Shown here: positions 1-53,663 of the stretch, in pieces | Position numbering within the stretch: the first letter of the stretch is position 1 | Layout: each line of letters starts with the position of its first letter | Source of the DNA: Bacillota bacterium | GTDB lineage: Bacteria; Bacillota; Clostridia; Caldicoprobacterales; Xylanivirgaceae | Length of the DNA stretch: 53,663 nt | Direction of reading: 5' to 3' | NCBI GenBank assembly: GCA_023621995.1 | Contig: JAMOAB010000136.1 | Span: 1-53,663 of the forward strand | Position numbers and translations under genes: made by a program | Notes under the pieces: generated by a model | What the model was told of the DNA's origin: nothing | The model's input: the letters and a program-made list of their open reading frames with translations, nothing else | The model's database searches: none

Positions 1-1340
1 TGTGTCGTATAGGGAAACATATCTACTGGCTGAGCCTCATGTGCAATATAACCATATTCTTTAAGATACCCAAGGTCCCTAGCTAGCGTTGCAGGGTTAC
101 AGGACACATACACAATTCTACTAGGCTCTACCTTAACAATTGACTCTAGTAATTCCCTGTCACATCCCTTTCTCGGAGGATCAAGTACTACTACATCAGG
201 CCTTATACCGTCCTTTACCATGTCTGGCACAATTTTCTCTGCTGCTCCCGCTATAAACTCTGCGTTTTCTATACCATTTAACTTTGCATTCTTCTTAGCA
301 TCTTCTACTGCATCCTCTACTATCTCTATCCCATATACCTTCTTAGCATGTTTAGCAAGAAATATTGATATAGTGCCTATGCCACAGTAGATATCAAATA
401 CAGTCTCTTCTCCCGATAATTTTGCATAGTTCAAAGCCTTTCCATATAGAACTTCTGTCTGAACAGGGTTTACTTGAAAAAAGGAGAGAGGCGATATCCT
501 AAAATTATACTCTCCAATTGTATCTACTATATAATCTCTGCCCCAAAGAACAATATTTTCTTGCCCTAGTATGACATTAGTATTCTTAGAATTTATATTT
601 TGCACTATACTCTCAAGGCCTTCTATTTCTGCCTGCAGCATTGAAACTAATATTTCACTATGAGGAAGTCTATTACCATTTGTCACAATTACGACCATTA
701 TTTCCCCAGTACTAAATCCTACCTTTGTAACTACATGCCTTATTATCCCTCTATGAGCTTTTTCATCATATACGGGAATATTGTATTCATCTATAAAGTT
801 ACGTACAATGGCTACTATTTTATCGTTTACTTCATGTTGTATAAGGCAACTGTCCAAATCAACAATATCATGGCTACGCCGACCAAAAAAACCTAAGACA
901 GCACCTTTCTTATCCATACCCACTGGAAACTGTGCCTTATTTCTATATCTCGTAGGAAACCCCATACCTATAGTAGGTAGTACCTCTATGTCTGTCAACT
1001 TTCCAATACGTATGAAGGCATCTTGAACAACTTGGGTCTTAAAACCAAGCTGGGCAGAATAGTTCATATGCTGGAGTTGACATCCACCACACTCTCCAAA
1101 GTGCTCACATATAGGGCTAACCCGCACCGGCGCTTCTCCTACCACCTCAATAAGCCTTGCAAATCCATAATTTTTGTTTGTCTTTGTTACCTTAGCCCTC
1201 ACCTGCTCATGGGGTAGAGCACCTTCTATGAACAGGGTATAACCATCTACCCTTCCTATTCCTTGACCATTTGAGTTTAAATTCTCTATATCTATATCGT
1301 ATATTTCATTTAATTTTACTGGTAAATTCCATCTTCCCAT
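1..1340 (-). CDS. rlmD: 23S rRNA (uracil-5-)-methyltransferase, RlmD/RumA family (3' end outside window)
   Basis: SAM-dependent enzyme that methylates C5 of a uracil in 23S rRNA. I translated it directly from the minus strand; it stays open to the left edge, so about 446 residues are visible and the last few are missing. A TRAM-like N-terminal RNA-binding part (about 1-60) is followed by a cysteine cluster C78, C84 and C87 (CEHFGECGGC) with a further Cys in DLDSC, the [4Fe-4S] ligands of this family. The C-terminal Rossmann methyltransferase shows DIYCGIGT (SAM site), LDPPRKGCD and VSCNPATLARD, which carries the catalytic nucleophile Cys. The start is the ATG at 1340. Family membership is firm; whether it targets U747, U1939 or both cannot be read from the sequence. 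Confidence 0.93.
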   Translation of the reverse strand, partial: MGRWNLPVKLNEIYDIDIENLNSNGQGIGRVDGYTLFIEGALPHEQVRAKVTKTNKNYGFARLIEVVGEAPVRVSPICEHFGECGGCQLQHMNYSAQLGFKTQVVQDAFIRIGKLTDIEVLPTIGMGFPTRYRNKAQFPVGMDKKGAVLGFFGRRSHDIVDLDSCLIQHEVNDKIVAIVRNFIDEYNIPVYDEKAHRGIIRHVVTKVGFSTGEIMVVIVTNGNRLPHSEILVSMLQAEIEGLESIVQNINSKNTNVILGQENIVLWGRDYIVDTIGEYNFRISPLSFFQVNPVQTEVLYGKALNYAKLSGEETVFDIYCGIGTISIFLAKHAKKVYGIEIVEDAVEDAKKNAKLNGIENAEFIAGAAEKIVPDMVKDGIRPDVVVLDPPRKGCDRELLESIVKVEPSRIVYVSCNPATLARDLGYLKEYGYIAHEAQPVDMFPYTT

Positions 1341-1482
1341 CTATATTTATCCTCCATATAAATACACACATCTATATTCATGTACGTCATATCATAAATC
1401 ACAATTATCTACGATTATTTATATACAACACTAAAAATATTAAAAAAATATTAAATATGAATTTAAATAATTGTTCCATGCA

Positions 1483-1521
1483 ATAGAATAGGGAATGGTA
1501 GCTCCCCATTCCCTATTCTAT
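1483..1521 (-). terminator. 16-bp perfect hairpin ending the pyk-thioesterase transcript
   Basis: Arms 1483-1498 and 1506-1521 are perfectly complementary with a 7-nt loop. The thioesterase stop codon (1518-1520) lies inside the stem. The U-run on the minus strand is not immediate (A/T-rich, with T-runs about 40 nt later), so it may be a weak terminator or an mRNA-stabilising 3' hairpin. Confidence 0.6.
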
Positions 1522-1931
1522 AGACATCCCATAAATTTTTCATAAATCTCAGGACATGCCTTTTTTATATTGACAGGCTTTAGCTTGCTATCCGTTATGG
1601 CATGTACAGTGGAGCCATATACCACAAGTGTATCGTCTTCCTTCTTCCTAATTTCATATTCAAGTACCACCCTAGCTCCCTTGAACTTGCCCATTCTAGT
1701 GCGGACAACAATTTCATCGTCATGTCCAACAGGCTGTTTATAGTAGCAATGGGTCTCGATGACTGGCATCATATATCCCATATCTTCCATCTCCTTATAC
1801 GAAAGACCCATCTTACGCATAAACTCTGTTCTACCGACTTCAAAGTATATATAATAGTTAGAGTGATGTACTACCCCCATCCTATCTGTCTCTTCATATC
1901 GTACCCTAAAGCATGTATCAACGCTAAACAT
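1518..1931 (-). CDS. Acyl-CoA thioesterase, YbgC/4-hydroxybenzoyl-CoA thioesterase hotdog family
   Basis: A 137-residue single hotdog domain that hydrolyses acyl-CoA or related thioesters; the substrate is unknown. The N-terminal motif YEETDRMGVVHHSNYYIYFE contains the family's catalytic Asp (D16) in the usual TDxxGVVHH context, followed by the long helix carrying GRTEFMR. Length is typical of the family. It starts 20 nt after the pyk stop, with AAAAGGGG 12 nt before the ATG, so it is probably co-transcribed with pfkA-pyk. Nothing in the sequence links it to glycolysis, and the pairing may be only positional. Confidence 0.88.
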   Translation of the reverse strand: MFSVDTCFRVRYEETDRMGVVHHSNYYIYFEVGRTEFMRKMGLSYKEMEDMGYMMPVIETHCYYKQPVGHDDEIVVRTRMGKFKGARVVLEYEIRKKEDDTLVVYGSTVHAITDSKLKPVNIKKACPEIYEKFMGCL

Positions 1932-1950
1932 ACTCTAATTCATCCCCTTT

Positions 1951-3372
1951 TCATTGACCTACTACATGTACTTTTATGAGATTAGTCTTTCCACTTTCAC
2001 CCACTGGTACACCTGCGGTTATAACAACCACATCACCATTTTGTACCTTTTTTGTATCAAGTGCCGCATCTATAGATTTTTCGATCATCTCATCGGTACT
2101 CTGCACATCAGGTGATAGATTAGGCACTACGCCCCATATGAGGGCAAGCTTTCTATATACATGATACGAAGTTGTAGTAGCTATAATTGGTGGTTTGGGT
2201 CTATACCTAGACACCATCTTAGCCGTATAACCTGATTTTGTAGGCGTTATTATGGCAGTAGCTTCAAGTTCACTGGCCACAGTACAGCTGGCGTGGCTTA
2301 TGGCATGTGTGGTTGTGGCAATATTTCGCAAGCACCCTTCCATATATTTCCCGTCATAGTCAATATTACCTTCCACTTTTCTAGCTATATTGTCCATTGT
2401 TATAAAAGTTTCAATAGGATACTTACCTGCTGCCGTCTCACCAGATAGCATTATGGCATCACATCCATCATATATGGCATTTGCCACATCACTGACCTCT
2501 GCCCGAGTAGGCCTTGGATTTCTCATCATAGAATCTAACATCTGAGTTGCTGTTATAACAGGCTTACCTGCCAAGATACATTTATTTATTATGCGCTTTT
2601 GTACAATAGGCACGTTTTCAATGGGAATCTCCACACCCAGATCTCCCCTAGCTATCATCACGCCGTCAGCCACATCTATAATGTCGTCAATATTATCTAC
2701 ACCTAGCTGGTTTTCAATCTTGGCTATTACATGTATGTGTTCTCCGCCATTTTCTTTCAAAAAATCTCTAATGGCTATTATATCTTCTGCCCTCTGTACA
2801 AATGATGATGCAATATAGTCTACCCCATTGGCTATACCAAATTTTATATCTTCCCTATCTTTATCTGTTAGATTAGGTAGATTAAGGGGTATACCTGGTA
2901 TATTGACCCCCTTATGATCTCCCAATATTCCTCCATTTACCACTATACAATTGACATCTTTGTCTGTAATATCATCTACAATAAGTTCTATAAGTCCATC
3001 ATCTATAAGGATACGACTTCCCTTATATACATCATTAGTTATATCCTTATAGGACACAGACACACGTGTCTCATCTCCAAGACAGTCATCAGTTGTCAAT
3101 GTAAATGGCTGTCCTTCCTTTACTTTAACGGCACGGTCTTTAAAGTTTCCTAGCCTAATCTCTGGACCTTTGGTATCAAGTAATATGGCTACTGGCACCT
3201 CACGCTCTGCCCTATACTTTTTAACCAGCTTTATCCTCCTTGTATGCTCTTCATAATCCCCATGGGAAAAATTAAGTCTGACTACATTAGTACCTAGTTC
3301 TATGAGTTGTTTGAGTACATGGGGTTGTTCACTTGCGGGGCCTAAAGTACATATTATCTTTGTCTTTCTCAT
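1951..3372 (-). CDS. pyk: Pyruvate kinase
   Basis: Converts phosphoenolpyruvate and ADP to pyruvate and ATP, the last step of glycolysis, in the cytosol. The N-terminus MRKTKIICTLGPAS is diagnostic. The signature IARGDLGVEIP and the substrate and metal site (around VIAKIENQLGVDN, then ATQMLDSM and SGETAAGKYP) are intact. At 474 residues it has the three-domain core plus an ordinary C-terminal allosteric domain, without the extra PEP-utiliser domain found in Bacillus enzymes. A GTG 12 codons upstream (3408) keeps the frame open, but the ATG at 3372 has GGTGGGA about 6 nt before it and matches the family N-terminus, so I use it. It follows pfkA by about 50 nt, an evident glycolytic operon. Confidence 0.97.
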   Translation of the reverse strand: MRKTKIICTLGPASEQPHVLKQLIELGTNVVRLNFSHGDYEEHTRRIKLVKKYRAEREVPVAILLDTKGPEIRLGNFKDRAVKVKEGQPFTLTTDDCLGDETRVSVSYKDITNDVYKGSRILIDDGLIELIVDDITDKDVNCIVVNGGILGDHKGVNIPGIPLNLPNLTDKDREDIKFGIANGVDYIASSFVQRAEDIIAIRDFLKENGGEHIHVIAKIENQLGVDNIDDIIDVADGVMIARGDLGVEIPIENVPIVQKRIINKCILAGKPVITATQMLDSMMRNPRPTRAEVSDVANAIYDGCDAIMLSGETAAGKYPIETFITMDNIARKVEGNIDYDGKYMEGCLRNIATTTHAISHASCTVASELEATAIITPTKSGYTAKMVSRYRPKPPIIATTTSYHVYRKLALIWGVVPNLSPDVQSTDEMIEKSIDAALDTKKVQNGDVVVITAGVPVGESGKTNLIKVHVVGQ

Positions 3373-3426
3373 ATCTATCCCACCATCTAATATAATCTTA
3401 TAGGGCACACCTTTATATTCTATATT

Positions 3427-4401
<975 letters not shown>

Positions 4402-4431
4402 CTATATAAAAATTTTAAATATATTTGTCCA

Positions 4432-4629
4432 TCAATATCCGTGTTCCATAAGAATACTATGTGTCTCACTTGCCTCTGATTGGGGAACAAGGATTTCATA
4501 TAGGCCATCTTTGTGTTCTGCCTCATCATCTGTACATCTTATTTTTACTAAAACTCCTTCATCTGACAATATCTGTCTTATATGATGTGCAGTAGATTTT
4601 TGTTCTGCTACATAGACAACAATCCACAT
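4432..4629 (-). CDS. Small conserved protein, possibly DUF2007-like
   Basis: 65 residues, unknown function. It begins MWIVVYVAEQ and has a central helix-rich part (HHIRQILSDEG), a strand with ILVPQSEASE and a C-terminal helix, resembling the alpha/beta fold of small DUF2007-type signal-transducing proteins. That resemblance is from memory and tentative. The frame opens 11 codons earlier, but the ATG at 4629 has GGAGGAGG 6-8 nt upstream, so I use it. It lies between mtrB (29 nt upstream) and pfkA (45 nt downstream) and is probably in the same transcript. Confidence 0.72.
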   Translation of the reverse strand: MWIVVYVAEQKSTAHHIRQILSDEGVLVKIRCTDDEAEHKDGLYEILVPQSEASETHSILMEHGY

Positions 4630-4658
4630 ACTTAAACCTCCTCCAACCAATAGTAAAA

Positions 4659-4895
4659 TCATTCCTGGTCGGAATAAAGCTCACCATACCTTGTGAGTAT
4701 CTTGGCCTTGCCTCTTATCTTCATGGCAGACGTATTCTCTGTAAACTGGGCTACCATTACCTCACCCTTGTCCAGTTTTTCTGTGTGGTGAAATTTAGTA
4801 TCCCTTCCCCTAGTCATACCTATTATGTCTACCCCATCTTCAAGGGCAAGTATACAGATATAATCGCCTAGTACTACCTTGTCACAAATATCCAT
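4659..4895 (-). CDS. mtrB: trp RNA-binding attenuation protein (TRAP)
   Basis: 78 residues, aligning without gaps to Bacillus subtilis TRAP with an offset of +3. TRAP forms an 11-subunit ring that, when loaded with tryptophan, binds RNA carrying repeated (G/U)AG triplets and controls trp gene expression. The RNA-contacting KKR set is preserved (K40, K59, R61), as are the tryptophan-pocket threonines (T28, T33) in [12 protein letters not shown]. The core [19 protein letters not shown] is nearly identical to the Bacillus protein. The SD AGGAGG is 9 nt before the ATG. The gene lies between dnaE and pfkA, with no trp biosynthesis gene, mtrA or anti-TRAP gene in the window. No convincing 11-repeat target was found here. 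Confidence 0.93.
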
Positions 4896-5003
4896 ATATT
4901 TTACCTCCTATATAAATTTCGCCCTATTCCCCTATAATACTCTATATTATATCATTATGCCACCGTATATTCCATATCTAAAAGAGGTTTTTTAGAGGAC
5001 AAC

Positions 5004-8000
5004 TCAGTCCACTACCTTGACTGACTGTTCTCCCAAGATATTACATAATTCGTTTAATAGCTCATCTTCTTCCCGTATCCAAAGTTCCCTATCTGCTAAA
5101 AACCTCTTCCCCGTTTCCTCCATATATAGGTATACAGGGATATTGCCCCTATGTCGCATGAGGACTGGACATATTTCCCTTTGAATATCTACATCTATGT
5201 CCATTGGTATTTTAAGATATAGTTTTTTGTTTACCATATTTGTAAGGGGGGTAACTTCATCGCATAGTATCTTTGCCTCTTCCTCTTCTCTAACACTTAT
5301 CTTACCTCGTATTATAACTGTACTATCTACATCTAATAGTCTATTATACTTCTGATAGACGGCTGGAAATACTATAACTTCTACCGTTCCATATAGATCC
5401 TCCAAAGTTACAAATGCCATTATGTTATTATTGCGGGTAGACTTTATGTTTTTGTCCACTACAATACCACCAATAGTTATAGTGCCTCCATCCCTAAGCC
5501 TTCCACTCTCCATTATATTGCCTTCTCGTTCATTTAATTCCTGAAGATCTAATGTGTTATTTAATCTGTCTAGTATAGCCTTATATTCATCAAGAGGATG
5601 GCCACTTATATATACACCTGTCATCTCCTTTTCCATAGAAAGTATGAATTTTTGTGGAAATTCATCTATATCAGGAAGTACATCTTCCACTAGACTATCT
5701 CTATGGTCTGAACTTACCTTGTCAAATATGGATACCTGCCCCTCTATATTGCGTTTCTTATCCTGATATACACCATCTAGTGTCCTTTCATATATTGCCA
5801 TTAGCTGTGATCTATATACCCCAATTGAGTCAAATGCACCACATTTTATCAGACTCTCCACCATTCGCTTATTTAAATTGCTTGGATCTACCTTATGGCA
5901 AAAATCTAGAAAACTTATAAAACGTCCCTTCTTCTCCCGTGCCTCAATTATAGACTGGATTGCCGATGTACCTACATTTTTTACAGCAGCAAGTCCAAAA
6001 CGTATCTTGCCATCTACAACTGTGAATTTTGAATAGCTCTCATTTACATCAGGTGGCAACACATCTATTCCCTTTTTACGACAATACTGTATATACGCTG
6101 CCACTTTATTACTATTACCCATTACACTTGTCATAAGTGCAGCCATAAACTCAACAGGATAATAAAATTTAAGCCATGCCGTTCTATAGGCAATAAGGGC
6201 ATATGCAGCTGCGTGGGACTTGTTAAATGCATACTTTGCAAATTCCATCATCTCATCGAATATTTCATTGGCCTTCTCCTCAGACACTCCCCTTCTAAGT
6301 GCACCAGGAATTATTATATTACCTTCATCATCTTCCTGTCCATATATGAAGTTTTGCCGTTCCCTCTCCATGACATCTATATTCTTTTTAGCCATGGCAC
6401 GTCTTACAAGATCAGATCGACCAAGCGAGTATCCACCTAAATCCCTGACTATCTGCATAACCTGTTCTTGATACACCATACAACCATAGGTAACCTCTAG
6501 AATGGGAGCCAATACTTCATCGGTATACTCTATATCCTCTGGATGTTTCCTATTTTCCAAATACCTAGGTATCTGATCCATAGGACCAGGTCTGTATAGA
6601 GATATCCCCGCTATTATATCCTCAAAATCTCTGGGCTTTAGCTCTTTCATAAACTGCTTCATACCGCTATTTTCGAGCTGAAATACTCCGTCTGTATCAC
6701 CTTGTCCTAACATATCATATACGTTTTTATCATCTAATGGTATATTCTCTATATCCACAGTTTTTCCCGTGTTCTTCTCTATAAGCTCTAAAGTGTCCCG
6801 TATTACAGTCAGGGTCCTAAGTCCGAGAAAGTCCATCTTCAAAAGTCCCAACTGTTCCAAATCTCCCATGGCAAACTGGGTAGTTATGGTGTCGTCGTTT
6901 TTCTGAAGTGGCACATGGGTCATAATAGGATCCTTAGATATGACAACACCTGCCGCATGGGTAGATGCATGCCTTGGCAGTCCCTCCAATTTTTTAGATG
7001 TATCTATGAGCATACGTACCTTAGGATCTGCATCATATAGGGCCTTAAGTTCGCCATTTAACTCAAGTGCCCTATCTATTGTCATACCTAGTTCGAATGG
7101 CACCATCTTTGCAATTCTGTCCACATCGCCATAGGGCATATTTATGGCCCTACCAACGTCCCTTATTGCGGCCCGCGCTGCCATAGTCCCAAAGGTTATT
7201 ATTTGTGCAACCCTATCTTCACCATATTTTTCTACTACATAGTCTATTACCTCTTGTCGCCTCTCGAAACAAAAATCCACATCAATATCTGGCATACTTA
7301 TACGTTCAGGGTTTAAAAACCGCTCAAAGAGTAGGTCATATTTTAGAGGGTCTATCTGGGTTATATCCAGCACATAGGCCACTATACTACCTGCGGCACT
7401 GCCTCGACCTGGCCCTACAATTATACCTTCTTCTCTGGCATGTCTTATAAAATCCCAGACTATTAAAAAATAATCTACATAACCCATCTCTTCTATTACA
7501 TCTAGCTCATAATGGAGTCTCTCCCTAACCTCGACAGTTACAGGACTATATTTTTTCTCCATACCTTCGTTACAGAGTTTACGTAAATATTCAGAAGATG
7601 TAAAGCCCTCCGGTACCTCAAAGCTAGGCAGGTAAGTAGTATCGAAATCAAACTCCACATTGCACCTTTTTGCTATGCCCACGGTATTGGACAGGGCCTC
7701 AGGATATTCATGAAATATGGTTGCCATCTCCTCATAAGATTTTAGATAAAACTCCCTGGTCCCAAACTGCATCCTATCTTCATCCTCTAGGGTCTTGCCT
7801 GTCTGAATACATAGTAATACGTCATGTGCCTCTGCATCATCACGCTCCACATAGTGAACATCATTTGTGGCTACGAGGGGAATACCAGTCTCCTCACTTA
7901 TACGAACTAGACCTTCATTTGCCCTTCGCTGCTCTTCAAGTCCGTGGTCTTGAAGCTCTATATAGAAGTTTTCATCACCAAATATATTATTTAATCTTAT

Positions 8001-8477
8001 GGCCAGCTCCTTGGCCCCTTTATAATTCCCCTCCAATATGAGGGAGGGAATATCACCTGCAATACACGCACTCAAACCTATAAGCCCTTCGCTATATTTT
8101 TCTAACACGTTGTAATCTATCCTAGGCTTATAGTAGAACCCCTTCAGAAAACCTAGAGATACAAGCTTTATCAGATTTTCATACCCTGTTTGATTTTTAG
8201 CCAGTAGCACTAAGTGGGCATAGTCACTATCCGACCTTGCTTCCTTATCTTCCATAGAACGGGGAGATATATATACCTCACATCCTATTATGGGATGAAT
8301 GTCCCTCTTCTTTGCTTCCCTATAAAAATCTACTACACCATACATGACACCATGGTCAGTTATGGCTAAACTAGACATACCAAGTTCCTTACATCTATCA
8401 AGAAGGGCATCTATATGCCCAGCTCCGTCTAGTAAACTATATTCAGTATGAACATGTAGATGAACAAAGTCTTTCAT
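5004..8477 (-). CDS. dnaE: DNA polymerase III subunit alpha, DnaE type
   Basis: Replicative or lagging-strand polymerase, 1157 residues, the normal length for DnaE1. The N-terminal PHP domain (about 1-280) starts FVHLHVHTEYSLLDG and has ITDHG and CEVYIS metal-site segments. The palm carries the catalytic acidic triad in PDIDVDFCFERR (around residue 400) and GPGRGSAAGS. The thumb, fingers and tandem HhH region follow, and a C-terminal OB-fold (about 985-1060) includes GGIVVDKNIKS. Firmicutes usually also carry PolC, not in this window. The SD GGGAGGAG lies unusually close to the ATG (3 nt). A promoter precedes it, and mtrB follows after 108 nt, probably in the same transcription unit. Confidence 0.97.
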   Translation of the reverse strand: MKDFVHLHVHTEYSLLDGAGHIDALLDRCKELGMSSLAITDHGVMYGVVDFYREAKKRDIHPIIGCEVYISPRSMEDKEARSDSDYAHLVLLAKNQTGYENLIKLVSLGFLKGFYYKPRIDYNVLEKYSEGLIGLSACIAGDIPSLILEGNYKGAKELAIRLNNIFGDENFYIELQDHGLEEQRRANEGLVRISEETGIPLVATNDVHYVERDDAEAHDVLLCIQTGKTLEDEDRMQFGTREFYLKSYEEMATIFHEYPEALSNTVGIAKRCNVEFDFDTTYLPSFEVPEGFTSSEYLRKLCNEGMEKKYSPVTVEVRERLHYELDVIEEMGYVDYFLIVWDFIRHAREEGIIVGPGRGSAAGSIVAYVLDITQIDPLKYDLLFERFLNPERISMPDIDVDFCFERRQEVIDYVVEKYGEDRVAQIITFGTMAARAAIRDVGRAINMPYGDVDRIAKMVPFELGMTIDRALELNGELKALYDADPKVRMLIDTSKKLEGLPRHASTHAAGVVISKDPIMTHVPLQKNDDTITTQFAMGDLEQLGLLKMDFLGLRTLTVIRDTLELIEKNTGKTVDIENIPLDDKNVYDMLGQGDTDGVFQLENSGMKQFMKELKPRDFEDIIAGISLYRPGPMDQIPRYLENRKHPEDIEYTDEVLAPILEVTYGCMVYQEQVMQIVRDLGGYSLGRSDLVRRAMAKKNIDVMERERQNFIYGQEDDEGNIIIPGALRRGVSEEKANEIFDEMMEFAKYAFNKSHAAAYALIAYRTAWLKFYYPVEFMAALMTSVMGNSNKVAAYIQYCRKKGIDVLPPDVNESYSKFTVVDGKIRFGLAAVKNVGTSAIQSIIEAREKKGRFISFLDFCHKVDPSNLNKRMVESLIKCGAFDSIGVYRSQLMAIYERTLDGVYQDKKRNIEGQVSIFDKVSSDHRDSLVEDVLPDIDEFPQKFILSMEKEMTGVYISGHPLDEYKAILDRLNNTLDLQELNEREGNIMESGRLRDGGTITIGGIVVDKNIKSTRNNNIMAFVTLEDLYGTVEVIVFPAVYQKYNRLLDVDSTVIIRGKISVREEEEAKILCDEVTPLTNMVNKKLYLKIPMDIDVDIQREICPVLMRHRGNIPVYLYMEETGKRFLADRELWIREEDELLNELCNILGEQSVKVVD

Positions 8478-8524
8478 TGTCTCCTCCCTTTCTCATACAA
8501 TGAACCTATCATACTACTATATCA

Positions 8525-8553
8525 ATTTTAGCATTTTATTGTCTACGATACAA
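8525..8553 (-). promoter_or_regulatory. Sigma-A-type promoter for dnaE
   Basis: On the minus strand TTGTAT, a 17-nt spacer and TAAAAT (plus-strand 8548-8553 and 8525-8530), about 50-70 nt before the dnaE ATG. Four of six -35 and five of six -10 positions match consensus. Confidence 0.55.
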
Positions 8554-8610
8554 TCGGACTTTTTTAACCTCCTTGATTATTAAAGGCAAAATTATAATTA
8601 ATAGTCATAC

Positions 8611-8636
8611 AAAAAAAGCAACTATTTAAAGTTGCT
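8611..8636 (-). terminator. Intrinsic terminator of the hprK-to-HPr gene run
   Basis: 7-bp stem AGCAACT/AGTTGCT (8617-8623 and 8630-8636) with a 6-nt loop, followed on the minus strand by seven T. The HPr stop codon TAG lies within the hairpin. Confidence 0.85.
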
Positions 8637-8891
8637 TAAACCGGAAGATATAAGCTTTTTCATAGCTTCCATTGCCTCAATTTCATCCTTGCCATCTACC
8701 TTTATAATTATTTCATCCCCCTCAGCTATATTAAGAGACATAACGCCCATCACGCTCTTAGCATTGACCTCCTTATCCTCCTTTTGTATCAATATCTGAG
8801 ATGAGTATTTGCTAGCAACCTGTACGAACAGCGCAGCTGGTCGGGCATGTAAGTCGACTCCATAATCTATCTTCACCCTGGCTTCAACCAT
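8622..8891 (-). CDS. ptsH: HPr-family phosphocarrier protein
   Basis: 89-residue HPr fold. His15 in DLHARPA is the residue phosphorylated by PEP and enzyme I for sugar transport, and Ser46 in KSVMGVMSL is the residue phosphorylated by HPr kinase for catabolite control; both are present, so it can act as true HPr and not only as a Crh-type regulator (Crh lacks His15). Its ATG follows the whiA stop directly with no gap, and its ribosome-binding site (AAGGGGGAG) lies inside the whiA 3' end, suggesting translational coupling. HPr kinase is encoded 6 kb upstream on the same strand. Confidence 0.92.
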   Translation of the reverse strand: MVEARVKIDYGVDLHARPAALFVQVASKYSSQILIQKEDKEVNAKSVMGVMSLNIAEGDEIIIKVDGKDEIEAMEAMKKLISSGLSNFK

Positions 8892-9854
8892 TTACATCTC
8901 CCCCTTTTCTTGTCTCAGATCTTCAGCCAGCTTATCAAGCTTCCTGAGTCGATGGTTTACACCTGATTTCCCTATAGGTGGATCTAACATCTCGCCTAGC
9001 TCCTTTAAACTAGCATCAGGATAGTTGAGCCTAAGCTCTGCCACCTCCTTGAGGGATTGGGGAAGCTTTTCATAGCCTAAATGTTTATTAATATATTCTA
9101 TGTTTTCAATTTGACGCATAGAAGCATTTATTGTCTTAGTTAGATTTGCAGTTTCACAGTTTACAATTCTATTTATATTGTTACGCATATCCTTATATGC
9201 ACGGATATTTTCAAGGTTAAGCAATGCAGAATGGGCACCCATTATATTTAATAGCTTTACAATATGTTCTCCCTCTTTTAGATACACTACATAGTTATTT
9301 TTCCGCTCAATTATCTTTGCATGGAGGTCAAAAAAGTTTAAAAGTTCACACAGGCTATCTGCATATTCCGCCCTGTGGGTGACAAACTCTAGATGGTACA
9401 TCTTCTCCGGATCTGACATGGAACCTCCACCTAAAAAAGCACCCCTAAGATATGCCTTTTTACAACATCCATTCTCGATAAGGCTACTGTCGATGGTCCC
9501 ATTTAATGCTATATGTTCTGTCTCATTTCTATATATGCTATATGTGTCTGCAAGTATTTTTTTTGTATCATTAGAGGTTGGAATAACTAGGAGATAACTA
9601 TTTTTCTTTCTCAAGCGTGTATTCTTGCGCACCAATATCTCGGCATTTATATTATATAGTTCTTTAAATAATACAAAAATTCTCCTTGCCAGTGATGCGT
9701 TTTCAGTAGATATCTTGAGACTATATCTACCTCTCCCTGAGATCTCTATCACACCACTTATGTGTATTATACCAGCTAATTCAGCGAGCATACAACACCT
9801 AGGACCAGTGGACATCCTGCAAAGTTCACTCTTTGTTCTATATGAAAATGACAT
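8892..9854 (-). CDS. whiA: DNA-binding protein WhiA (sporulation/cell-division regulator)
   Basis: 320 residues, typical for WhiA. The N-terminal two-thirds is the degenerate LAGLIDADG homing-endonuclease fold (for example AELAGIIHISG and YLRGAFLGGGSMSDPEK, lacking nuclease catalytic acids), and the C-terminal helix-turn-helix region contains LKELGEMLDPPIGKSGVNHRLRKL. In Firmicutes the protein affects division and chromosome organisation; in actinomycetes it drives sporulation septation. It lies 16 nt after rapZ and abuts HPr. In many Firmicutes yvcK sits between rapZ and whiA; here there is no room for it. Confidence 0.95.
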   Translation of the reverse strand: MSFSYRTKSELCRMSTGPRCCMLAELAGIIHISGVIEISGRGRYSLKISTENASLARRIFVLFKELYNINAEILVRKNTRLRKKNSYLLVIPTSNDTKKILADTYSIYRNETEHIALNGTIDSSLIENGCCKKAYLRGAFLGGGSMSDPEKMYHLEFVTHRAEYADSLCELLNFFDLHAKIIERKNNYVVYLKEGEHIVKLLNIMGAHSALLNLENIRAYKDMRNNINRIVNCETANLTKTINASMRQIENIEYINKHLGYEKLPQSLKEVAELRLNYPDASLKELGEMLDPPIGKSGVNHRLRKLDKLAEDLRQEKGEM

Positions 9855-9870
9855 TTAAGACACCTCTATC

Positions 9871-10719
9871 TTATAAATCTCTATGCTCTACTGTTGTCCT
9901 ATAGCCCTTATCCTTCAGGATTCTATATAGGGTATCGGCTATAGCCACAGATCTATGCATGCCTCCAGTGCATCCAATACCAACTATCAGCTGGTATTTA
10001 CCTTCCCTAAGATAATATGGGGTTAAAAACTCCAACATGTCGATTAACTTATCTAAAAATGCCTTTGTCTCTGGAAAGGTAAATATATAGTCCTTAACCG
10101 CCTGTTCCTTGCCTGAATGATGCTTAAGATGTTCTATATAAAATGGGTTTGGCAAAAATCTCACATCAAATATGAGATCTCCATCCATTAGTATACCATA
10201 TTTAAACCCAAATGATATTATAGATATTATAAGACGTTCGTCTGTCTTCTCGTCTATAAATAAATCCATCAAAAGTTGCTTTAGCTGGCTTGGATGAAGA
10301 TTGCTAGTATCGATTACATAATCTGCCCGCTCCTTTACACCCTCTAGCCGCTTTCTCTCAAGATTTATCCCTTCTATTACTCTGCCTTCTTTTACAAGGG
10401 GATGCATCCTTCTGCTCTCTTTGTAGCGCTTTATAAGTACGTCGTCTGCTGCATCTAGAAATAGTATTTCATAAGAATATCCGGCATCTTTTAGACAATA
10501 TAGGCATTCAAATAGATCGTCAAAAAATCCCCCTCCCCGTATATCCACCACTATTGCTACCTTGTCAATCTTTCCCTCTGACTGATAGCATAGCTCTGCA
10601 AATTTTAATATGAGCTTTGGAGGTAGATTGTCTATACAAAAAAAACCCATATCTTCTAAGTATCTTATTGTAAGGGTCTTTCCTGCCCCTGAAAGACCTG
10701 TAACTATAATGAAACGCAT
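9871..10719 (-). CDS. rapZ: RapZ/YvcJ family P-loop nucleotide-binding protein
   Basis: 282 residues. Walker A GLSGAGKT at residues 8-15 and the C-terminal RNA-binding-type domain with [16 protein letters not shown] are the family hallmarks. In E. coli RapZ directs decay of the GlmZ small RNA and so tunes GlmS and cell-wall precursor supply. In Bacillus the homologue YvcJ binds and hydrolyses nucleotides and has a poorly defined role. It precedes whiA in what looks like a single transcript. Confidence 0.95.
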
Positions 10720-10798
10720 GTCTTCCTCCTTTGTTTGGCCATTGTACGGCTCTATACCACTAGCATTTTTGTAAATTAAAACTTAACTATCTGTAGAT

Positions 10799-11530
10799 CT
10801 ATTTCGCATTTATTATACGAGAAGGTTCAAGTCCTGCCTGTTTGGCAATCTCTATTGCCCTGTCAAAATCTCCTACCCTCTCAGGTGTATGGGCATCGCT
10901 ATTTATTACAAATGATACCCCTTCTTCCATTGCTATTTTAACATATTCCACAGTCATGTAGCCATGGCCAGCATTTATCTCTAAGGCCACATCATGCTTA
11001 GCAGCTTGCCTGGCTAAGAGACGCGAGTCTATGTCTATCTTGGCTCCTGGATGGGTAATTATGTCTATGGGATATTGCCCTATAGCCCTTATCATTGCCA
11101 TTGTATTGTCTTGTCTAAGGGATTTGTCCATAAAAGGTAGAACCTTGCCCACCACATTCCGGCCAAACAGCCCCCACGCATCTTTAATAGAATTAGGTAT
11201 GGCTCCGTGATGGAAGCCCATGAGCACTATGTCAAAAAAATCTAAGTAGTCATCCTCCAAATCTACCGTTCCATCAAGCCCTATGAGATTGGCCTCTACC
11301 CCAAGGAGTACTTCAATATCATCATATGTACTGTTTATCTCGTCTATTTCATCCCTCATCTTATGTATATCCCTCTCTGACACGCCATATGTAAAGTGTC
11401 CAAAGCCATGATCAGTGATGGCTATCTTTTTTAAACCCTTTCTCCGAGCAGCTTCAACATTGTCAAGTATGGTTCCCTGCCCATGGCTATATATGGTGTG
11501 GGTGTGAAAATCAGCTATTATATTGTACAA
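10799..11530 (-). CDS. PHP-domain metallophosphoesterase, YcdX-like
   Basis: 243 residues spanning a full PHP TIM-barrel-like domain with all metal-ligand segments in order: DFHTHTIYSHG, ITDHGFGH, GVEAN, GFHHG, THPGAKID, NAGHGYMT and NSDAHTPERVG. Such proteins are phosphatases of small molecules or nucleotides, and the substrate is unknown. It lies between murB (stop at 11537, 6 nt away) and rapZ, and the same order occurs in other Clostridia. A role in envelope or nucleotide metabolism would be inference from context only. Confidence 0.88.
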   Translation of the reverse strand: MYNIIADFHTHTIYSHGQGTILDNVEAARRKGLKKIAITDHGFGHFTYGVSERDIHKMRDEIDEINSTYDDIEVLLGVEANLIGLDGTVDLEDDYLDFFDIVLMGFHHGAIPNSIKDAWGLFGRNVVGKVLPFMDKSLRQDNTMAMIRAIGQYPIDIITHPGAKIDIDSRLLARQAAKHDVALEINAGHGYMTVEYVKIAMEEGVSFVINSDAHTPERVGDFDRAIEIAKQAGLEPSRIINAK

Positions 11531-11536
11531 ATTTAT

Positions 11537-12451
11537 CTATTCCTCCCCTACTATTTTGAGTTCAGGGCACAGCTCAACGCCAAATTCTCTATAAACCCTA
11601 TCTTGTATTGTCTCTATCAGCTCCACAACGTCGGCACATGTGGCATCACCTACATTTATGATAAACCCCGAATGCTTAGATGAAACCTTTGCATCACCAA
11701 TTCTATATCCTTTAAGTCCTGCATCCTGTATCAATTTACCTGCAAAGTGACCCTCAGGCCTCTTAAATACACTTCCCCCACTCGGATAGGATAGGGGTTG
11801 CTTCTCCCGCCTTCTCTTTGTAAGATCAGTCATGGTCTCCTTTATTATTTGAGGATCACCTTCGTTAAGCTCTAAAGTGACTCCAAGTACAATTAGATTC
11901 TCCCTCTGTAGACGGCTCGTTCTATATCCAAATTCTAGCATATGGCTTTCAAGTATTAATCTATCTCCTCTAATGTCTACTGCGCTTACAGATGTTACTA
12001 CATCTTTCATCTCGCCTCCATAGGCGCCTGCATTCATAACCACCGCTCCACCCAGGGTTCCTGGTATACCACTTGCAAACTCTAGTCCTGTTAAGCTTTC
12101 CCTAAGTGCTATGCGAGATAGGGTAGATAGAAGTATACCAGATTGGGCCTCTATTTTACGACCCTTAGCCTTTACACTATTAAAGGTATCTGCAATCTTT
12201 AGAACTACTCCCCGTATACCCTTATCCCTTACAAGAAGGTTGCTACCATTCCCCATCACAAATATGGGAACATTCCTACCACTACAATATGTAAGTACTT
12301 TTATAATCTCATCTTCATTAGATGGCAGTACCATTATGTCTGCCGGCCCGCCTATTCTAAAGGATGTGTGATTTTTCATAGGCTCATTTAACAAGAGTTG
12401 GCCTTTCGGTATAATCCGCTTTATATCATTGTATATATTTTCCATTACCAT
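11537..12451 (-). CDS. murB: UDP-N-acetylenolpyruvoylglucosamine reductase
   Basis: FAD-dependent reductase completing UDP-N-acetylmuramic acid synthesis in the cytoplasm. 304 residues. FAD-binding segment NGSNLLVRDKGIRGVV, then GIPGTLGGAVVMNAGAYGG, and the catalytic Ser in YPSGGSVFKRPEG with a C-terminal catalytic Glu in ELCPELK, the arrangement of the short (type II) MurB enzymes. The ATG at 12451 is preceded by GGGAG. It is followed closely by the PHP gene. Confidence 0.96.
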   Translation of the reverse strand: MVMENIYNDIKRIIPKGQLLLNEPMKNHTSFRIGGPADIMVLPSNEDEIIKVLTYCSGRNVPIFVMGNGSNLLVRDKGIRGVVLKIADTFNSVKAKGRKIEAQSGILLSTLSRIALRESLTGLEFASGIPGTLGGAVVMNAGAYGGEMKDVVTSVSAVDIRGDRLILESHMLEFGYRTSRLQRENLIVLGVTLELNEGDPQIIKETMTDLTKRRREKQPLSYPSGGSVFKRPEGHFAGKLIQDAGLKGYRIGDAKVSSKHSGFIINVGDATCADVVELIETIQDRVYREFGVELCPELKIVGEE

Positions 12452-12489
12452 CTGTCTCCCGTATTCTGTATTAATATTATTAGTTTACA

Positions 12490-13632
12490 TTATTTCTCAT
12501 ACTTATACAAGGTATTTACCTGCTCTTCTAATATCCCCATATGGATATCGCCACTATATATATCGGTTATATCCCTTCGAATTGAAAACATGCCTAAGCT
12601 ATCAAGTGAACTTTGCATGTCAAAATCCATAAGTTCCTTTAAAAAGTCAACACATATACCCCTCTTATAATCGTTATCCTGTTTTAAAATACCATAAAAG
12701 CCTATTTGATCACTACCTATACTAGCTCCGTCAGGAACGGGTACTACCTCCACTTCAAATCCTTCACCCCTCTCTTGCCTCGCCTTCATATCGTATATGA
12801 GCTTTGTAGGACCAAGAATTCCTCCTCCCTTCTCCTCTATTCCAAATATACGCCAACTGTCGCCATATGTCATTTGGTCTATATTATCAGGTGCCATTCC
12901 TTTTCTTAGCCAGCTATCTATATGGGGATGCCTTATACATATTAGAGGTCGGGAATAATACTCGCTATATGACACAAAACCGAAATAATTTATTGTTCTC
13001 CGCCGTTCCTTTACCTCCCGAGTATTATCTGCCACAAATTGGTCTAAGAAACTCCAATCGACATCCCTTTTCCCTTCCACCCCTTCATATTCCAGTAGAT
13101 TCTCCTCTTGAAGATCTGTATTTAGCATAAAAGTGTAAAACCCTATCATATAAGGCAGTCCAATGATCTTGTCATCCACTGTCACTGCCTCTCTTGCCGG
13201 TTGTATCAAAATATCTAAATCGTCTTTAGTCACATACCTTTTCATATCTTCTAACATATCTATAGGCACTACATTCTCATATAGATTTAAAGAGACTATA
13301 TCAGGTAATAACTCCCTATCCATACCTTCTTGGAAATACATGGCGAGCCTATCTGGAGTTATACGCCTAACCTCAAAGAATACTTCTGGATATCTGTCCT
13401 CTAGCTTTACTATGGCATCTTTTAGCCAATTCTCTACAGTTCCCTTGCCACATATTACATAGTCTACGTACCATATCCTTATAATACCTGTCCATTTTGG
13501 CTTGCTAGATTTCATTAGCTCAAGGGGCGTAGGACTATTAAGTCCCCTAGATATGATCCTTGGTCCAAGGGCTATAAATATGAGTATAATAGAGCATAAA
13601 AAAAGAGTAAATGGTTTTACCCTTTGCTTCAT
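12490..13632 (-). CDS. Membrane-anchored extracellular solute-binding-like protein (orphan)
   Basis: 380 residues. The N-terminus is positively charged with one hydrophobic segment (about 9-25). There is a Cys in it but no lipobox, so it is probably signal-anchored rather than a lipoprotein. The rest resembles family-1 extracellular solute-binding proteins: an early IIRIWYVD strand, LEDRYPEVFFEV, a LPDIVSLN segment, and LPYMIGFYTFMLNTD in the position of the ligand-cleft motif. No permease or ATPase is adjacent. Neighbours are ROK glucokinase upstream and murB downstream. It could be a sugar sensor or a scavenged binding protein; the function is unproven. Confidence 0.7.
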   Translation of the reverse strand: MKQRVKPFTLFLCSIILIFIALGPRIISRGLNSPTPLELMKSSKPKWTGIIRIWYVDYVICGKGTVENWLKDAIVKLEDRYPEVFFEVRRITPDRLAMYFQEGMDRELLPDIVSLNLYENVVPIDMLEDMKRYVTKDDLDILIQPAREAVTVDDKIIGLPYMIGFYTFMLNTDLQEENLLEYEGVEGKRDVDWSFLDQFVADNTREVKERRRTINYFGFVSYSEYYSRPLICIRHPHIDSWLRKGMAPDNIDQMTYGDSWRIFGIEEKGGGILGPTKLIYDMKARQERGEGFEVEVVPVPDGASIGSDQIGFYGILKQDNDYKRGICVDFLKELMDFDMQSSLDSLGMFSIRRDITDIYSGDIHMGILEEQVNTLYKYEK

Positions 13633-13755
13633 GATATCCAGCTCCCCTCATTTCACATCTTCCCAGCCTATTATATTAGCCAGTACTTTCTGGGTTAAAC
13701 TTTGGTAAAACCTTTACTCTATATATATTTTAATGACCTAAGGCATATGCCTATT

Positions 13756-14706
13756 TTATAATCTACCTAACATTGCAGCACCTATTATACCTGCATCATT
13801 GCCAAGTTGAGAAAGACGTATATCGGCATAGGGTATATCCTTATAGAATATATGCTCGTCTACCTTCTTCTTAACTGCATCTAATAAAAAGTCTCCAGCC
13901 CTAGATACCCCTCCCCCTATTGCAATTACTGAGGGATCAAATGCATTTACGATTGTCACTATGCCCATGGCTAGGTAGTATATGTAATTATCAAACACCT
14001 CCAAGGCTGCCTCGTCTCCTGCCTTGGCAGCATCTATTACAACCTTTGCTGTGATCTTATCAAGATCTCCACCTACACTCTTACCTATTAAGCTATCAGG
14101 ATTTGACTTTGCAACCCTCTTTCCTTCCCTTATAAGAGCTGTTGCAGATGCATACTGCTCAAGGCACCCCTTATTACCACAACCGCACTGTACGCCGCCC
14201 ACTTGCACTATTATATGCCCAAGTTCTGCTCCTACACCGTGACTACCACTATATGGTTTTCCTTCTATTATTATGCCAGAACCTACGCCTGTACCCAAAG
14301 TTATGGTAACTGAGTTTTGTACTCCCTTGCAGGCCCCAGATATCGCCTCTGCCAGACCTGCAACATTGGCGTCATTCTCCAGATATACAGGTAAGTCAAT
14401 ATGTTTTTGTAATTCTTTACAGACAGGAGCGTGTTTCCAACCTAGATTATTTGCAAACACCACCTTGCCCTGCTCCTTATCAATACTGCCTGGTGAACCA
14501 ATACCTATTGACTCTATATCAGAAATTGTATATCCTCCCTGCTCTATCACATCTTTTATAAGCGCTGCCATATCCTCTATTACCTCTTCAAATGGCCGCG
14601 AAGCACCTGTAGGTACTTCATCCTTTATAAGTATATTGCCCTCTTCATCTACTATGCCTGCCCCAATATTGGTACCACCTAGGTCTACTCCTATGTAAAG
14701 TTTCAT
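13756..14706 (-). CDS. glcK: ROK-family glucokinase
   Basis: Phosphorylates glucose (or a related hexose) with ATP. About 316 residues. The N-terminal phosphate loop is GVDLGGTNIGAG, the substrate region includes ENDANVAGLAEA and GTGVGSGII, and the ROK zinc motif is CGCGNKGCLEQY. An ATG at 14715 abuts the AGGAGG Shine-Dalgarno, leaving no spacing, while the ATG at 14706 has a correct 9-nt gap, so the shorter start is chosen. It follows hprK in the carbon-control run; the absence of a repressor-type HTH supports kinase rather than ROK regulator. Confidence 0.93.
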   Translation of the reverse strand: MKLYIGVDLGGTNIGAGIVDEEGNILIKDEVPTGASRPFEEVIEDMAALIKDVIEQGGYTISDIESIGIGSPGSIDKEQGKVVFANNLGWKHAPVCKELQKHIDLPVYLENDANVAGLAEAISGACKGVQNSVTITLGTGVGSGIIIEGKPYSGSHGVGAELGHIIVQVGGVQCGCGNKGCLEQYASATALIREGKRVAKSNPDSLIGKSVGGDLDKITAKVVIDAAKAGDEAALEVFDNYIYYLAMGIVTIVNAFDPSVIAIGGGVSRAGDFLLDAVKKKVDEHIFYKDIPYADIRLSQLGNDAGIIGAAMLGRL

Positions 14707-14727
14707 AATTATCATCCTCCTGTTATC

Positions 14728-15657
14728 CTATTCCATATTTGTTTGAATTAAAGCATTTAAACGATCATCAAGTTCTTGAGCTGCATTGTAGCCCAGCTTT
14801 TTAAGACGCCAATTTCTGGCCGCAACCTCTACAATAATGGCTAAATTCCTTCCTGGCCTCACTGGTATTACAATCTTAGGTATCTTTACACCTAAAATTT
14901 CAGTATATTCCTCTACCAAACCTAACCTATCATATTCCTTGTTACTATCCCAAAATTCTAAATATATAGCTAGATCTAAAGGTTTATTGTTTATAACTGC
15001 GCCTACACCATACATTGCCTTTATATCTATAATTCCAATACCTCTTATCTCCATAAAATGCCTTATAAGCTCCGGCGCCTCACCTATAAGGCGCTGCTCT
15101 GCAACCTTTTTTATCTCTACTGCATCGTCTGCAACAAGCCTATGTCCGCGTTTTATAAGCTCTAGTGCTGTCTCACTCTTGCCTATACCACTCTCCCCCA
15201 TTAAAAATATACCAACTCCATATACGTCCATAAGCACTCCATGTTTGGTAATCCTAGGTGCCAGCTGCGAATCTAGATAACCTATAAGCTTATTTATGAG
15301 CTTGGTTGTAGTCATATCTGAGCGGAGCACAGGTCTTTTATATTTTTTAGCATGGCAAAGTATATAATCAGGTATATCCATGCCCCGGGATATGATTGCA
15401 CATGGAATATCATAGCTAAAATATTCATCTAGATATCGAGCCCTTATATCGGGATCAAGCTGCTCAAGATAGGTCATCTCTACTTTCCCCAAGACCTGTA
15501 TCCTATCATGGGCGAAATAATCGAAAAAACCTGCAAACTGAAGCCCTGGTCTATTTATATCACTTGTGTCTATATCAATAGACAGCGTATCTTCATCACA
15601 GTATATAACCTCTAAATCTAATGTCTGAATAATATTCTCAACTGGAAGGCTACTCAA
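14728..15657 (-). CDS. hprK: HPr kinase/phosphorylase
   Basis: Phosphorylates HPr on Ser46 with ATP and reverses the reaction with inorganic phosphate, the sensor step of carbon catabolite control in Firmicutes. 309 residues. The N-terminal domain (about 1-130) resembles a MurF-type fold. The catalytic domain has Walker A GESGIGKS, then ADDAVEIKK, the signature EIRGIGIIDIKAMYGVGAV and the C-terminal PVRPGRNLAIIVEVAARNWRL. Its start overlaps the stop of the upstream Cof-type gene by 4 nt (ATGA), implying translational coupling. Its substrate HPr is encoded 6 kb downstream. Confidence 0.96.
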   Translation of the reverse strand: MSSLPVENIIQTLDLEVIYCDEDTLSIDIDTSDINRPGLQFAGFFDYFAHDRIQVLGKVEMTYLEQLDPDIRARYLDEYFSYDIPCAIISRGMDIPDYILCHAKKYKRPVLRSDMTTTKLINKLIGYLDSQLAPRITKHGVLMDVYGVGIFLMGESGIGKSETALELIKRGHRLVADDAVEIKKVAEQRLIGEAPELIRHFMEIRGIGIIDIKAMYGVGAVINNKPLDLAIYLEFWDSNKEYDRLGLVEEYTEILGVKIPKIVIPVRPGRNLAIIVEVAARNWRLKKLGYNAAQELDDRLNALIQTNME

Positions 15658-16466
15658 AAGGGTTCACTCCTTAAAATAAATTTTTCTATGACATGGGCAA
15701 CCCCTGCCTCGTCATTGGAAAGGGTGACATAGTCTGCTACCTTCCTTACCTCATCGGGTGCATTACCCATAGCCACTCCAAGCCCTGCAAATTCTATCAT
15801 GGATAGATCATTATAGCTATCACCTACTGCAATTACAGCTTCCCTGTCTATATCCAGCATATCAGCCAAGCATTCAATTGCCTTGCCCTTTGTAGCATCC
15901 CTATGGGTAAACTCTAAAAATTGTGGCTTAGATATTGTCACTTGCAGTCTATCACCATATAGGTCTTCATATCTATCCCTAAGTCTTAATACTTTCTCTG
16001 GTTCATCTATTATTATAAACTTAGTAACTTCACGATTTTGTGCGTATTCCTCCAAATCTGATACAACTATGCCACGGCGTCCACTTATAGTGTGATAAAA
16101 ATCACTGTATTCATTTTCTTCTTCCATATAGTACTTATCGTCTATATAGCCCTGTATATAGTACCCATTTTCCTTACTATCGCGTATGAGATCCATCGAT
16201 ACTTCCCACTCTATAGGAATATGAAGAAGGGTCTTGTGTGATAGGGCATTTTTTATAAGGGCCCCTTGATAGGTGATTATGGGTATATCAATGCCCAGCT
16301 GTTCTACATAAGGGATAGTAGAACTGAACATCCTACCAGTAGCTATTGTCACCAATACACCCTTCTGTATGGCTGCCAATAGTGCCTCTTCATTCCTTGA
16401 ACTTATCTTCAGGTCACTTCCTAAGAGGGAGTCATCAAGATCCAATACTAACATCTTATAGTCCAT
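15654..16466 (-). CDS. Cof-type HAD-IIB phosphatase
   Basis: HAD-superfamily sugar-phosphate or FMN-type phosphatase. Motif I is LDLDDSLL with the nucleophile Asp near the N-terminus, motif II ATGR, motif III Lys in DATKGKAI, and motif IV GDSYNDLSMIEFAG; a IIB cap lies between. The frame is open to a TTG at 16493, but no good Shine-Dalgarno serves it, so I use the ATG at 16466 (MDYKMLVLDLDD), which matches the family. The exact start is uncertain by up to nine codons. Substrate unknown; translationally coupled to hprK. Confidence 0.88.
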   Translation of the reverse strand: MDYKMLVLDLDDSLLGSDLKISSRNEEALLAAIQKGVLVTIATGRMFSSTIPYVEQLGIDIPIITYQGALIKNALSHKTLLHIPIEWEVSMDLIRDSKENGYYIQGYIDDKYYMEEENEYSDFYHTISGRRGIVVSDLEEYAQNREVTKFIIIDEPEKVLRLRDRYEDLYGDRLQVTISKPQFLEFTHRDATKGKAIECLADMLDIDREAVIAVGDSYNDLSMIEFAGLGVAMGNAPDEVRKVADYVTLSNDEAGVAHVIEKFILRSEPF

Positions 16467-16578
16467 ATTCTCTAAAATTTTCACCCCCGCCAAAAATCCC
16501 TTATCATGTCTTATATTATACGCTAAAAAGACCTTATTGGAAAGGTAGTATTGTATATCTATTGGGAAGACATTGAAA

Positions 16579-18438
16579 CTATTGTAAGTAGTCCTTTATA
16601 TTTTGTGCAGCCCTTCTATTCATGCCTTCAACACTACATAGTTCTTCCAATGTTGCAGCCCTTATCCCTTCTATAGAGCCAAATCTCCTAAGAAGGGCAA
16701 CCCTCCTCTTTGGACCTATCTCGGGTATATCTTCCAACACTGAATGAAGTGTGTTTTTTTGTCTCAAACTCCTATGATATGATATGGCAAATCGGTGGGC
16801 TTCATCCCTTATACGCTGCAGTAAATGTAGCGCACCAGACCCCCTTGGCAAGATTAGTGGTTCTTTATCATCTAATGTATATATCTCTTCAAATTCCTCA
16901 GCCAAACTTATGGTGGGAATATAATCTAAACCAAGGTCTTCTAATACTGAAAAAGCAGTCTTTAATTGACCCTTTCCCCCATCTATGAGAATAAGATCGG
17001 GTAAGTTTGAAAACTTGCCACTTTCCACATCTTTTCCACTTCGCTTTAGCTTAGCCCTTTCTTTAAGCCCCCTTGTATATCTTCGCCTTATGACCTCTGC
17101 CATACTTGCATAGTCATTGGGACCTGTGACTGTCTTAATCTTAAATCGCCTATAATCTTTTTTCTTAGCTTCTCCTCCTTCGAATACCACCATAGAAGCT
17201 ACCGATTCAGTTCCCTGTATATTAGATATATCAAAAGCCTCGATGCGATAGGGTACGCTGTCAAGATTTAAATATTCAGCCAGCTCTTCGCATGCTCCAA
17301 CTGTCTGCTCTTCTCTACGTCTATACCTATAGGCTATATTTTGTGCAGACTCCTTGGCGTTCTTTGCAGCAAGGTCTACTAGTCTCCGTTTTTCACCCCT
17401 CTTCGGTACCTTTATATAAACTCTATTGCCCCTTTTTTGGCTCAACCAGCTTTCTATAATTTCTATATCCCCTATCTCCCTATCTATAAATATTTCCTTA
17501 GGAATATATATATCCTCTGCATAGAACTGCTTAATAAATGACTCTATCGCATCTTCCAAGTGACTGCCATAACTATCTTCTAATACAAACTGCTCTGATC
17601 CAATTAGTTTACCCTTTCTTATAAAGAATATCTGTACAATTATATGTGGATCGCTACCTGCAAGGGCTATTACGTCCCTATCTTCCATATCGTCTGTCCA
17701 TATTATCTTCTGACTCTCAAGTATCTTCTCTACTGCAATGATCCGATCCCTTATGAGGGCCGCCCTTTCAAATTCAAGATCAACCGCCGCCCTCTCCATT
17801 TCAGTTTTTAACTCATCTATTAGATCTTGATGCTTGCCATCTAAAAACTTACATATCTGCTCTATCATTTCGTCATATACGTCCTTGTCCACGTGCCCTT
17901 GACATGGTGCCAGACACTCACCTATATGATAGTATAGACAGGGTCTTTGATCCTTAAAGTTTCCATCTAGATTTCTTGAACAGCTCCTTATAGGGAATAA
18001 CCTCCTTATGAGTTCTATAGTCTCATTAACTGCCCTAGAACTAGTATATGGGCCAAAATACCTAGCACCATCCCTATCTATGCGGCGTACCACCAATACC
18101 CTTGGATATTCTTCATTTGTGGTGACCTTTATATAGGGGTAGTGCTTATCATCCTTTAAAAGGACATTATACTTTGGTCTGTGTTTTTTTATGAGGTTGC
18201 ATTCCAATATGAGTGCCTCAAGTTCTGAGTCAGTAAGTATATATTCAAAGTCGGCTATCTTATCTACCATGGAACGTACCTTCTGTGAATGATTGCGTGA
18301 AGATTGGAAATACTGCCGCACCCTATTTTTAAGGGATACTGCCTTGCCTATATATATTATATTGTCATCACTATCCCGCATTATATATACGCCTGGATTG
18401 TCAGGCAATGTCTTTAATTTTTCATCTAGCGATGGCAT
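16579..18438 (-). CDS. uvrC: UvrABC excision nuclease subunit C
   Basis: Makes both incisions around bulky DNA lesions in nucleotide excision repair. About 619 residues. GIY-YIG nuclease domain at the N-terminus (GVYIMRDSDD, then IIYIGKAVSLKNRVRQYF), UVR helical hairpin around residue 205 binding UvrB, the RNase H-like second nuclease domain with DISNIQG and LILIDGGKGQLK, and C-terminal helix-hairpin-helix motifs (IPEIGPKRRVALL, VEGMNRRAAQNI). AAAGGAT is 8 nt before the ATG at 18438. A TATAAT hexamer lies just upstream, after the preceding terminator. Confidence 0.97.
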   Translation of the reverse strand: MPSLDEKLKTLPDNPGVYIMRDSDDNIIYIGKAVSLKNRVRQYFQSSRNHSQKVRSMVDKIADFEYILTDSELEALILECNLIKKHRPKYNVLLKDDKHYPYIKVTTNEEYPRVLVVRRIDRDGARYFGPYTSSRAVNETIELIRRLFPIRSCSRNLDGNFKDQRPCLYYHIGECLAPCQGHVDKDVYDEMIEQICKFLDGKHQDLIDELKTEMERAAVDLEFERAALIRDRIIAVEKILESQKIIWTDDMEDRDVIALAGSDPHIIVQIFFIRKGKLIGSEQFVLEDSYGSHLEDAIESFIKQFYAEDIYIPKEIFIDREIGDIEIIESWLSQKRGNRVYIKVPKRGEKRRLVDLAAKNAKESAQNIAYRYRRREEQTVGACEELAEYLNLDSVPYRIEAFDISNIQGTESVASMVVFEGGEAKKKDYRRFKIKTVTGPNDYASMAEVIRRRYTRGLKERAKLKRSGKDVESGKFSNLPDLILIDGGKGQLKTAFSVLEDLGLDYIPTISLAEEFEEIYTLDDKEPLILPRGSGALHLLQRIRDEAHRFAISYHRSLRQKNTLHSVLEDIPEIGPKRRVALLRRFGSIEGIRAATLEELCSVEGMNRRAAQNIKDYLQ

Positions 18439-18489
18439 ATACAATTATCCTTTCATATACTATTTGAAATATTATACCATATACAAGGT

Positions 18490-18532
18490 AAAAAAGAAAA
18501 AACTCTATAGCTTGCCATGGCAAGCTATAGAG
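18490..18532 (-). terminator. Perfect 30-nt palindrome plus T-runs, terminator of the NiaX-like gene
   Basis: 18503-18532 is a perfect inverted repeat (15 + 15 nt, no spacer, so the centre must open as a small loop). On the minus strand it is followed by TTTTTTC and TTTTTT. It lies 10 nt after the stop codon of the upstream membrane gene. Confidence 0.88.
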
Positions 18533-18541
18533 TGTCTCTAC

Positions 18542-19048
18542 CTAAACCGAACTTGATGGTCTCTTTAAAAATGAGGCCTTTAAAAGTGCTTGATATACAA
18601 CGGCCGCAATCACCGAATCTATTAAGTGATGAACTATTGTGCCTAATCCGCAGGCTAGTAAGGCCTTTTTTAGATCCCAACCAAAAGGCAATACTATGAG
18701 TGCCTCAAAGAGCCCATGTATGGGAGCTGTAAATAGCAATATCTTATTATAAGATTTGCCCTTCTGATAAGAATAGGCACCTATCAGTGCAAATATAAGA
18801 TGGGTAAAAGCCCTTGCACCCACTATGGCATTTACCTTCAATGTAAACCCTATACCCGAACCTATGGCCACCATGGCAGCCACTCCTGGACTTATTGCCA
18901 TTGCTAAAAGGGTAGGTACATGAGCTGCAATGGTAGCGGTAAAAAAGGGCGGAATTTGCACCATGAGAGGTGTCCCTGCCAATACAAGGGGGATCATTAT
19001 AGATACACCTGTAAGTAGTCCACCTACTACAATATCTCTAGTCTTCAA
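18542..19048 (-). CDS. niaX: ECF transporter S component, probable niacin type (NiaX-like)
   Basis: 168-residue, highly hydrophobic protein with five or six predicted membrane segments. It matches the layout of niacin-type substrate-binding components of energy-coupling-factor transporters: an N-terminal GGLLTGVSIMIPLVL helix, AAHVPTLLAMAISPGVA, and ARAFTHLIFALIGAY. These work with a shared EcfA/A'/T module, not in this window. The SD is AAAGGAG. A tandem TGTC(N)6 operator resembling that of the niacin repressor NiaR overlaps its promoter, which independently supports niacin. Family assignment is good; the substrate is inferred. Confidence 0.72.
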   Translation of the reverse strand: MKTRDIVVGGLLTGVSIMIPLVLAGTPLMVQIPPFFTATIAAHVPTLLAMAISPGVAAMVAIGSGIGFTLKVNAIVGARAFTHLIFALIGAYSYQKGKSYNKILLFTAPIHGLFEALIVLPFGWDLKKALLACGLGTIVHHLIDSVIAAVVYQALLKASFLKRPSSSV

Positions 19049-19159
19049 TCTAACATTCTCCTTTCAAACACTTTATAATTATGGACTTAATAAATTTGTT
19101 TGTAATATTTATAGTGGTTATCCATACATAATGGCTAAATTGAATTTTACTTAAGAGAT

Positions 19160-19188
19160 ATTATAGTATTTAAAAGGTGTCTTGTCAA
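19160..19188 (-). promoter_or_regulatory. Strong sigma-A promoter of the NiaX-like gene
   Basis: Exact consensus on the minus strand: TTGACA (19183-19188), 17-nt spacer, TATAAT (19160-19165). It reads into the gene starting at 19048 through a leader of about 105 nt in which I see no known riboswitch. Confidence 0.85.
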
Positions 19189-19199
19189 CTGTCTTTACA
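19178..19199 (+). promoter_or_regulatory. Candidate NiaR operator overlapping the -35 box
   Basis: Two direct 10-mers on the plus strand, TGTCTTGTCA (19178-19187) and TGTCTTTACA (19190-19199), with a 12-nt period. They overlap the -35 hexamer, so a bound protein would block the promoter. The pattern resembles the NiaR (YrxA) niacin-repressor boxes as I recall them. The repeat is visible; the regulator is inferred. Confidence 0.5.
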
Positions 19200-19212
19200 C
19201 TTCTAGATTGCG

Positions 19213-20652
19213 TCAATATCCCAGTTCCCTTGCCCGTCTTAAAATTTTTCCAGCTATGGGAGCTGCTACTCGCCCACCAGTCCCGCTATTTTCCACTAAT
19301 ACTGCAATTGCAAGTGTAGGATCTTCCGCCGGCGCAAAGCCGATAAACCACGCATGGGGAGAGATCTCTGATTCTTTGGTAGACTTAACTTCTGCAGTAC
19401 CTGTCTTTCCCCCTATGGTTAGTCCTTCAACACTGGCTCCTCTACCTGTACCTTCATTGACTACCCTTATCATCATCTCTTTCAAAGTTCTAGCAACCTC
19501 TTCTGTCATAACGTTGGAATATATCTTTGGCTCCATCTCCTTTTGAACACTGCCTCTGCGTCCAATGACGCTTTTGAGAAGTTTGGGCTCCATCATTACA
19601 CCATCGTTTGCTACAGCAGACGCCACCATAGCCATATGGAAGGGAGTGACTAGGGTTTTACCCTGTCCTATTGCAGTCCATCCAAGTTCTGCAGCCGATG
19701 TGTTCTTGTCAATATTTAGTTTGCTATCGTATATCATTATATCGGAGAATAAAAAGTTTTTATTAAATCCAAACTTCTCACTCTTCTCCAAGAGTCCCTT
19801 CCAGCCTACCTCATTACCTAGCATGGCAAAGGCTCCATTACATGAATATATCATGGCTCCAGTAAGATCTACCTCACCATGGGACTCCCCATTATAACAT
19901 GAGATGTCCTCATCGCCTACAGCTTGAATCCCTGCACAATTATATGTCCAGTTTTGCACATCTTCCATATATTCTAATACACTTGCAGCGGTCACCACTT
20001 TAAATATGGATCCTGGTGGATACAATCCTTGGGTAGATCTGTCCACAAGATTATCTCCTTCCAGATTTGATACATTATTTGGATCAAAAGAAGGCATACT
20101 AACCATAGCAAGAATTTCTCCCGTCTTGGGATTTAGGAGCACTACACTGCCCTTTCTGTTGCCTAAAAGACTACTTATATATTCTTCCAGCTGCATATCT
20201 ATGGTAAGGATGACATCATTGCCCCGCTCCTGTGGCAAAAAGGCCTTTTGGTATATACGCTCAAATATATTATTGTTATAGCCCATGAGATATTTTACGT
20301 ATAGCGCCTCTGCCCCTGCCCTTCCATATTCATTGTGATAGCCCACTACATGGGCAGCATATTGGGTGTTTTTACTATATTCTCTATAATAGCCATGTTT
20401 CACCTCACCTGTCTTTGAGTCTTTATAGCTGCCTTCCTTAGTGGTTGCAAGGAGTACCTTATTTCTATCCATCATATCACCGGCAATGATCTTGGGTTGA
20501 TCGCTACTCATTCGTACCCTTGTATTATAGGGACTTGAAAACCATCTATCGCCATAGAAGAATAGGGCATATCCCATATATCCGGCAAGAAGAAAGAACA
20601 TAATTACTAGCACTGTAAGGGCTATTTTTATATTATTTTTAAATCTATCCAT
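19213..20652 (-). CDS. Class B penicillin-binding protein (transpeptidase, PbpA-like)
   Basis: Cross-links peptidoglycan at the outer face of the membrane. 479 residues. One N-terminal transmembrane anchor (about 9-32), a short dimerisation-type region and the transpeptidase domain with the three penicillin-fold motifs: SxxK in PPGSIFK (catalytic Ser), SxN in SCNGAF, and KTG in GGKTGTAE. It begins 5 nt after the FtsW/RodA-type gene, the usual pairing of a SEDS glycosyltransferase with its cognate class B PBP. Whether the pair serves division, elongation or sporulation cannot be told from sequence alone. Confidence 0.94.
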   Translation of the reverse strand: MDRFKNNIKIALTVLVIMFFLLAGYMGYALFFYGDRWFSSPYNTRVRMSSDQPKIIAGDMMDRNKVLLATTKEGSYKDSKTGEVKHGYYREYSKNTQYAAHVVGYHNEYGRAGAEALYVKYLMGYNNNIFERIYQKAFLPQERGNDVILTIDMQLEEYISSLLGNRKGSVVLLNPKTGEILAMVSMPSFDPNNVSNLEGDNLVDRSTQGLYPPGSIFKVVTAASVLEYMEDVQNWTYNCAGIQAVGDEDISCYNGESHGEVDLTGAMIYSCNGAFAMLGNEVGWKGLLEKSEKFGFNKNFLFSDIMIYDSKLNIDKNTSAAELGWTAIGQGKTLVTPFHMAMVASAVANDGVMMEPKLLKSVIGRRGSVQKEMEPKIYSNVMTEEVARTLKEMMIRVVNEGTGRGASVEGLTIGGKTGTAEVKSTKESEISPHAWFIGFAPAEDPTLAIAVLVENSGTGGRVAAPIAGKILRRARELGY

Positions 20653-20657
20653 AATCT

Positions 20658-22037
20658 CTATTCATCCTCTCCTTCTCCATCGCCGGCATCATCCAATGAA
20701 GCCCTATATGTCTTTATTGCCACTCCCTCTATAATTCCTATCATGGCAAAACTTGTCACCATAGAACTTCCTCCATAGCTCACAAAGGGCATAGTGACCC
20801 CTGTAAGTGGTATGAGCTTGATTACTCCACCAATTATTATAAAGCTCTGTAATGATAGGGAAATGGTGGCTCCCATGGCTAATAACGAATCTAGAGGATT
20901 GCCTGCGTTCATGGCAATGTTAGCTCCCCTTATTGCTATCATTGCATAAAAGCCTATGACCATAAGCCCTACTAATATTCCCATCTCCTCGCAGATGGCA
21001 GCAAATATTAAATCAGTACGTGAGGCAGGAATGATATAGGGTATACCCAGACCTAGACCAGCACCTACTAGACCACCACTTCCAATTGCAATTAGGGCAT
21101 GGGCTATCTGATAGCCCTTGTCCTCAAAATTAGCCCAAGGGTTCTTCCAAGCTGCAACTCGTACCTTCACATGGCTAAACAAGTAATAGCTAAGTATGGC
21201 ACCACCTACCCCTGCCCCTCCAGCTGCAGCGGTTAGGAATACATCTGATGTGGCAATGGGATATATGAATATAAATAGGCCATAGTAGAGAAGAGCACCA
21301 CCTAAGTCCCTAGATAATACAAGGATCAGTACAGATATAACTGCAAATATGAATACTGGTAGGCGCTCTTTAAAACTTCTCTTTAGACTAAACTCTATTG
21401 CAAATACAAATACCAGTATTATTTTTACAAACTCTGACGGCTGAAAACCAAATTTTCTTCCAAGGAAGGGAATAGATACCCAATTTTTAGCCCCACCAAT
21501 GACTCTTCCAAATGCCAGTGGTAAAATTAGTAGACCTATACCAATGGTCATAAGGGGATATAAAAGCCGCCTCCCATCCCCTATGAGTGTTGTTACTATT
21601 ATAGACGCTACAAGTGCTATGCAGCCCAGTCCAAACCATTCTACCTGGCTCATGGCCTGAAGTGGACTTAGACGCTGTAACATTATAAGGCCTATTACCA
21701 CAAGTACATCTACTATGAGCATTAAAAAAGTATCCAACCCTTTGAAGACAAGACGGAGTAAAAAATATTGAAACAAAAATATTGCGGCTGCTAGCACTGC
21801 CAATACTATTACATCTAAGTCGATCGTAGTAGTTTCTCGAATTGACAGCAACCCTAGAGCAGAGAATATGAGTAGTACAATCATAAATGCTATATTGCCT
21901 CCACCCTGCCTTCTTACATCTTTATTTTGCCTTCTATACATAGTAGACCTGAGACATTGGAAGAAAATATATCCTATGAGAAATACATACCAATACCTCA
22001 ATGTCAATGAAAATATCTCATATTGTCTGTCCTGCAT
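20658..22037 (-). CDS. SEDS-family peptidoglycan glycosyltransferase (FtsW/RodA/SpoVE type)
   Basis: Polymerises lipid II into glycan strands. About 459 residues with roughly 12 membrane helices. Family motifs: GGAKNWVSI, FQPSEFVKI, SRDLGGALLYYGLF, the large-loop acidic and Gly-rich portion GYQIAHALIAIGSGG, and VTMPFVSYGGSSMV near the end. An earlier in-frame ATG (22088) would overlap fhs by 32 nt; the ATG at 22037 has GGAAGGG upstream and is preferred. The N-terminal extension of about 110 residues adds helices beyond the classic ten. It works with the adjacent PBP. Confidence 0.93.
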   Translation of the reverse strand: MQDRQYEIFSLTLRYWYVFLIGYIFFQCLRSTMYRRQNKDVRRQGGGNIAFMIVLLIFSALGLLSIRETTTIDLDVIVLAVLAAAIFLFQYFLLRLVFKGLDTFLMLIVDVLVVIGLIMLQRLSPLQAMSQVEWFGLGCIALVASIIVTTLIGDGRRLLYPLMTIGIGLLILPLAFGRVIGGAKNWVSIPFLGRKFGFQPSEFVKIILVFVFAIEFSLKRSFKERLPVFIFAVISVLILVLSRDLGGALLYYGLFIFIYPIATSDVFLTAAAGGAGVGGAILSYYLFSHVKVRVAAWKNPWANFEDKGYQIAHALIAIGSGGLVGAGLGLGIPYIIPASRTDLIFAAICEEMGILVGLMVIGFYAMIAIRGANIAMNAGNPLDSLLAMGATISLSLQSFIIIGGVIKLIPLTGVTMPFVSYGGSSMVTSFAMIGIIEGVAIKTYRASLDDAGDGEGEDE

Positions 22038-22056
22038 TAATTCACTGCCCTTCCTA

Positions 22057-23745
22057 TTAGAATAGCCCTGAAATTCTGCCTTTGCCATCCACGTCTATAT
22101 TTTGAGCAGCAGGTGTCTTAGGTAGACCAGGCATGGTCATTATATTGCCTGTAAGTACTACTATAAAGCCGGCGCCAGCAGATACCTTCACACTCCTTAC
22201 TCCTATCTTAAAATCTTTAGGCCGTCCTAATTTTTTAGAATCATCGGATAGGGAATACTGGGTCTTTGCCATACATACAGGGAGATTCCCAAATCCGTTT
22301 TTCTCTAGTCTAGCTATCTCCCTCTTAGCTGCTGGGGTAAATTCTACTCCATCGGCTCCATATACCTCTCGTGCTATCTTGCCTATCTTATCTACTATGG
22401 GTAACTTCTCGTCATATAAGTAGTCAAAGGAGCTATTATCTTCCTCTGTAAGTCTCAGAACTTCTTCTGCAAGGGCAACTCCTCCTCTGCCACCTTGTGC
22501 CCATACATCTGCCATAACTGCCTTTACCCCATATTCCATACATCTTCTCTCCACAAGCTCAATCTCCTCTTTGGTGTCAGTAGGAAATTTATTTATGGCA
22601 ACTACAGCCGGGAGTCCAAATTTTTGGGTTATATTCTCTATGTGTTTTAATAGATTAGGTATACCCCTATCTAAGGCATCCAAATTTTCTACAGACAGCC
22701 CTGCCTTCTCTACACCACCATGGTGTTTAAGTGCCCTTATGGTTGCGACTATTACAACTGCCGATGGTCTTAATTCGCCAGCCCTACATTTTATATCGAA
22801 AAACTTCTCTGCACCAAGATCTGCACCAAAGCCTGCCTCTGTCACAACATAGTCTGAGAGCTTAAGTGCAAGGCGAGTAGCCATGAGACTGTTACAGCCA
22901 TGGGCAATATTTGCAAAGGGCCCACCATGTATTATGGCTGGAGTCTGCTCTAGTGTCTGTACCAGATTGGGCTTTATAGCATCCTTTAAGAGGGCGGTCA
23001 TTGCACCCTCAGCCTGTAGATCGCTTGCCCTAACGGGTTCATCATCATATGTATAGCCGATTACAATTTTTCCAAGCCGCTCCTTTAGGTCTTCAATATC
23101 TCGTGCCAAACACAGTATTGCCATTACCTCAGATGCAACGGTAATATCAAAACCATCCTCCCTTGGCACACCATTTGTCCGGCCACCTAGTCCACACACA
23201 ATAGATCGTAGCTGTCTATCGTTCATGTCTACACAGCGTTTCCATGTTATCTTTCTAGTATCTATACCAAGTTCATTTCCTTGATGTATATGGTTGTCTA
23301 TCATTGCAGCTAAGAGATTATTGGCTGCACCTATGGCATGGATGTCGCCGGTAAAATGCAGGTTTATGTCTTCCATGGGTATGACCTGGGCATATCCACC
23401 ACCTGCGGCTCCGCCCTTTATACCAAATACTGGGCCTAGCGAAGGTTCCCTCAATGCAACTATGGTCTTCTTTCCCAGACTATGGAGGGCATCTGCAAGC
23501 CCTACTGACATAGTTGTCTTTCCCTCACCAGAGGGAGTAGGGGTTATTGCAGTGACTAGTATAAGCTTCCCGTCTTCCCTGTCCTTAGTCTTTTCTACTA
23601 GATCATAGCTGAGTTTTGCCTTATACCTTCCATATAATTCTAAATCTTCCTCATCTATGCCTATGTTCTTTGCAATATCGACTATGGTAGCCGGTTCCAC
23701 ACTCTGTGCAATTTCAATATCAGTCCTATATTCCACTTTCATCAT
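22057..23745 (-). CDS. fhs: Formate-tetrahydrofolate ligase
   Basis: Makes 10-formyl-THF from formate, THF and ATP; feeds purine and one-carbon metabolism and is part of the methyl branch of the Wood-Ljungdahl pathway in acetogens. 562 residues, full length. The P-loop is TPSGEGKTT, followed by [36 protein letters not shown] and the MTMPGLP segment near the C-terminus. The gene stands alone here (no folD, metF or acs nearby), so it does not by itself show acetogenesis. A hairpin-forming leader (23764-23795) precedes the SD. Confidence 0.97.
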
Positions 23746-23763
23746 CCCTTTATTAATATTATG

Positions 23764-23795
23764 TTAAGGAGCAATAGCTTATAATAGCTCCCTAA
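23764..23795 (-). other. Leader hairpin upstream of fhs
   Basis: Complementary GGAGC/GCTCC arms (23768-23772 and 23787-23791), extendable with A/T pairs, lie 20-50 nt before the fhs start. A TATAAT hexamer lies about 55 nt further upstream without a good -35. No riboswitch class recognised; it may only affect mRNA stability. Confidence 0.35.
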
Positions 23796-23887
23796 AACTA
23801 ACTTAACTGTAAGTTTTTAATCCATATATTCTTATTAATTGTATTATAGCATAAAAGAATTTAAAAGTTTACATCAAACTGAAATGG

Positions 23888-23926
23888 AAAAAACAGCCCC
23901 TGTAATATTTGCTATATTACAGGGGC
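23888..23926 (-). terminator. Terminator of the tRNA-Arg transcript
   Basis: 13-bp perfect stem (23896-23908 and 23914-23926) with a 5-nt loop, followed on the minus strand by six T. It starts 2 nt after the tRNA CCA end. Confidence 0.92.
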
Positions 23927-23928
23927 CT

Positions 23929-24005
23929 TGGTGCGACTGGCGGGATTCGAACCCACGGCCTTTCGGTTCGGAGCCGAACACTCTATCCAACTGAGCTACA
24001 GCCGC
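23929..24005 (-). tRNA. tRNA-Arg (anticodon CCG)
   Basis: 77 nt including an encoded CCA. Acceptor arm GCGGCTG/CAGTCGC (one G-U), D-arm GCTCAGTTGGATAGAG, anticodon stem TTCGG/CCGAA around loop CTCCGAA with anticodon CCG reading CGG, and T-loop GGTTCGAATCC. Discriminator base A. Confidence 0.96.
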
Positions 24006-24020
24006 ATAACAATACATAGT

Positions 24021-24049
24021 ATTATAGAATAAAATTAAAGTAAAATCAA
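24021..24049 (-). promoter_or_regulatory. Promoter of tRNA-Arg
   Basis: Minus strand TTGATT (24044-24049), 17-nt spacer, TATAAT (24021-24026), 15 nt before the mature tRNA 5' end. Confidence 0.8.
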
Positions 24050-24204
24050 CTAAATTTTATTTTCACTCTATTTCAATAGCATATTGTACACTACAAATAT
24101 GTCAAATTAGCAATTATAGTATGGACAAATTTTGCCATATATGCATAAAAGAATGTAATATATTTATGAAATATGTCTAATTTGTAAAAAAACCACTAAA
24201 TATG

Positions 24205-24233
24205 TTTCCAATTATCCGGTTAAATGTTATAAT
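24205..24233 (+). promoter_or_regulatory. Probable promoter of the receiver-domain gene
   Basis: TTTCCA (24205-24210), 17-nt spacer, TATAAT (24228-24233), 46 nt before the chosen start codon. The rest of 24050-24204 is AT-rich with no recognisable element. Confidence 0.5.
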
Positions 24234-24278
24234 CAATTATAATATAATATTTAGATATGTTAAAAGGGGATGATGGCA

Positions 24279-24677
24279 ATGATTCTACGTGTTCTTATGG
24301 TAGATAATAGCTATCAAGCACGTCGTGATATAGATAGAAAAGTAAATTGGGTAGAGAATGACTTTGAATTGGTGGGAGAGGCAAACAATGGAGAAGAGGC
24401 CCTTGCATTGCTACCACATGTAGCTCCCCATGTAATCTTTACCGAAATTAGAATGCCAATTATGGATGGCATAACCTTTATAGAAACAGCTAAAAAACGC
24501 TGGCCTAATATAAAATATGTAATTGTAAGCAATTATGACAACTTCGACTATCTTCGTCAAGCTATGAAGGTAGGTGCCTATGATTATATATTAAAACCTG
24601 TCAAGGTAGATGAGATAAACCAAGTGCTCATGCGGGCCAAAATAGAGATTGAGACAGGAGTAAGAAGATTCTTTTAA
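24279..24677 (+). CDS. Stand-alone response-regulator receiver domain with Asp-to-Glu phosphosite
   Basis: 132 residues forming one CheY-like receiver and nothing else; the AraC-type DNA-binding domain usual for its YesN-like relatives is absent and a terminator follows at once. Sequence: LMVDNSYQ at 7-14, where the usual acidic pair is D9-N10; FTEIRMP at 54-60, where the phospho-acceptor Asp is replaced by E56; S84 and K107 (LKPVK) are kept. Glu at that site often mimics the phosphorylated state, and loss of the second acidic residue weakens Mg binding, so this is probably a phosphorylation-independent pseudo-receiver. AAAAGGGG is 9 nt before the ATG at 24279; two in-frame ATGs upstream abut the SD. 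No histidine kinase is adjacent. Confidence 0.85.
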   Translation: MILRVLMVDNSYQARRDIDRKVNWVENDFELVGEANNGEEALALLPHVAPHVIFTEIRMPIMDGITFIETAKKRWPNIKYVIVSNYDNFDYLRQAMKVGAYDYILKPVKVDEINQVLMRAKIEIETGVRRFF

Positions 24678-24681
24678 AAGG

Positions 24682-24716
24682 GTGCTGTGGCTTTTAATCT
24701 ACAGCACTCTTTTTAT
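24682..24716. terminator. Bidirectional terminator between receiver gene and DUF2225 gene
   Basis: GTGCTGT/ACAGCAC stem (24682-24688 and 24701-24707) with a 12-nt loop. T-run on the plus side after TC, and TTTTAAAAG on the minus side. The stop of the minus-strand gene lies in the loop. Confidence 0.8.
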
Positions 24717-25388
24717 ATCTTCCCTAATATCTTGCCATCTATCTCGTATCATTGCCATTTTACTAGCACTCACCTCTGGGGCATTTGTAAGTTTTGTAAT
24801 GGCAATATTAAACCATTTAGAAGCACTTTCGTACTCTCCCAACCTATAATTTAGCTCCCCTAAAAGATATAGGACAGTACCTATGTCCATGGATTTCTCC
24901 CCACTAAAGTCTTCCAATTGATATGCTTTCTCGTATAATTTAACCGACCATCTCATGAATCGAAGCTCTTCATCCTTATCACCTTTCATACGATAGAGCC
25001 AACAGAGTCTAAGACATAGACCTGCCAGCCTACTGTGTTTAGCCCCGGTAATTTCGCCACTTGTAATAGCCATCTTAAAGGTCTCTATTGCCTGGTCCAT
25101 GTCCCTTACACCGCCAAAATCTCTCCTTATCCATTTAGACGAGATCTCTTTTTTAAATTGATCTGCCTTTTCATCCATAATACTATGGGTATAACTATCG
25201 GAAAATGCAAATCCACATTCTGGACATACATTTATCTCGTAAAAATATGGATTTATGTCTTTATAATAAGTACAAAAATCAGTATCTCTATCAGTCATAC
25301 GTAGTTTAGTAGTTTTGACCTTTGTCGTATTGAATTTTGTTTGGCAAAGGGGGCAGACAATACCTTTTACCATTAAATACTCATCCAC
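24699..25388 (-). CDS. DUF2225 family protein (zinc-ribbon plus TPR-like helices)
   Basis: About 229 residues, unknown function. The N-terminus has two CxxC pairs (CPLC near residue 12 and CPECG near 54), a probable structural zinc site. The C-terminal two-thirds is alpha-helical with TPR-like repeats (for example LGELNYRLGEYESASKWFNIAI). A GTG at 25388 has AGGGGG 7 nt upstream; a TTG (25406) and an ATG (25373) are alternatives. It is the third gene after cdaA and cdaR, where Bacillus has glmM. Confidence 0.82.
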   Translation of the reverse strand: MDEYLMVKGIVCPLCQTKFNTTKVKTTKLRMTDRDTDFCTYYKDINPYFYEINVCPECGFAFSDSYTHSIMDEKADQFKKEISSKWIRRDFGGVRDMDQAIETFKMAITSGEITGAKHSRLAGLCLRLCWLYRMKGDKDEELRFMRWSVKLYEKAYQLEDFSGEKSMDIGTVLYLLGELNYRLGEYESASKWFNIAITKLTNAPEVSASKMAMIRDRWQDIREDIKRVL

Positions 25389-25411
25389 TTTGAATCCCCC
25401 TATCAATGTTT

Positions 25412-26626
25412 TTATCTTATGTTGACCTGCACTTCCTGTGGTTCTATAGAGAGTACTTCTATTCCCTCTGGTGCATTGACCCTAAGTGGAAAACTCTTTT
25501 CGCCCCTTGAAACTCCCTTAAGATCTACATATACCTTAATCATATCATCTTCAACATTGTCCATGACAGCTTTATCGCCTTTTAATACCAGATCTACATG
25601 GTTGGTAGAGAGCTCTACCCTCCTATCTAAGCCTAGGTTTTCCACATCTATCTTCTTCCCTGATAGTTGCTCTTCCACTTCTATCGGTCTTATGCGTACT
25701 ACCACATTGACCTCAGACGGTTGCGTTGGATCTAGATATATATCTTCATATTTTTGTAATTTTACAGTCCGTTTAACATCTGCCTTTATACCTTCTATAT
25801 CTACAATCTCGGTCTTTATAGATTCCATCTCCTCAAGTAAAGCTTCGCTTCCACTTACCGTCATATCCTTTGGCTGTACTTCTATCTCCGAGACTTCATA
25901 TCCATCTGCAGGCTTCCCAGAGACAGCCACCTCAACCGGTAATATTTTTTTAGGGTATATGGGGACAGTCACTATGGCAAACTCTTGATATAGTGATAAA
26001 AATCTAGACTTTATAGGCTGTCCATTCTCATCAAGAAGCTTTATTGGCAATGACTGTTCTATTGTAGCCTTACTATCCTTGAGATCTAGAGATACCTTAC
26101 CCATTACCACCTTATCTACTATGGACTGGGGACCTGAGACTTCAACCTTATCAGGTTTTAAAGTGTAGGGCTGGACCTGATATCCCGACGCCTCCTTACC
26201 CTTTATATCTACCTCAACAGGTACTTTCTTAGAAGTTATCCTATCTACAACAACTGTACGCTCTGGCTGTTTTTCTAAGCGTACACCCATGGGAATACCT
26301 TCTATTTCTATTTGTACCTTCTGTTCTCCTGGTTTATCTATATCTGAAAGATCTATAAAACCTTTAAGCTTTTCAGTTTCTATTCTGTCTAAGTCCCTTG
26401 TTCTACCCTTGAGACGAATTGTCACCGATTCTTCTATATCATATACAAGACTTAGGCCCTGAACACTTAATTGTGACTCATTTCGCATTCTAACAGGTAT
26501 ATCCCCATAACTCCTACTAAATTCAGGATTTTGCTCACCTATGGCTACAAACCAGAGAATTATTGCAAACACTATAGATACAATTTTGGCAGGCATATTC
26601 TTTATCTTTCCACCACTTCTACTCAT
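25412..26626 (-). CDS. cdaR: CdaR (YbbR-domain regulator of the c-di-AMP cyclase)
   Basis: About 404 residues. One N-terminal transmembrane helix (residues about 12-30, IVSIVFAIILWFVAIG) followed by extracellular YbbR repeats, each with a VxVSG-like strand and a Vxxx(V/I)xxIDLSD-type element; four are discernible. CdaR binds and modulates CdaA at the membrane. The start is the ATG at 26626 with GGAGGG 6 nt upstream; it overlaps the end of cdaA. The overlap and pairing are conserved across Firmicutes. Confidence 0.94.
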   Translation of the reverse strand: MSRSGGKIKNMPAKIVSIVFAIILWFVAIGEQNPEFSRSYGDIPVRMRNESQLSVQGLSLVYDIEESVTIRLKGRTRDLDRIETEKLKGFIDLSDIDKPGEQKVQIEIEGIPMGVRLEKQPERTVVVDRITSKKVPVEVDIKGKEASGYQVQPYTLKPDKVEVSGPQSIVDKVVMGKVSLDLKDSKATIEQSLPIKLLDENGQPIKSRFLSLYQEFAIVTVPIYPKKILPVEVAVSGKPADGYEVSEIEVQPKDMTVSGSEALLEEMESIKTEIVDIEGIKADVKRTVKLQKYEDIYLDPTQPSEVNVVVRIRPIEVEEQLSGKKIDVENLGLDRRVELSTNHVDLVLKGDKAVMDNVEDDMIKVYVDLKGVSRGEKSFPLRVNAPEGIEVLSIEPQEVQVNIR

Positions 26627-27470
26627 CTTTTGCCCTCCAGTTTTTAAAGTTAAAGGTTCGAGGCTCTGACTCTTGACCATATATATTCCTTAGAATATCA
26701 CCCAATGTCTTAGTATCCAAATACCTGGTAAGTTTTCCATCATCAGCCATGGAAATGACACCTGTCTCCTCTGACACAACTATGGCTATAGCATCAGATT
26801 TTTCTGTTATACCTATAGCCGCTCTGTGACGAGTACCTAGCTGCTTATTTATATTAGGGTTTTGCGTAAGGGGAAGAAAACAACCTGCAGCTGCTATACG
26901 GTCTCCCCTCAGTACTACTGCTCCATCATGAAGGGGGGTATTGGGAACGAAAATGTTCTCTATGAGCTGCTGAGTTAGCTGGGCATCTAACTTTACGCCT
27001 GTCTCTATAACATCATTTATTCCTGTTTGCCTCTCTATCACCATCAACGCACCTATCTTGTCCTTTGCCATATTCTGTACCGCTCTAGTTATATGCCCTA
27101 CAACAGCCTCTATATCCTCTTCATCTTGAGTAAATATAGCCTTTTCAAATATTCTTCCTCTACCTATCTGTTCTAATGCGCGCCTAAGTTCAGGTTGAAA
27201 GACAATTAATAGCGCTATAACACCAACTGTGGCCGTGTTTCTCAATATCCAATAGACAGTGTTTAGTTTAAGTGCTCCACTTAACCATGTAATTATAAGT
27301 AGGGTCGCCAAACCCTTTAAAACTTGCTCTGCTTGCGTCTTTTGTATAAGAAGTATAAGACGATATAATACATAGGCAACTATGGCTATATCTACTGCAT
27401 GCCATATAACGTAAGGAAATTGAATATAGGGCTGCATAGAATAAATTAAATCAGATAGCCGACGCAGCAT
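26619..27470 (-). CDS. cdaA: Diadenylate cyclase CdaA (DacA)
   Basis: Synthesises c-di-AMP from two ATP at the membrane; the messenger controls potassium and osmolyte balance and wall homeostasis. About 283 residues. Three N-terminal membrane helices (about 20-85), then the DAC domain with the catalytic DGA motif in PLHDGAVV and the RHR motif in GTRHRAAIG. The start at 27470 has AGGGGG 7 nt upstream; a longer frame exists to 27494. A promoter sits at 27502-27530. It heads cdaA-cdaR-DUF2225. Confidence 0.95.
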   Translation of the reverse strand: MLRRLSDLIYSMQPYIQFPYVIWHAVDIAIVAYVLYRLILLIQKTQAEQVLKGLATLLIITWLSGALKLNTVYWILRNTATVGVIALLIVFQPELRRALEQIGRGRIFEKAIFTQDEEDIEAVVGHITRAVQNMAKDKIGALMVIERQTGINDVIETGVKLDAQLTQQLIENIFVPNTPLHDGAVVLRGDRIAAAGCFLPLTQNPNINKQLGTRHRAAIGITEKSDAIAIVVSEETGVISMADDGKLTRYLDTKTLGDILRNIYGQESEPRTFNFKNWRAKDE

Positions 27471-27501
27471 CCGTTCACCCCCTAAAGTAATCAATAAATA
27501 T

Positions 27502-27530
27502 ATTATATACTATATCGGCTACATAGTGAA
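27502..27530 (-). promoter_or_regulatory. Probable promoter of the cdaA operon
   Basis: Minus strand TTCACT (27525-27530), 17-nt spacer, TATAAT (27502-27507), about 32 nt before the cdaA ATG. Confidence 0.55.
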
Positions 27531-27558
27531 CTATCTATATACACATAAAATAGATAAA

Positions 27559-28533
27559 TCAATAGTGAATTTTTATCAGATGGCCACATTTACTACATCG
27601 GCCATTTTGTATACCTATAACTCTTGTCCTATATCCTCGCTCTATAAGAAGATTTTTACATGATGGACAGTAGGTATTGTTGTCTATACCCATAAGATTT
27701 CCTATATATACAAATGATAAGTAGTCTTTAGCTATATCATTGAGCTTTAACATAGTCTCCCTCGGTGTAGCCTCCACAGATAACTTATAGTTTGGATAGT
27801 ATCTTGATATATGTAGGGGTATTGCTGTGTCGATCTTAGATAGCCACTTAGCCAAGTACTCCATCTCATAAGGGGCGTCATTTAACCCACCTATTATAAG
27901 ACTTGTTATCTCTATATGACATGCAGATGCACTCATCTTCACAGTATCCTTTACAGGTGAGAGGTCTCCTTTGCATATATCTCTATAAAAGTCATTGTTG
28001 AATGCCTTTACATCTATATTCATAGCATCTATATAGGGAAGAAGCTTCTCTAATGGTTCTCTGTTTATAAAACCATTGGTTATTAAGACGTTTTTTAAAC
28101 CCTTATCCCTTGCAAGTTTTACAGTGTCATATACATATTCATACCATATGATGGGTTCATTGTATGTATAAGCAATGCCTATGGCTCCTAAATTTAATGC
28201 CCTCTCAACTAACCTTTCTGGTGAAATATATACAGTGTGTTGCTCCTTATGGGCAATATGCCAGTTTTGACAAAACTCACAACGTAAATTACACCATAAA
28301 CTCCCTATGGACAATACGTCAGTACCTGGATAAAAGTGGTATAATGGCTTTTTTTCCATGGGATCCAGGGCAATTGACGATACCCTGCCATAACCCTCTG
28401 CCACTAAAATCCCGCCCCTATTCCTCCGCTGTCTACAGATCCCTGTGCATCCTTCACTTATAATACAACCATGGGGACACAGATTGCACCTTACACCCTT
28501 TTCATGTGTTTCATAAAATAGTCCTTCCCTCAC
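27559..28533 (-). CDS. amrS: AmmeMemoRadiSam system radical SAM enzyme
   Basis: 324-residue radical SAM protein. The [4Fe-4S] motif CNLRCEFC (CxxxCxxC) is at about residues 81-88, followed by QNWHIAH. The N-terminus has an extra cysteine set (CNLCPHGC, CTGIC) and the C-terminus a zinc-ribbon-like pair (CPSC, CSKCGH), the combination of the AmmeMemoRadiSam radical SAM family, formerly called pyruvate-formate-lyase-activating-like. Its start is a GTG 16 nt after the stop of the fused A/B partner, so the two form an operon. The reaction is unknown; the system recurs in anaerobic bacteria and archaea. Confidence 0.9.
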   Translation of the reverse strand: MREGLFYETHEKGVRCNLCPHGCIISEGCTGICRQRRNRGGILVAEGYGRVSSIALDPMEKKPLYHFYPGTDVLSIGSLWCNLRCEFCQNWHIAHKEQHTVYISPERLVERALNLGAIGIAYTYNEPIIWYEYVYDTVKLARDKGLKNVLITNGFINREPLEKLLPYIDAMNIDVKAFNNDFYRDICKGDLSPVKDTVKMSASACHIEITSLIIGGLNDAPYEMEYLAKWLSKIDTAIPLHISRYYPNYKLSVEATPRETMLKLNDIAKDYLSFVYIGNLMGIDNNTYCPSCKNLLIERGYRTRVIGIQNGRCSKCGHLIKIHY

Positions 28534-28549
28534 ATATAGTCACCTACCA

Positions 28550-29890
28550 TTATTCATATCTGGTTACCCGAAATCTTTCCATTTTATATCTCTCATCAGG
28601 CCCTATACCTGCTTTGTCTAGGGCTATTGCCACTTGTTTCTCTGGTGTATCTACACCTTCTAGGTTAGGCAGTAGGAGTCCTCTTCTCATCCCCTTCTTA
28701 ACTATAACCCCATATTCTCTTGTATCTAGACTATCTATAGATTCTATAGGCTCTGGCTCGTCCAGTATGTCTACAGAATATTTGAGATGGGAAAGCTCGT
28801 CCTCCCCTACAGGATAAAATCTTGGATCTTTAGTGCCAGCACTTATGGCGTTTTGTATTATCTCCTTAGCAATGTTCTCTTCAGTAGGCCCTATAGTTCC
28901 TATGCAACCCCTTAGCTGACCATGGGCCTTAATGGTGACAAACACACCAGCTTGCCTATCTATCATCTCCCTTGGAAGATTGTAATCTGGCTCTATTACA
29001 TCACCTGTCTTAACATAGGTCTCTAGTGCTCTGCGGGCAAGATTTATATATGGATTACCAGCACCGTCCACTCCCTCTATGGAGGCTACACCATAACCTA
29101 CACCGAATGGTCCTTCATATGACAATATCCTGGGCTTGAGCTCTTTGCCATCTAGTGCTCCTAGCCCCATTATTATAGAACGAAGTCCACATTCGCCACC
29201 TTCTTCTATGAGATTTGTATCTAGGTTCATAAGCCCTTTTACATCCCCCCTACCAAGATGATCTATTATAGCCCTATCTAGTTTGGGACCTGCTGGATGA
29301 AAACCATATGGCCCATCCTCTGTCAACTTATGGGACAGATCACCACTAGCTATTATGACTACATCCTCTCCATGATGGCTGACTGCTTCGCCTATGGCTG
29401 TACCAAATCTATACAACTCTTCAAATTGGAGAAACGATATGGTAATATGGACTAGTTTAAACTGGGCATATTCATTGGTAACAAAATATAGCGGAACTAA
29501 TGCACCCCAATCAAGGGCAGTAGATACACCATAGGATTTTGCCACTTTACTGTCCATTCCCATACAAGATACATCCCTATTCCGAGCTAGCTCTAAAATT
29601 TTTCTACCTAATTCCATGTTATTTTCAAAGGCTAACTTGATATCATATCCTCCAAAGCGCATCATGTCTCCCTTTAACGTATCATCCATCATTACTACTA
29701 CAGCATCTTGAAATACAGGTCCATGGGGTGTTATAAGCACTATTGTATCGGGAGCCTTGTCCTTTATCTCCTTCGAACATGTGTAGAGTGCATCTATTGT
29801 GCTTTGAACTCTCTTCTCTTCCCCTCGTCCAATACGCGGTATGATGATTGGAGGATGGGGCATTAGATATAGACCCTTGACTTCACCCAT
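28550..29890 (-). CDS. AmmeMemoRadiSam B-A fusion (LigB/MEMO-type dioxygenase fold + AMMECR1 domain)
   Basis: About 446 residues in two parts. Residues 1-270: class III extradiol dioxygenase/MEMO fold with MPHPPIIIP, TPHGPVFQD and ASGDLSHKL, positions at which this superfamily places metal-binding His and Asp. Residues 275-446: AMMECR1-type domain with the family hallmark LRGCIGT and the downstream SVDILDEPEPIE. In many genomes the two domains are separate proteins; here they are fused, which argues they act together with the radical SAM enzyme immediately downstream. AGGAGTG precedes the ATG at 29890. Substrate unknown. Confidence 0.88.
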   Translation of the reverse strand: MGEVKGLYLMPHPPIIIPRIGRGEEKRVQSTIDALYTCSKEIKDKAPDTIVLITPHGPVFQDAVVVMMDDTLKGDMMRFGGYDIKLAFENNMELGRKILELARNRDVSCMGMDSKVAKSYGVSTALDWGALVPLYFVTNEYAQFKLVHITISFLQFEELYRFGTAIGEAVSHHGEDVVIIASGDLSHKLTEDGPYGFHPAGPKLDRAIIDHLGRGDVKGLMNLDTNLIEEGGECGLRSIIMGLGALDGKELKPRILSYEGPFGVGYGVASIEGVDGAGNPYINLARRALETYVKTGDVIEPDYNLPREMIDRQAGVFVTIKAHGQLRGCIGTIGPTEENIAKEIIQNAISAGTKDPRFYPVGEDELSHLKYSVDILDEPEPIESIDSLDTREYGVIVKKGMRRGLLLPNLEGVDTPEKQVAIALDKAGIGPDERYKMERFRVTRYE

Positions 29891-29920
29891 AAATATCACT
29901 CCTTATGTGTCTCTACTATA

Positions 29921-29950
29921 ATTTTAACACAATGGGGAATTTAAATGCAA
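29921..29950 (-). promoter_or_regulatory. Possible promoter of the AmmeMemoRadiSam pair
   Basis: Minus strand TTGCAT (29945-29950), 18-nt spacer, TAAAAT (29921-29926), about 30 nt before the start codon. Spacing is slightly long. Confidence 0.4.
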
Positions 29951-29954
29951 AAAA

Positions 29955-30677
29955 TTATTGTGATGTAAAATAATCTACTATACCACAATATATGGCATAC
30001 GCCACATCCTCTTGATATGAATCGGTTTTAAGTAGCTGTTCTTCCTCAGGGTTAGATAGAAATCCACATTCCACAAGTACACAAGGAGCAGAACCTGCCT
30101 TAAGTATTCTAATGTTATCCACGTCCTTTATCTGACGGGTATTTCCCCTGTTAAGTATAGATATGAGCTTAGCCTGTATACACTGTGCCAACCTCTCCCC
30201 CTCTTTACTTCCTCGCATATAGAATGTCTGAGCACCATAATATTGGGGCTGACTAAAATGGTTAAGATGGATACTAAGTACTATATCAGAGTTGCTCTCC
30301 CTTATAATATCAATACGCCTTTGCATATCCTGCTCCTTCATCCTACCTGCACCTTTGCTCAGTCCTATATCGTATAACCCTTCATCACTTGTGCGTGTCA
30401 TGACCACAAGGGCCCCCTCCCTTTCAAGGTGGGCCTTTAATTTATAGGCGATCTTTAAATTTATCTTATCCTCCCGTGTGCCACTCTTACTTACTGCTCC
30501 CGGATCTATTCCACCATGGCCTGCATCTATAACTATTTTCCTATTTCTTACGGGCGATGCAAATGCCTCAATAGTCTTTCGCTCCTTTATCTTTATAATG
30601 TATGCTCCTACTATAAGTATGCCAACGGATAGCCATATGATGAAAATTGTCCTCTTCGTTATATAAAATACTCTCAT
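29955..30677 (-). CDS. cwlD: Spore cortex N-acetylmuramoyl-L-alanine amidase CwlD
   Basis: Cleaves the stem peptide from muramic acid as the first step to muramic-delta-lactam in spore cortex. 240 residues: an N-terminal membrane or signal segment (about 10-28) and an Amidase_3 domain with IDAGHGGIDPGA (zinc His), the zinc Glu in the KINLKIA helix region, SIHLNHF (zinc His) and the catalytic Glu in VECGFLSN. Its AUG is 8 nt after GGGGG, which forms one arm of the upstream gene's 3' hairpin. Confidence 0.92.
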   Translation of the reverse strand: MRVFYITKRTIFIIWLSVGILIVGAYIIKIKERKTIEAFASPVRNRKIVIDAGHGGIDPGAVSKSGTREDKINLKIAYKLKAHLEREGALVVMTRTSDEGLYDIGLSKGAGRMKEQDMQRRIDIIRESNSDIVLSIHLNHFSQPQYYGAQTFYMRGSKEGERLAQCIQAKLISILNRGNTRQIKDVDNIRILKAGSAPCVLVECGFLSNPEEEQLLKTDSYQEDVAYAIYCGIVDYFTSQ

Positions 30678-30680
30678 AAC

Positions 30681-30727
30681 AAAACCCCCGGATATGAATT
30701 GCTATATAAACATATTCATCCAGGGGC
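30681..30727 (-). terminator. Hairpin after the glucan synthase gene, overlapping the cwlD ribosome-binding site
   Basis: On the minus strand CCCC-T-GGAT-GAAT pairs with ATTC-AT-ATCC-G-GGGG (2-nt bulge), followed by TTTTG. The right arm contains GGGGG, the only Shine-Dalgarno-like sequence before cwlD. Confidence 0.6.
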
Positions 30728-30744
30728 TTGACCTATGAGTATTT

Positions 30745-33700
30745 CTATATATTTATTTCTATGTGATGGTGCATACCGTCATCTACTAGACAGATAGGTT
30801 CAGGTTCTTTTCTAACCTTTCCCCTACTATTTTTTATCCGTATACTGTATAGGGTACTACCATAGCGATAATGAATAGTAAACTCGTCCCAGATCTTTGG
30901 TATACACGGATCTATCCTGAGCCTATCTCCTTCTTTCTTGAAACCAAGTATCCATTCAAGGCCTACCCTATACATCCAAGCAGCTGTACCCGTATACCAA
31001 GTCCAACCTCCCCTACCTATATGGGGATAGATAGAGTATACATCGGCAGCCATAACATATGGTTCTACCTTATACTTAAACAGCTCTATCCAGGTCCTAG
31101 TATGATTTATAGGATTTATCATATTATATAGCTCCAGGGCCTTATCTCCATCACCTAGCATTGCATATGCAAGTATGACCCAAGTAGCAGCATGAGTATA
31201 TTGGCCACCATTTTCCCTTACTCCTGGTACATAACCCTTTATATACCCTGGGTCGAGATGGGTCTCATTAAAGGGAGGAGTGAGGAGCTTGATGAGCCCT
31301 GCTTCCCTGTCTATTAGATAGTTTTCCAAAGATCGCATTGCCTCTTTAATTCGGCCTTCTCTACCACCACCTGATATAACAGCCCAAGATTGGCTTATAG
31401 AATCTATCTGACATTCATCATTGTGCTCAGAACCTAATGGTGTACCATCATCGAAATATGCACGCCTATACCATCCACCGTCCCACCCGTGTTTCTCTAT
31501 TGATTCAAGTAATCTCTCTCCTATGTCTTCCAATACACGAACTCTGTCGTAATCCTGCCTCATATTACATATATAGGCAAAATCCTTTAACACCTTATAC
31601 ATAAACCAACCTAGCCACACACTCTCACCTTGTCCTTCCCTTCCCACCCTGTCCATTCCGTCATTCCAGTCTCCACCTCCAATGAGTGGTAGTCCATGTG
31701 GCCCAAACCTTGCCGCCCGTTCAATGGCCCTTATACAATGTTCATACAAACTTTCTGTCTCGCGTGAAACAGAAGGTGAGTTATACCTGTCTTTCTCTTC
31801 AACGGCCAACTCTGCGTCTTCAAGGTAGCCTACCTGTTCATCCAATATACTTATGTCCCCTGTTACCCTTATATAGTCGGCAGTTATAAAGGGTAAAAAG
31901 AGAAGATCATCTGTTATACGTGTACGTACACCCCTATTTGGCGGATGCCACCAATGTTGAACATCGCCTTGAATAAATTGATGTTCAGCATGAATTAGGA
32001 TCTGCCTTCTTACTAGATTGGGATGGCTATATACAACTGCCAATGTATCTTGCAGTTGATCTCTAAAGCCGAACGCACCTCCCGCCTGATAAAAAGCCGT
32101 TCTAGCCCACAACCTACATACTATTGTCTGATATACTAGCCATCTATTTAAAAGTAGGTTAAAAGATTCATCAGGTGTACTTACCTGTATGGTCTCTAAG
32201 GTGCTATCCCAAAAATCCTTGACCTTATTGAGCTCCATATCTATATTTTCTAACCTTCTATATTTTTTAATTAAATTTAATATACTCTTCCTGTCATCAT
32301 CCTGCCCCATTATAAAAGCTACCCTCTCCTTAGAATCACCTGGTATGGTAAGCTTTATGTGTATTACACCACATTGGTCCATGCCGGCGCTGGCAGTATC
32401 TGTAAGTTTCTCTCTTTCCAGAGCAGCTGGAGCTTTAAGGCTACTGTTTCTACCTATAAACTCTCTCCTATCCGAGGTGTGGGAATATATAGCCCTACTT
32501 GAGGCTAAAAACACCTGCTCTCCGGCAAATTCCTCATTAAATGGATTGTCGGCAAGTAGTGCGTCTAAATCTCCATCATATCTAGACCTTATATAGTGTC
32601 CTCCAGCATCCCTATCTACACTCAAGACCCACTCTGCATAATAATATATGCTTATATTCCTAGGACGAGGGCTAGGGTTATATAAGGTTATGAGACTGAT
32701 CTTAATAGGATCTTCCATAGGCACATATATGATCTGGGTTCCATATAGTCCATATCCATTATATTCAAATGTAGTATATCCTTGTCCATGTCTTATGACA
32801 TAGTCTTCTTGTCCCCTAATCGGCGAGGGAGTAATTGTCCAAATATCTCCAGTATCGTCATCTCTTATATATAGGACCTCTCCTGGTGGATCTTCTACAG
32901 GGTCATTTGACCACTTGGTCAATTTGTTTTCCCGACTATTTTTATTCCACGTATATACGGTACCAAGTTCAGTTACTAAAGTGCCAAATTTTTCATTAGC
33001 AATTACATTGCTCCATGGCATGGGTGTGTATTCTCCCACCTGTAGTCTTATAATATATTCTCTACCATTTTGCCAAAAACCACCTATCCCATTGTAGAAT
33101 ATTAGCTCATCCTTAGGAAAAGTAGGCGGGTGAACATAGTTATATTTAGAAGCAGATATCCTTTTAACAGCCTTAGGAAGCATATACGGCAATCGGACCT
33201 TAAGCTGCCCTTCTATGTCTCCACTATCCCCTCTTATTATCAATGTGGCAGCAGAAATAAATGTTTTAATATCCTCCTCTTTCATCTGACTAGTCTGTCT
33301 TAAGTAGACACCACCAGACTTGTCTATAAGATCTCGGGCGTGACTTGTTAAAAGTAGTTCTGATACCCTCTCCCCTATAGGTTGTTCATAACTATTCCCA
33401 AACTCATTAAGTATGACAAGATCCACATTAAGCCCCTTTGTGTACCAAAACTCATGGGCTGATATCATCTGTCTCACCATGTCCATATGGGATATGGAAC
33501 TTATGATGACAAGCACTATGGGAAGATCACCTGACACTCCTTGTGACCACAGACCCGACCTTCCTTTGGTGTTAATCTCTAATATATCCCCTTGATAGAT
33601 CCTGCTAGGAGAATAGTATAGAACATGGGAGGCCATCTTTTGATATAGGTTTGCAGCTTCAACAGAAATATCTAAATATCTTAGTTTAACTTGGCTATGT

Positions 33701-36700
33701 GTCAATGCAAGTTCAAACGTAGATTCTACTCCTTGTGGACTTCCATACTCCCTGGCAAGATCAATGGCTTCATCCCTAGACTCTGCCACTCCCGTTATAA
33801 AAGATATTCTAGCTGTCTGCCCGCCTCGTATGCCTACCCTTTTCCTTAAGCTCATAATAGGATCGAGTACTGCACCTACAGTATTAGATAGAGGAGTTCC
33901 CGGTTCCATGGAGACAGGTGCTGAAACATCCCTTCCCCTTCCTATGAACTTTAGACGATTTGTCTCATACTGGACTGTTCCAATATCTTCTCCTTCTTCC
34001 AATACTAGAGTGTGCACAACCCACATAGAATTAGAGTCATTTCCCCACCTTCTATAGCCTATAAGGGCATTATACTCGGGAATAAACTCGGTAATGACAA
34101 ATAGATTATTAAATGTCCTATGTGCTATATCGTTCATAATAGGAGTTATCACAAGCTCGAAATAACTAGTGACTTCCACTACCCTCTTGTGAATGCTTCT
34201 ATTTGTCAGAGTAATCCTTCGTACCTCAATATTATGGATAGGAGAGACGGCTATATCGGTACGGGTATCTATGTTCCCATCCCTTCGCATAAAAGTTGTC
34301 CTATCTATATCAAATATTACTTCATAATTATCTGGCTTTACTCTACAGGGCATATGGGTGGCCGACCAAAAGTTATTTGAGTTTAGGTTTTGTATATATA
34401 TATACATACCCCAGCTATCTTGTACACTGTCTCTCCTCCATCTGCTTATGAAAGTATCTCCATATTTTATAAACCCACTTCCACTGTTAGTTAGCATAGT
34501 GGAAAGATTGCCATTTGACAATATATTGACTTCAGGTATGAGGGTATTAGGACTTCTAAATCGCCTTGTACTATCTACAATTAAAGATCTATTTCTATAT
34601 GTTGGAGGATTGGGCTCTATAAAGTCCTTAATATAAACTTCCCTTGCAGGTGAACGCTCTTGGAGTAGGAGCTCTGTAGCCTTTACAATTGGTTGGGCAT
34701 GGAACCTTTTTTGCATAATATTTTGATTCAAGAGGTTATCTATGGCCATAAGACTCATACCTTGGTGATGGGCCATAAAGCTCTTTATAACCACTCCATG
34801 GCTTCCCCTAGGCACCCTTGAACTAGTGTAGTCAATTGCTTCAAAGAGTCCATAGTCACCATCCAGCCCTTCATCCATGAGGGCGTGAATATTACGAATG
34901 GCATTAAGGGGATCAACTTGGAGTGCAAGTATTGTGGCATAGGGTGTAATCACCAAATCATCTACAAGCCCACGTTTAAGACCTAGGGCAGGCACTCCAA
35001 ATGCCTTATATTGATAGTTCATATGGCGGTCAAATGCATTATATGCCGATTCAGATATTCCCCACGGTACGCGTCGACTCTCAGCATAGCGTCTCTGTGC
35101 CTTTACTGCTCCTTTATATGTCTCATCTAATAGAGTGTAGCTATAATTTTTCATTATCAGTAAGGGCATAAGGTACTCGAACATGGTACCACTCCACGAA
35201 AGCAATACCCTTTTATCTTCTACTGAAGTCAGAAGCCTACCAAGTTTAAACCAATGCCTCTTTGGCACATCACCCTTGGCAATAGCAATAAAACTCGCCT
35301 GTCTCGCCTCTGAAGCTAGAAGATCATAATGACTCTCTGAAAGCATATTGTTCTCCACATCATAGCCTATGGAAAAAAGTTCCCTATCTTCATCGTATAG
35401 ATGACCAAAATCCATCCCTTTAAATATCATATTTATCTCCTTCTTAAGCCTGTCTATCCGCCCCAAAAAGATGTTTATATTGTCATGGGATGTCTTAAGA
35501 TTATTTTCCAACTCTTCAAACCATTCAATTGTCCTATAGTAATTTTTATCCCTATGGATCTCCAAATCCATATCGCCCTTGATATCTGATACACTAGTCA
35601 ATATATCGTTATAGCTTGTAAGATATTGGGTAATGGACAATGGTCGATTTAAGAGGCTTAGGAGTACCAATATGGCTTCATTTACTGCCTTATATACTCC
35701 CCTCCCCTCTATTAAAAAATCTGGTATCTCCACCAACGTTTTAACCCAAGGAATCAGCTCATCCATCTCCCTGTGATAATAAACTAATCTCTCCTCTATC
35801 CCTTGTAGTTCCCTTCCATCTATCTCGTCTAGTATTCTGTACCATCTGGTCAGTGTAAAGTCCCTATCTCCAATATCTTGTGGAAGCAAGTCTGATATCT
35901 CCTCACTATGTCCATTTGAATAGATCAATAGAGTATCCTCTATACCTGTCAATACCGACCTATCTACTATGGGCTGATCTACAAGGTCATCAAGACCTTG
36001 CAATAGGACAATGAGATAGCCTGCCAGATTCCCATTATCTACTGTAGATACATATAGTGGTTTTAAAGGTCTTAAAGTCCTTGTATCATACCAGTTATAG
36101 GTATGGCCATTCCATTTTTCTAGATTGATCAATGTATCTATAGTCCCCTCTGTCCGTTCTATAAGTTCAAGACTTCCTATATATCCTAGATCCCTTGCAA
36201 CTAAGTTTGCCATGAGAGAGAGTCCTATGTTTGTAGGTGAAGTTCTGTGTGCTATCCCCATGGGAGGATCATATTGATAGTTATCAGGGGGTAGCCAGTT
36301 ATCCTCTTCGATCACAAAGTCTTCAAAATACTTCCATATCTTCCGTGCAATAATACGTAGATTTTTTTTATCAATATCTTTCAGGGATATAGTCTCCATA
36401 TCCCTTGGTATACTTATAACATACGCTATCCAAGGCGCAAATATCCAAAGTGCCCCTAGGCTTATGCCAAACAGGATAAAAGATGATGGTATAGATACTA
36501 CGGCCAATATTTGAAATATGCCTATTACAATGCTCGGTAGCATCTTACTTCGAAAATCGCTTAAAGTGCCTGTAAATTTTCTCTCCGTATCGGCAGCCGT
36601 GACCCATTCAAGCATATTTTTACGTGTAACCAATACCCTTATAAGGGTACGAACTATTGCATCAGTCATCAAATAACCCTGATAAGCCATAAACACTAAA

Positions 36701-39243
36701 GATAACACAGTTTGCCATATAGTTGTCCGAATCTCTCTAAATATTTCATGCACTTTAATATGTTTGCGCCACTGTCTATAGTATTTAATTAAACAACCTA
36801 TTATATCTAATATAAATGGATAGGTAATACATACAAATCCTAACGTTATCCATTTTTTCGATCCCACAAATAGATTGAGTGATGACAATATAAAAATTAT
36901 AAGCAATATGGGCGATACTAGGCTTCGCCTCAAATTATCTATCATCTTCCATTTAGATAGAGATGATAGGGGGTTTTTACTGCCAAGCCATGGTATGAGC
37001 TGCCAATCACCCCTTGTCCACCTATGTTGCCTCATGGAATAGGCAATATAGTGGGAGGGATAGCCATCTATAAGCTCTATGTCAGTTGCCAACCCCACCC
37101 GCACATAACATCCCTCTAATAGATCGTGACTTAATATACTATTTTCAGGTATAGCCTCGCCTAGTATGTCATTAAATATATCTACATCGTATATTCCTTT
37201 ACCCGTAAATATACCCTCTCCAAATAAATCCTGATATACATCAGATACAGCTGTCGTATAGGGATCTATTCCCACCTGACCTGAAAAGTTTAAGGCAAAG
37301 AAAGAGCGGGTAGCACTCTCTATAGATACACCTATTCTTGGTTGTATGATACCATATCCTTCTACCACCAAGGTGGCATCATCATTCAATATAGGCCTGT
37401 TTAAGGGATGACCTATTGTACCTATGAGTTTCTTTGCCGCATCCCTTGGTAGCTGAGTATCTGCATCTAAAGTTATTACATACTTAATCCTTGGTAATAT
37501 ACTAAGATTACCTTCTTTTATATAATAGCTTGTGGCACTATCACCTCTAAGCAGCCTATTAAATTCTACTAGTGCACCTCGTTTTCTTTCCCAGCCCATC
37601 CACTGTTTTTGACTAGGATTGAACTGGCGATATCTGTGGAAATAGAAGAAAATATCATCACCATATTTATCATTCAACCTTCTAACTTCCTGTATGGCCA
37701 CTTGGATTATTCCCTCGTCATCTGTTTCATGCTCCCTATCCCCATCTTTAAAGTCGCCAATGAGGGCAAAATGAAGTCTTTCTTCCCTATTGGCTAGGTA
37801 GAATACCTCCATCTGTTCCACCAGCTCCCTTACCCGTGCCTCACTAGTCAGAAGCGTAGGAATAATCACCATAGTCCGAAACTCTTCCGGTATTCCATCC
37901 TTAAGCTCTAGACGAGGCAACCTACTGGGTGGATATACCTGGGTTATGGCCCAGTTACATATACCTATAACTATGGTAGCAATAGGCGCCACTGCCAATA
38001 CGGCATATAATAATGCCGATACTGGAAAACTTTCAGACAGAATACCAGCTGAATATAAAAACAACCCAATTAAAATAGCTGTTGCACAAATAATACTACC
38101 CATATAGCGGTTAGCTCTGTCCACATTTCCCTTAGCTACTATGCCTAGCTTTTCCTCTAGTAAAGCTTTACCATTTCCCACTAGATAATAACCTATATGA
38201 CCATATCTTATATCACCTTGGCTACTGCTTCCTTCTCTAGCACATTCTAATGCTGTTTGGGCTATATCTATCTCTCCACAGTCCACTTCTTTTGCCAATT
38301 CTTCCACAGCTCTTCTATAGTAATCCCGTGAACTAAAGTCCATCTTACTATATATTTTAGCTGGGTCTTCCTTAAAGATCCTATCTACCAAGGATAACTG
38401 TTCAAATATATCCTTCCATTTAATCTCTGATATAAATTTTAATGAGGTTATGACATTGCCTATTTCTGCTTTAGCTCCAGTTTGCCTCCTATACTCTTGC
38501 TGCACTACCTCGTCTGCACTATTCCCCTGCTTCCTAAGTTTTTCATCTACATGTCTTATTATAGGTGCGCCATCCCTCCCATGGTCTCTTAGCACTCTGA
38601 GCAAGGTTTCAACATATGTGCTTTCCACATTAGCTAATAGGCTGTCGTGTTGAGCAAACGTCTTATCTAATTGAATAGGTGATTTTTCATATGCAGTCAA
38701 TAATTTATTAGCCCATTGCTCAGCCTTTTTTCTCATCTTCTGTGTATTCACTATGTCTAAAGCCATATCCTTTATGTTATTCACTAATACAAGCTTTATC
38801 ATCAAAGGAATGGCCCAAAGTTCTGAAATAGTGAGGGGAGTTGTTTTCTGATACTCATCTAAGAATATATATATTGTATCCCTATCAAGTCTTCCCTCTG
38901 CAAAATCTACAATGTCCCTTGCAATCACATACGAGCGAGGAAGTCCCCTATCATTTCCTTTTGCTAATATGGGTAAATCTCTTAAATATTTATTAGATAA
39001 GGTATATTGTATCTCTTTTACATGTCCTTCTATTATATAAAAATTATCTACAAACCATTCGGCTGCAGGAACTACACCATATTTCGATCTTATATCTTCA
39101 CTTACATATCTATGGCTCTCCACCAATATAGAAGTACATTTTTTTATATTAGGAAATACAGATGATTTGCCGATGCCTAGCTTAACAGTACTATGTTCCT
39201 TTGCAATTTTCCCCGCCTGCTGTTTTAAAGATTCAATATTCAA
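30745..39243 (-). CDS. Cyclic beta-1,2-glucan synthase (GT84 + GH189-type + GH94 domains)
   Basis: About 2832 residues. Domains in order: N-terminal helical region (1-380); two membrane helices (about 380-440); GT84 glycosyltransferase (about 450-740) with LDADTQLPRDAAKKL near 590 and RQHRWTRGDW near 735 (QxxRW-type motif); more membrane helices (about 770-960); a glycoamylase-like/GH189 cyclisation domain (about 980-1500) from PPDNYQYDPP through LFEAIDYTSS to MAHHQGMSLMA; a long beta-sandwich region; and a C-terminal GH94 phosphorylase-like domain with GGGDWNDGMD near 2525. The family polymerises UDP-glucose into beta-1,2-glucan, trims it (GH94) and cyclises it (GH189). TTG start at 39243 with AAAGGAGAG 8 nt upstream. 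No glucan exporter is adjacent. Confidence 0.9.
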   Translation of the reverse strand: MNIESLKQQAGKIAKEHSTVKLGIGKSSVFPNIKKCTSILVESHRYVSEDIRSKYGVVPAAEWFVDNFYIIEGHVKEIQYTLSNKYLRDLPILAKGNDRGLPRSYVIARDIVDFAEGRLDRDTIYIFLDEYQKTTPLTISELWAIPLMIKLVLVNNIKDMALDIVNTQKMRKKAEQWANKLLTAYEKSPIQLDKTFAQHDSLLANVESTYVETLLRVLRDHGRDGAPIIRHVDEKLRKQGNSADEVVQQEYRRQTGAKAEIGNVITSLKFISEIKWKDIFEQLSLVDRIFKEDPAKIYSKMDFSSRDYYRRAVEELAKEVDCGEIDIAQTALECAREGSSSQGDIRYGHIGYYLVGNGKALLEEKLGIVAKGNVDRANRYMGSIICATAILIGLFLYSAGILSESFPVSALLYAVLAVAPIATIVIGICNWAITQVYPPSRLPRLELKDGIPEEFRTMVIIPTLLTSEARVRELVEQMEVFYLANREERLHFALIGDFKDGDREHETDDEGIIQVAIQEVRRLNDKYGDDIFFYFHRYRQFNPSQKQWMGWERKRGALVEFNRLLRGDSATSYYIKEGNLSILPRIKYVITLDADTQLPRDAAKKLIGTIGHPLNRPILNDDATLVVEGYGIIQPRIGVSIESATRSFFALNFSGQVGIDPYTTAVSDVYQDLFGEGIFTGKGIYDVDIFNDILGEAIPENSILSHDLLEGCYVRVGLATDIELIDGYPSHYIAYSMRQHRWTRGDWQLIPWLGSKNPLSSLSKWKMIDNLRRSLVSPILLIIFILSSLNLFVGSKKWITLGFVCITYPFILDIIGCLIKYYRQWRKHIKVHEIFREIRTTIWQTVLSLVFMAYQGYLMTDAIVRTLIRVLVTRKNMLEWVTAADTERKFTGTLSDFRSKMLPSIVIGIFQILAVVSIPSSFILFGISLGALWIFAPWIAYVISIPRDMETISLKDIDKKNLRIIARKIWKYFEDFVIEEDNWLPPDNYQYDPPMGIAHRTSPTNIGLSLMANLVARDLGYIGSLELIERTEGTIDTLINLEKWNGHTYNWYDTRTLRPLKPLYVSTVDNGNLAGYLIVLLQGLDDLVDQPIVDRSVLTGIEDTLLIYSNGHSEEISDLLPQDIGDRDFTLTRWYRILDEIDGRELQGIEERLVYYHREMDELIPWVKTLVEIPDFLIEGRGVYKAVNEAILVLLSLLNRPLSITQYLTSYNDILTSVSDIKGDMDLEIHRDKNYYRTIEWFEELENNLKTSHDNINIFLGRIDRLKKEINMIFKGMDFGHLYDEDRELFSIGYDVENNMLSESHYDLLASEARQASFIAIAKGDVPKRHWFKLGRLLTSVEDKRVLLSWSGTMFEYLMPLLIMKNYSYTLLDETYKGAVKAQRRYAESRRVPWGISESAYNAFDRHMNYQYKAFGVPALGLKRGLVDDLVITPYATILALQVDPLNAIRNIHALMDEGLDGDYGLFEAIDYTSSRVPRGSHGVVIKSFMAHHQGMSLMAIDNLLNQNIMQKRFHAQPIVKATELLLQERSPAREVYIKDFIEPNPPTYRNRSLIVDSTRRFRSPNTLIPEVNILSNGNLSTMLTNSGSGFIKYGDTFISRWRRDSVQDSWGMYIYIQNLNSNNFWSATHMPCRVKPDNYEVIFDIDRTTFMRRDGNIDTRTDIAVSPIHNIEVRRITLTNRSIHKRVVEVTSYFELVITPIMNDIAHRTFNNLFVITEFIPEYNALIGYRRWGNDSNSMWVVHTLVLEEGEDIGTVQYETNRLKFIGRGRDVSAPVSMEPGTPLSNTVGAVLDPIMSLRKRVGIRGGQTARISFITGVAESRDEAIDLAREYGSPQGVESTFELALTHSQVKLRYLDISVEAANLYQKMASHVLYYSPSRIYQGDILEINTKGRSGLWSQGVSGDLPIVLVIISSISHMDMVRQMISAHEFWYTKGLNVDLVILNEFGNSYEQPIGERVSELLLTSHARDLIDKSGGVYLRQTSQMKEEDIKTFISAATLIIRGDSGDIEGQLKVRLPYMLPKAVKRISASKYNYVHPPTFPKDELIFYNGIGGFWQNGREYIIRLQVGEYTPMPWSNVIANEKFGTLVTELGTVYTWNKNSRENKLTKWSNDPVEDPPGEVLYIRDDDTGDIWTITPSPIRGQEDYVIRHGQGYTTFEYNGYGLYGTQIIYVPMEDPIKISLITLYNPSPRPRNISIYYYAEWVLSVDRDAGGHYIRSRYDGDLDALLADNPFNEEFAGEQVFLASSRAIYSHTSDRREFIGRNSSLKAPAALEREKLTDTASAGMDQCGVIHIKLTIPGDSKERVAFIMGQDDDRKSILNLIKKYRRLENIDMELNKVKDFWDSTLETIQVSTPDESFNLLLNRWLVYQTIVCRLWARTAFYQAGGAFGFRDQLQDTLAVVYSHPNLVRRQILIHAEHQFIQGDVQHWWHPPNRGVRTRITDDLLFLPFITADYIRVTGDISILDEQVGYLEDAELAVEEKDRYNSPSVSRETESLYEHCIRAIERAARFGPHGLPLIGGGDWNDGMDRVGREGQGESVWLGWFMYKVLKDFAYICNMRQDYDRVRVLEDIGERLLESIEKHGWDGGWYRRAYFDDGTPLGSEHNDECQIDSISQSWAVISGGGREGRIKEAMRSLENYLIDREAGLIKLLTPPFNETHLDPGYIKGYVPGVRENGGQYTHAATWVILAYAMLGDGDKALELYNMINPINHTRTWIELFKYKVEPYVMAADVYSIYPHIGRGGWTWYTGTAAWMYRVGLEWILGFKKEGDRLRIDPCIPKIWDEFTIHYRYGSTLYSIRIKNSRGKVRKEPEPICLVDDGMHHHIEINI

Positions 39244-39463
39244 TATACTGTCTCTCCTTTGCAAGTAGAATATATATTCTCATACTAATTATGTACACTT
39301 TATCCAATATGAATACATCTTATTGCAATTAGCCTAGATGCAAACTAAAAATCCACACTCTATCTATTTGATTTCATGCATAGCTTAATTAGTCCATTGT
39401 TAGTGGTTATATCTGTAATCACTTGAAGTTTATATCATAAGTTGTTATGAACTGTATTAGTTA

Positions 39464-39499
39464 AGAAGTGGAATGATCTCGTTTGACCATTCCACCTCT
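39464..39499 (-). terminator. Hairpin downstream of the coat-type genes
   Basis: 15-bp stem (39464-39478 and 39485-39499, with G-U pairs) just after the cotF-like stop. The following T-tract is poor, so termination may be partial. The rest of 39265-39463 shows no element I recognise. Confidence 0.55.
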
Positions 39500-39511
39500 T
39501 GAGCTTTACAT

Positions 39512-39778
39512 CTATTGTTGCTGCTGCATTTGCTGTTGTGCCTTGCTTATCTCCTGACTAGGTGCCATCTCCACCTGATAATAGCCCTTGCTATTCATGT
39601 AATCAAATATCTGTTTTTGATGCTGTAGTGTCGTATTTAGAACTTGCATTGCATCCTGTCTTATGGACTGATTTACACTCTCTAGCATTAATGTAGTGAG
39701 GGCTTGTGCTCCTAATTTATGAGCATTTAATAGGGCTGTAGCTATCTCTTTATCTGTCAAATTTTGATTGTTTGGCAT
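39512..39778 (-). CDS. CotF-family spore coat protein
   Basis: 88 residues, helical. DKEIATALLNAHKLGAQALTTLMLESVN is the start of a CotF-type four-helix bundle segment, and the tail is Gln/Met-rich (residues 72-88, QQQMQQQQ). Expected location is the spore coat, expressed in the mother cell. A partner gene of the same kind lies 17 nt upstream, and together they make up one canonical two-helix-pair unit split in two. SD GGAGGGAG. No sporulation sigma-factor promoter could be fixed with confidence. Confidence 0.8.
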   Translation of the reverse strand: MPNNQNLTDKEIATALLNAHKLGAQALTTLMLESVNQSIRQDAMQVLNTTLQHQKQIFDYMNSKGYYQVEMAPSQEISKAQQQMQQQQ

Positions 39779-39795
39779 ATAACTCTCTCCCTCCT

Positions 39796-39996
39796 CTATT
39801 GTGTTTGGGCCTGCATTATATGTTTTGCCAACATCTGGCTTCCCTGTTGGTGCTCCCTCATCATCTGCTCACACATTCCTCTGAGTTGGGAATCACTTAT
39901 ATTATTTACACTTGCTTGAATAAACTGTGCCGTATCCTGGCACATTGCAATATTATCCTGGAGTAGCAAAAGTTCCTTATGTGTTAGATTTGCCAT
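39796..39996 (-). CDS. Small CotF-like spore coat protein
   Basis: 66 residues. LTHKELLLLQDNIAMCQDTAQFIQ followed by a second helix ending HQQGSQMLAKHIMQ is typical of the short coat proteins found beside cotF in Clostridia. The ATG at 39996 has AGGAGG 8 nt before it; a TTG one codon earlier is not needed. Co-transcribed with the gene below. Confidence 0.75.
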   Translation of the reverse strand: MANLTHKELLLLQDNIAMCQDTAQFIQASVNNISDSQLRGMCEQMMREHQQGSQMLAKHIMQAQTQ

Positions 39997-40075
39997 CAAT
40001 AAAACCTCCTTCAGTATCTACCCCTGCAGGGCGATATTTCATAATTAGTATCCCATTTTATCCTTTATTTATGCT

Positions 40076-40105
40076 AAAAAAAGATCATAGCTTTTAGCTA
40101 TGATC
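40076..40105 (-). terminator. Intrinsic terminator of nfeD
   Basis: 10-bp perfect stem (40083-40092, 40096-40105) with a 3-nt loop and seven T on the minus strand. The nfeD stop codon lies in the stem-loop. Confidence 0.92.
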
Positions 40106-40612
40106 CTCTACTTTTTCTACAATGATCTTAAAACCTTCTACTTTAATGACTTCTACCTGGCTTCCCGCTTGTATAAATTCCCCTTCAGTAATCACATCCA
40201 CCTTTTCTCCATCAAATTCTGCCGTACCCGTAGGTCGTAGTACGGTAATGGCCTCACCTCGCTGCCCTAAAAGAAAGCTATAATCCTTAGGCGCAATATA
40301 ACCTGTATCATCGTCTGCCTTTGACTTTAATACAAGTACTTTAGACAGCTTACCTCCCTTAAATACTGATCGATAGAACCATATGATCAACAATGTTATG
40401 GCTACTAAAACAATGGCTACAATCACCACAAGTGCAGTCGTAGACACTACTTTGGAGGCAATTACTACACCAAATATAAGGGATATTATGCCTAAAACTC
40501 CTGCTACTCCAAAGCCAGGCACTATTACTTCAATAGCAATTAAAATTGATCCAAGAACAAAGAGTGCTACCATTAACCATTCTAAGTCGGCGAAAACTAT
40601 ATCTAAACCCAT
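40094..40612 (-). CDS. NfeD-like membrane protein
   Basis: 172 residues. Three or four N-terminal membrane helices (about 10-85, including IAIEVIVPGFGVAGVLG and ALVVIVAIVLVAITLLII) and a C-terminal OB-fold domain (about 110-170) with LGQRGEAITVLRPTGTAEFDGEKVDV, the signature of NfeD short forms. These usually pair with a flotillin/SPFH (FloT) protein and a serine protease; neither is adjacent here. A role in membrane-microdomain organisation is inferred from the family. A promoter lies at 40655-40683. Confidence 0.87.
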   Translation of the reverse strand: MGLDIVFADLEWLMVALFVLGSILIAIEVIVPGFGVAGVLGIISLIFGVVIASKVVSTTALVVIVAIVLVAITLLIIWFYRSVFKGGKLSKVLVLKSKADDDTGYIAPKDYSFLLGQRGEAITVLRPTGTAEFDGEKVDVITEGEFIQAGSQVEVIKVEGFKIIVEKVEDHS

Positions 40613-40654
40613 CTAATCCCCCATTTCTTTGTGCTTTCTATCTTATTTAATATT

Positions 40655-40683
40655 ATTATAGCATTTTAAAATTTATGTTACAA
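40655..40683 (-). promoter_or_regulatory. Promoter of nfeD
   Basis: Minus strand TTGTAA (40678-40683), 17-nt spacer, TATAAT (40655-40660), 43 nt before the ATG. Confidence 0.65.
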
Positions 40684-40774
40684 TGCAATTTGTCAGTAAC
40701 TTCAATGTGTATTTCAAACCCATAAATGCTATAATATAGCTATTACACGAAATATTTGTTTGGAGGCGTAGACT

Positions 40775-42124
40775 ATGGATGGCTATGGATTAGTATTGGC
40801 AGGGGGAGGAGCAAGGGGAAGCTATGAAATTGGGGTATGGCAAGCCCTTTGTGAACTTCAGATCCCAATAATAGCTGTAACAGGAACTTCAGTAGGGGCT
40901 CTAAATGGCGCAATGGTGACACAAGGAGATTTTGAGACTGCATATTCGATGTGGAGCAATTTATCTGTTGGAGATGTAATAAAACTTCAAAAAGATATAG
41001 AATCCATATCTGACTTATATAAATATCCAAAAGAAACCTTTGCTGCTATCAAAAATGCAATAACCGCTGGAGGTCTGGATATAACACCCCTATCCAACTT
41101 GCTACACAGCGTTATAGATGAAGAGAAGGTAAGAAACTCTCCTATAGAATTTGGACTTGTAACCTTTTCACTCACCGACTTAAAAGCTATGGAACTCTTT
41201 AAAGAGGATATACCTGAGGGAAAGCTTATCGACTATCTATTGGCAAGTGCATGCTTTCCTTCATTTCAACCTATCGAAATAGATAATAAGAAGTTTATTG
41301 ATGGAGGAGTGTATAACAATGTACCCATATCCCTCATGCTTAAGAAAGGTATAAAAGACTTAATTGTAGTGGACATATCTAGAGACGGTATACCAAAGGA
41401 TATGGACTTGAGTGGACTCAATATAATACACATAGAAAGCACTGAAGATCTGGGCAAGGTACTAGACTTTAACAGTGAACAGTCTAAGCTCAATATAGAA
41501 CTTGGATATCTAGATGCACTAAAGGCGTTTGATAGGGTAAAGGGAAATAATTATTACTTAACCAATTTACCTGAGAGACATTCCAAAGAATTGATGATAG
41601 AACCGTCACATCTAGAGGACATCTATTCAATACTGGGCATAGATTATGATAATGTACTCTTGCCCGTCAATAAGATGATAATAAATAAATCATATAAGAT
41701 GATAAGAAAACATATGATGGAAGATATTGTCAAAGATAAGGGTGCTCGAGTATCGTTTATCACTGCCATGGCAGAGATAACTGCCAACCATTTCAAGATA
41801 GATAGGCGAAGAATCTATTCTTTACAAGAGATGAACAAAATGATTTTAGACAGATACAACGATATAGTAAATAAAGATGATTTTAGAACACAGATAGATG
41901 AACTCCTACTAGCTATTTCAAATATAAAGGAGGCAGATATAGTAAGTACTATTAAAAACATACCGGCAATAACAGAATTCCTTCCAGTGTACCTTGCCGA
42001 TCCTAAACTAATGGGGGAAGAAGTCGTCCGGCTAAAAAGAATAGTAGCTATGACAATGCCCCATATATCTATATCGAGTATGTATATCTATCTACTATTA
42101 ACCAATATGTGTGTGGCACAATAA
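40775..42124 (+). CDS. Patatin-like phospholipase
   Basis: 449 residues. The patatin fold occupies about 1-200, with oxyanion loop GGGARGSYEIG, nucleophile Ser in GTSVGALNG and the catalytic-dyad Asp in DGGVYNN. The C-terminal 250 residues are helical and carry no motif I recognise; this extension is longer than in the common 250-300-residue bacterial forms. No signal peptide, so it is probably cytosolic or membrane-peripheral. GGAGG 9 nt before the ATG. A TATAAT hexamer occurs at about 40731-40736 without a clear -35. Convergent with mrp. Confidence 0.87.
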   Translation: MDGYGLVLAGGGARGSYEIGVWQALCELQIPIIAVTGTSVGALNGAMVTQGDFETAYSMWSNLSVGDVIKLQKDIESISDLYKYPKETFAAIKNAITAGGLDITPLSNLLHSVIDEEKVRNSPIEFGLVTFSLTDLKAMELFKEDIPEGKLIDYLLASACFPSFQPIEIDNKKFIDGGVYNNVPISLMLKKGIKDLIVVDISRDGIPKDMDLSGLNIIHIESTEDLGKVLDFNSEQSKLNIELGYLDALKAFDRVKGNNYYLTNLPERHSKELMIEPSHLEDIYSILGIDYDNVLLPVNKMIINKSYKMIRKHMMEDIVKDKGARVSFITAMAEITANHFKIDRRRIYSLQEMNKMILDRYNDIVNKDDFRTQIDELLLAISNIKEADIVSTIKNIPAITEFLPVYLADPKLMGEEVVRLKRIVAMTMPHISISSMYIYLLLTNMCVAQ

Positions 42125-42137
42125 GCTTAATAAAAAC

Positions 42138-42180
42138 AAAGAAGCTATGATAGTAATTTTAATATTATCATAGCTTCTTT
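42138..42180. terminator. Bidirectional terminator between patatin-like gene and mrp
   Basis: 15-bp perfect stem (42138-42152, 42166-42180), 13-nt loop, with A/T-tracts on both flanks. Confidence 0.88.
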
Positions 42181-42190
42181 AAAATTCTAT

Positions 42191-43018
42191 TCATCCTTTA
42201 AGAGTTTGTTCTAGTTTATCTACAATGCTATCAAATATCTCCACTATCTCACTACTCATTCCATCGCCATCACTTGTTGATATGGAGGCTAAATCACCAG
42301 TCATGGGAAGTTTCCCAAGGAGTTTTACCTTTTGCCTATCTAAAAAGTCATCTACACTTCCGTCATTGAATATATCTATGGTATCACCACAACCTGGACA
42401 TATCATATAACTCATATTTTCTACTACACCTAGAATAGGTATGTTCATAGCCTTTACCATATTTATAGATTTTGCCACTATCATAGACACCATATCCTGT
42501 GGAGTAGATACCATTACCATCCCACTTATGGGTATAGACTGCATTACTGTCAAGGCAACATCACCGGTTCCAGGAGGCATATCGATGATAAGATAGTCTA
42601 ATTCTCCCCATATTACATCGGTCCAAAACTGTTTAACCGCTCCGGCAATTAGGGGACCCCTCCATATTACAGGTTGTTCCTCATCTGGCATGAAGAAGTT
42701 TAATGATACCACATCTATCCCTTCAGGCGAACTTACTGGTATTATACCCTGTTCACTTCCACCTATCTTTGCATCTTCTATCCTAAGAAGTCTGGGTATG
42801 CTAGGACCTGTAATATCAGCGTCCATTATACCGACCTTATATCCCCTGTTCTTGAGGGTACGTGCCAACATTACCGATATTGTTGACTTGCCAACGCCTC
42901 CCTTACCACTCATAACTCCTATAACGTGTTTTACGTGGTTGTTAGGATTATTCTCTATAGTACAGCTATCCTGTGAAGTACATCCATCTTTGCTTGGACA
43001 ATTATCGCAACTTGACAA
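42191..43018 (-). CDS. Mrp/ApbC-type P-loop iron-sulfur carrier ATPase
   Basis: 275 residues. Deviant Walker A GKGGVGKST, switch region DADITGPSIP, DMPPGTGD and the conserved cysteine pair CPGC (near residue 205) that bridges a [4Fe-4S] cluster between subunits. The N-terminus carries an additional Cys-rich patch (CDNCPSKDGC, then a further C) typical of clostridial homologues. It delivers Fe-S clusters to apoproteins. Single gene between two unrelated units. The 190 nt upstream (43019-43208) show no recognisable element. Confidence 0.92.
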   Translation of the reverse strand: MSSCDNCPSKDGCTSQDSCTIENNPNNHVKHVIGVMSGKGGVGKSTISVMLARTLKNRGYKVGIMDADITGPSIPRLLRIEDAKIGGSEQGIIPVSSPEGIDVVSLNFFMPDEEQPVIWRGPLIAGAVKQFWTDVIWGELDYLIIDMPPGTGDVALTVMQSIPISGMVMVSTPQDMVSMIVAKSINMVKAMNIPILGVVENMSYMICPGCGDTIDIFNDGSVDDFLDRQKVKLLGKLPMTGDLASISTSDGDGMSSEIVEIFDSIVDKLEQTLKG

Positions 43019-43208
43019 TTAAACCACTCTCCTTAATATGCATTACATTAAACATATTTCATTCTATACCCAAGTTTCCCATAAGGCAAGATATATATTC
43101 CTTTTCTTTAGTTTATAATTTGCAAAATTGCCAATAACATAAGGCCATATAACATGGATTTTATCTTGCAAATCCAAGTACTTTTTCCTTTAGATTAGTG
43201 GCTAATAA

Positions 43209-44042
43209 TCAAAGGATATGGTTGAACACCCCTGCCTTGTAATTACCTATAATTTTGAAACTGGAACAATGTTTTTGAATAGCTTCTAATGCCTCACCTA
43301 CTTTTTTATCACTGAGATTACCCTCAAAATCGATATAGAACATATATTCAAAAGGCTTTGTCACTATGGGCCTAGACTGGATTTTAAGCATATTAAGTCC
43401 ATTTTCTGCAAACTGTTCCACTATTCTATATAGAGAACCAGGCCTGTGATGTAGAGATATGATTAGACTCACTTTATTGCAAGCACTATCGATCTCTCTT
43501 TCCTTGGCTATTACTATAAAACGGGTATAATTAAGTGGATTGTCGTGTATATCATGCACCAATACATTGAGGCCATAGAGCTCCGCCGCTTCCGTGCTTG
43601 CAATAGCCCCATTGCTAAACATCCCTTGTGCCTTTATCCATTCTGCACTTTTAGCCGTGTCAAAAAAAGGTATTACCCTCCAATTCGGATATTGTGATAG
43701 AAACTGGCTACACTGTTCTATGGCCTGGGGATGGGAATATACCTCTTCTATATATTCTATTTTGGAACCGGGGAGCCCTAAAAGATTATGCTTTATATCT
43801 AGATATAGTTCCCCCCTTATGTTTAGCTCATATCTATACAGTAGGTCAAACACCTTGGATATAACACCTATGGATGAATTCTCTACAGGAAGAATACCCC
43901 ACTCAGCCTCTCCATTGTCTACCGACTCAAATACCTTGTCAAAACTGTCCTTTGATATGAGCTGTTCACTGCTGCCAAAGTACATACAAGCAGCCTGATG
44001 ACTAAAGGAGCCAGGTATTCCCTGATAGGCAATGGTCTGCAT
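43209..44042 (-). CDS. pheA: Prephenate dehydratase
   Basis: Converts prephenate to phenylpyruvate, the committed step to phenylalanine. About 277 residues: PDT catalytic domain (1-180) with the active-site motif NYTRF at 171-175 and LPVENSS, and a C-terminal ACT domain (about 190-277). In the ACT regulatory motifs the usual GALV is RPGSLYRIV and the usual ESRP is QSRP (222-225), so Phe feedback may be altered. An ATG at 44060 overlaps the SD (GGGGGAGG); the ATG at 44042 has proper spacing and is chosen. It is the second gene of aroF-pheA, 37 nt downstream of aroF. Confidence 0.94.
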   Translation of the reverse strand: MQTIAYQGIPGSFSHQAACMYFGSSEQLISKDSFDKVFESVDNGEAEWGILPVENSSIGVISKVFDLLYRYELNIRGELYLDIKHNLLGLPGSKIEYIEEVYSHPQAIEQCSQFLSQYPNWRVIPFFDTAKSAEWIKAQGMFSNGAIASTEAAELYGLNVLVHDIHDNPLNYTRFIVIAKEREIDSACNKVSLIISLHHRPGSLYRIVEQFAENGLNMLKIQSRPIVTKPFEYMFYIDFEGNLSDKKVGEALEAIQKHCSSFKIIGNYKAGVFNHIL

Positions 44043-44079
44043 AGCAAAATCCTCCCCCATTTTATTTACACCTACTTTT

Positions 44080-45096
44080 TTAGTTTATTACCTTTCCCTC
44101 TAGAAGGGCAAGCTTCTCTATAGTTTTTACTAAAGCAGCAAAACGTTCTGGTTTCAACGATTCCTCCCCATCACTCTTGGCATTTTCAGGATCATTATGC
44201 ACTTCTATCATAAGGCCATCTGCTCCGGCGGCAACAGCTGCCTTAGACAGTGTCTCTACAAGTTCCCATCTGCCAGCCGCATGACTTGGATCTACTATTA
44301 TAGGAAGATGACTAAGCTGCTTTATGACCGGTATGGCACTTATATCTAGTGTATTTCTAGTATAGGTTTCAAAGGTTCTAATTCCCCTCTCACACAGTAT
44401 TACCTGGCCATTTCCCTCTGACATTATATACTCTGCCGACATAAGAAATTCGTGAATTGTAGCTGACATCCCCCGTTTTAGAAGGACCGGCTTATCTACT
44501 TTGCCAACCTCTTTTAGCAGTTCAAAGTTTTGCATATTCCTTGCACCGATTTGAAGTATGTCGGCATACTCAGAAACTAGTTCAATCTGCTGTACAGACA
44601 TAACTTCAGTTACTATTGGAAGTCCAGTCTTCTCTTTAGCTAGCTTTAAAAGTTTTAATCCTTCTTCCCTAAGTCCTTGGAAACTATATGGCGATGTCCT
44701 AGGCTTATATGCGCCTCCCCGCAAGAAATGGGCTCCCGCCCTCTTTACCTGGCGAGCAACATCGACAATCTGTTCTTCTCCTTCCACTGAACAAGGACCT
44801 GCAATTATTGACAGGTAGCCACCACCAATTCGTCTACCTTCCACCTCTATCACAGTGTCCTCTGGGTGAAATAACCTATTGGCTCTCTTGAAAGGATCTT
44901 GGACCCTCATTACCTTGTGGACACAATCCATTGCCTTTATCTGATCTGTGCTAAGTTCACTTGTATCACCTATGAGTCCAAGTATGCAATAGTTTACTCC
45001 TTGTACCTTCTGTATGGTACAACCATATCCCTCAAGTTTACTACATACCGCCTCTATCTCCTCGGGTGTTGATGATGGTTTCATAACTATTACCAC
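44080..45096 (-). CDS. aroF: 3-deoxy-7-phosphoheptulonate (DAHP) synthase, type I-beta with N-terminal regulatory domain
   Basis: First step of the shikimate pathway, condensing PEP and erythrose 4-phosphate. 338 residues. An N-terminal ferredoxin-like regulatory domain (1-70, [13 protein letters not shown]) as in the Thermotoga-type enzyme, then the TIM-barrel: [44 protein letters not shown] with metal ligands. The GTG start at 45096 has GGAGG 8 nt upstream and matches the family N-terminus; an ATG lies four codons on. It is the first gene after the attenuator at 45138-45328, which should control it together with pheA. Confidence 0.96.
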
Positions 45097-45137
45097 TGTT
45101 CTAACCTCCTTTATAGTTTTTTATGGTTTTTAAATAT

Positions 45138-45164
45138 AAAAAAAAGACCCATATAATGAGTCCT
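45138..45164 (-). terminator. Attenuator terminator of the aroF-pheA leader
   Basis: 7-bp stem AGGACTC/GGGTCTT (45158-45164 and 45144-45150, two G-U pairs), 7-nt loop, then eight T in a row (45138-45145) on the minus strand. It lies 41 nt before the aroF start. Its 5' arm and loop are shared with the antiterminator. Confidence 0.8.
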
Positions 45165-45196
45165 GTATTAGAAAATATATGTCTATCTCATTATAT
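45151..45196 (-). promoter_or_regulatory. Antiterminator stem of the aroF-pheA attenuator
   Basis: Perfect 10-bp pairing ATATAATGAG (45187-45196) with CTCATTATAT (45151-45160). Forming it removes three bases of the terminator's 5' arm and its loop, so the two structures are mutually exclusive. Its 5' arm contains the stop codon of the leader peptide (45191-45193), so a ribosome finishing the peptide blocks it. Confidence 0.78.
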
Positions 45197-45328
45197 TTTT
45201 TGAGTTTCAAAATCTATTAAATTGCATGACAAGTAGCCAGCACCAAACCAAAAGCCCTGGTTAAAAAAGATAAAAAATATAAAAGCTACTGTATATAGTA
45301 TAGCACAAAGTATTGGCAAAACTGTCAT
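45191..45328 (-). CDS. Phe-rich leader peptide of the aroF-pheA attenuator
   Basis: 45 codons, ATG at 45326-45328, TAA at 45191-45193. A strong SD (GGGGAGAG) lies 8 nt upstream. Phe at 16, 18, 19, 21, 22, 26, 28 and 40: seven of the thirteen residues 16-28 (FIFFIFFNQGFWF) are Phe, with one Trp (27) and a Tyr at 32. Ribosome stalling at the Phe run would leave the antiterminator's 5' arm free; translation to the stop would mask it and let the terminator form. This is the logic of E. coli pheA attenuation. An alternative is that it is a small membrane protein, since it is hydrophobic, but its exact overlap with the two alternative stems favours a leader peptide. Not previously known to me in this group. 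Confidence 0.75.
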   Translation of the reverse strand: MTVLPILCAILYTVAFIFFIFFNQGFWFGAGYLSCNLIDFETQKI

Positions 45329-45374
45329 GTTACAAACTCTCCCCTTTAACTTTGCTATTTAAAGCCTTTTTTAT

Positions 45375-45402
45375 ATTATATGGTGTTTTTTTAAAATGTC
45401 AA
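45375..45402 (-). promoter_or_regulatory. Promoter of the aroF-pheA leader
   Basis: Minus strand TTGACA (45397-45402), 16-nt spacer, TATAAT (45375-45380), both consensus. Transcription would start near 45368, about 40 nt before the leader ATG. It is back-to-back with the DUF1538 promoter; the -35 boxes are 9 nt apart. Confidence 0.82.
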
Positions 45403-45411
45403 TGCTTTGTG

Positions 45412-45440
45412 TTGACAAAAAATCAATTTATTGGCATAAT
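45412..45440 (+). promoter_or_regulatory. Promoter of the DUF1538-PII operon
   Basis: TTGACA (45412-45417), 17-nt spacer, CATAAT (45435-45440), about 105 nt before the ATG. The leader 45441-45545 is AT-rich with no element I recognise. Confidence 0.75.
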
Positions 45441-45545
45441 CAAATATACGTATGCACACTTTACCTTTATAACTCATTAATACATATATACCATTTGATC
45501 AACTATTAAAACTATGTATATAATAAAAGAAGGGAATGAAATAAT

Positions 45546-46241
45546 ATGATTGTGAATGCACTTAAAGACTTATGGGCCACCACGCGAAATGTGATCCCAA
45601 TAATGTCTATATTAATACTCTTTCAATTATTTATTCTAAAAAAACCCATAGAAAATCTTAGAGTATTTATATTAGGATGTATATTTAGCATCTTAGGACT
45701 TCATTTTTTCTTAAAGGGTGTCACTACTGCTCTAATCCCCCTTGGTGAGAGTGTGGGCAAAAATATAGTCATTTTAGAAAAAAAATATTTAATAATATTG
45801 TTTGCATTTGCATTAGGATATGCCTCCACACTGGTAGAACCTGCCTTAGAAGCCCTTGCCCTTGAAGTGGAGGAAATTTCGGTAGGAGCAATACCTCACA
45901 AGGTACTCATTAACGCTGTAGCCATCGGCTTCGGACTAGGACTTTCAATCGGTATTGCAAAAATTCTTAATAATATACCTACAAAAAAAGTTATGTTGCC
46001 TCTAATGACTTTAGCTATAGTCCTTCTATACTTTGCTCCCGATGAATATGTAGCCATTGCATTTGACTCTGCAAGTGCCACAACAGGTCCTGTTAATATA
46101 CCTATAAACATGGCCTTAGCAATAGGTCTTGCTAAAGTTTTGGGGGAAGTTGACCCACTCTTAAACGGATTTGGTATAATAGGTCTTACCTCTATGGGGT
46201 CTGTTTTAACAGTACTTTTATTGGGTATAATTATGAAATAG
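45546..46241 (+). CDS. DUF1538 integral membrane protein
   Basis: 231 residues, about seven membrane helices (for example SILILFQLFIL, LGCIFSILGLHFFL, LIILFAFALGYAS, LPLMTLAIVLLYFAP). GYASTLVEPALEALA and TTGPVNIPINMALA are the conserved family stretches, the latter with a Ser/Thr-rich loop (SASATTGPVN). Function unknown. It overlaps in arrangement with a PII-like gene 11 nt downstream, so a transport function gated by a PII-like sensor is an attractive inference, as with AmtB-GlnK, but no substrate is suggested by the sequence. Many relatives come as two DUF1538 genes; here there is one. Confidence 0.88.
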   Translation: MIVNALKDLWATTRNVIPIMSILILFQLFILKKPIENLRVFILGCIFSILGLHFFLKGVTTALIPLGESVGKNIVILEKKYLIILFAFALGYASTLVEPALEALALEVEEISVGAIPHKVLINAVAIGFGLGLSIGIAKILNNIPTKKVMLPLMTLAIVLLYFAPDEYVAIAFDSASATTGPVNIPINMALAIGLAKVLGEVDPLLNGFGIIGLTSMGSVLTVLLLGIIMK

Positions 46242-46252
46242 GAGGGTTTTTT

Positions 46253-46585
46253 ATGGCTTTAACAAGTATGAAGGCTATATTTGCCATAGTTGAAAGGGGC
46301 AAAGCCGAATCCATAGTTGATGAGGCGAAGAAAGCCGGAGCTGAAGGTGCTACCATAGTATATGGTAGGGGTACTGGAGAGAAGGAATTCCAAAAATTTT
46401 TTAACCTCCATATAGAATCATCTAGGGAGATAATACTAATTGTGACAGATAAGGATAAAGTAGAGCCAATACAAGATGCCATAATAAAGGCCGGCCACTT
46501 AGATAAACCAGGTACTGGCATAGTATTTACAGTGTCCATCGACAATCTCTATGGACTTCAACATAGGGAGGATATAGATACTTAA
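46253..46585 (+). CDS. PII-family signal-transduction protein (GlnB-like)
   Basis: 110 residues with the ferredoxin-like PII core: a first strand KAIFAIVERGKAESIVDEAKKAG, a T-loop region with GATIVYGRGTGEK, and a C-terminal DKVEPIQDAIIKAGHLDKPGTGIVF segment that matches the B-loop and nucleotide region of PII. The Tyr uridylylated in enterobacterial GlnB is not present in the expected T-loop position, so modification by GlnD is unlikely. It follows DUF1538, not amt or a gln gene, which is the usual context for this divergent branch. A terminator follows. Confidence 0.85.
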   Translation: MALTSMKAIFAIVERGKAESIVDEAKKAGAEGATIVYGRGTGEKEFQKFFNLHIESSREIILIVTDKDKVEPIQDAIIKAGHLDKPGTGIVFTVSIDNLYGLQHREDIDT

Positions 46586-46616
46586 TTCCATTTTGTTTGC
46601 TAACTAGTTGTTATTT

Positions 46617-46652
46617 AAAAAGCCTACGTCTTTGTGGAGACGTAGGCTTTTT
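46617..46652 (+). terminator. Terminator of the DUF1538-PII operon
   Basis: 15-bp perfect stem (46617-46631 and 46638-46652), 6-nt loop, with its T-run within the stem. A-rich on the other side, so it may also act on the minus strand. Confidence 0.9.
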
Positions 46653-46718
46653 AAATATTTGCATTTCGTATACTGCAAACCAAAGAGGATATACGTAAGG
46701 AAGACAGCCAACTATACA

Positions 46719-47522
46719 TTATTTTTGATTCATACTTCCTGTACGATAACCTTTAAGATCCAGTGATACATATGAAAAGCCTAAACTTGTCAGTCTGCCA
46801 TTTATCTTATCCATGATCTCTGTGTCAAAAAACCGTGTCCGCTCATCCTGCCCCACTTCAATCCTGGCTAAATTTCCATGGAGTCTCACCCTTACCTGTC
46901 TAAAACCTAGGTCCCTTAGATAGTCCTCTGCCTTCTCTATCTTACCGAGTTTTATATCTGTTATTCGCTCTCCATGGGAAATCCTAGTTGCAAGGCATGC
47001 AAGGGCCGGTTTATCCCATGTAGGAAGCCCTAATTCATATGATATCTTCCTTATATCAGACTTGGTAAATTTACAATCTAGAAGAGGACTCAAAACTCCT
47101 AGTTCTCTAGCCGCCTTCATACCTGGACGATAATCATCCATATCATCATAGTTAGAACCATCTAAAACATTCTCTATACCGTATAGTCTAGCCGTCTCTA
47201 CTATTTTACCGAATACTGCCTTTTTGCATACATAACATCTATCCCCATCGTTCCTTGAAAATTCGTCCACATCTAATATATGACGGGTTTCAAGTATCAC
47301 ATGGGAGACGCCAAGTTCATCTATAAACTTCTTTGCATCTTCTACCTCTCTTTGGGGATTTAGAGGTGATACTGCTGTTATGGCCATACACCTAGTACCT
47401 AGTATGTCATTACATATTTGCAGTAGAAATGTACTATCTACGCCCCCTGAATATGCCACTGCTACACTACCTAGATTTTTTATATAGTTCTTTAAATCAT
47501 TTAGTTTTCCTTCCATTGCCAC
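46719..47522 (-). CDS. larE: ATP-dependent pyridinium-3,5-biscarboxylic acid mononucleotide sulfur transferase LarE
   Basis: Inserts sulfur into the nickel-pincer cofactor precursor. 267 residues: PP-loop SGGVDST (25-31) and the C-terminal part with C176 in PALACLATR, the sulfur-donor position in Lactobacillus LarE. Here there is also C96xxC99 (CYVC). The three Cys set is that of LarE forms thought to bind a [4Fe-4S] cluster and act without sacrificing the protein Cys; that is recalled, not tested. No larA, larB or larC is in the window. The start is a GTG with AAGGAAG 8 nt upstream; an ATG is two codons on. Confidence 0.9.
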   Translation of the reverse strand: MAMEGKLNDLKNYIKNLGSVAVAYSGGVDSTFLLQICNDILGTRCMAITAVSPLNPQREVEDAKKFIDELGVSHVILETRHILDVDEFSRNDGDRCYVCKKAVFGKIVETARLYGIENVLDGSNYDDMDDYRPGMKAARELGVLSPLLDCKFTKSDIRKISYELGLPTWDKPALACLATRISHGERITDIKLGKIEKAEDYLRDLGFRQVRVRLHGNLARIEVGQDERTRFFDTEIMDKINGRLTSLGFSYVSLDLKGYRTGSMNQK

Positions 47523-47547
47523 TTGCCTATCTTCCTTTCGTGAAATT

Positions 47548-48171
47548 TTATATATCTAGTATTGGGAGCATATCTTTAAAAGAATATACAGTATAGTCAG
47601 CTTTTACACTTCCCTCTACCCCATTGCTCACAAAAAAACAAGAAGCTATACCTGCGTCTTTAGCAGCTAATATGTCTAAATCCCTATCTCCAACGGCAAG
47701 AACGTTTTTTCTGTCTAAACCATGTTTATCCATTATATATACGAAACCATCACCAGAAGGTTTTCCCTTCAGTCCATGAGTCTTTGTGACTATATCAGTA
47801 AAGAGTCCATCCATATTCCTCATAGATAGATATTCATAGGTTGAATCTCCCCTATGGGTATATACATAGTTCCGTCTTCCACTCTCTTTAACTCTTTGGC
47901 AGACCTCTTTTGCATACTGAAAGGGCTTTATTTCATGTTTATCCATGTTGTTTTCATATTTCCAAAATATCTCCCTTAGCTCTTCTCCTAATCCAAACTT
48001 TTCTTGATAGTACTCTACTGCTTGGGATACTGAAAGTTTTAAGTGTCCTAGAATATGCTTTTCATCATCATCATAACCTAAATCATTAAGTGCCCTTTTA
48101 AATGCCTCCGTCATTGGAGGATAGGTATCAAATAGGGTCCCATCAAAATCCCATATAATATCTGTAAACAT
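47548..48171 (-). CDS. HAD-superfamily phosphatase (phosphoglycolate phosphatase-like)
   Basis: About 207 residues. Motif I WDFDGTLFDT (nucleophile Asp), cap helices, motif II THRG, motif III KGKPSGDGF (Lys), and motif IV VGDRDLDILAAKDAG. Substrate unknown. AAAAGGGG precedes the ATG at 48171; the frame is open nine codons further but that start lacks an SD. It begins 17 nt after DUF3006 and 26 nt before larE in the same direction. Confidence 0.87.
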   Translation of the reverse strand: MFTDIIWDFDGTLFDTYPPMTEAFKRALNDLGYDDDEKHILGHLKLSVSQAVEYYQEKFGLGEELREIFWKYENNMDKHEIKPFQYAKEVCQRVKESGRRNYVYTHRGDSTYEYLSMRNMDGLFTDIVTKTHGLKGKPSGDGFVYIMDKHGLDRKNVLAVGDRDLDILAAKDAGIASCFFVSNGVEGSVKADYTVYSFKDMLPILDI

Positions 48172-48187
48172 AGTAGCCACCCCTTTT

Positions 48188-48409
48188 CTATTCTTCATCC
48201 CACATATCCTCCATCAATTTATTTATTCTCTCCCGCCTTTGTCTAGTCGCCTCCATATCAAGAGTTATACAATCACCACATATGATTATGCTATCCCCTT
48301 CTTTTGCATCTTCAGGAATAAGATGAATATCTATATCTTCACAGGTGCCATCTTCTAGCTCGCATACGGCAAACTCCTCTTCAAACCTGTCTATAATTGC
48401 CCTCTTCAC
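48188..48409 (-). CDS. DUF3006 family protein
   Basis: 73 residues. MKRAIIDRFEEEFAVCELEDGT is the usual DUF3006 start, followed by a small beta-rich core and a charged C-terminal helix (RQRRERINKLMEDMW). The GTG at 48409 has GAGG 8 nt upstream; an upstream GTG (48418) would overlap the SD. Found next to ComEC-like MBL proteins in many Firmicutes, as here (stop codon of that gene 10 nt away). Function unknown. Confidence 0.8.
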   Translation of the reverse strand: MKRAIIDRFEEEFAVCELEDGTCEDIDIHLIPEDAKEGDSIIICGDCITLDMEATRQRRERINKLMEDMWDEE

Positions 48410-48419
48410 TGTAAACACC

Positions 48420-49295
48420 TCACTTAAATTCTATCTGTTTACCATCGGACATAACGTGTATAGTTCCATCTCTATCAGTTCTATATATTTCTATCCCAAA
48501 CTCCTCAAGTAACTGTATTATTTCCTTATGTGGATGTCCATATTTATTGCCCTCTCCACAGCTAATAATAGCGTATTCTGGAGAAATTGCCTTTAAAAAC
48601 TCCTCAGAAGTAGAAGTAGTGGAACCATGATGGCCAACTTTTAAAACCTGTGCCCTAAGATTTTGACCACTAGATAGCATATATTCTTCTGATTCCTTCT
48701 CTGCATCCCCTGTAAATATAAAACTAACATCTCCATATTTAAGTTTAAGTACTGCACTACTATTGTTTAAATCATCGTAAGTATCCTTTTTCTCTGGTCC
48801 TACAAAATTAGCATCCACATCGTCTAAGGGAATATCAACGCCAGCGTATGCCGGTTTAAATTGTAGGCCTTTTTGTTTAACTGACAAAACAAATTTTTCA
48901 AAGGTCTTTGTGTTATGTGTAGTCTTGGGCATATATATAGAACCAATATCAATATTCTCTATAACAGTAATGAGCCCTCCAATATGATCTGAATGAAGGT
49001 GCGTTGCCACTATTACATCTATTTTGTCTACTCCCAGCTCCTTCAAAAAATTCAATACATTTTCACCTTGATCTGCCTCACCCCCGTCTATTAGAATAGT
49101 GTTATCGTTGGGAGTACGTATAAATATACTATCTCCCTGACCTACATCGATGAAATATACATCTAGATTCCCTGGAATATCAGGATTAGAAGGTTCATCT
49201 ACGTAATACTCAATATCGCATGCAGGTACAAAAAGTACTACTATAATCAAAAGTACAATAAGTGTTACAAAGTTTCTAACGTTTTTAGTTTTCAA
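48420..49295 (-). CDS. Lipoprotein metallo-beta-lactamase (ComEC C-terminal-like)
   Basis: About 291 residues. An N-terminal hydrophobic segment ends in a lipobox-like VPAC (LFVPAC), predicting lipid anchoring outside the cell. The MBL domain resembles the C-terminal domain of ComEC: VGQGDSIFIRT, DGGEADQG, HLHSDHIGG (zinc ligands HxHxDH), GDAEKESEE, VGHHGS and GHPHKE. No DNA-channel domain is present. It could be an extracellular nuclease or phosphodiesterase. TTG start at 49295 (GAGGAG 6 nt upstream) is preferred; the frame is open 16 codons further. Followed by DUF3006. Confidence 0.85.
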   Translation of the reverse strand: MKTKNVRNFVTLIVLLIIVVLFVPACDIEYYVDEPSNPDIPGNLDVYFIDVGQGDSIFIRTPNDNTILIDGGEADQGENVLNFLKELGVDKIDVIVATHLHSDHIGGLITVIENIDIGSIYMPKTTHNTKTFEKFVLSVKQKGLQFKPAYAGVDIPLDDVDANFVGPEKKDTYDDLNNSSAVLKLKYGDVSFIFTGDAEKESEEYMLSSGQNLRAQVLKVGHHGSTTSTSEEFLKAISPEYAIISCGEGNKYGHPHKEIIQLLEEFGIEIYRTDRDGTIHVMSDGKQIEFK

Positions 49296-49448
49296 TGCTG
49301 TCTCCTCTCCTACTATAGATTTGTTATGCACTATTATAAACATATATTGCCACTAAATCAAATTATTTTTGTAACTTTGATTTAGTGTGTGGCATATTTA
49401 ATAGTATAAAATCACATTTTTTGAATTGTAGTTTTTTATAAATTGCTA

Positions 49449-49477
49449 TTGCATTTTTCCTATATATATAGTATTAT
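49449..49477 (+). promoter_or_regulatory. Promoter of the trpP T-box transcript
   Basis: TTGCAT (49449-49454), 17-nt spacer, TATTAT (49472-49477), about 20 nt before the T-box stem I. The region 49344-49448 is AT-rich and holds nothing else recognisable. Confidence 0.65.
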
Positions 49478-49504
49478 ACTTTTAAACATATAGCTCTTAA
49501 ATTC

Positions 49505-49758
49505 TATGATGAGGAGTAGTAGTTAAGATTAAAACTTTAAAGCGAGCCTGGGATAGTGGAAGCCTGGTAGTATAGATCTTAATGAATGGACCTCTAAGAT
49601 GTAGTGCGAAATCAAATTAGAGAGTAGCAACTATCGGAAGCCTACCGTTACCAAAGGACAGGGCATGTTAGTGCCCCATAATGAGCCGATGCCTTGTGCA
49701 TAAATTAGGTGGCAACGCGAATCAACCTTCGTCCTAATATGGATTTGAAGGTTTTTTT
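49505..49758 (+). ncRNA. T-box riboswitch, tRNA-Trp specific
   Basis: Stem I base GAGG/CCTC (49511-49514, 49591-49594), specifier loop with AGTAGTAG on the 5' side and GAA-TGG on the 3' side, specifier codon UGG at 49587-49589 (Trp), then TTAAGAT/ATCTTAA (49523-49529, 49576-49582). The T-box bulge TGGC (49710-49713) would pair with the GCCA end of tRNA-Trp. Antiterminator ATTAGG/CCTAAT (49704-49709, 49733-49738) competes with terminator AACCTTC/GAAGGTT (49724-49730, 49747-49753) followed by T7. Uncharged tRNA-Trp turns on the downstream trpP. Confidence 0.93.
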
Positions 49759-49787
49759 ATTTTTAAAATAAAGAAAGGGGTATTTTT

Positions 49788-50300
49788 ATGAATCTAAGAA
49801 AATTTATTTCAAGTTCACTTTTGTTGGTAATAGGGCTCATACTACATCAGATCGCACCTCCGCTACTTATGGGTATGAAACCAGATTTTCTGCTCACTAT
49901 GATGTTTATCGCGATAATGCTGTCTGATGACTATAAGATGGCCACAATAATCGGTATAACATCAGGGCTCTTGACAGCAGCAACTACTACATTTCCAGGT
50001 GGACAGATTGCAAACATAATCGATAAGATAATTACCTCTCAAGTAATATTTGTACTCAACAAAGCTCTTGGAGATAATATGAAAGAATCTGTTAAAATGC
50101 TTATAATAACTACAATAGGAACACTGATAAGTGGATTTGCATTTTTAACGGCTGCACTTTTCACTGCTGGATTGCCAACATCATATAAGGCACTAGTCTT
50201 CACCGTTGTACTGCCTGCCACTGTGGTAAATACAATCGTATCAATAGTGGTATATAAGGGAGTGACGCTTGCTCTCAGACACTCAAGACTCACCTTATGA
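49788..50300 (+). CDS. trpP: Tryptophan transporter TrpP
   Basis: 170 residues, five or six membrane helices. MNLRKFISSSLLLVIGLILHQIAPPLLMG-like N-terminal helix, then GMKPDFLLTMMFIAIML and FPGGQIANIIDKI are typical of TrpP/YhaG tryptophan uptake proteins, which resemble ECF S components. In Bacillus the gene is TRAP-controlled; here a tRNA-Trp T-box stands 30 nt upstream, giving independent evidence for the substrate. SD AAAGGGG. Transcribed alone, ending in a strong terminator. Confidence 0.93.
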   Translation: MNLRKFISSSLLLVIGLILHQIAPPLLMGMKPDFLLTMMFIAIMLSDDYKMATIIGITSGLLTAATTTFPGGQIANIIDKIITSQVIFVLNKALGDNMKESVKMLIITTIGTLISGFAFLTAALFTAGLPTSYKALVFTVVLPATVVNTIVSIVVYKGVTLALRHSRLTL

Positions 50301-50310
50301 AAGTCAATTA

Positions 50311-50355
50311 AATAAGAGCTTGCTATTTTATGTATATGAATAGCAAGCTCTTATT
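50311..50355. terminator. Bidirectional terminator between trpP and the TSCPD gene
   Basis: 17-bp perfect stem (50311-50327 and 50339-50355), 11-nt loop, A/T-rich at both ends. Confidence 0.85.
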
Positions 50356-50361
50356 TATATG

Positions 50362-50610
50362 TCAGTTACCTTGTGTAAATTGTATCAAAGCCCTAGATAG
50401 TTGGTCCGGACATGATGTATCCTTTCTGCCACATTTTATACCAGATAATTTCTCAATGACGTCATCTACATCCATTCCCTCTACAAGTTTTCCAAGGCCT
50501 TGGAGGTTACCATCACAACCACCTTCAAACTCTACATCCTTCACTTTTCCATCTATTATGTCAAATGCTATTTTTCTAGAACATACACCATTTGTGATAT
50601 ATTGATACAT
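50362..50610 (-). CDS. TSCPD-domain protein (TIGR03905-like)
   Basis: 82 residues. Four conserved cysteines in GVCSRKI, GGCDGN, IKCGRKDTSCPDQL give the TSCPD domain name (TSCPD at 65-69). The domain also occurs at the C-terminus of class II ribonucleotide reductases; the stand-alone form is widespread in Clostridia and of unknown function, probably metal-binding. Single gene, convergent with trpP. Confidence 0.87.
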   Translation of the reverse strand: MYQYITNGVCSRKIAFDIIDGKVKDVEFEGGCDGNLQGLGKLVEGMDVDDVIEKLSGIKCGRKDTSCPDQLSRALIQFTQGN

Positions 50611-50722
50611 ATATGCTTTACTCCTTTCTACATTATCGGCATGTCTATTATTATACTCATAGAAAAGGATAAGGCAATATATACTAAACTATCTAATTCA
50701 GACTTTATAATATATTCTTTAG

Positions 50723-50751
50723 TTGACAATGGTTGGCATTTATCTTAAGAT
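50723..50751 (+). promoter_or_regulatory. Promoter of the DUF3842 gene
   Basis: TTGACA (50723-50728), 17-nt spacer, TAAGAT (50746-50751), 49 nt before the ATG at 50801. This makes an upstream in-frame start at 50723 implausible. Confidence 0.6.
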
Positions 50752-50800
50752 TTATTTTGGGCATATATTTACAAGTTTTTATGTGAAGGAAGGATTATAT

Positions 50801-51214
50801 ATGAATATTGCTGTAATTGATGGACAAGGTGCCGGCATTGGTAGAACCATTATAAGAAGAATATGCCGAGAAATAAATGTTGATATAACTATAATAGCCC
50901 TTGGTACAAACAAAGTAGCTATGGACAATATGTTGGGGGCTGGTGCCCATAGGGGGCTTCACGGAGAGAATGCCATATGTGAATTTCTTACAGATGAATG
51001 TATAGATACTTTAATAGGCCCAATAGGAATATTGTGTAGTGGCGGCATCAAAGGAGAAATCACGCCTAAAATAGCCCATGCCGTGTTCCATGCAGATTGT
51101 ACTAAATACATATTGCCACTCAAAGCACATGGACTCTATATTCCTGGCACAAGGCATTTGGAAATTAGAGAATTCATTGACGAGATTATATCGGATATAA
51201 AAAAGGGAGCATAA
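50801..51214 (+). CDS. DUF3842 family protein
   Basis: 137 residues. MNIAVIDGQGAGIGRTIIRRI is a Rossmann-like nucleotide-binding start (GxGxG-type GQGAGIG), then LGTNKVAMDNMLGAGAHRGLHGENA and a C-terminal EIREFIDEIISDI helix. Unknown function, restricted largely to Clostridia in my memory. GAAGGAAGG is 7 nt before the ATG. Its terminator-like hairpin (51204-51221) overlaps the stop. Confidence 0.85.
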   Translation: MNIAVIDGQGAGIGRTIIRRICREINVDITIIALGTNKVAMDNMLGAGAHRGLHGENAICEFLTDECIDTLIGPIGILCSGGIKGEITPKIAHAVFHADCTKYILPLKAHGLYIPGTRHLEIREFIDEIISDIKKGA

Positions 51215-51221
51215 GCTCCCT
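51204..51221 (+). terminator. Hairpin at the DUF3842 3' end
   Basis: 7-bp perfect stem AGGGAGC/GCTCCCT with loop ATAA, which holds the stop codon. T-tract poor, so efficiency uncertain. Confidence 0.5.
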
Positions 51222-51271
51222 AAAATATTCTGCACATATGGGTTTGCAATTGTCTATTCCCTTATAATCCA

Positions 51272-52666
51272 CTATGCCTCAAGCAAAAATGCTCTATAGC
51301 CCTTTACTGCTTCATATATATCTGCCTTACTTGCAACCTCCCAAGGTGCATGCATATTATGAACTGGCACACCACAATCTATGACATTCATGCCATAGTT
51401 TGCTAGGATATATGCTATTGTTCCACCTCCACCTTGGTCTACCTTGCCTAGTTCAGATGTTTGCCACATGACATTATGCTTATCCATTATTGCACGTATC
51501 TTTGCTATATACTCGGCGTTGGCATCATTAGAACCTGATTTTCCTCCACTACCTGTATACTTATTGAATACTACCCCCCTACCAAAATAGGCACAATTTT
51601 GCTTTTCCGAAACAGATGGGTAATTTGGATCATAGGCAGCACTCACATCTGAGGATAGCATGTTGGAGTTTGCCAGTGTTCTCCTTAGTTTAAACTCGCT
51701 ATAGTCACCTACAGCATTCATAACTTCAGCCAATGCGTTTTCAAAGAATCTAGAATGCATGCCCGTGGCACCTACACTGCCTATCTCCTCTTTGTCAACT
51801 AATAAGGTGACACATGTCTTCTTTGGAGCTTCTATCTCCATCATAGCTTCAAAGGATGCATAGGCACATACCCTATCGTCATGTCCATAGCCCATTATCA
51901 TACTTCTATCTAATCCAAAATCCCTTGCAGGTCCTGCAGGAACAACTTCTATCTCAGCAGATACAAAATCTTCTTCCTCTATATCGTACTTCCCTTTGAG
52001 AATTCTTAGTACATTGGCTTTTACCTTTTCATCTTCTTTGTCGTCATCCTTCAGAGGTATACTACCTATACATATATTTAAGTCTTCACCTGTGAATGCA
52101 TCTTTAAGTTTCTTTTCCATTTGATCTTTTGCCAAGTGTATGAGCAGATCGGATATCCCAAATACTGGCTCTCCTTCTTCATCACCTATGTTTATGTCTA
52201 CTATAGTACCATCTTTTTTGACTACAACACCATGCATAGCAAGTGGCATAGCTACCCATTGATATTTTTTGATACCACCATAGTAGTGAGTTTTTAACAT
52301 AGCAAAATCTGTATCTTCATATAAGGGATTTTGCTTTAAGTCAAGTCTTGGTGAATCGATATGGGCTCCGAGAATGCTAAGACCCTCTTCAAATGGTTTA
52401 GATCCTATGACAAATAGACATAGTGATTTGCCATAATTATTTACATATACCTTATCACCTGGTTTTAATTTTTCACCCTTCTCTACAATATCTTCCAAAT
52501 TTCTATAGCCTTTTTCCTCTGACATCTCTACGAATGTATTTACACATCTTCGTTCAGTTTTATTATTTGATATGAACTTTCTATATCTTTCGCCCAATGC
52601 AAAGACACTTTTTAGTTCTTCTTCATCATATCTATCCCATGCAAGTTTTATACCATCCTTTACCAT
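51272..52666 (-). CDS. M18-family aminopeptidase
   Basis: 464 residues, cytosolic zinc metallopeptidase that removes N-terminal residues. Metal and catalytic segments in order: GAHIDSPRLDLKQ (zinc His and bridging region), DKEEIGSVGATG (catalytic and zinc Glu), SSDVSAAYDPN, and HNMHAPWEVASK near the end (zinc His). A long insertion (about 190-260) forms the oligomerisation domain. Family members form large dodecameric or tetrahedral particles. SD GGGGAGG. No operon partner. Confidence 0.94.
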   Translation of the reverse strand: MVKDGIKLAWDRYDEEELKSVFALGERYRKFISNNKTERRCVNTFVEMSEEKGYRNLEDIVEKGEKLKPGDKVYVNNYGKSLCLFVIGSKPFEEGLSILGAHIDSPRLDLKQNPLYEDTDFAMLKTHYYGGIKKYQWVAMPLAMHGVVVKKDGTIVDINIGDEEGEPVFGISDLLIHLAKDQMEKKLKDAFTGEDLNICIGSIPLKDDDKEDEKVKANVLRILKGKYDIEEEDFVSAEIEVVPAGPARDFGLDRSMIMGYGHDDRVCAYASFEAMMEIEAPKKTCVTLLVDKEEIGSVGATGMHSRFFENALAEVMNAVGDYSEFKLRRTLANSNMLSSDVSAAYDPNYPSVSEKQNCAYFGRGVVFNKYTGSGGKSGSNDANAEYIAKIRAIMDKHNVMWQTSELGKVDQGGGGTIAYILANYGMNVIDCGVPVHNMHAPWEVASKADIYEAVKGYRAFLLEA

Positions 52667-52753
52667 AAAAATGCCTCCCCTTAATATATGTTACGATCAT
52701 ATGATACCACAAACATCCTAAATATAATACCTTAAATTGCGAGCTTTGATTAC

Positions 52754-52795
52754 AAAGAAAAAAGTGGTGCCGATATATATATATATATCGGCACC
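52754..52795 (-). terminator. Perfect 30-nt palindrome plus T-run, terminator of the secreted-protein transcript
   Basis: 52766-52795 is a perfect inverted repeat with a (TA)n centre; on the minus strand it is followed by ACTTTTTTC. The region between 52667 and 52850 otherwise has no gene. Confidence 0.8.
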
Positions 52796-52850
52796 GTCTT
52801 ATTTTGGGTTTTACGAGGTTTTATGGACATATGTCTATGTGCTTATTTTT

Positions 52851-52931
52851 CTACTTTTTTCGCTCCTTAAGAATCCTTATACGAATTGCTTCAACACGCC
52901 TTCCTTGACCTATTGTTCCTGCAAAATGGAC
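52851..52931 (-). pseudogene. Out-of-frame continuation of the secreted-protein gene, ChW-repeat-like
   Basis: In another frame from that of the 52910-53248 gene, the minus strand reads VHFAGTIGQGRRVEAIRIRIL then KERKK and stop. The AGTxGQxxRxEAIxIxI pattern matches the end of clostridial hydrophobic ChW repeats. A stop (TAA) sits immediately before it in its own frame, so it is not an independent gene; a one-base indel near 52931 would fuse it to the upstream protein. Confidence 0.5.
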
Positions 52932-53248
52932 TTAATGGTATAATATCCACTGACTGGCACACCAAATGCAATCTTTATATACTCTCCAACATTATTAGAT
53001 TGGATCTGTATTCCATAAGGTTGATTCCTATAGCCATCAGATGCATTAGACTCTATTATCTCCCATCCATTTCTCTCTATGGTCGAATCTATACCCTCTT
53101 TAAAATCATAGTTAATAGAGGATATAAGCCCTAGCACTTCTACATTAATAGTGTCTTCGAGTAAAACTCCATCAATATCTGCCAATACTATAAAACTATT
53201 TGATATAAAACAAAAGATTAGTAATAGAGATGTGATTTTCGCTTTCAT
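52910..53248 (-). CDS. Secreted protein of unknown function, probably truncated
   Basis: 112 residues. A Lys-start signal peptide (about 1-23, MKAKITSLLLIFCF then cleavage near VLA-DI) and a beta-rich domain with GWEIIESNASDGYRNQPYGIQIQ and GEYIKIAFGVPVSGYYTIK, resembling galactose-binding-like (carbohydrate-binding) sandwich domains. The reading frame ends abruptly after GYYTIKSILQEQ, while the next frame continues with a ChW-like tail, so it is probably frameshifted or a remnant of a larger surface protein. Not assigned to a known family. Confidence 0.6.
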   Translation of the reverse strand: MKAKITSLLLIFCFISNSFIVLADIDGVLLEDTINVEVLGLISSINYDFKEGIDSTIERNGWEIIESNASDGYRNQPYGIQIQSNNVGEYIKIAFGVPVSGYYTIKSILQEQ

Positions 53249-53542
53249 GCCATGTTTCTCCCCTTTTAATGATGAAACCCAATGGACAAAAAGCTATGTG
53301 ACAGATATATATCTATATTAGAACTAGCACCTCCTAACTAATATCTATCTGTATTTGGCTATACATGGGAATCATAAACTGCAAAGTTACTTCTGAAATA
53401 ACTATGTCTTTAAACACCGTCAAATATTGAGAAACATGTTAGAAAGTGAATATATATAGCATAAGCCTACAATTTTTAAGCAAGATAAACTGTAGTAGAT
53501 ATGCATAACCAAATTCATTTTCACTTATCTATTAGATAAATC
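53249..53542. other. Intergenic region with no recognised element
   Basis: About 290 nt between the ABC permease and the secreted protein. AT-rich; no hairpin with a T-run, riboswitch or clear promoter seen. Confidence 0.5.
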
Positions 53543-53663
53543 TTAACCCTTTATCGAGCCTATTAATACACCTTTGACAAAATATTTCTGTATAAATGGA
53601 TATACCAACAATATTGGTACAGTAGCCACTATTATGCAGGCATACCTTATGCTCAGTCCTATA
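53543..53663 (-). CDS. Carbohydrate ABC transporter permease, C-terminal end only (5' end beyond window)
   Basis: 40 codons ending at TAA (53543-53545). The translated end GLSIRYACIIVATVPILL followed by VYPFIQKYFVKGVLIGSIKG is typical of LplC/MalG-type permeases of sugar importers, which end with F(V/T)KG(V/M)xxGAxKG. The rest of the gene and any binding protein and ATPase lie outside the window. Confidence 0.88.
   Translation of the reverse strand, partial: IGLSIRYACIIVATVPILLVYPFIQKYFVKGVLIGSIKG

What the first reader, a model, noticed from the sequence alone, without database searches (positions are those of the whole stretch)
45138..45402. Classical leader-peptide (Phe) attenuator ahead of aroF-pheA
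A consensus promoter, a strong SD, a 45-codon ORF with 7 Phe in 13 codons, an antiterminator (10 bp, perfect) whose 5' arm contains the leader stop codon, and a terminator with T8 that shares bases with the antiterminator. Stalling at Phe codons frees the antiterminator; reaching the stop masks it. Low-GC Firmicutes generally use T-boxes or TRAP for aromatic genes, and I know of no described Phe leader peptide of this kind there. The pairing with the Phe-specific gene pheA explains the amino acid chosen. Weak point: the terminator stem is only 7 bp with two G-U pairs.
Basis: partly seen in the sequence, partly recalled or inferred. Interest (0 to 1): 0.82.

Follow-up and report, generated by a model that had tools for sequence, protein, structure and literature searches.

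The report
Phenylalanine leader-peptide attenuator before aroF-pheA
A short gene rich in phenylalanine codons, followed by a transcription stop signal, probably lets this bacterium switch on its phenylalanine-making genes only when phenylalanine runs short; the same device, with a conserved RNA hairpin not catalogued in Rfam, sits ahead of aromatic-amino-acid genes in many clostridia.

Summary
On the minus strand there is a perfect -35/-10 promoter, a 45-codon leader ORF with 7 Phe in codons 16-28, a 10-bp antiterminator whose 5' arm holds the stop codon, and a terminator with U8, all ahead of aroF-pheA.

The leader is present in all four held genomes of this family. F/Y-rich leaders with terminators precede aroF widely in Clostridia; antiterminator pairing is significant across 46 loci (p~1e-19).

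It shows compensatory changes and is more stable than synonymous recodings (26/27 training leaders; 51/57 held-out hits). A T lies 11 nt after it in 25/27, where an RNA polymerase pause would be expected.

A covariance model of P1 hits 61/391 genomes of the class; 48 of 55 inspected hits precede aroF, 5 others pheA, tyrA or aroB. Phe:Tyr codon content follows pheA versus tyrA in the operon (p=0.001).

Best reading: ribosome-mediated transcription attenuation of the trp/his/pheA type, sensing charged tRNA-Phe. uORFs with Phe/Tyr before shikimate genes were reported in 2019 and 2021, and His leaders in Bacilli in 2010. The breadth, P1 and codon tuning are, as far as I found, undescribed. No function was tested.

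The parts
45375..45402 (-). Promoter: -35 TTGACA (45402-45397), 16-nt spacer, -10 TATAAT (45380-45375)
   Evidence: 12/12 consensus matches
45339..45347 (-). Shine-Dalgarno AAAGGGGAG of the leader ORF
   Evidence: sequence
45191..45328 (-). Leader peptide ORF, 45 codons
   Evidence: homologous ORFs in L002-L004
45245..45283 (-). Control codons 16-28: 7 Phe (UUU) and 1 Trp in 13 codons
   Evidence: aromatic run conserved in relatives
45237..45260 (-). Hairpin P1 embedded in the control codons (CCAG.GC / GU.CUGG with conserved G.G mismatch); probable RNA polymerase pause hairpin
   Evidence: synonymous-recoding test, RNAalifold, compensatory changes
45225..45226 (-). Putative pause position: RNA 3' end U 11 nt after P1, next base G
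   Evidence: T at +11 in 25/27, G at +12 in 18/27; function inferred
45187..45196 (-). Antiterminator 5' arm ATATAATGAG, overlapping the leader stop codon TAA (45193-45191)
45151..45160 (-). Antiterminator 3' arm CTCATTATAT, overlapping the terminator
45138..45164 (-). Intrinsic terminator hairpin (45164-45144) and U8 tract (45145-45138)
44080..45096 (-). aroF, DAHP synthase (first regulated gene)
   Evidence: homologous to DAHP synthases
43209..44060 (-). pheA, prephenate dehydratase with ACT-type C-terminus (second regulated gene)
   Evidence: name from sequence resemblance and operon context

Best explanation
This is a ribosome-mediated transcription attenuator of the trp/his/pheA type controlling aroF-pheA by the charging of tRNA-Phe. 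RNA polymerase transcribes the Phe-rich leader and probably pauses 11 nt after hairpin P1 until the first ribosome arrives and melts P1 (inferred). If charged tRNA-Phe is scarce, the ribosome stalls in codons 16-28; the arm 45196-45187, about 50 nt beyond the last Phe codon of the run, stays free, pairs with 45160-45151 and blocks the terminator, so aroF-pheA is transcribed. If Phe is plentiful, the ribosome runs to the UAA inside the arm, masks it, and the terminator 45164-45144 forms. Shown: the anatomy, its conservation, the competing pairings, the embedded hairpin with compensatory changes, and the association between Phe/Tyr codons and the downstream gene. Inferred: stalling on uncharged tRNA-Phe, the pause role of P1, and the sign of regulation.
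For: Anatomy. Conservation in genus and family and across many clostridial families. Antiterminator: 25/46 loci p<=0.05, Fisher p=9e-20, with lineage-specific arms, in-frame Ser-Asn-Glu codons (AATGAG) in Clostridium, overlapping the stop in the window family. Folding: antiterminator probability 0.8 at 3' end 45153 and >0.9 from 45151 to 45147, terminator takes over once its 3' arm is out; -7.6 (bare 10-bp stem) against -8.3 kcal/mol. P1: 26/27 leaders more stable than synonymous recodings (p=1.6e-26), 51/57 held-out hits (p=7e-53), 31 two-sided compensatory cells with 0/500 shuffles as high, Ser codon AGC 38/39 in the motif against 84/497 in aroF. Target specificity: 48/55 class hits precede aroF and 5 others pheA/tyrA/aroB; 15/17 phylum hits precede aroF. 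Codon tuning: F/(F+Y) 0.76 in pheA-without-tyrA operons (n=9) against 0.51 in tyrA-without-pheA operons (n=46), p=0.001; genome G096 has a Phe-only leader before pheA and a Tyr-rich one before aroF-tyrA.
Against: No expression or translation data. The window's terminator is weak (-8.3 kcal/mol, two G-U) and wins only narrowly; its own antiterminator complementarity is only p=0.05 alone. Sequences are related, so combined p-values overstate independence. Phe/Tyr tuning is a trend with exceptions (L062, L100) and p=0.008 once two near relatives are removed. A Trp codon (27) lies in the run. P1 does not overlap the antiterminator arm, so it is not a 1:2 arm in the strict trp sense.
Confidence: 0.87

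Rival explanations
1. Nascent-peptide arrest: the conserved peptide motif (W/Q-G-aromatics-S-A-G-Y/F) arrests the ribosome in response to free Phe/Tyr or another small molecule, as TnaC does with Trp, and this sets the terminator.
For: The peptide motif is conserved across families, beyond the aromatic content.
Against: Conservation is explained at RNA level: Ser codons are AGC 38/39, Ser/Gly/Cys swaps keep the paired bases, and compensatory base changes alter the amino acids (W to F, A to Y) while keeping P1. N- and C-termini vary freely. Shorter leaders with plain Y/F runs and no such motif also exist.
Confidence: 0.06
2. A small membrane protein that happens to be Phe-rich, with an ordinary terminator behind it.
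For: The window peptide has a hydrophobic stretch; no Pfam or NCBIfam match contradicts it.
Against: Relatives carry charged, Tyr-rich, shorter or differently framed peptides; the position before aroF, the antiterminator complementarity and P1 are conserved instead.
Confidence: 0.03
3. A T-box or other riboswitch controls the operon and the ORF is incidental.
For: This genome has 19 T-boxes, and order-mates carry T-boxes ahead of aroF.
Against: No Rfam family, T-box included, matches this leader at gathering threshold; aromatic codons, ORF and SD are conserved.
Confidence: 0.02
4. P1 is not a pause hairpin but an anti-antiterminator, a ribosome speed bump or a ligand-binding element, with attenuation otherwise as proposed.
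For: Pausing was not measured; P1 has a conserved G.G mismatch and overlaps the control codons.
Against: T at +11 (25/27) and G at +12 (18/27) fit hairpin-stabilised pause geometry (his/trp geometry from general knowledge); a pause hairpin separate from the antiterminator arm has precedent in the his leader (PMC1183508).
Confidence: 0.25

Closest known systems
E. coli pheA leader (pheL) and trp/his attenuators (Rfam RF01859, RF00513, RF00514, accession numbers from memory)
   Same: Leader ORF rich in the cognate codons, competing antiterminator and terminator, stop codon near the arm, a probable pause hairpin early in the leader
   Different: No Rfam match; unrelated leader sequence; P1 is separate from the antiterminator arm (closer to his than to trp); controls aroF-pheA in a clostridial lineage
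uORFC-13-1 motif (PMC8632094), Acholeplasma and environmental sequences
   Same: uORF with Phe run and terminator directly upstream of aroF; a further base-paired substructure was noted by its authors
   Different: Reported only from Acholeplasma and environmental DNA with at least one Phe codon; its model is not held here, so homology with P1 was not tested
Two uORF motifs of shikimate genes encoding Phe and Tyr (PMC6429828, Fig. 6b; five genomes analysed, Clostridium novyi among them)
   Same: uORFs with Phe/Tyr ahead of shikimate-pathway genes; quite possibly the same family
   Different: Only a figure legend describes them in the text; source organism, pairing and distribution are in supplements I could not open
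Histidine leader peptides before hisS/hisZ in Bacilli (PMC2965389)
   Same: Classical leader peptide in Firmicutes in place of a T-box
   Different: Other amino acid and gene
T-box leader (RF00230)
   Same: Controls aroF in order-mates of this lineage and senses tRNA charging
   Different: Different RNA; absent here; the two alternate on the aroF tree

Membership tests
Ribosome-mediated transcription attenuator (trp/his/pheA type) | Translatable leader ORF with SD and a run of codons for the amino acid made by the operon | tested here: met
   7 Phe in 13 codons before aroF-pheA
Ribosome-mediated transcription attenuator (trp/his/pheA type) | Intrinsic terminator between leader ORF and first gene | tested here: met
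Ribosome-mediated transcription attenuator (trp/his/pheA type) | Mutually exclusive antiterminator whose 5' arm would be masked by a ribosome at the stop codon | tested here: met
   arm overlaps the stop codon; masking itself inferred
Ribosome-mediated transcription attenuator (trp/his/pheA type) | Pause hairpin early in the leader | tested here: inconclusive
   Hairpin P1 conserved with pause-like spacing; pausing not measured
Ribosome-mediated transcription attenuator (trp/his/pheA type) | Read-through rises on starvation for the cognate amino acid | not testable with these tools
   needs reporters or term-seq
Rfam Phe_leader / Trp_leader | Match to the family covariance model at gathering score | tested here: not met
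   no match of any leader
T-box leader RF00230 | Match to the model at gathering score | tested here: not met
   the window's only T-box is at 49497-49739 +
uORFC-13-1 (PMC8632094) | Match to its consensus structure | not tested
   model not available here
Nascent-peptide arrest (TnaC-like) | Conserved peptide residues independent of the RNA sequence | tested here: not met
   conservation follows base pairing and codon choice

The most novel reading that the evidence does not exclude
P1 plus the aromatic leader forms a distinct, old sensor class in Bacillota and some other phyla, in which the hairpin embedded in the control codons does more than pause RNA polymerase (for example, sensing ribosome position or binding a ligand directly), giving a combined Phe/Tyr readout whose codon mix is re-tuned to the operon's end product.
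Probability: 0.12. Interest if true: 0.75.

Novelty: new member of a known kind. Interest (0 to 1): 0.5.

Why it matters
Aromatic biosynthesis in Firmicutes is usually discussed in terms of T-boxes and TRAP. Here a classical leader-peptide attenuator, with a hairpin that is not in Rfam, is found in about one in six sampled genomes of this class, mostly ahead of aroF, alternates with T-boxes on the aroF tree, and its Phe:Tyr codon mix follows whether pheA or tyrA is downstream. That gives a natural series for testing how control-codon identity is tuned by evolution, and a model with which to annotate these leaders.

Tried and rejected
Pfam and NCBIfam searches of seven leader peptides gave nothing. 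Rfam gave no match on the leader in the window or 20 related loci. A simple permutation of P1 partners in the training set was weak (0.758 against 0.741 +/- 0.009) because most columns vary little; the larger alignment with held-out hits and the synonymous recoding were decisive. A first energy calculation used a register off by one and was discarded (redone). Minimum-energy folding of the full leader (z=-1.66) is uninformative because it ignores ribosome and kinetics. Homology to uORFC-13-1 could not be tested. One search's operon classes rest on limited downstream sequence (about 1-5 kb), so distant pheA/tyrA genes are missed. My first upstream scan read minus-strand loci in the wrong orientation and was redone.

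Full report
Observation. The feature lies on the minus strand. A perfect sigma-A-type promoter (45402-45375) is followed by an SD, a 45-codon ORF (45328-45191) with seven UUU Phe codons and one Trp codon in codons 16-28, a 10-bp antiterminator (45196-45187 with 45160-45151) whose 5' arm includes the stop codon, and a terminator (45164-45144, U8), then aroF (44080-45096) and pheA (43209-44060). The terminator has 9 pairs if the first two bases of the U-tract are counted, 7 otherwise.

Is it conserved? The same arrangement is present in the same genus (L002) and in two more genera of the family (L003, L004). Among aroF loci from 30 relatives and 80 named genomes, F/Y-rich leaders with an SD, usually with a terminator before aroF, are common: Clostridium ganghwense, C. 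oryzae, C. magnum, C. tyrobutyricum and C. thailandense, Ruminococcus, Lachnospiraceae, Phascolarctobacterium, Synergistaceae, Lentisphaerota. Others carry T-boxes or nothing recognisable.

Antiterminator. For 46 loci I compared the 3' part of the leader with the 5' half of the terminator against dinucleotide shuffles: 25 reach p<=0.05, Fisher p=9e-20 (relatedness is not corrected for). Arms are lineage specific but track their terminators. In Clostridium the arm TCTAATGAGT is read in frame as Ser-Asn-Glu; in the window family and L043 the same TGAG/AATGAG box sits at the stop codon. Partition-function folding of nascent RNA in the window shows the antiterminator forming first (probability 0.8 at 3' end 45153, above 0.9 from 45151 to 45147), and the terminator winning once its 3' arm is out. 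The outcome is therefore likely kinetic and could be set by the ribosome.

A hairpin inside the control codons. Codon alignment of 27 leaders showed conservation that does not follow the peptide: AGC-TGG-GGC-TA ... T-AGC-GCT-GGC, the window reading AAC-CAG-GGC ... GGT-GCT-GGC. The two halves pair around a conserved G.G mismatch; RNAalifold finds the same stem. Native sequences are more stable than synonymous recodings in 26/27 (p=1.6e-26; window p=0.007). Ser codons there are AGC 38/39 against 84/497 in aroF. In 75 distinct sequences, mostly outside the training set, 89% of cells pair, 31 cells show two-sided changes and no shuffle reaches this (the alignment was fitted to the model). Of hits outside the training set 51/57 pass the synonymous test (a few may be the same species as training sequences). 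Substitutions such as Trp-Gly/Ser-Ala-Gly to Phe-Ser/Ser-Tyr-Gly keep the pairing while changing the peptide. A T lies 11 nt after the stem in 25/27 and a G next in 18/27, matching hairpin-stabilised pause geometry as I know it from his and trp leaders; that P1 is a pause hairpin remains inference. The his leader, where the pause hairpin is separate from the terminator and an extra hairpin lies between (PMC1183508), is the closer design.

Distribution and targets. A covariance model of the segment (R1) matches 61 of 391 genomes of the class, in 35 genera, nearly always once per genome, and 18 of 398 in the phylum. Of 55 class hits inspected, 48 lie upstream of aroF, 5 upstream of pheA, tyrA or aroB-aroA, 2 unresolved; of 17 further phylum hits 15 precede aroF, one aroB-aroA, one an ACT-domain gene. 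On an aroF tree the element, T-boxes and absence alternate: the label needs at least 3 changes even on starred branches.

Which amino acid? F/(F+Y) in the run averages 0.76 for operons with pheA but no tyrA (n=9) and 0.51 for tyrA but no pheA (n=46), Mann-Whitney p=0.001; p=0.008 without two near relatives of the window. Genome G096 carries both: a Phe-only leader (F7 Y0) before pheA and a Tyr-rich one (F2 Y5) before aroF-tyrA. The window's genome has a second DAHP synthase in aroF-tyrA with no leader and no T-box, so the Phe-rich leader is tied to the Phe-specific branch. All seven Phe codons in the window are UUU.

Prior knowledge. Ribosome-mediated attenuation is textbook. In low-GC Gram-positives, His leaders were proposed in Bacilli in 2010 (PMC2965389); two uORFs with Phe and Tyr ahead of shikimate genes were drawn in 2019 in a study that includes C. 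novyi (PMC6429828); uORFC-13-1 ahead of aroF in Acholeplasma in 2021 (PMC8632094). No Rfam entry matches. The window's leader is therefore a new member of a known kind. The breadth of the family, P1 and the Phe/Tyr tuning I did not find described in the open-access papers searched.

Limits. Everything here is comparative. No starvation response, pause or terminated transcript has been measured; combined p-values ignore phylogeny; operon classes rest on limited downstream sequence.

Noticed in passing
window 49497-49739 (+): T-box leader (106.5 bits) ahead of ORF 49788-50300, which looks like a TrpP-type tryptophan transporter: a T-box and a leader-peptide attenuator for aromatic genes lie about 4 kb apart.
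   Followed up: partly
L121 upstream of 3679; L125 and L126 likewise; also L012: The second DAHP synthase operon (aroF-tyrA) lacks leader and T-box but has a conserved repeat-like GGTAGTATGG ... GAGGATGGTAGTATGG just before the start codon in three genera, possibly a binding site or translational control element.
   Followed up: no
window 45412-45440 (+) and 45546-46585 (+): A near-consensus divergent promoter (TTGACA-17-CATAAT, TG before the -10) lies, on the other strand, ahead of a membrane protein gene and a small P-II-like gene kept beside aroF in the same genus (L122).
   Followed up: no
L203 and L219 (genome G768): Two copies of the leader element 2 kb apart on one strand, one before an ACT-domain gene and one before aroF-tyrA.
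   Followed up: partly
L066, L071, L080, L092, L095, L104, L109: Shorter leaders (18-30 codons) with a plain Tyr/Phe run and a terminator but without the P1 motif, in Ruminococcus-like, other clostridial and Lentisphaerota genomes: a simpler variant of the same idea.
   Followed up: partly
class A leaders, codons after P1: A conserved AAA-AAA (Lys-Lys) stretch about 13 nt after P1, with no assigned role.
   Followed up: no
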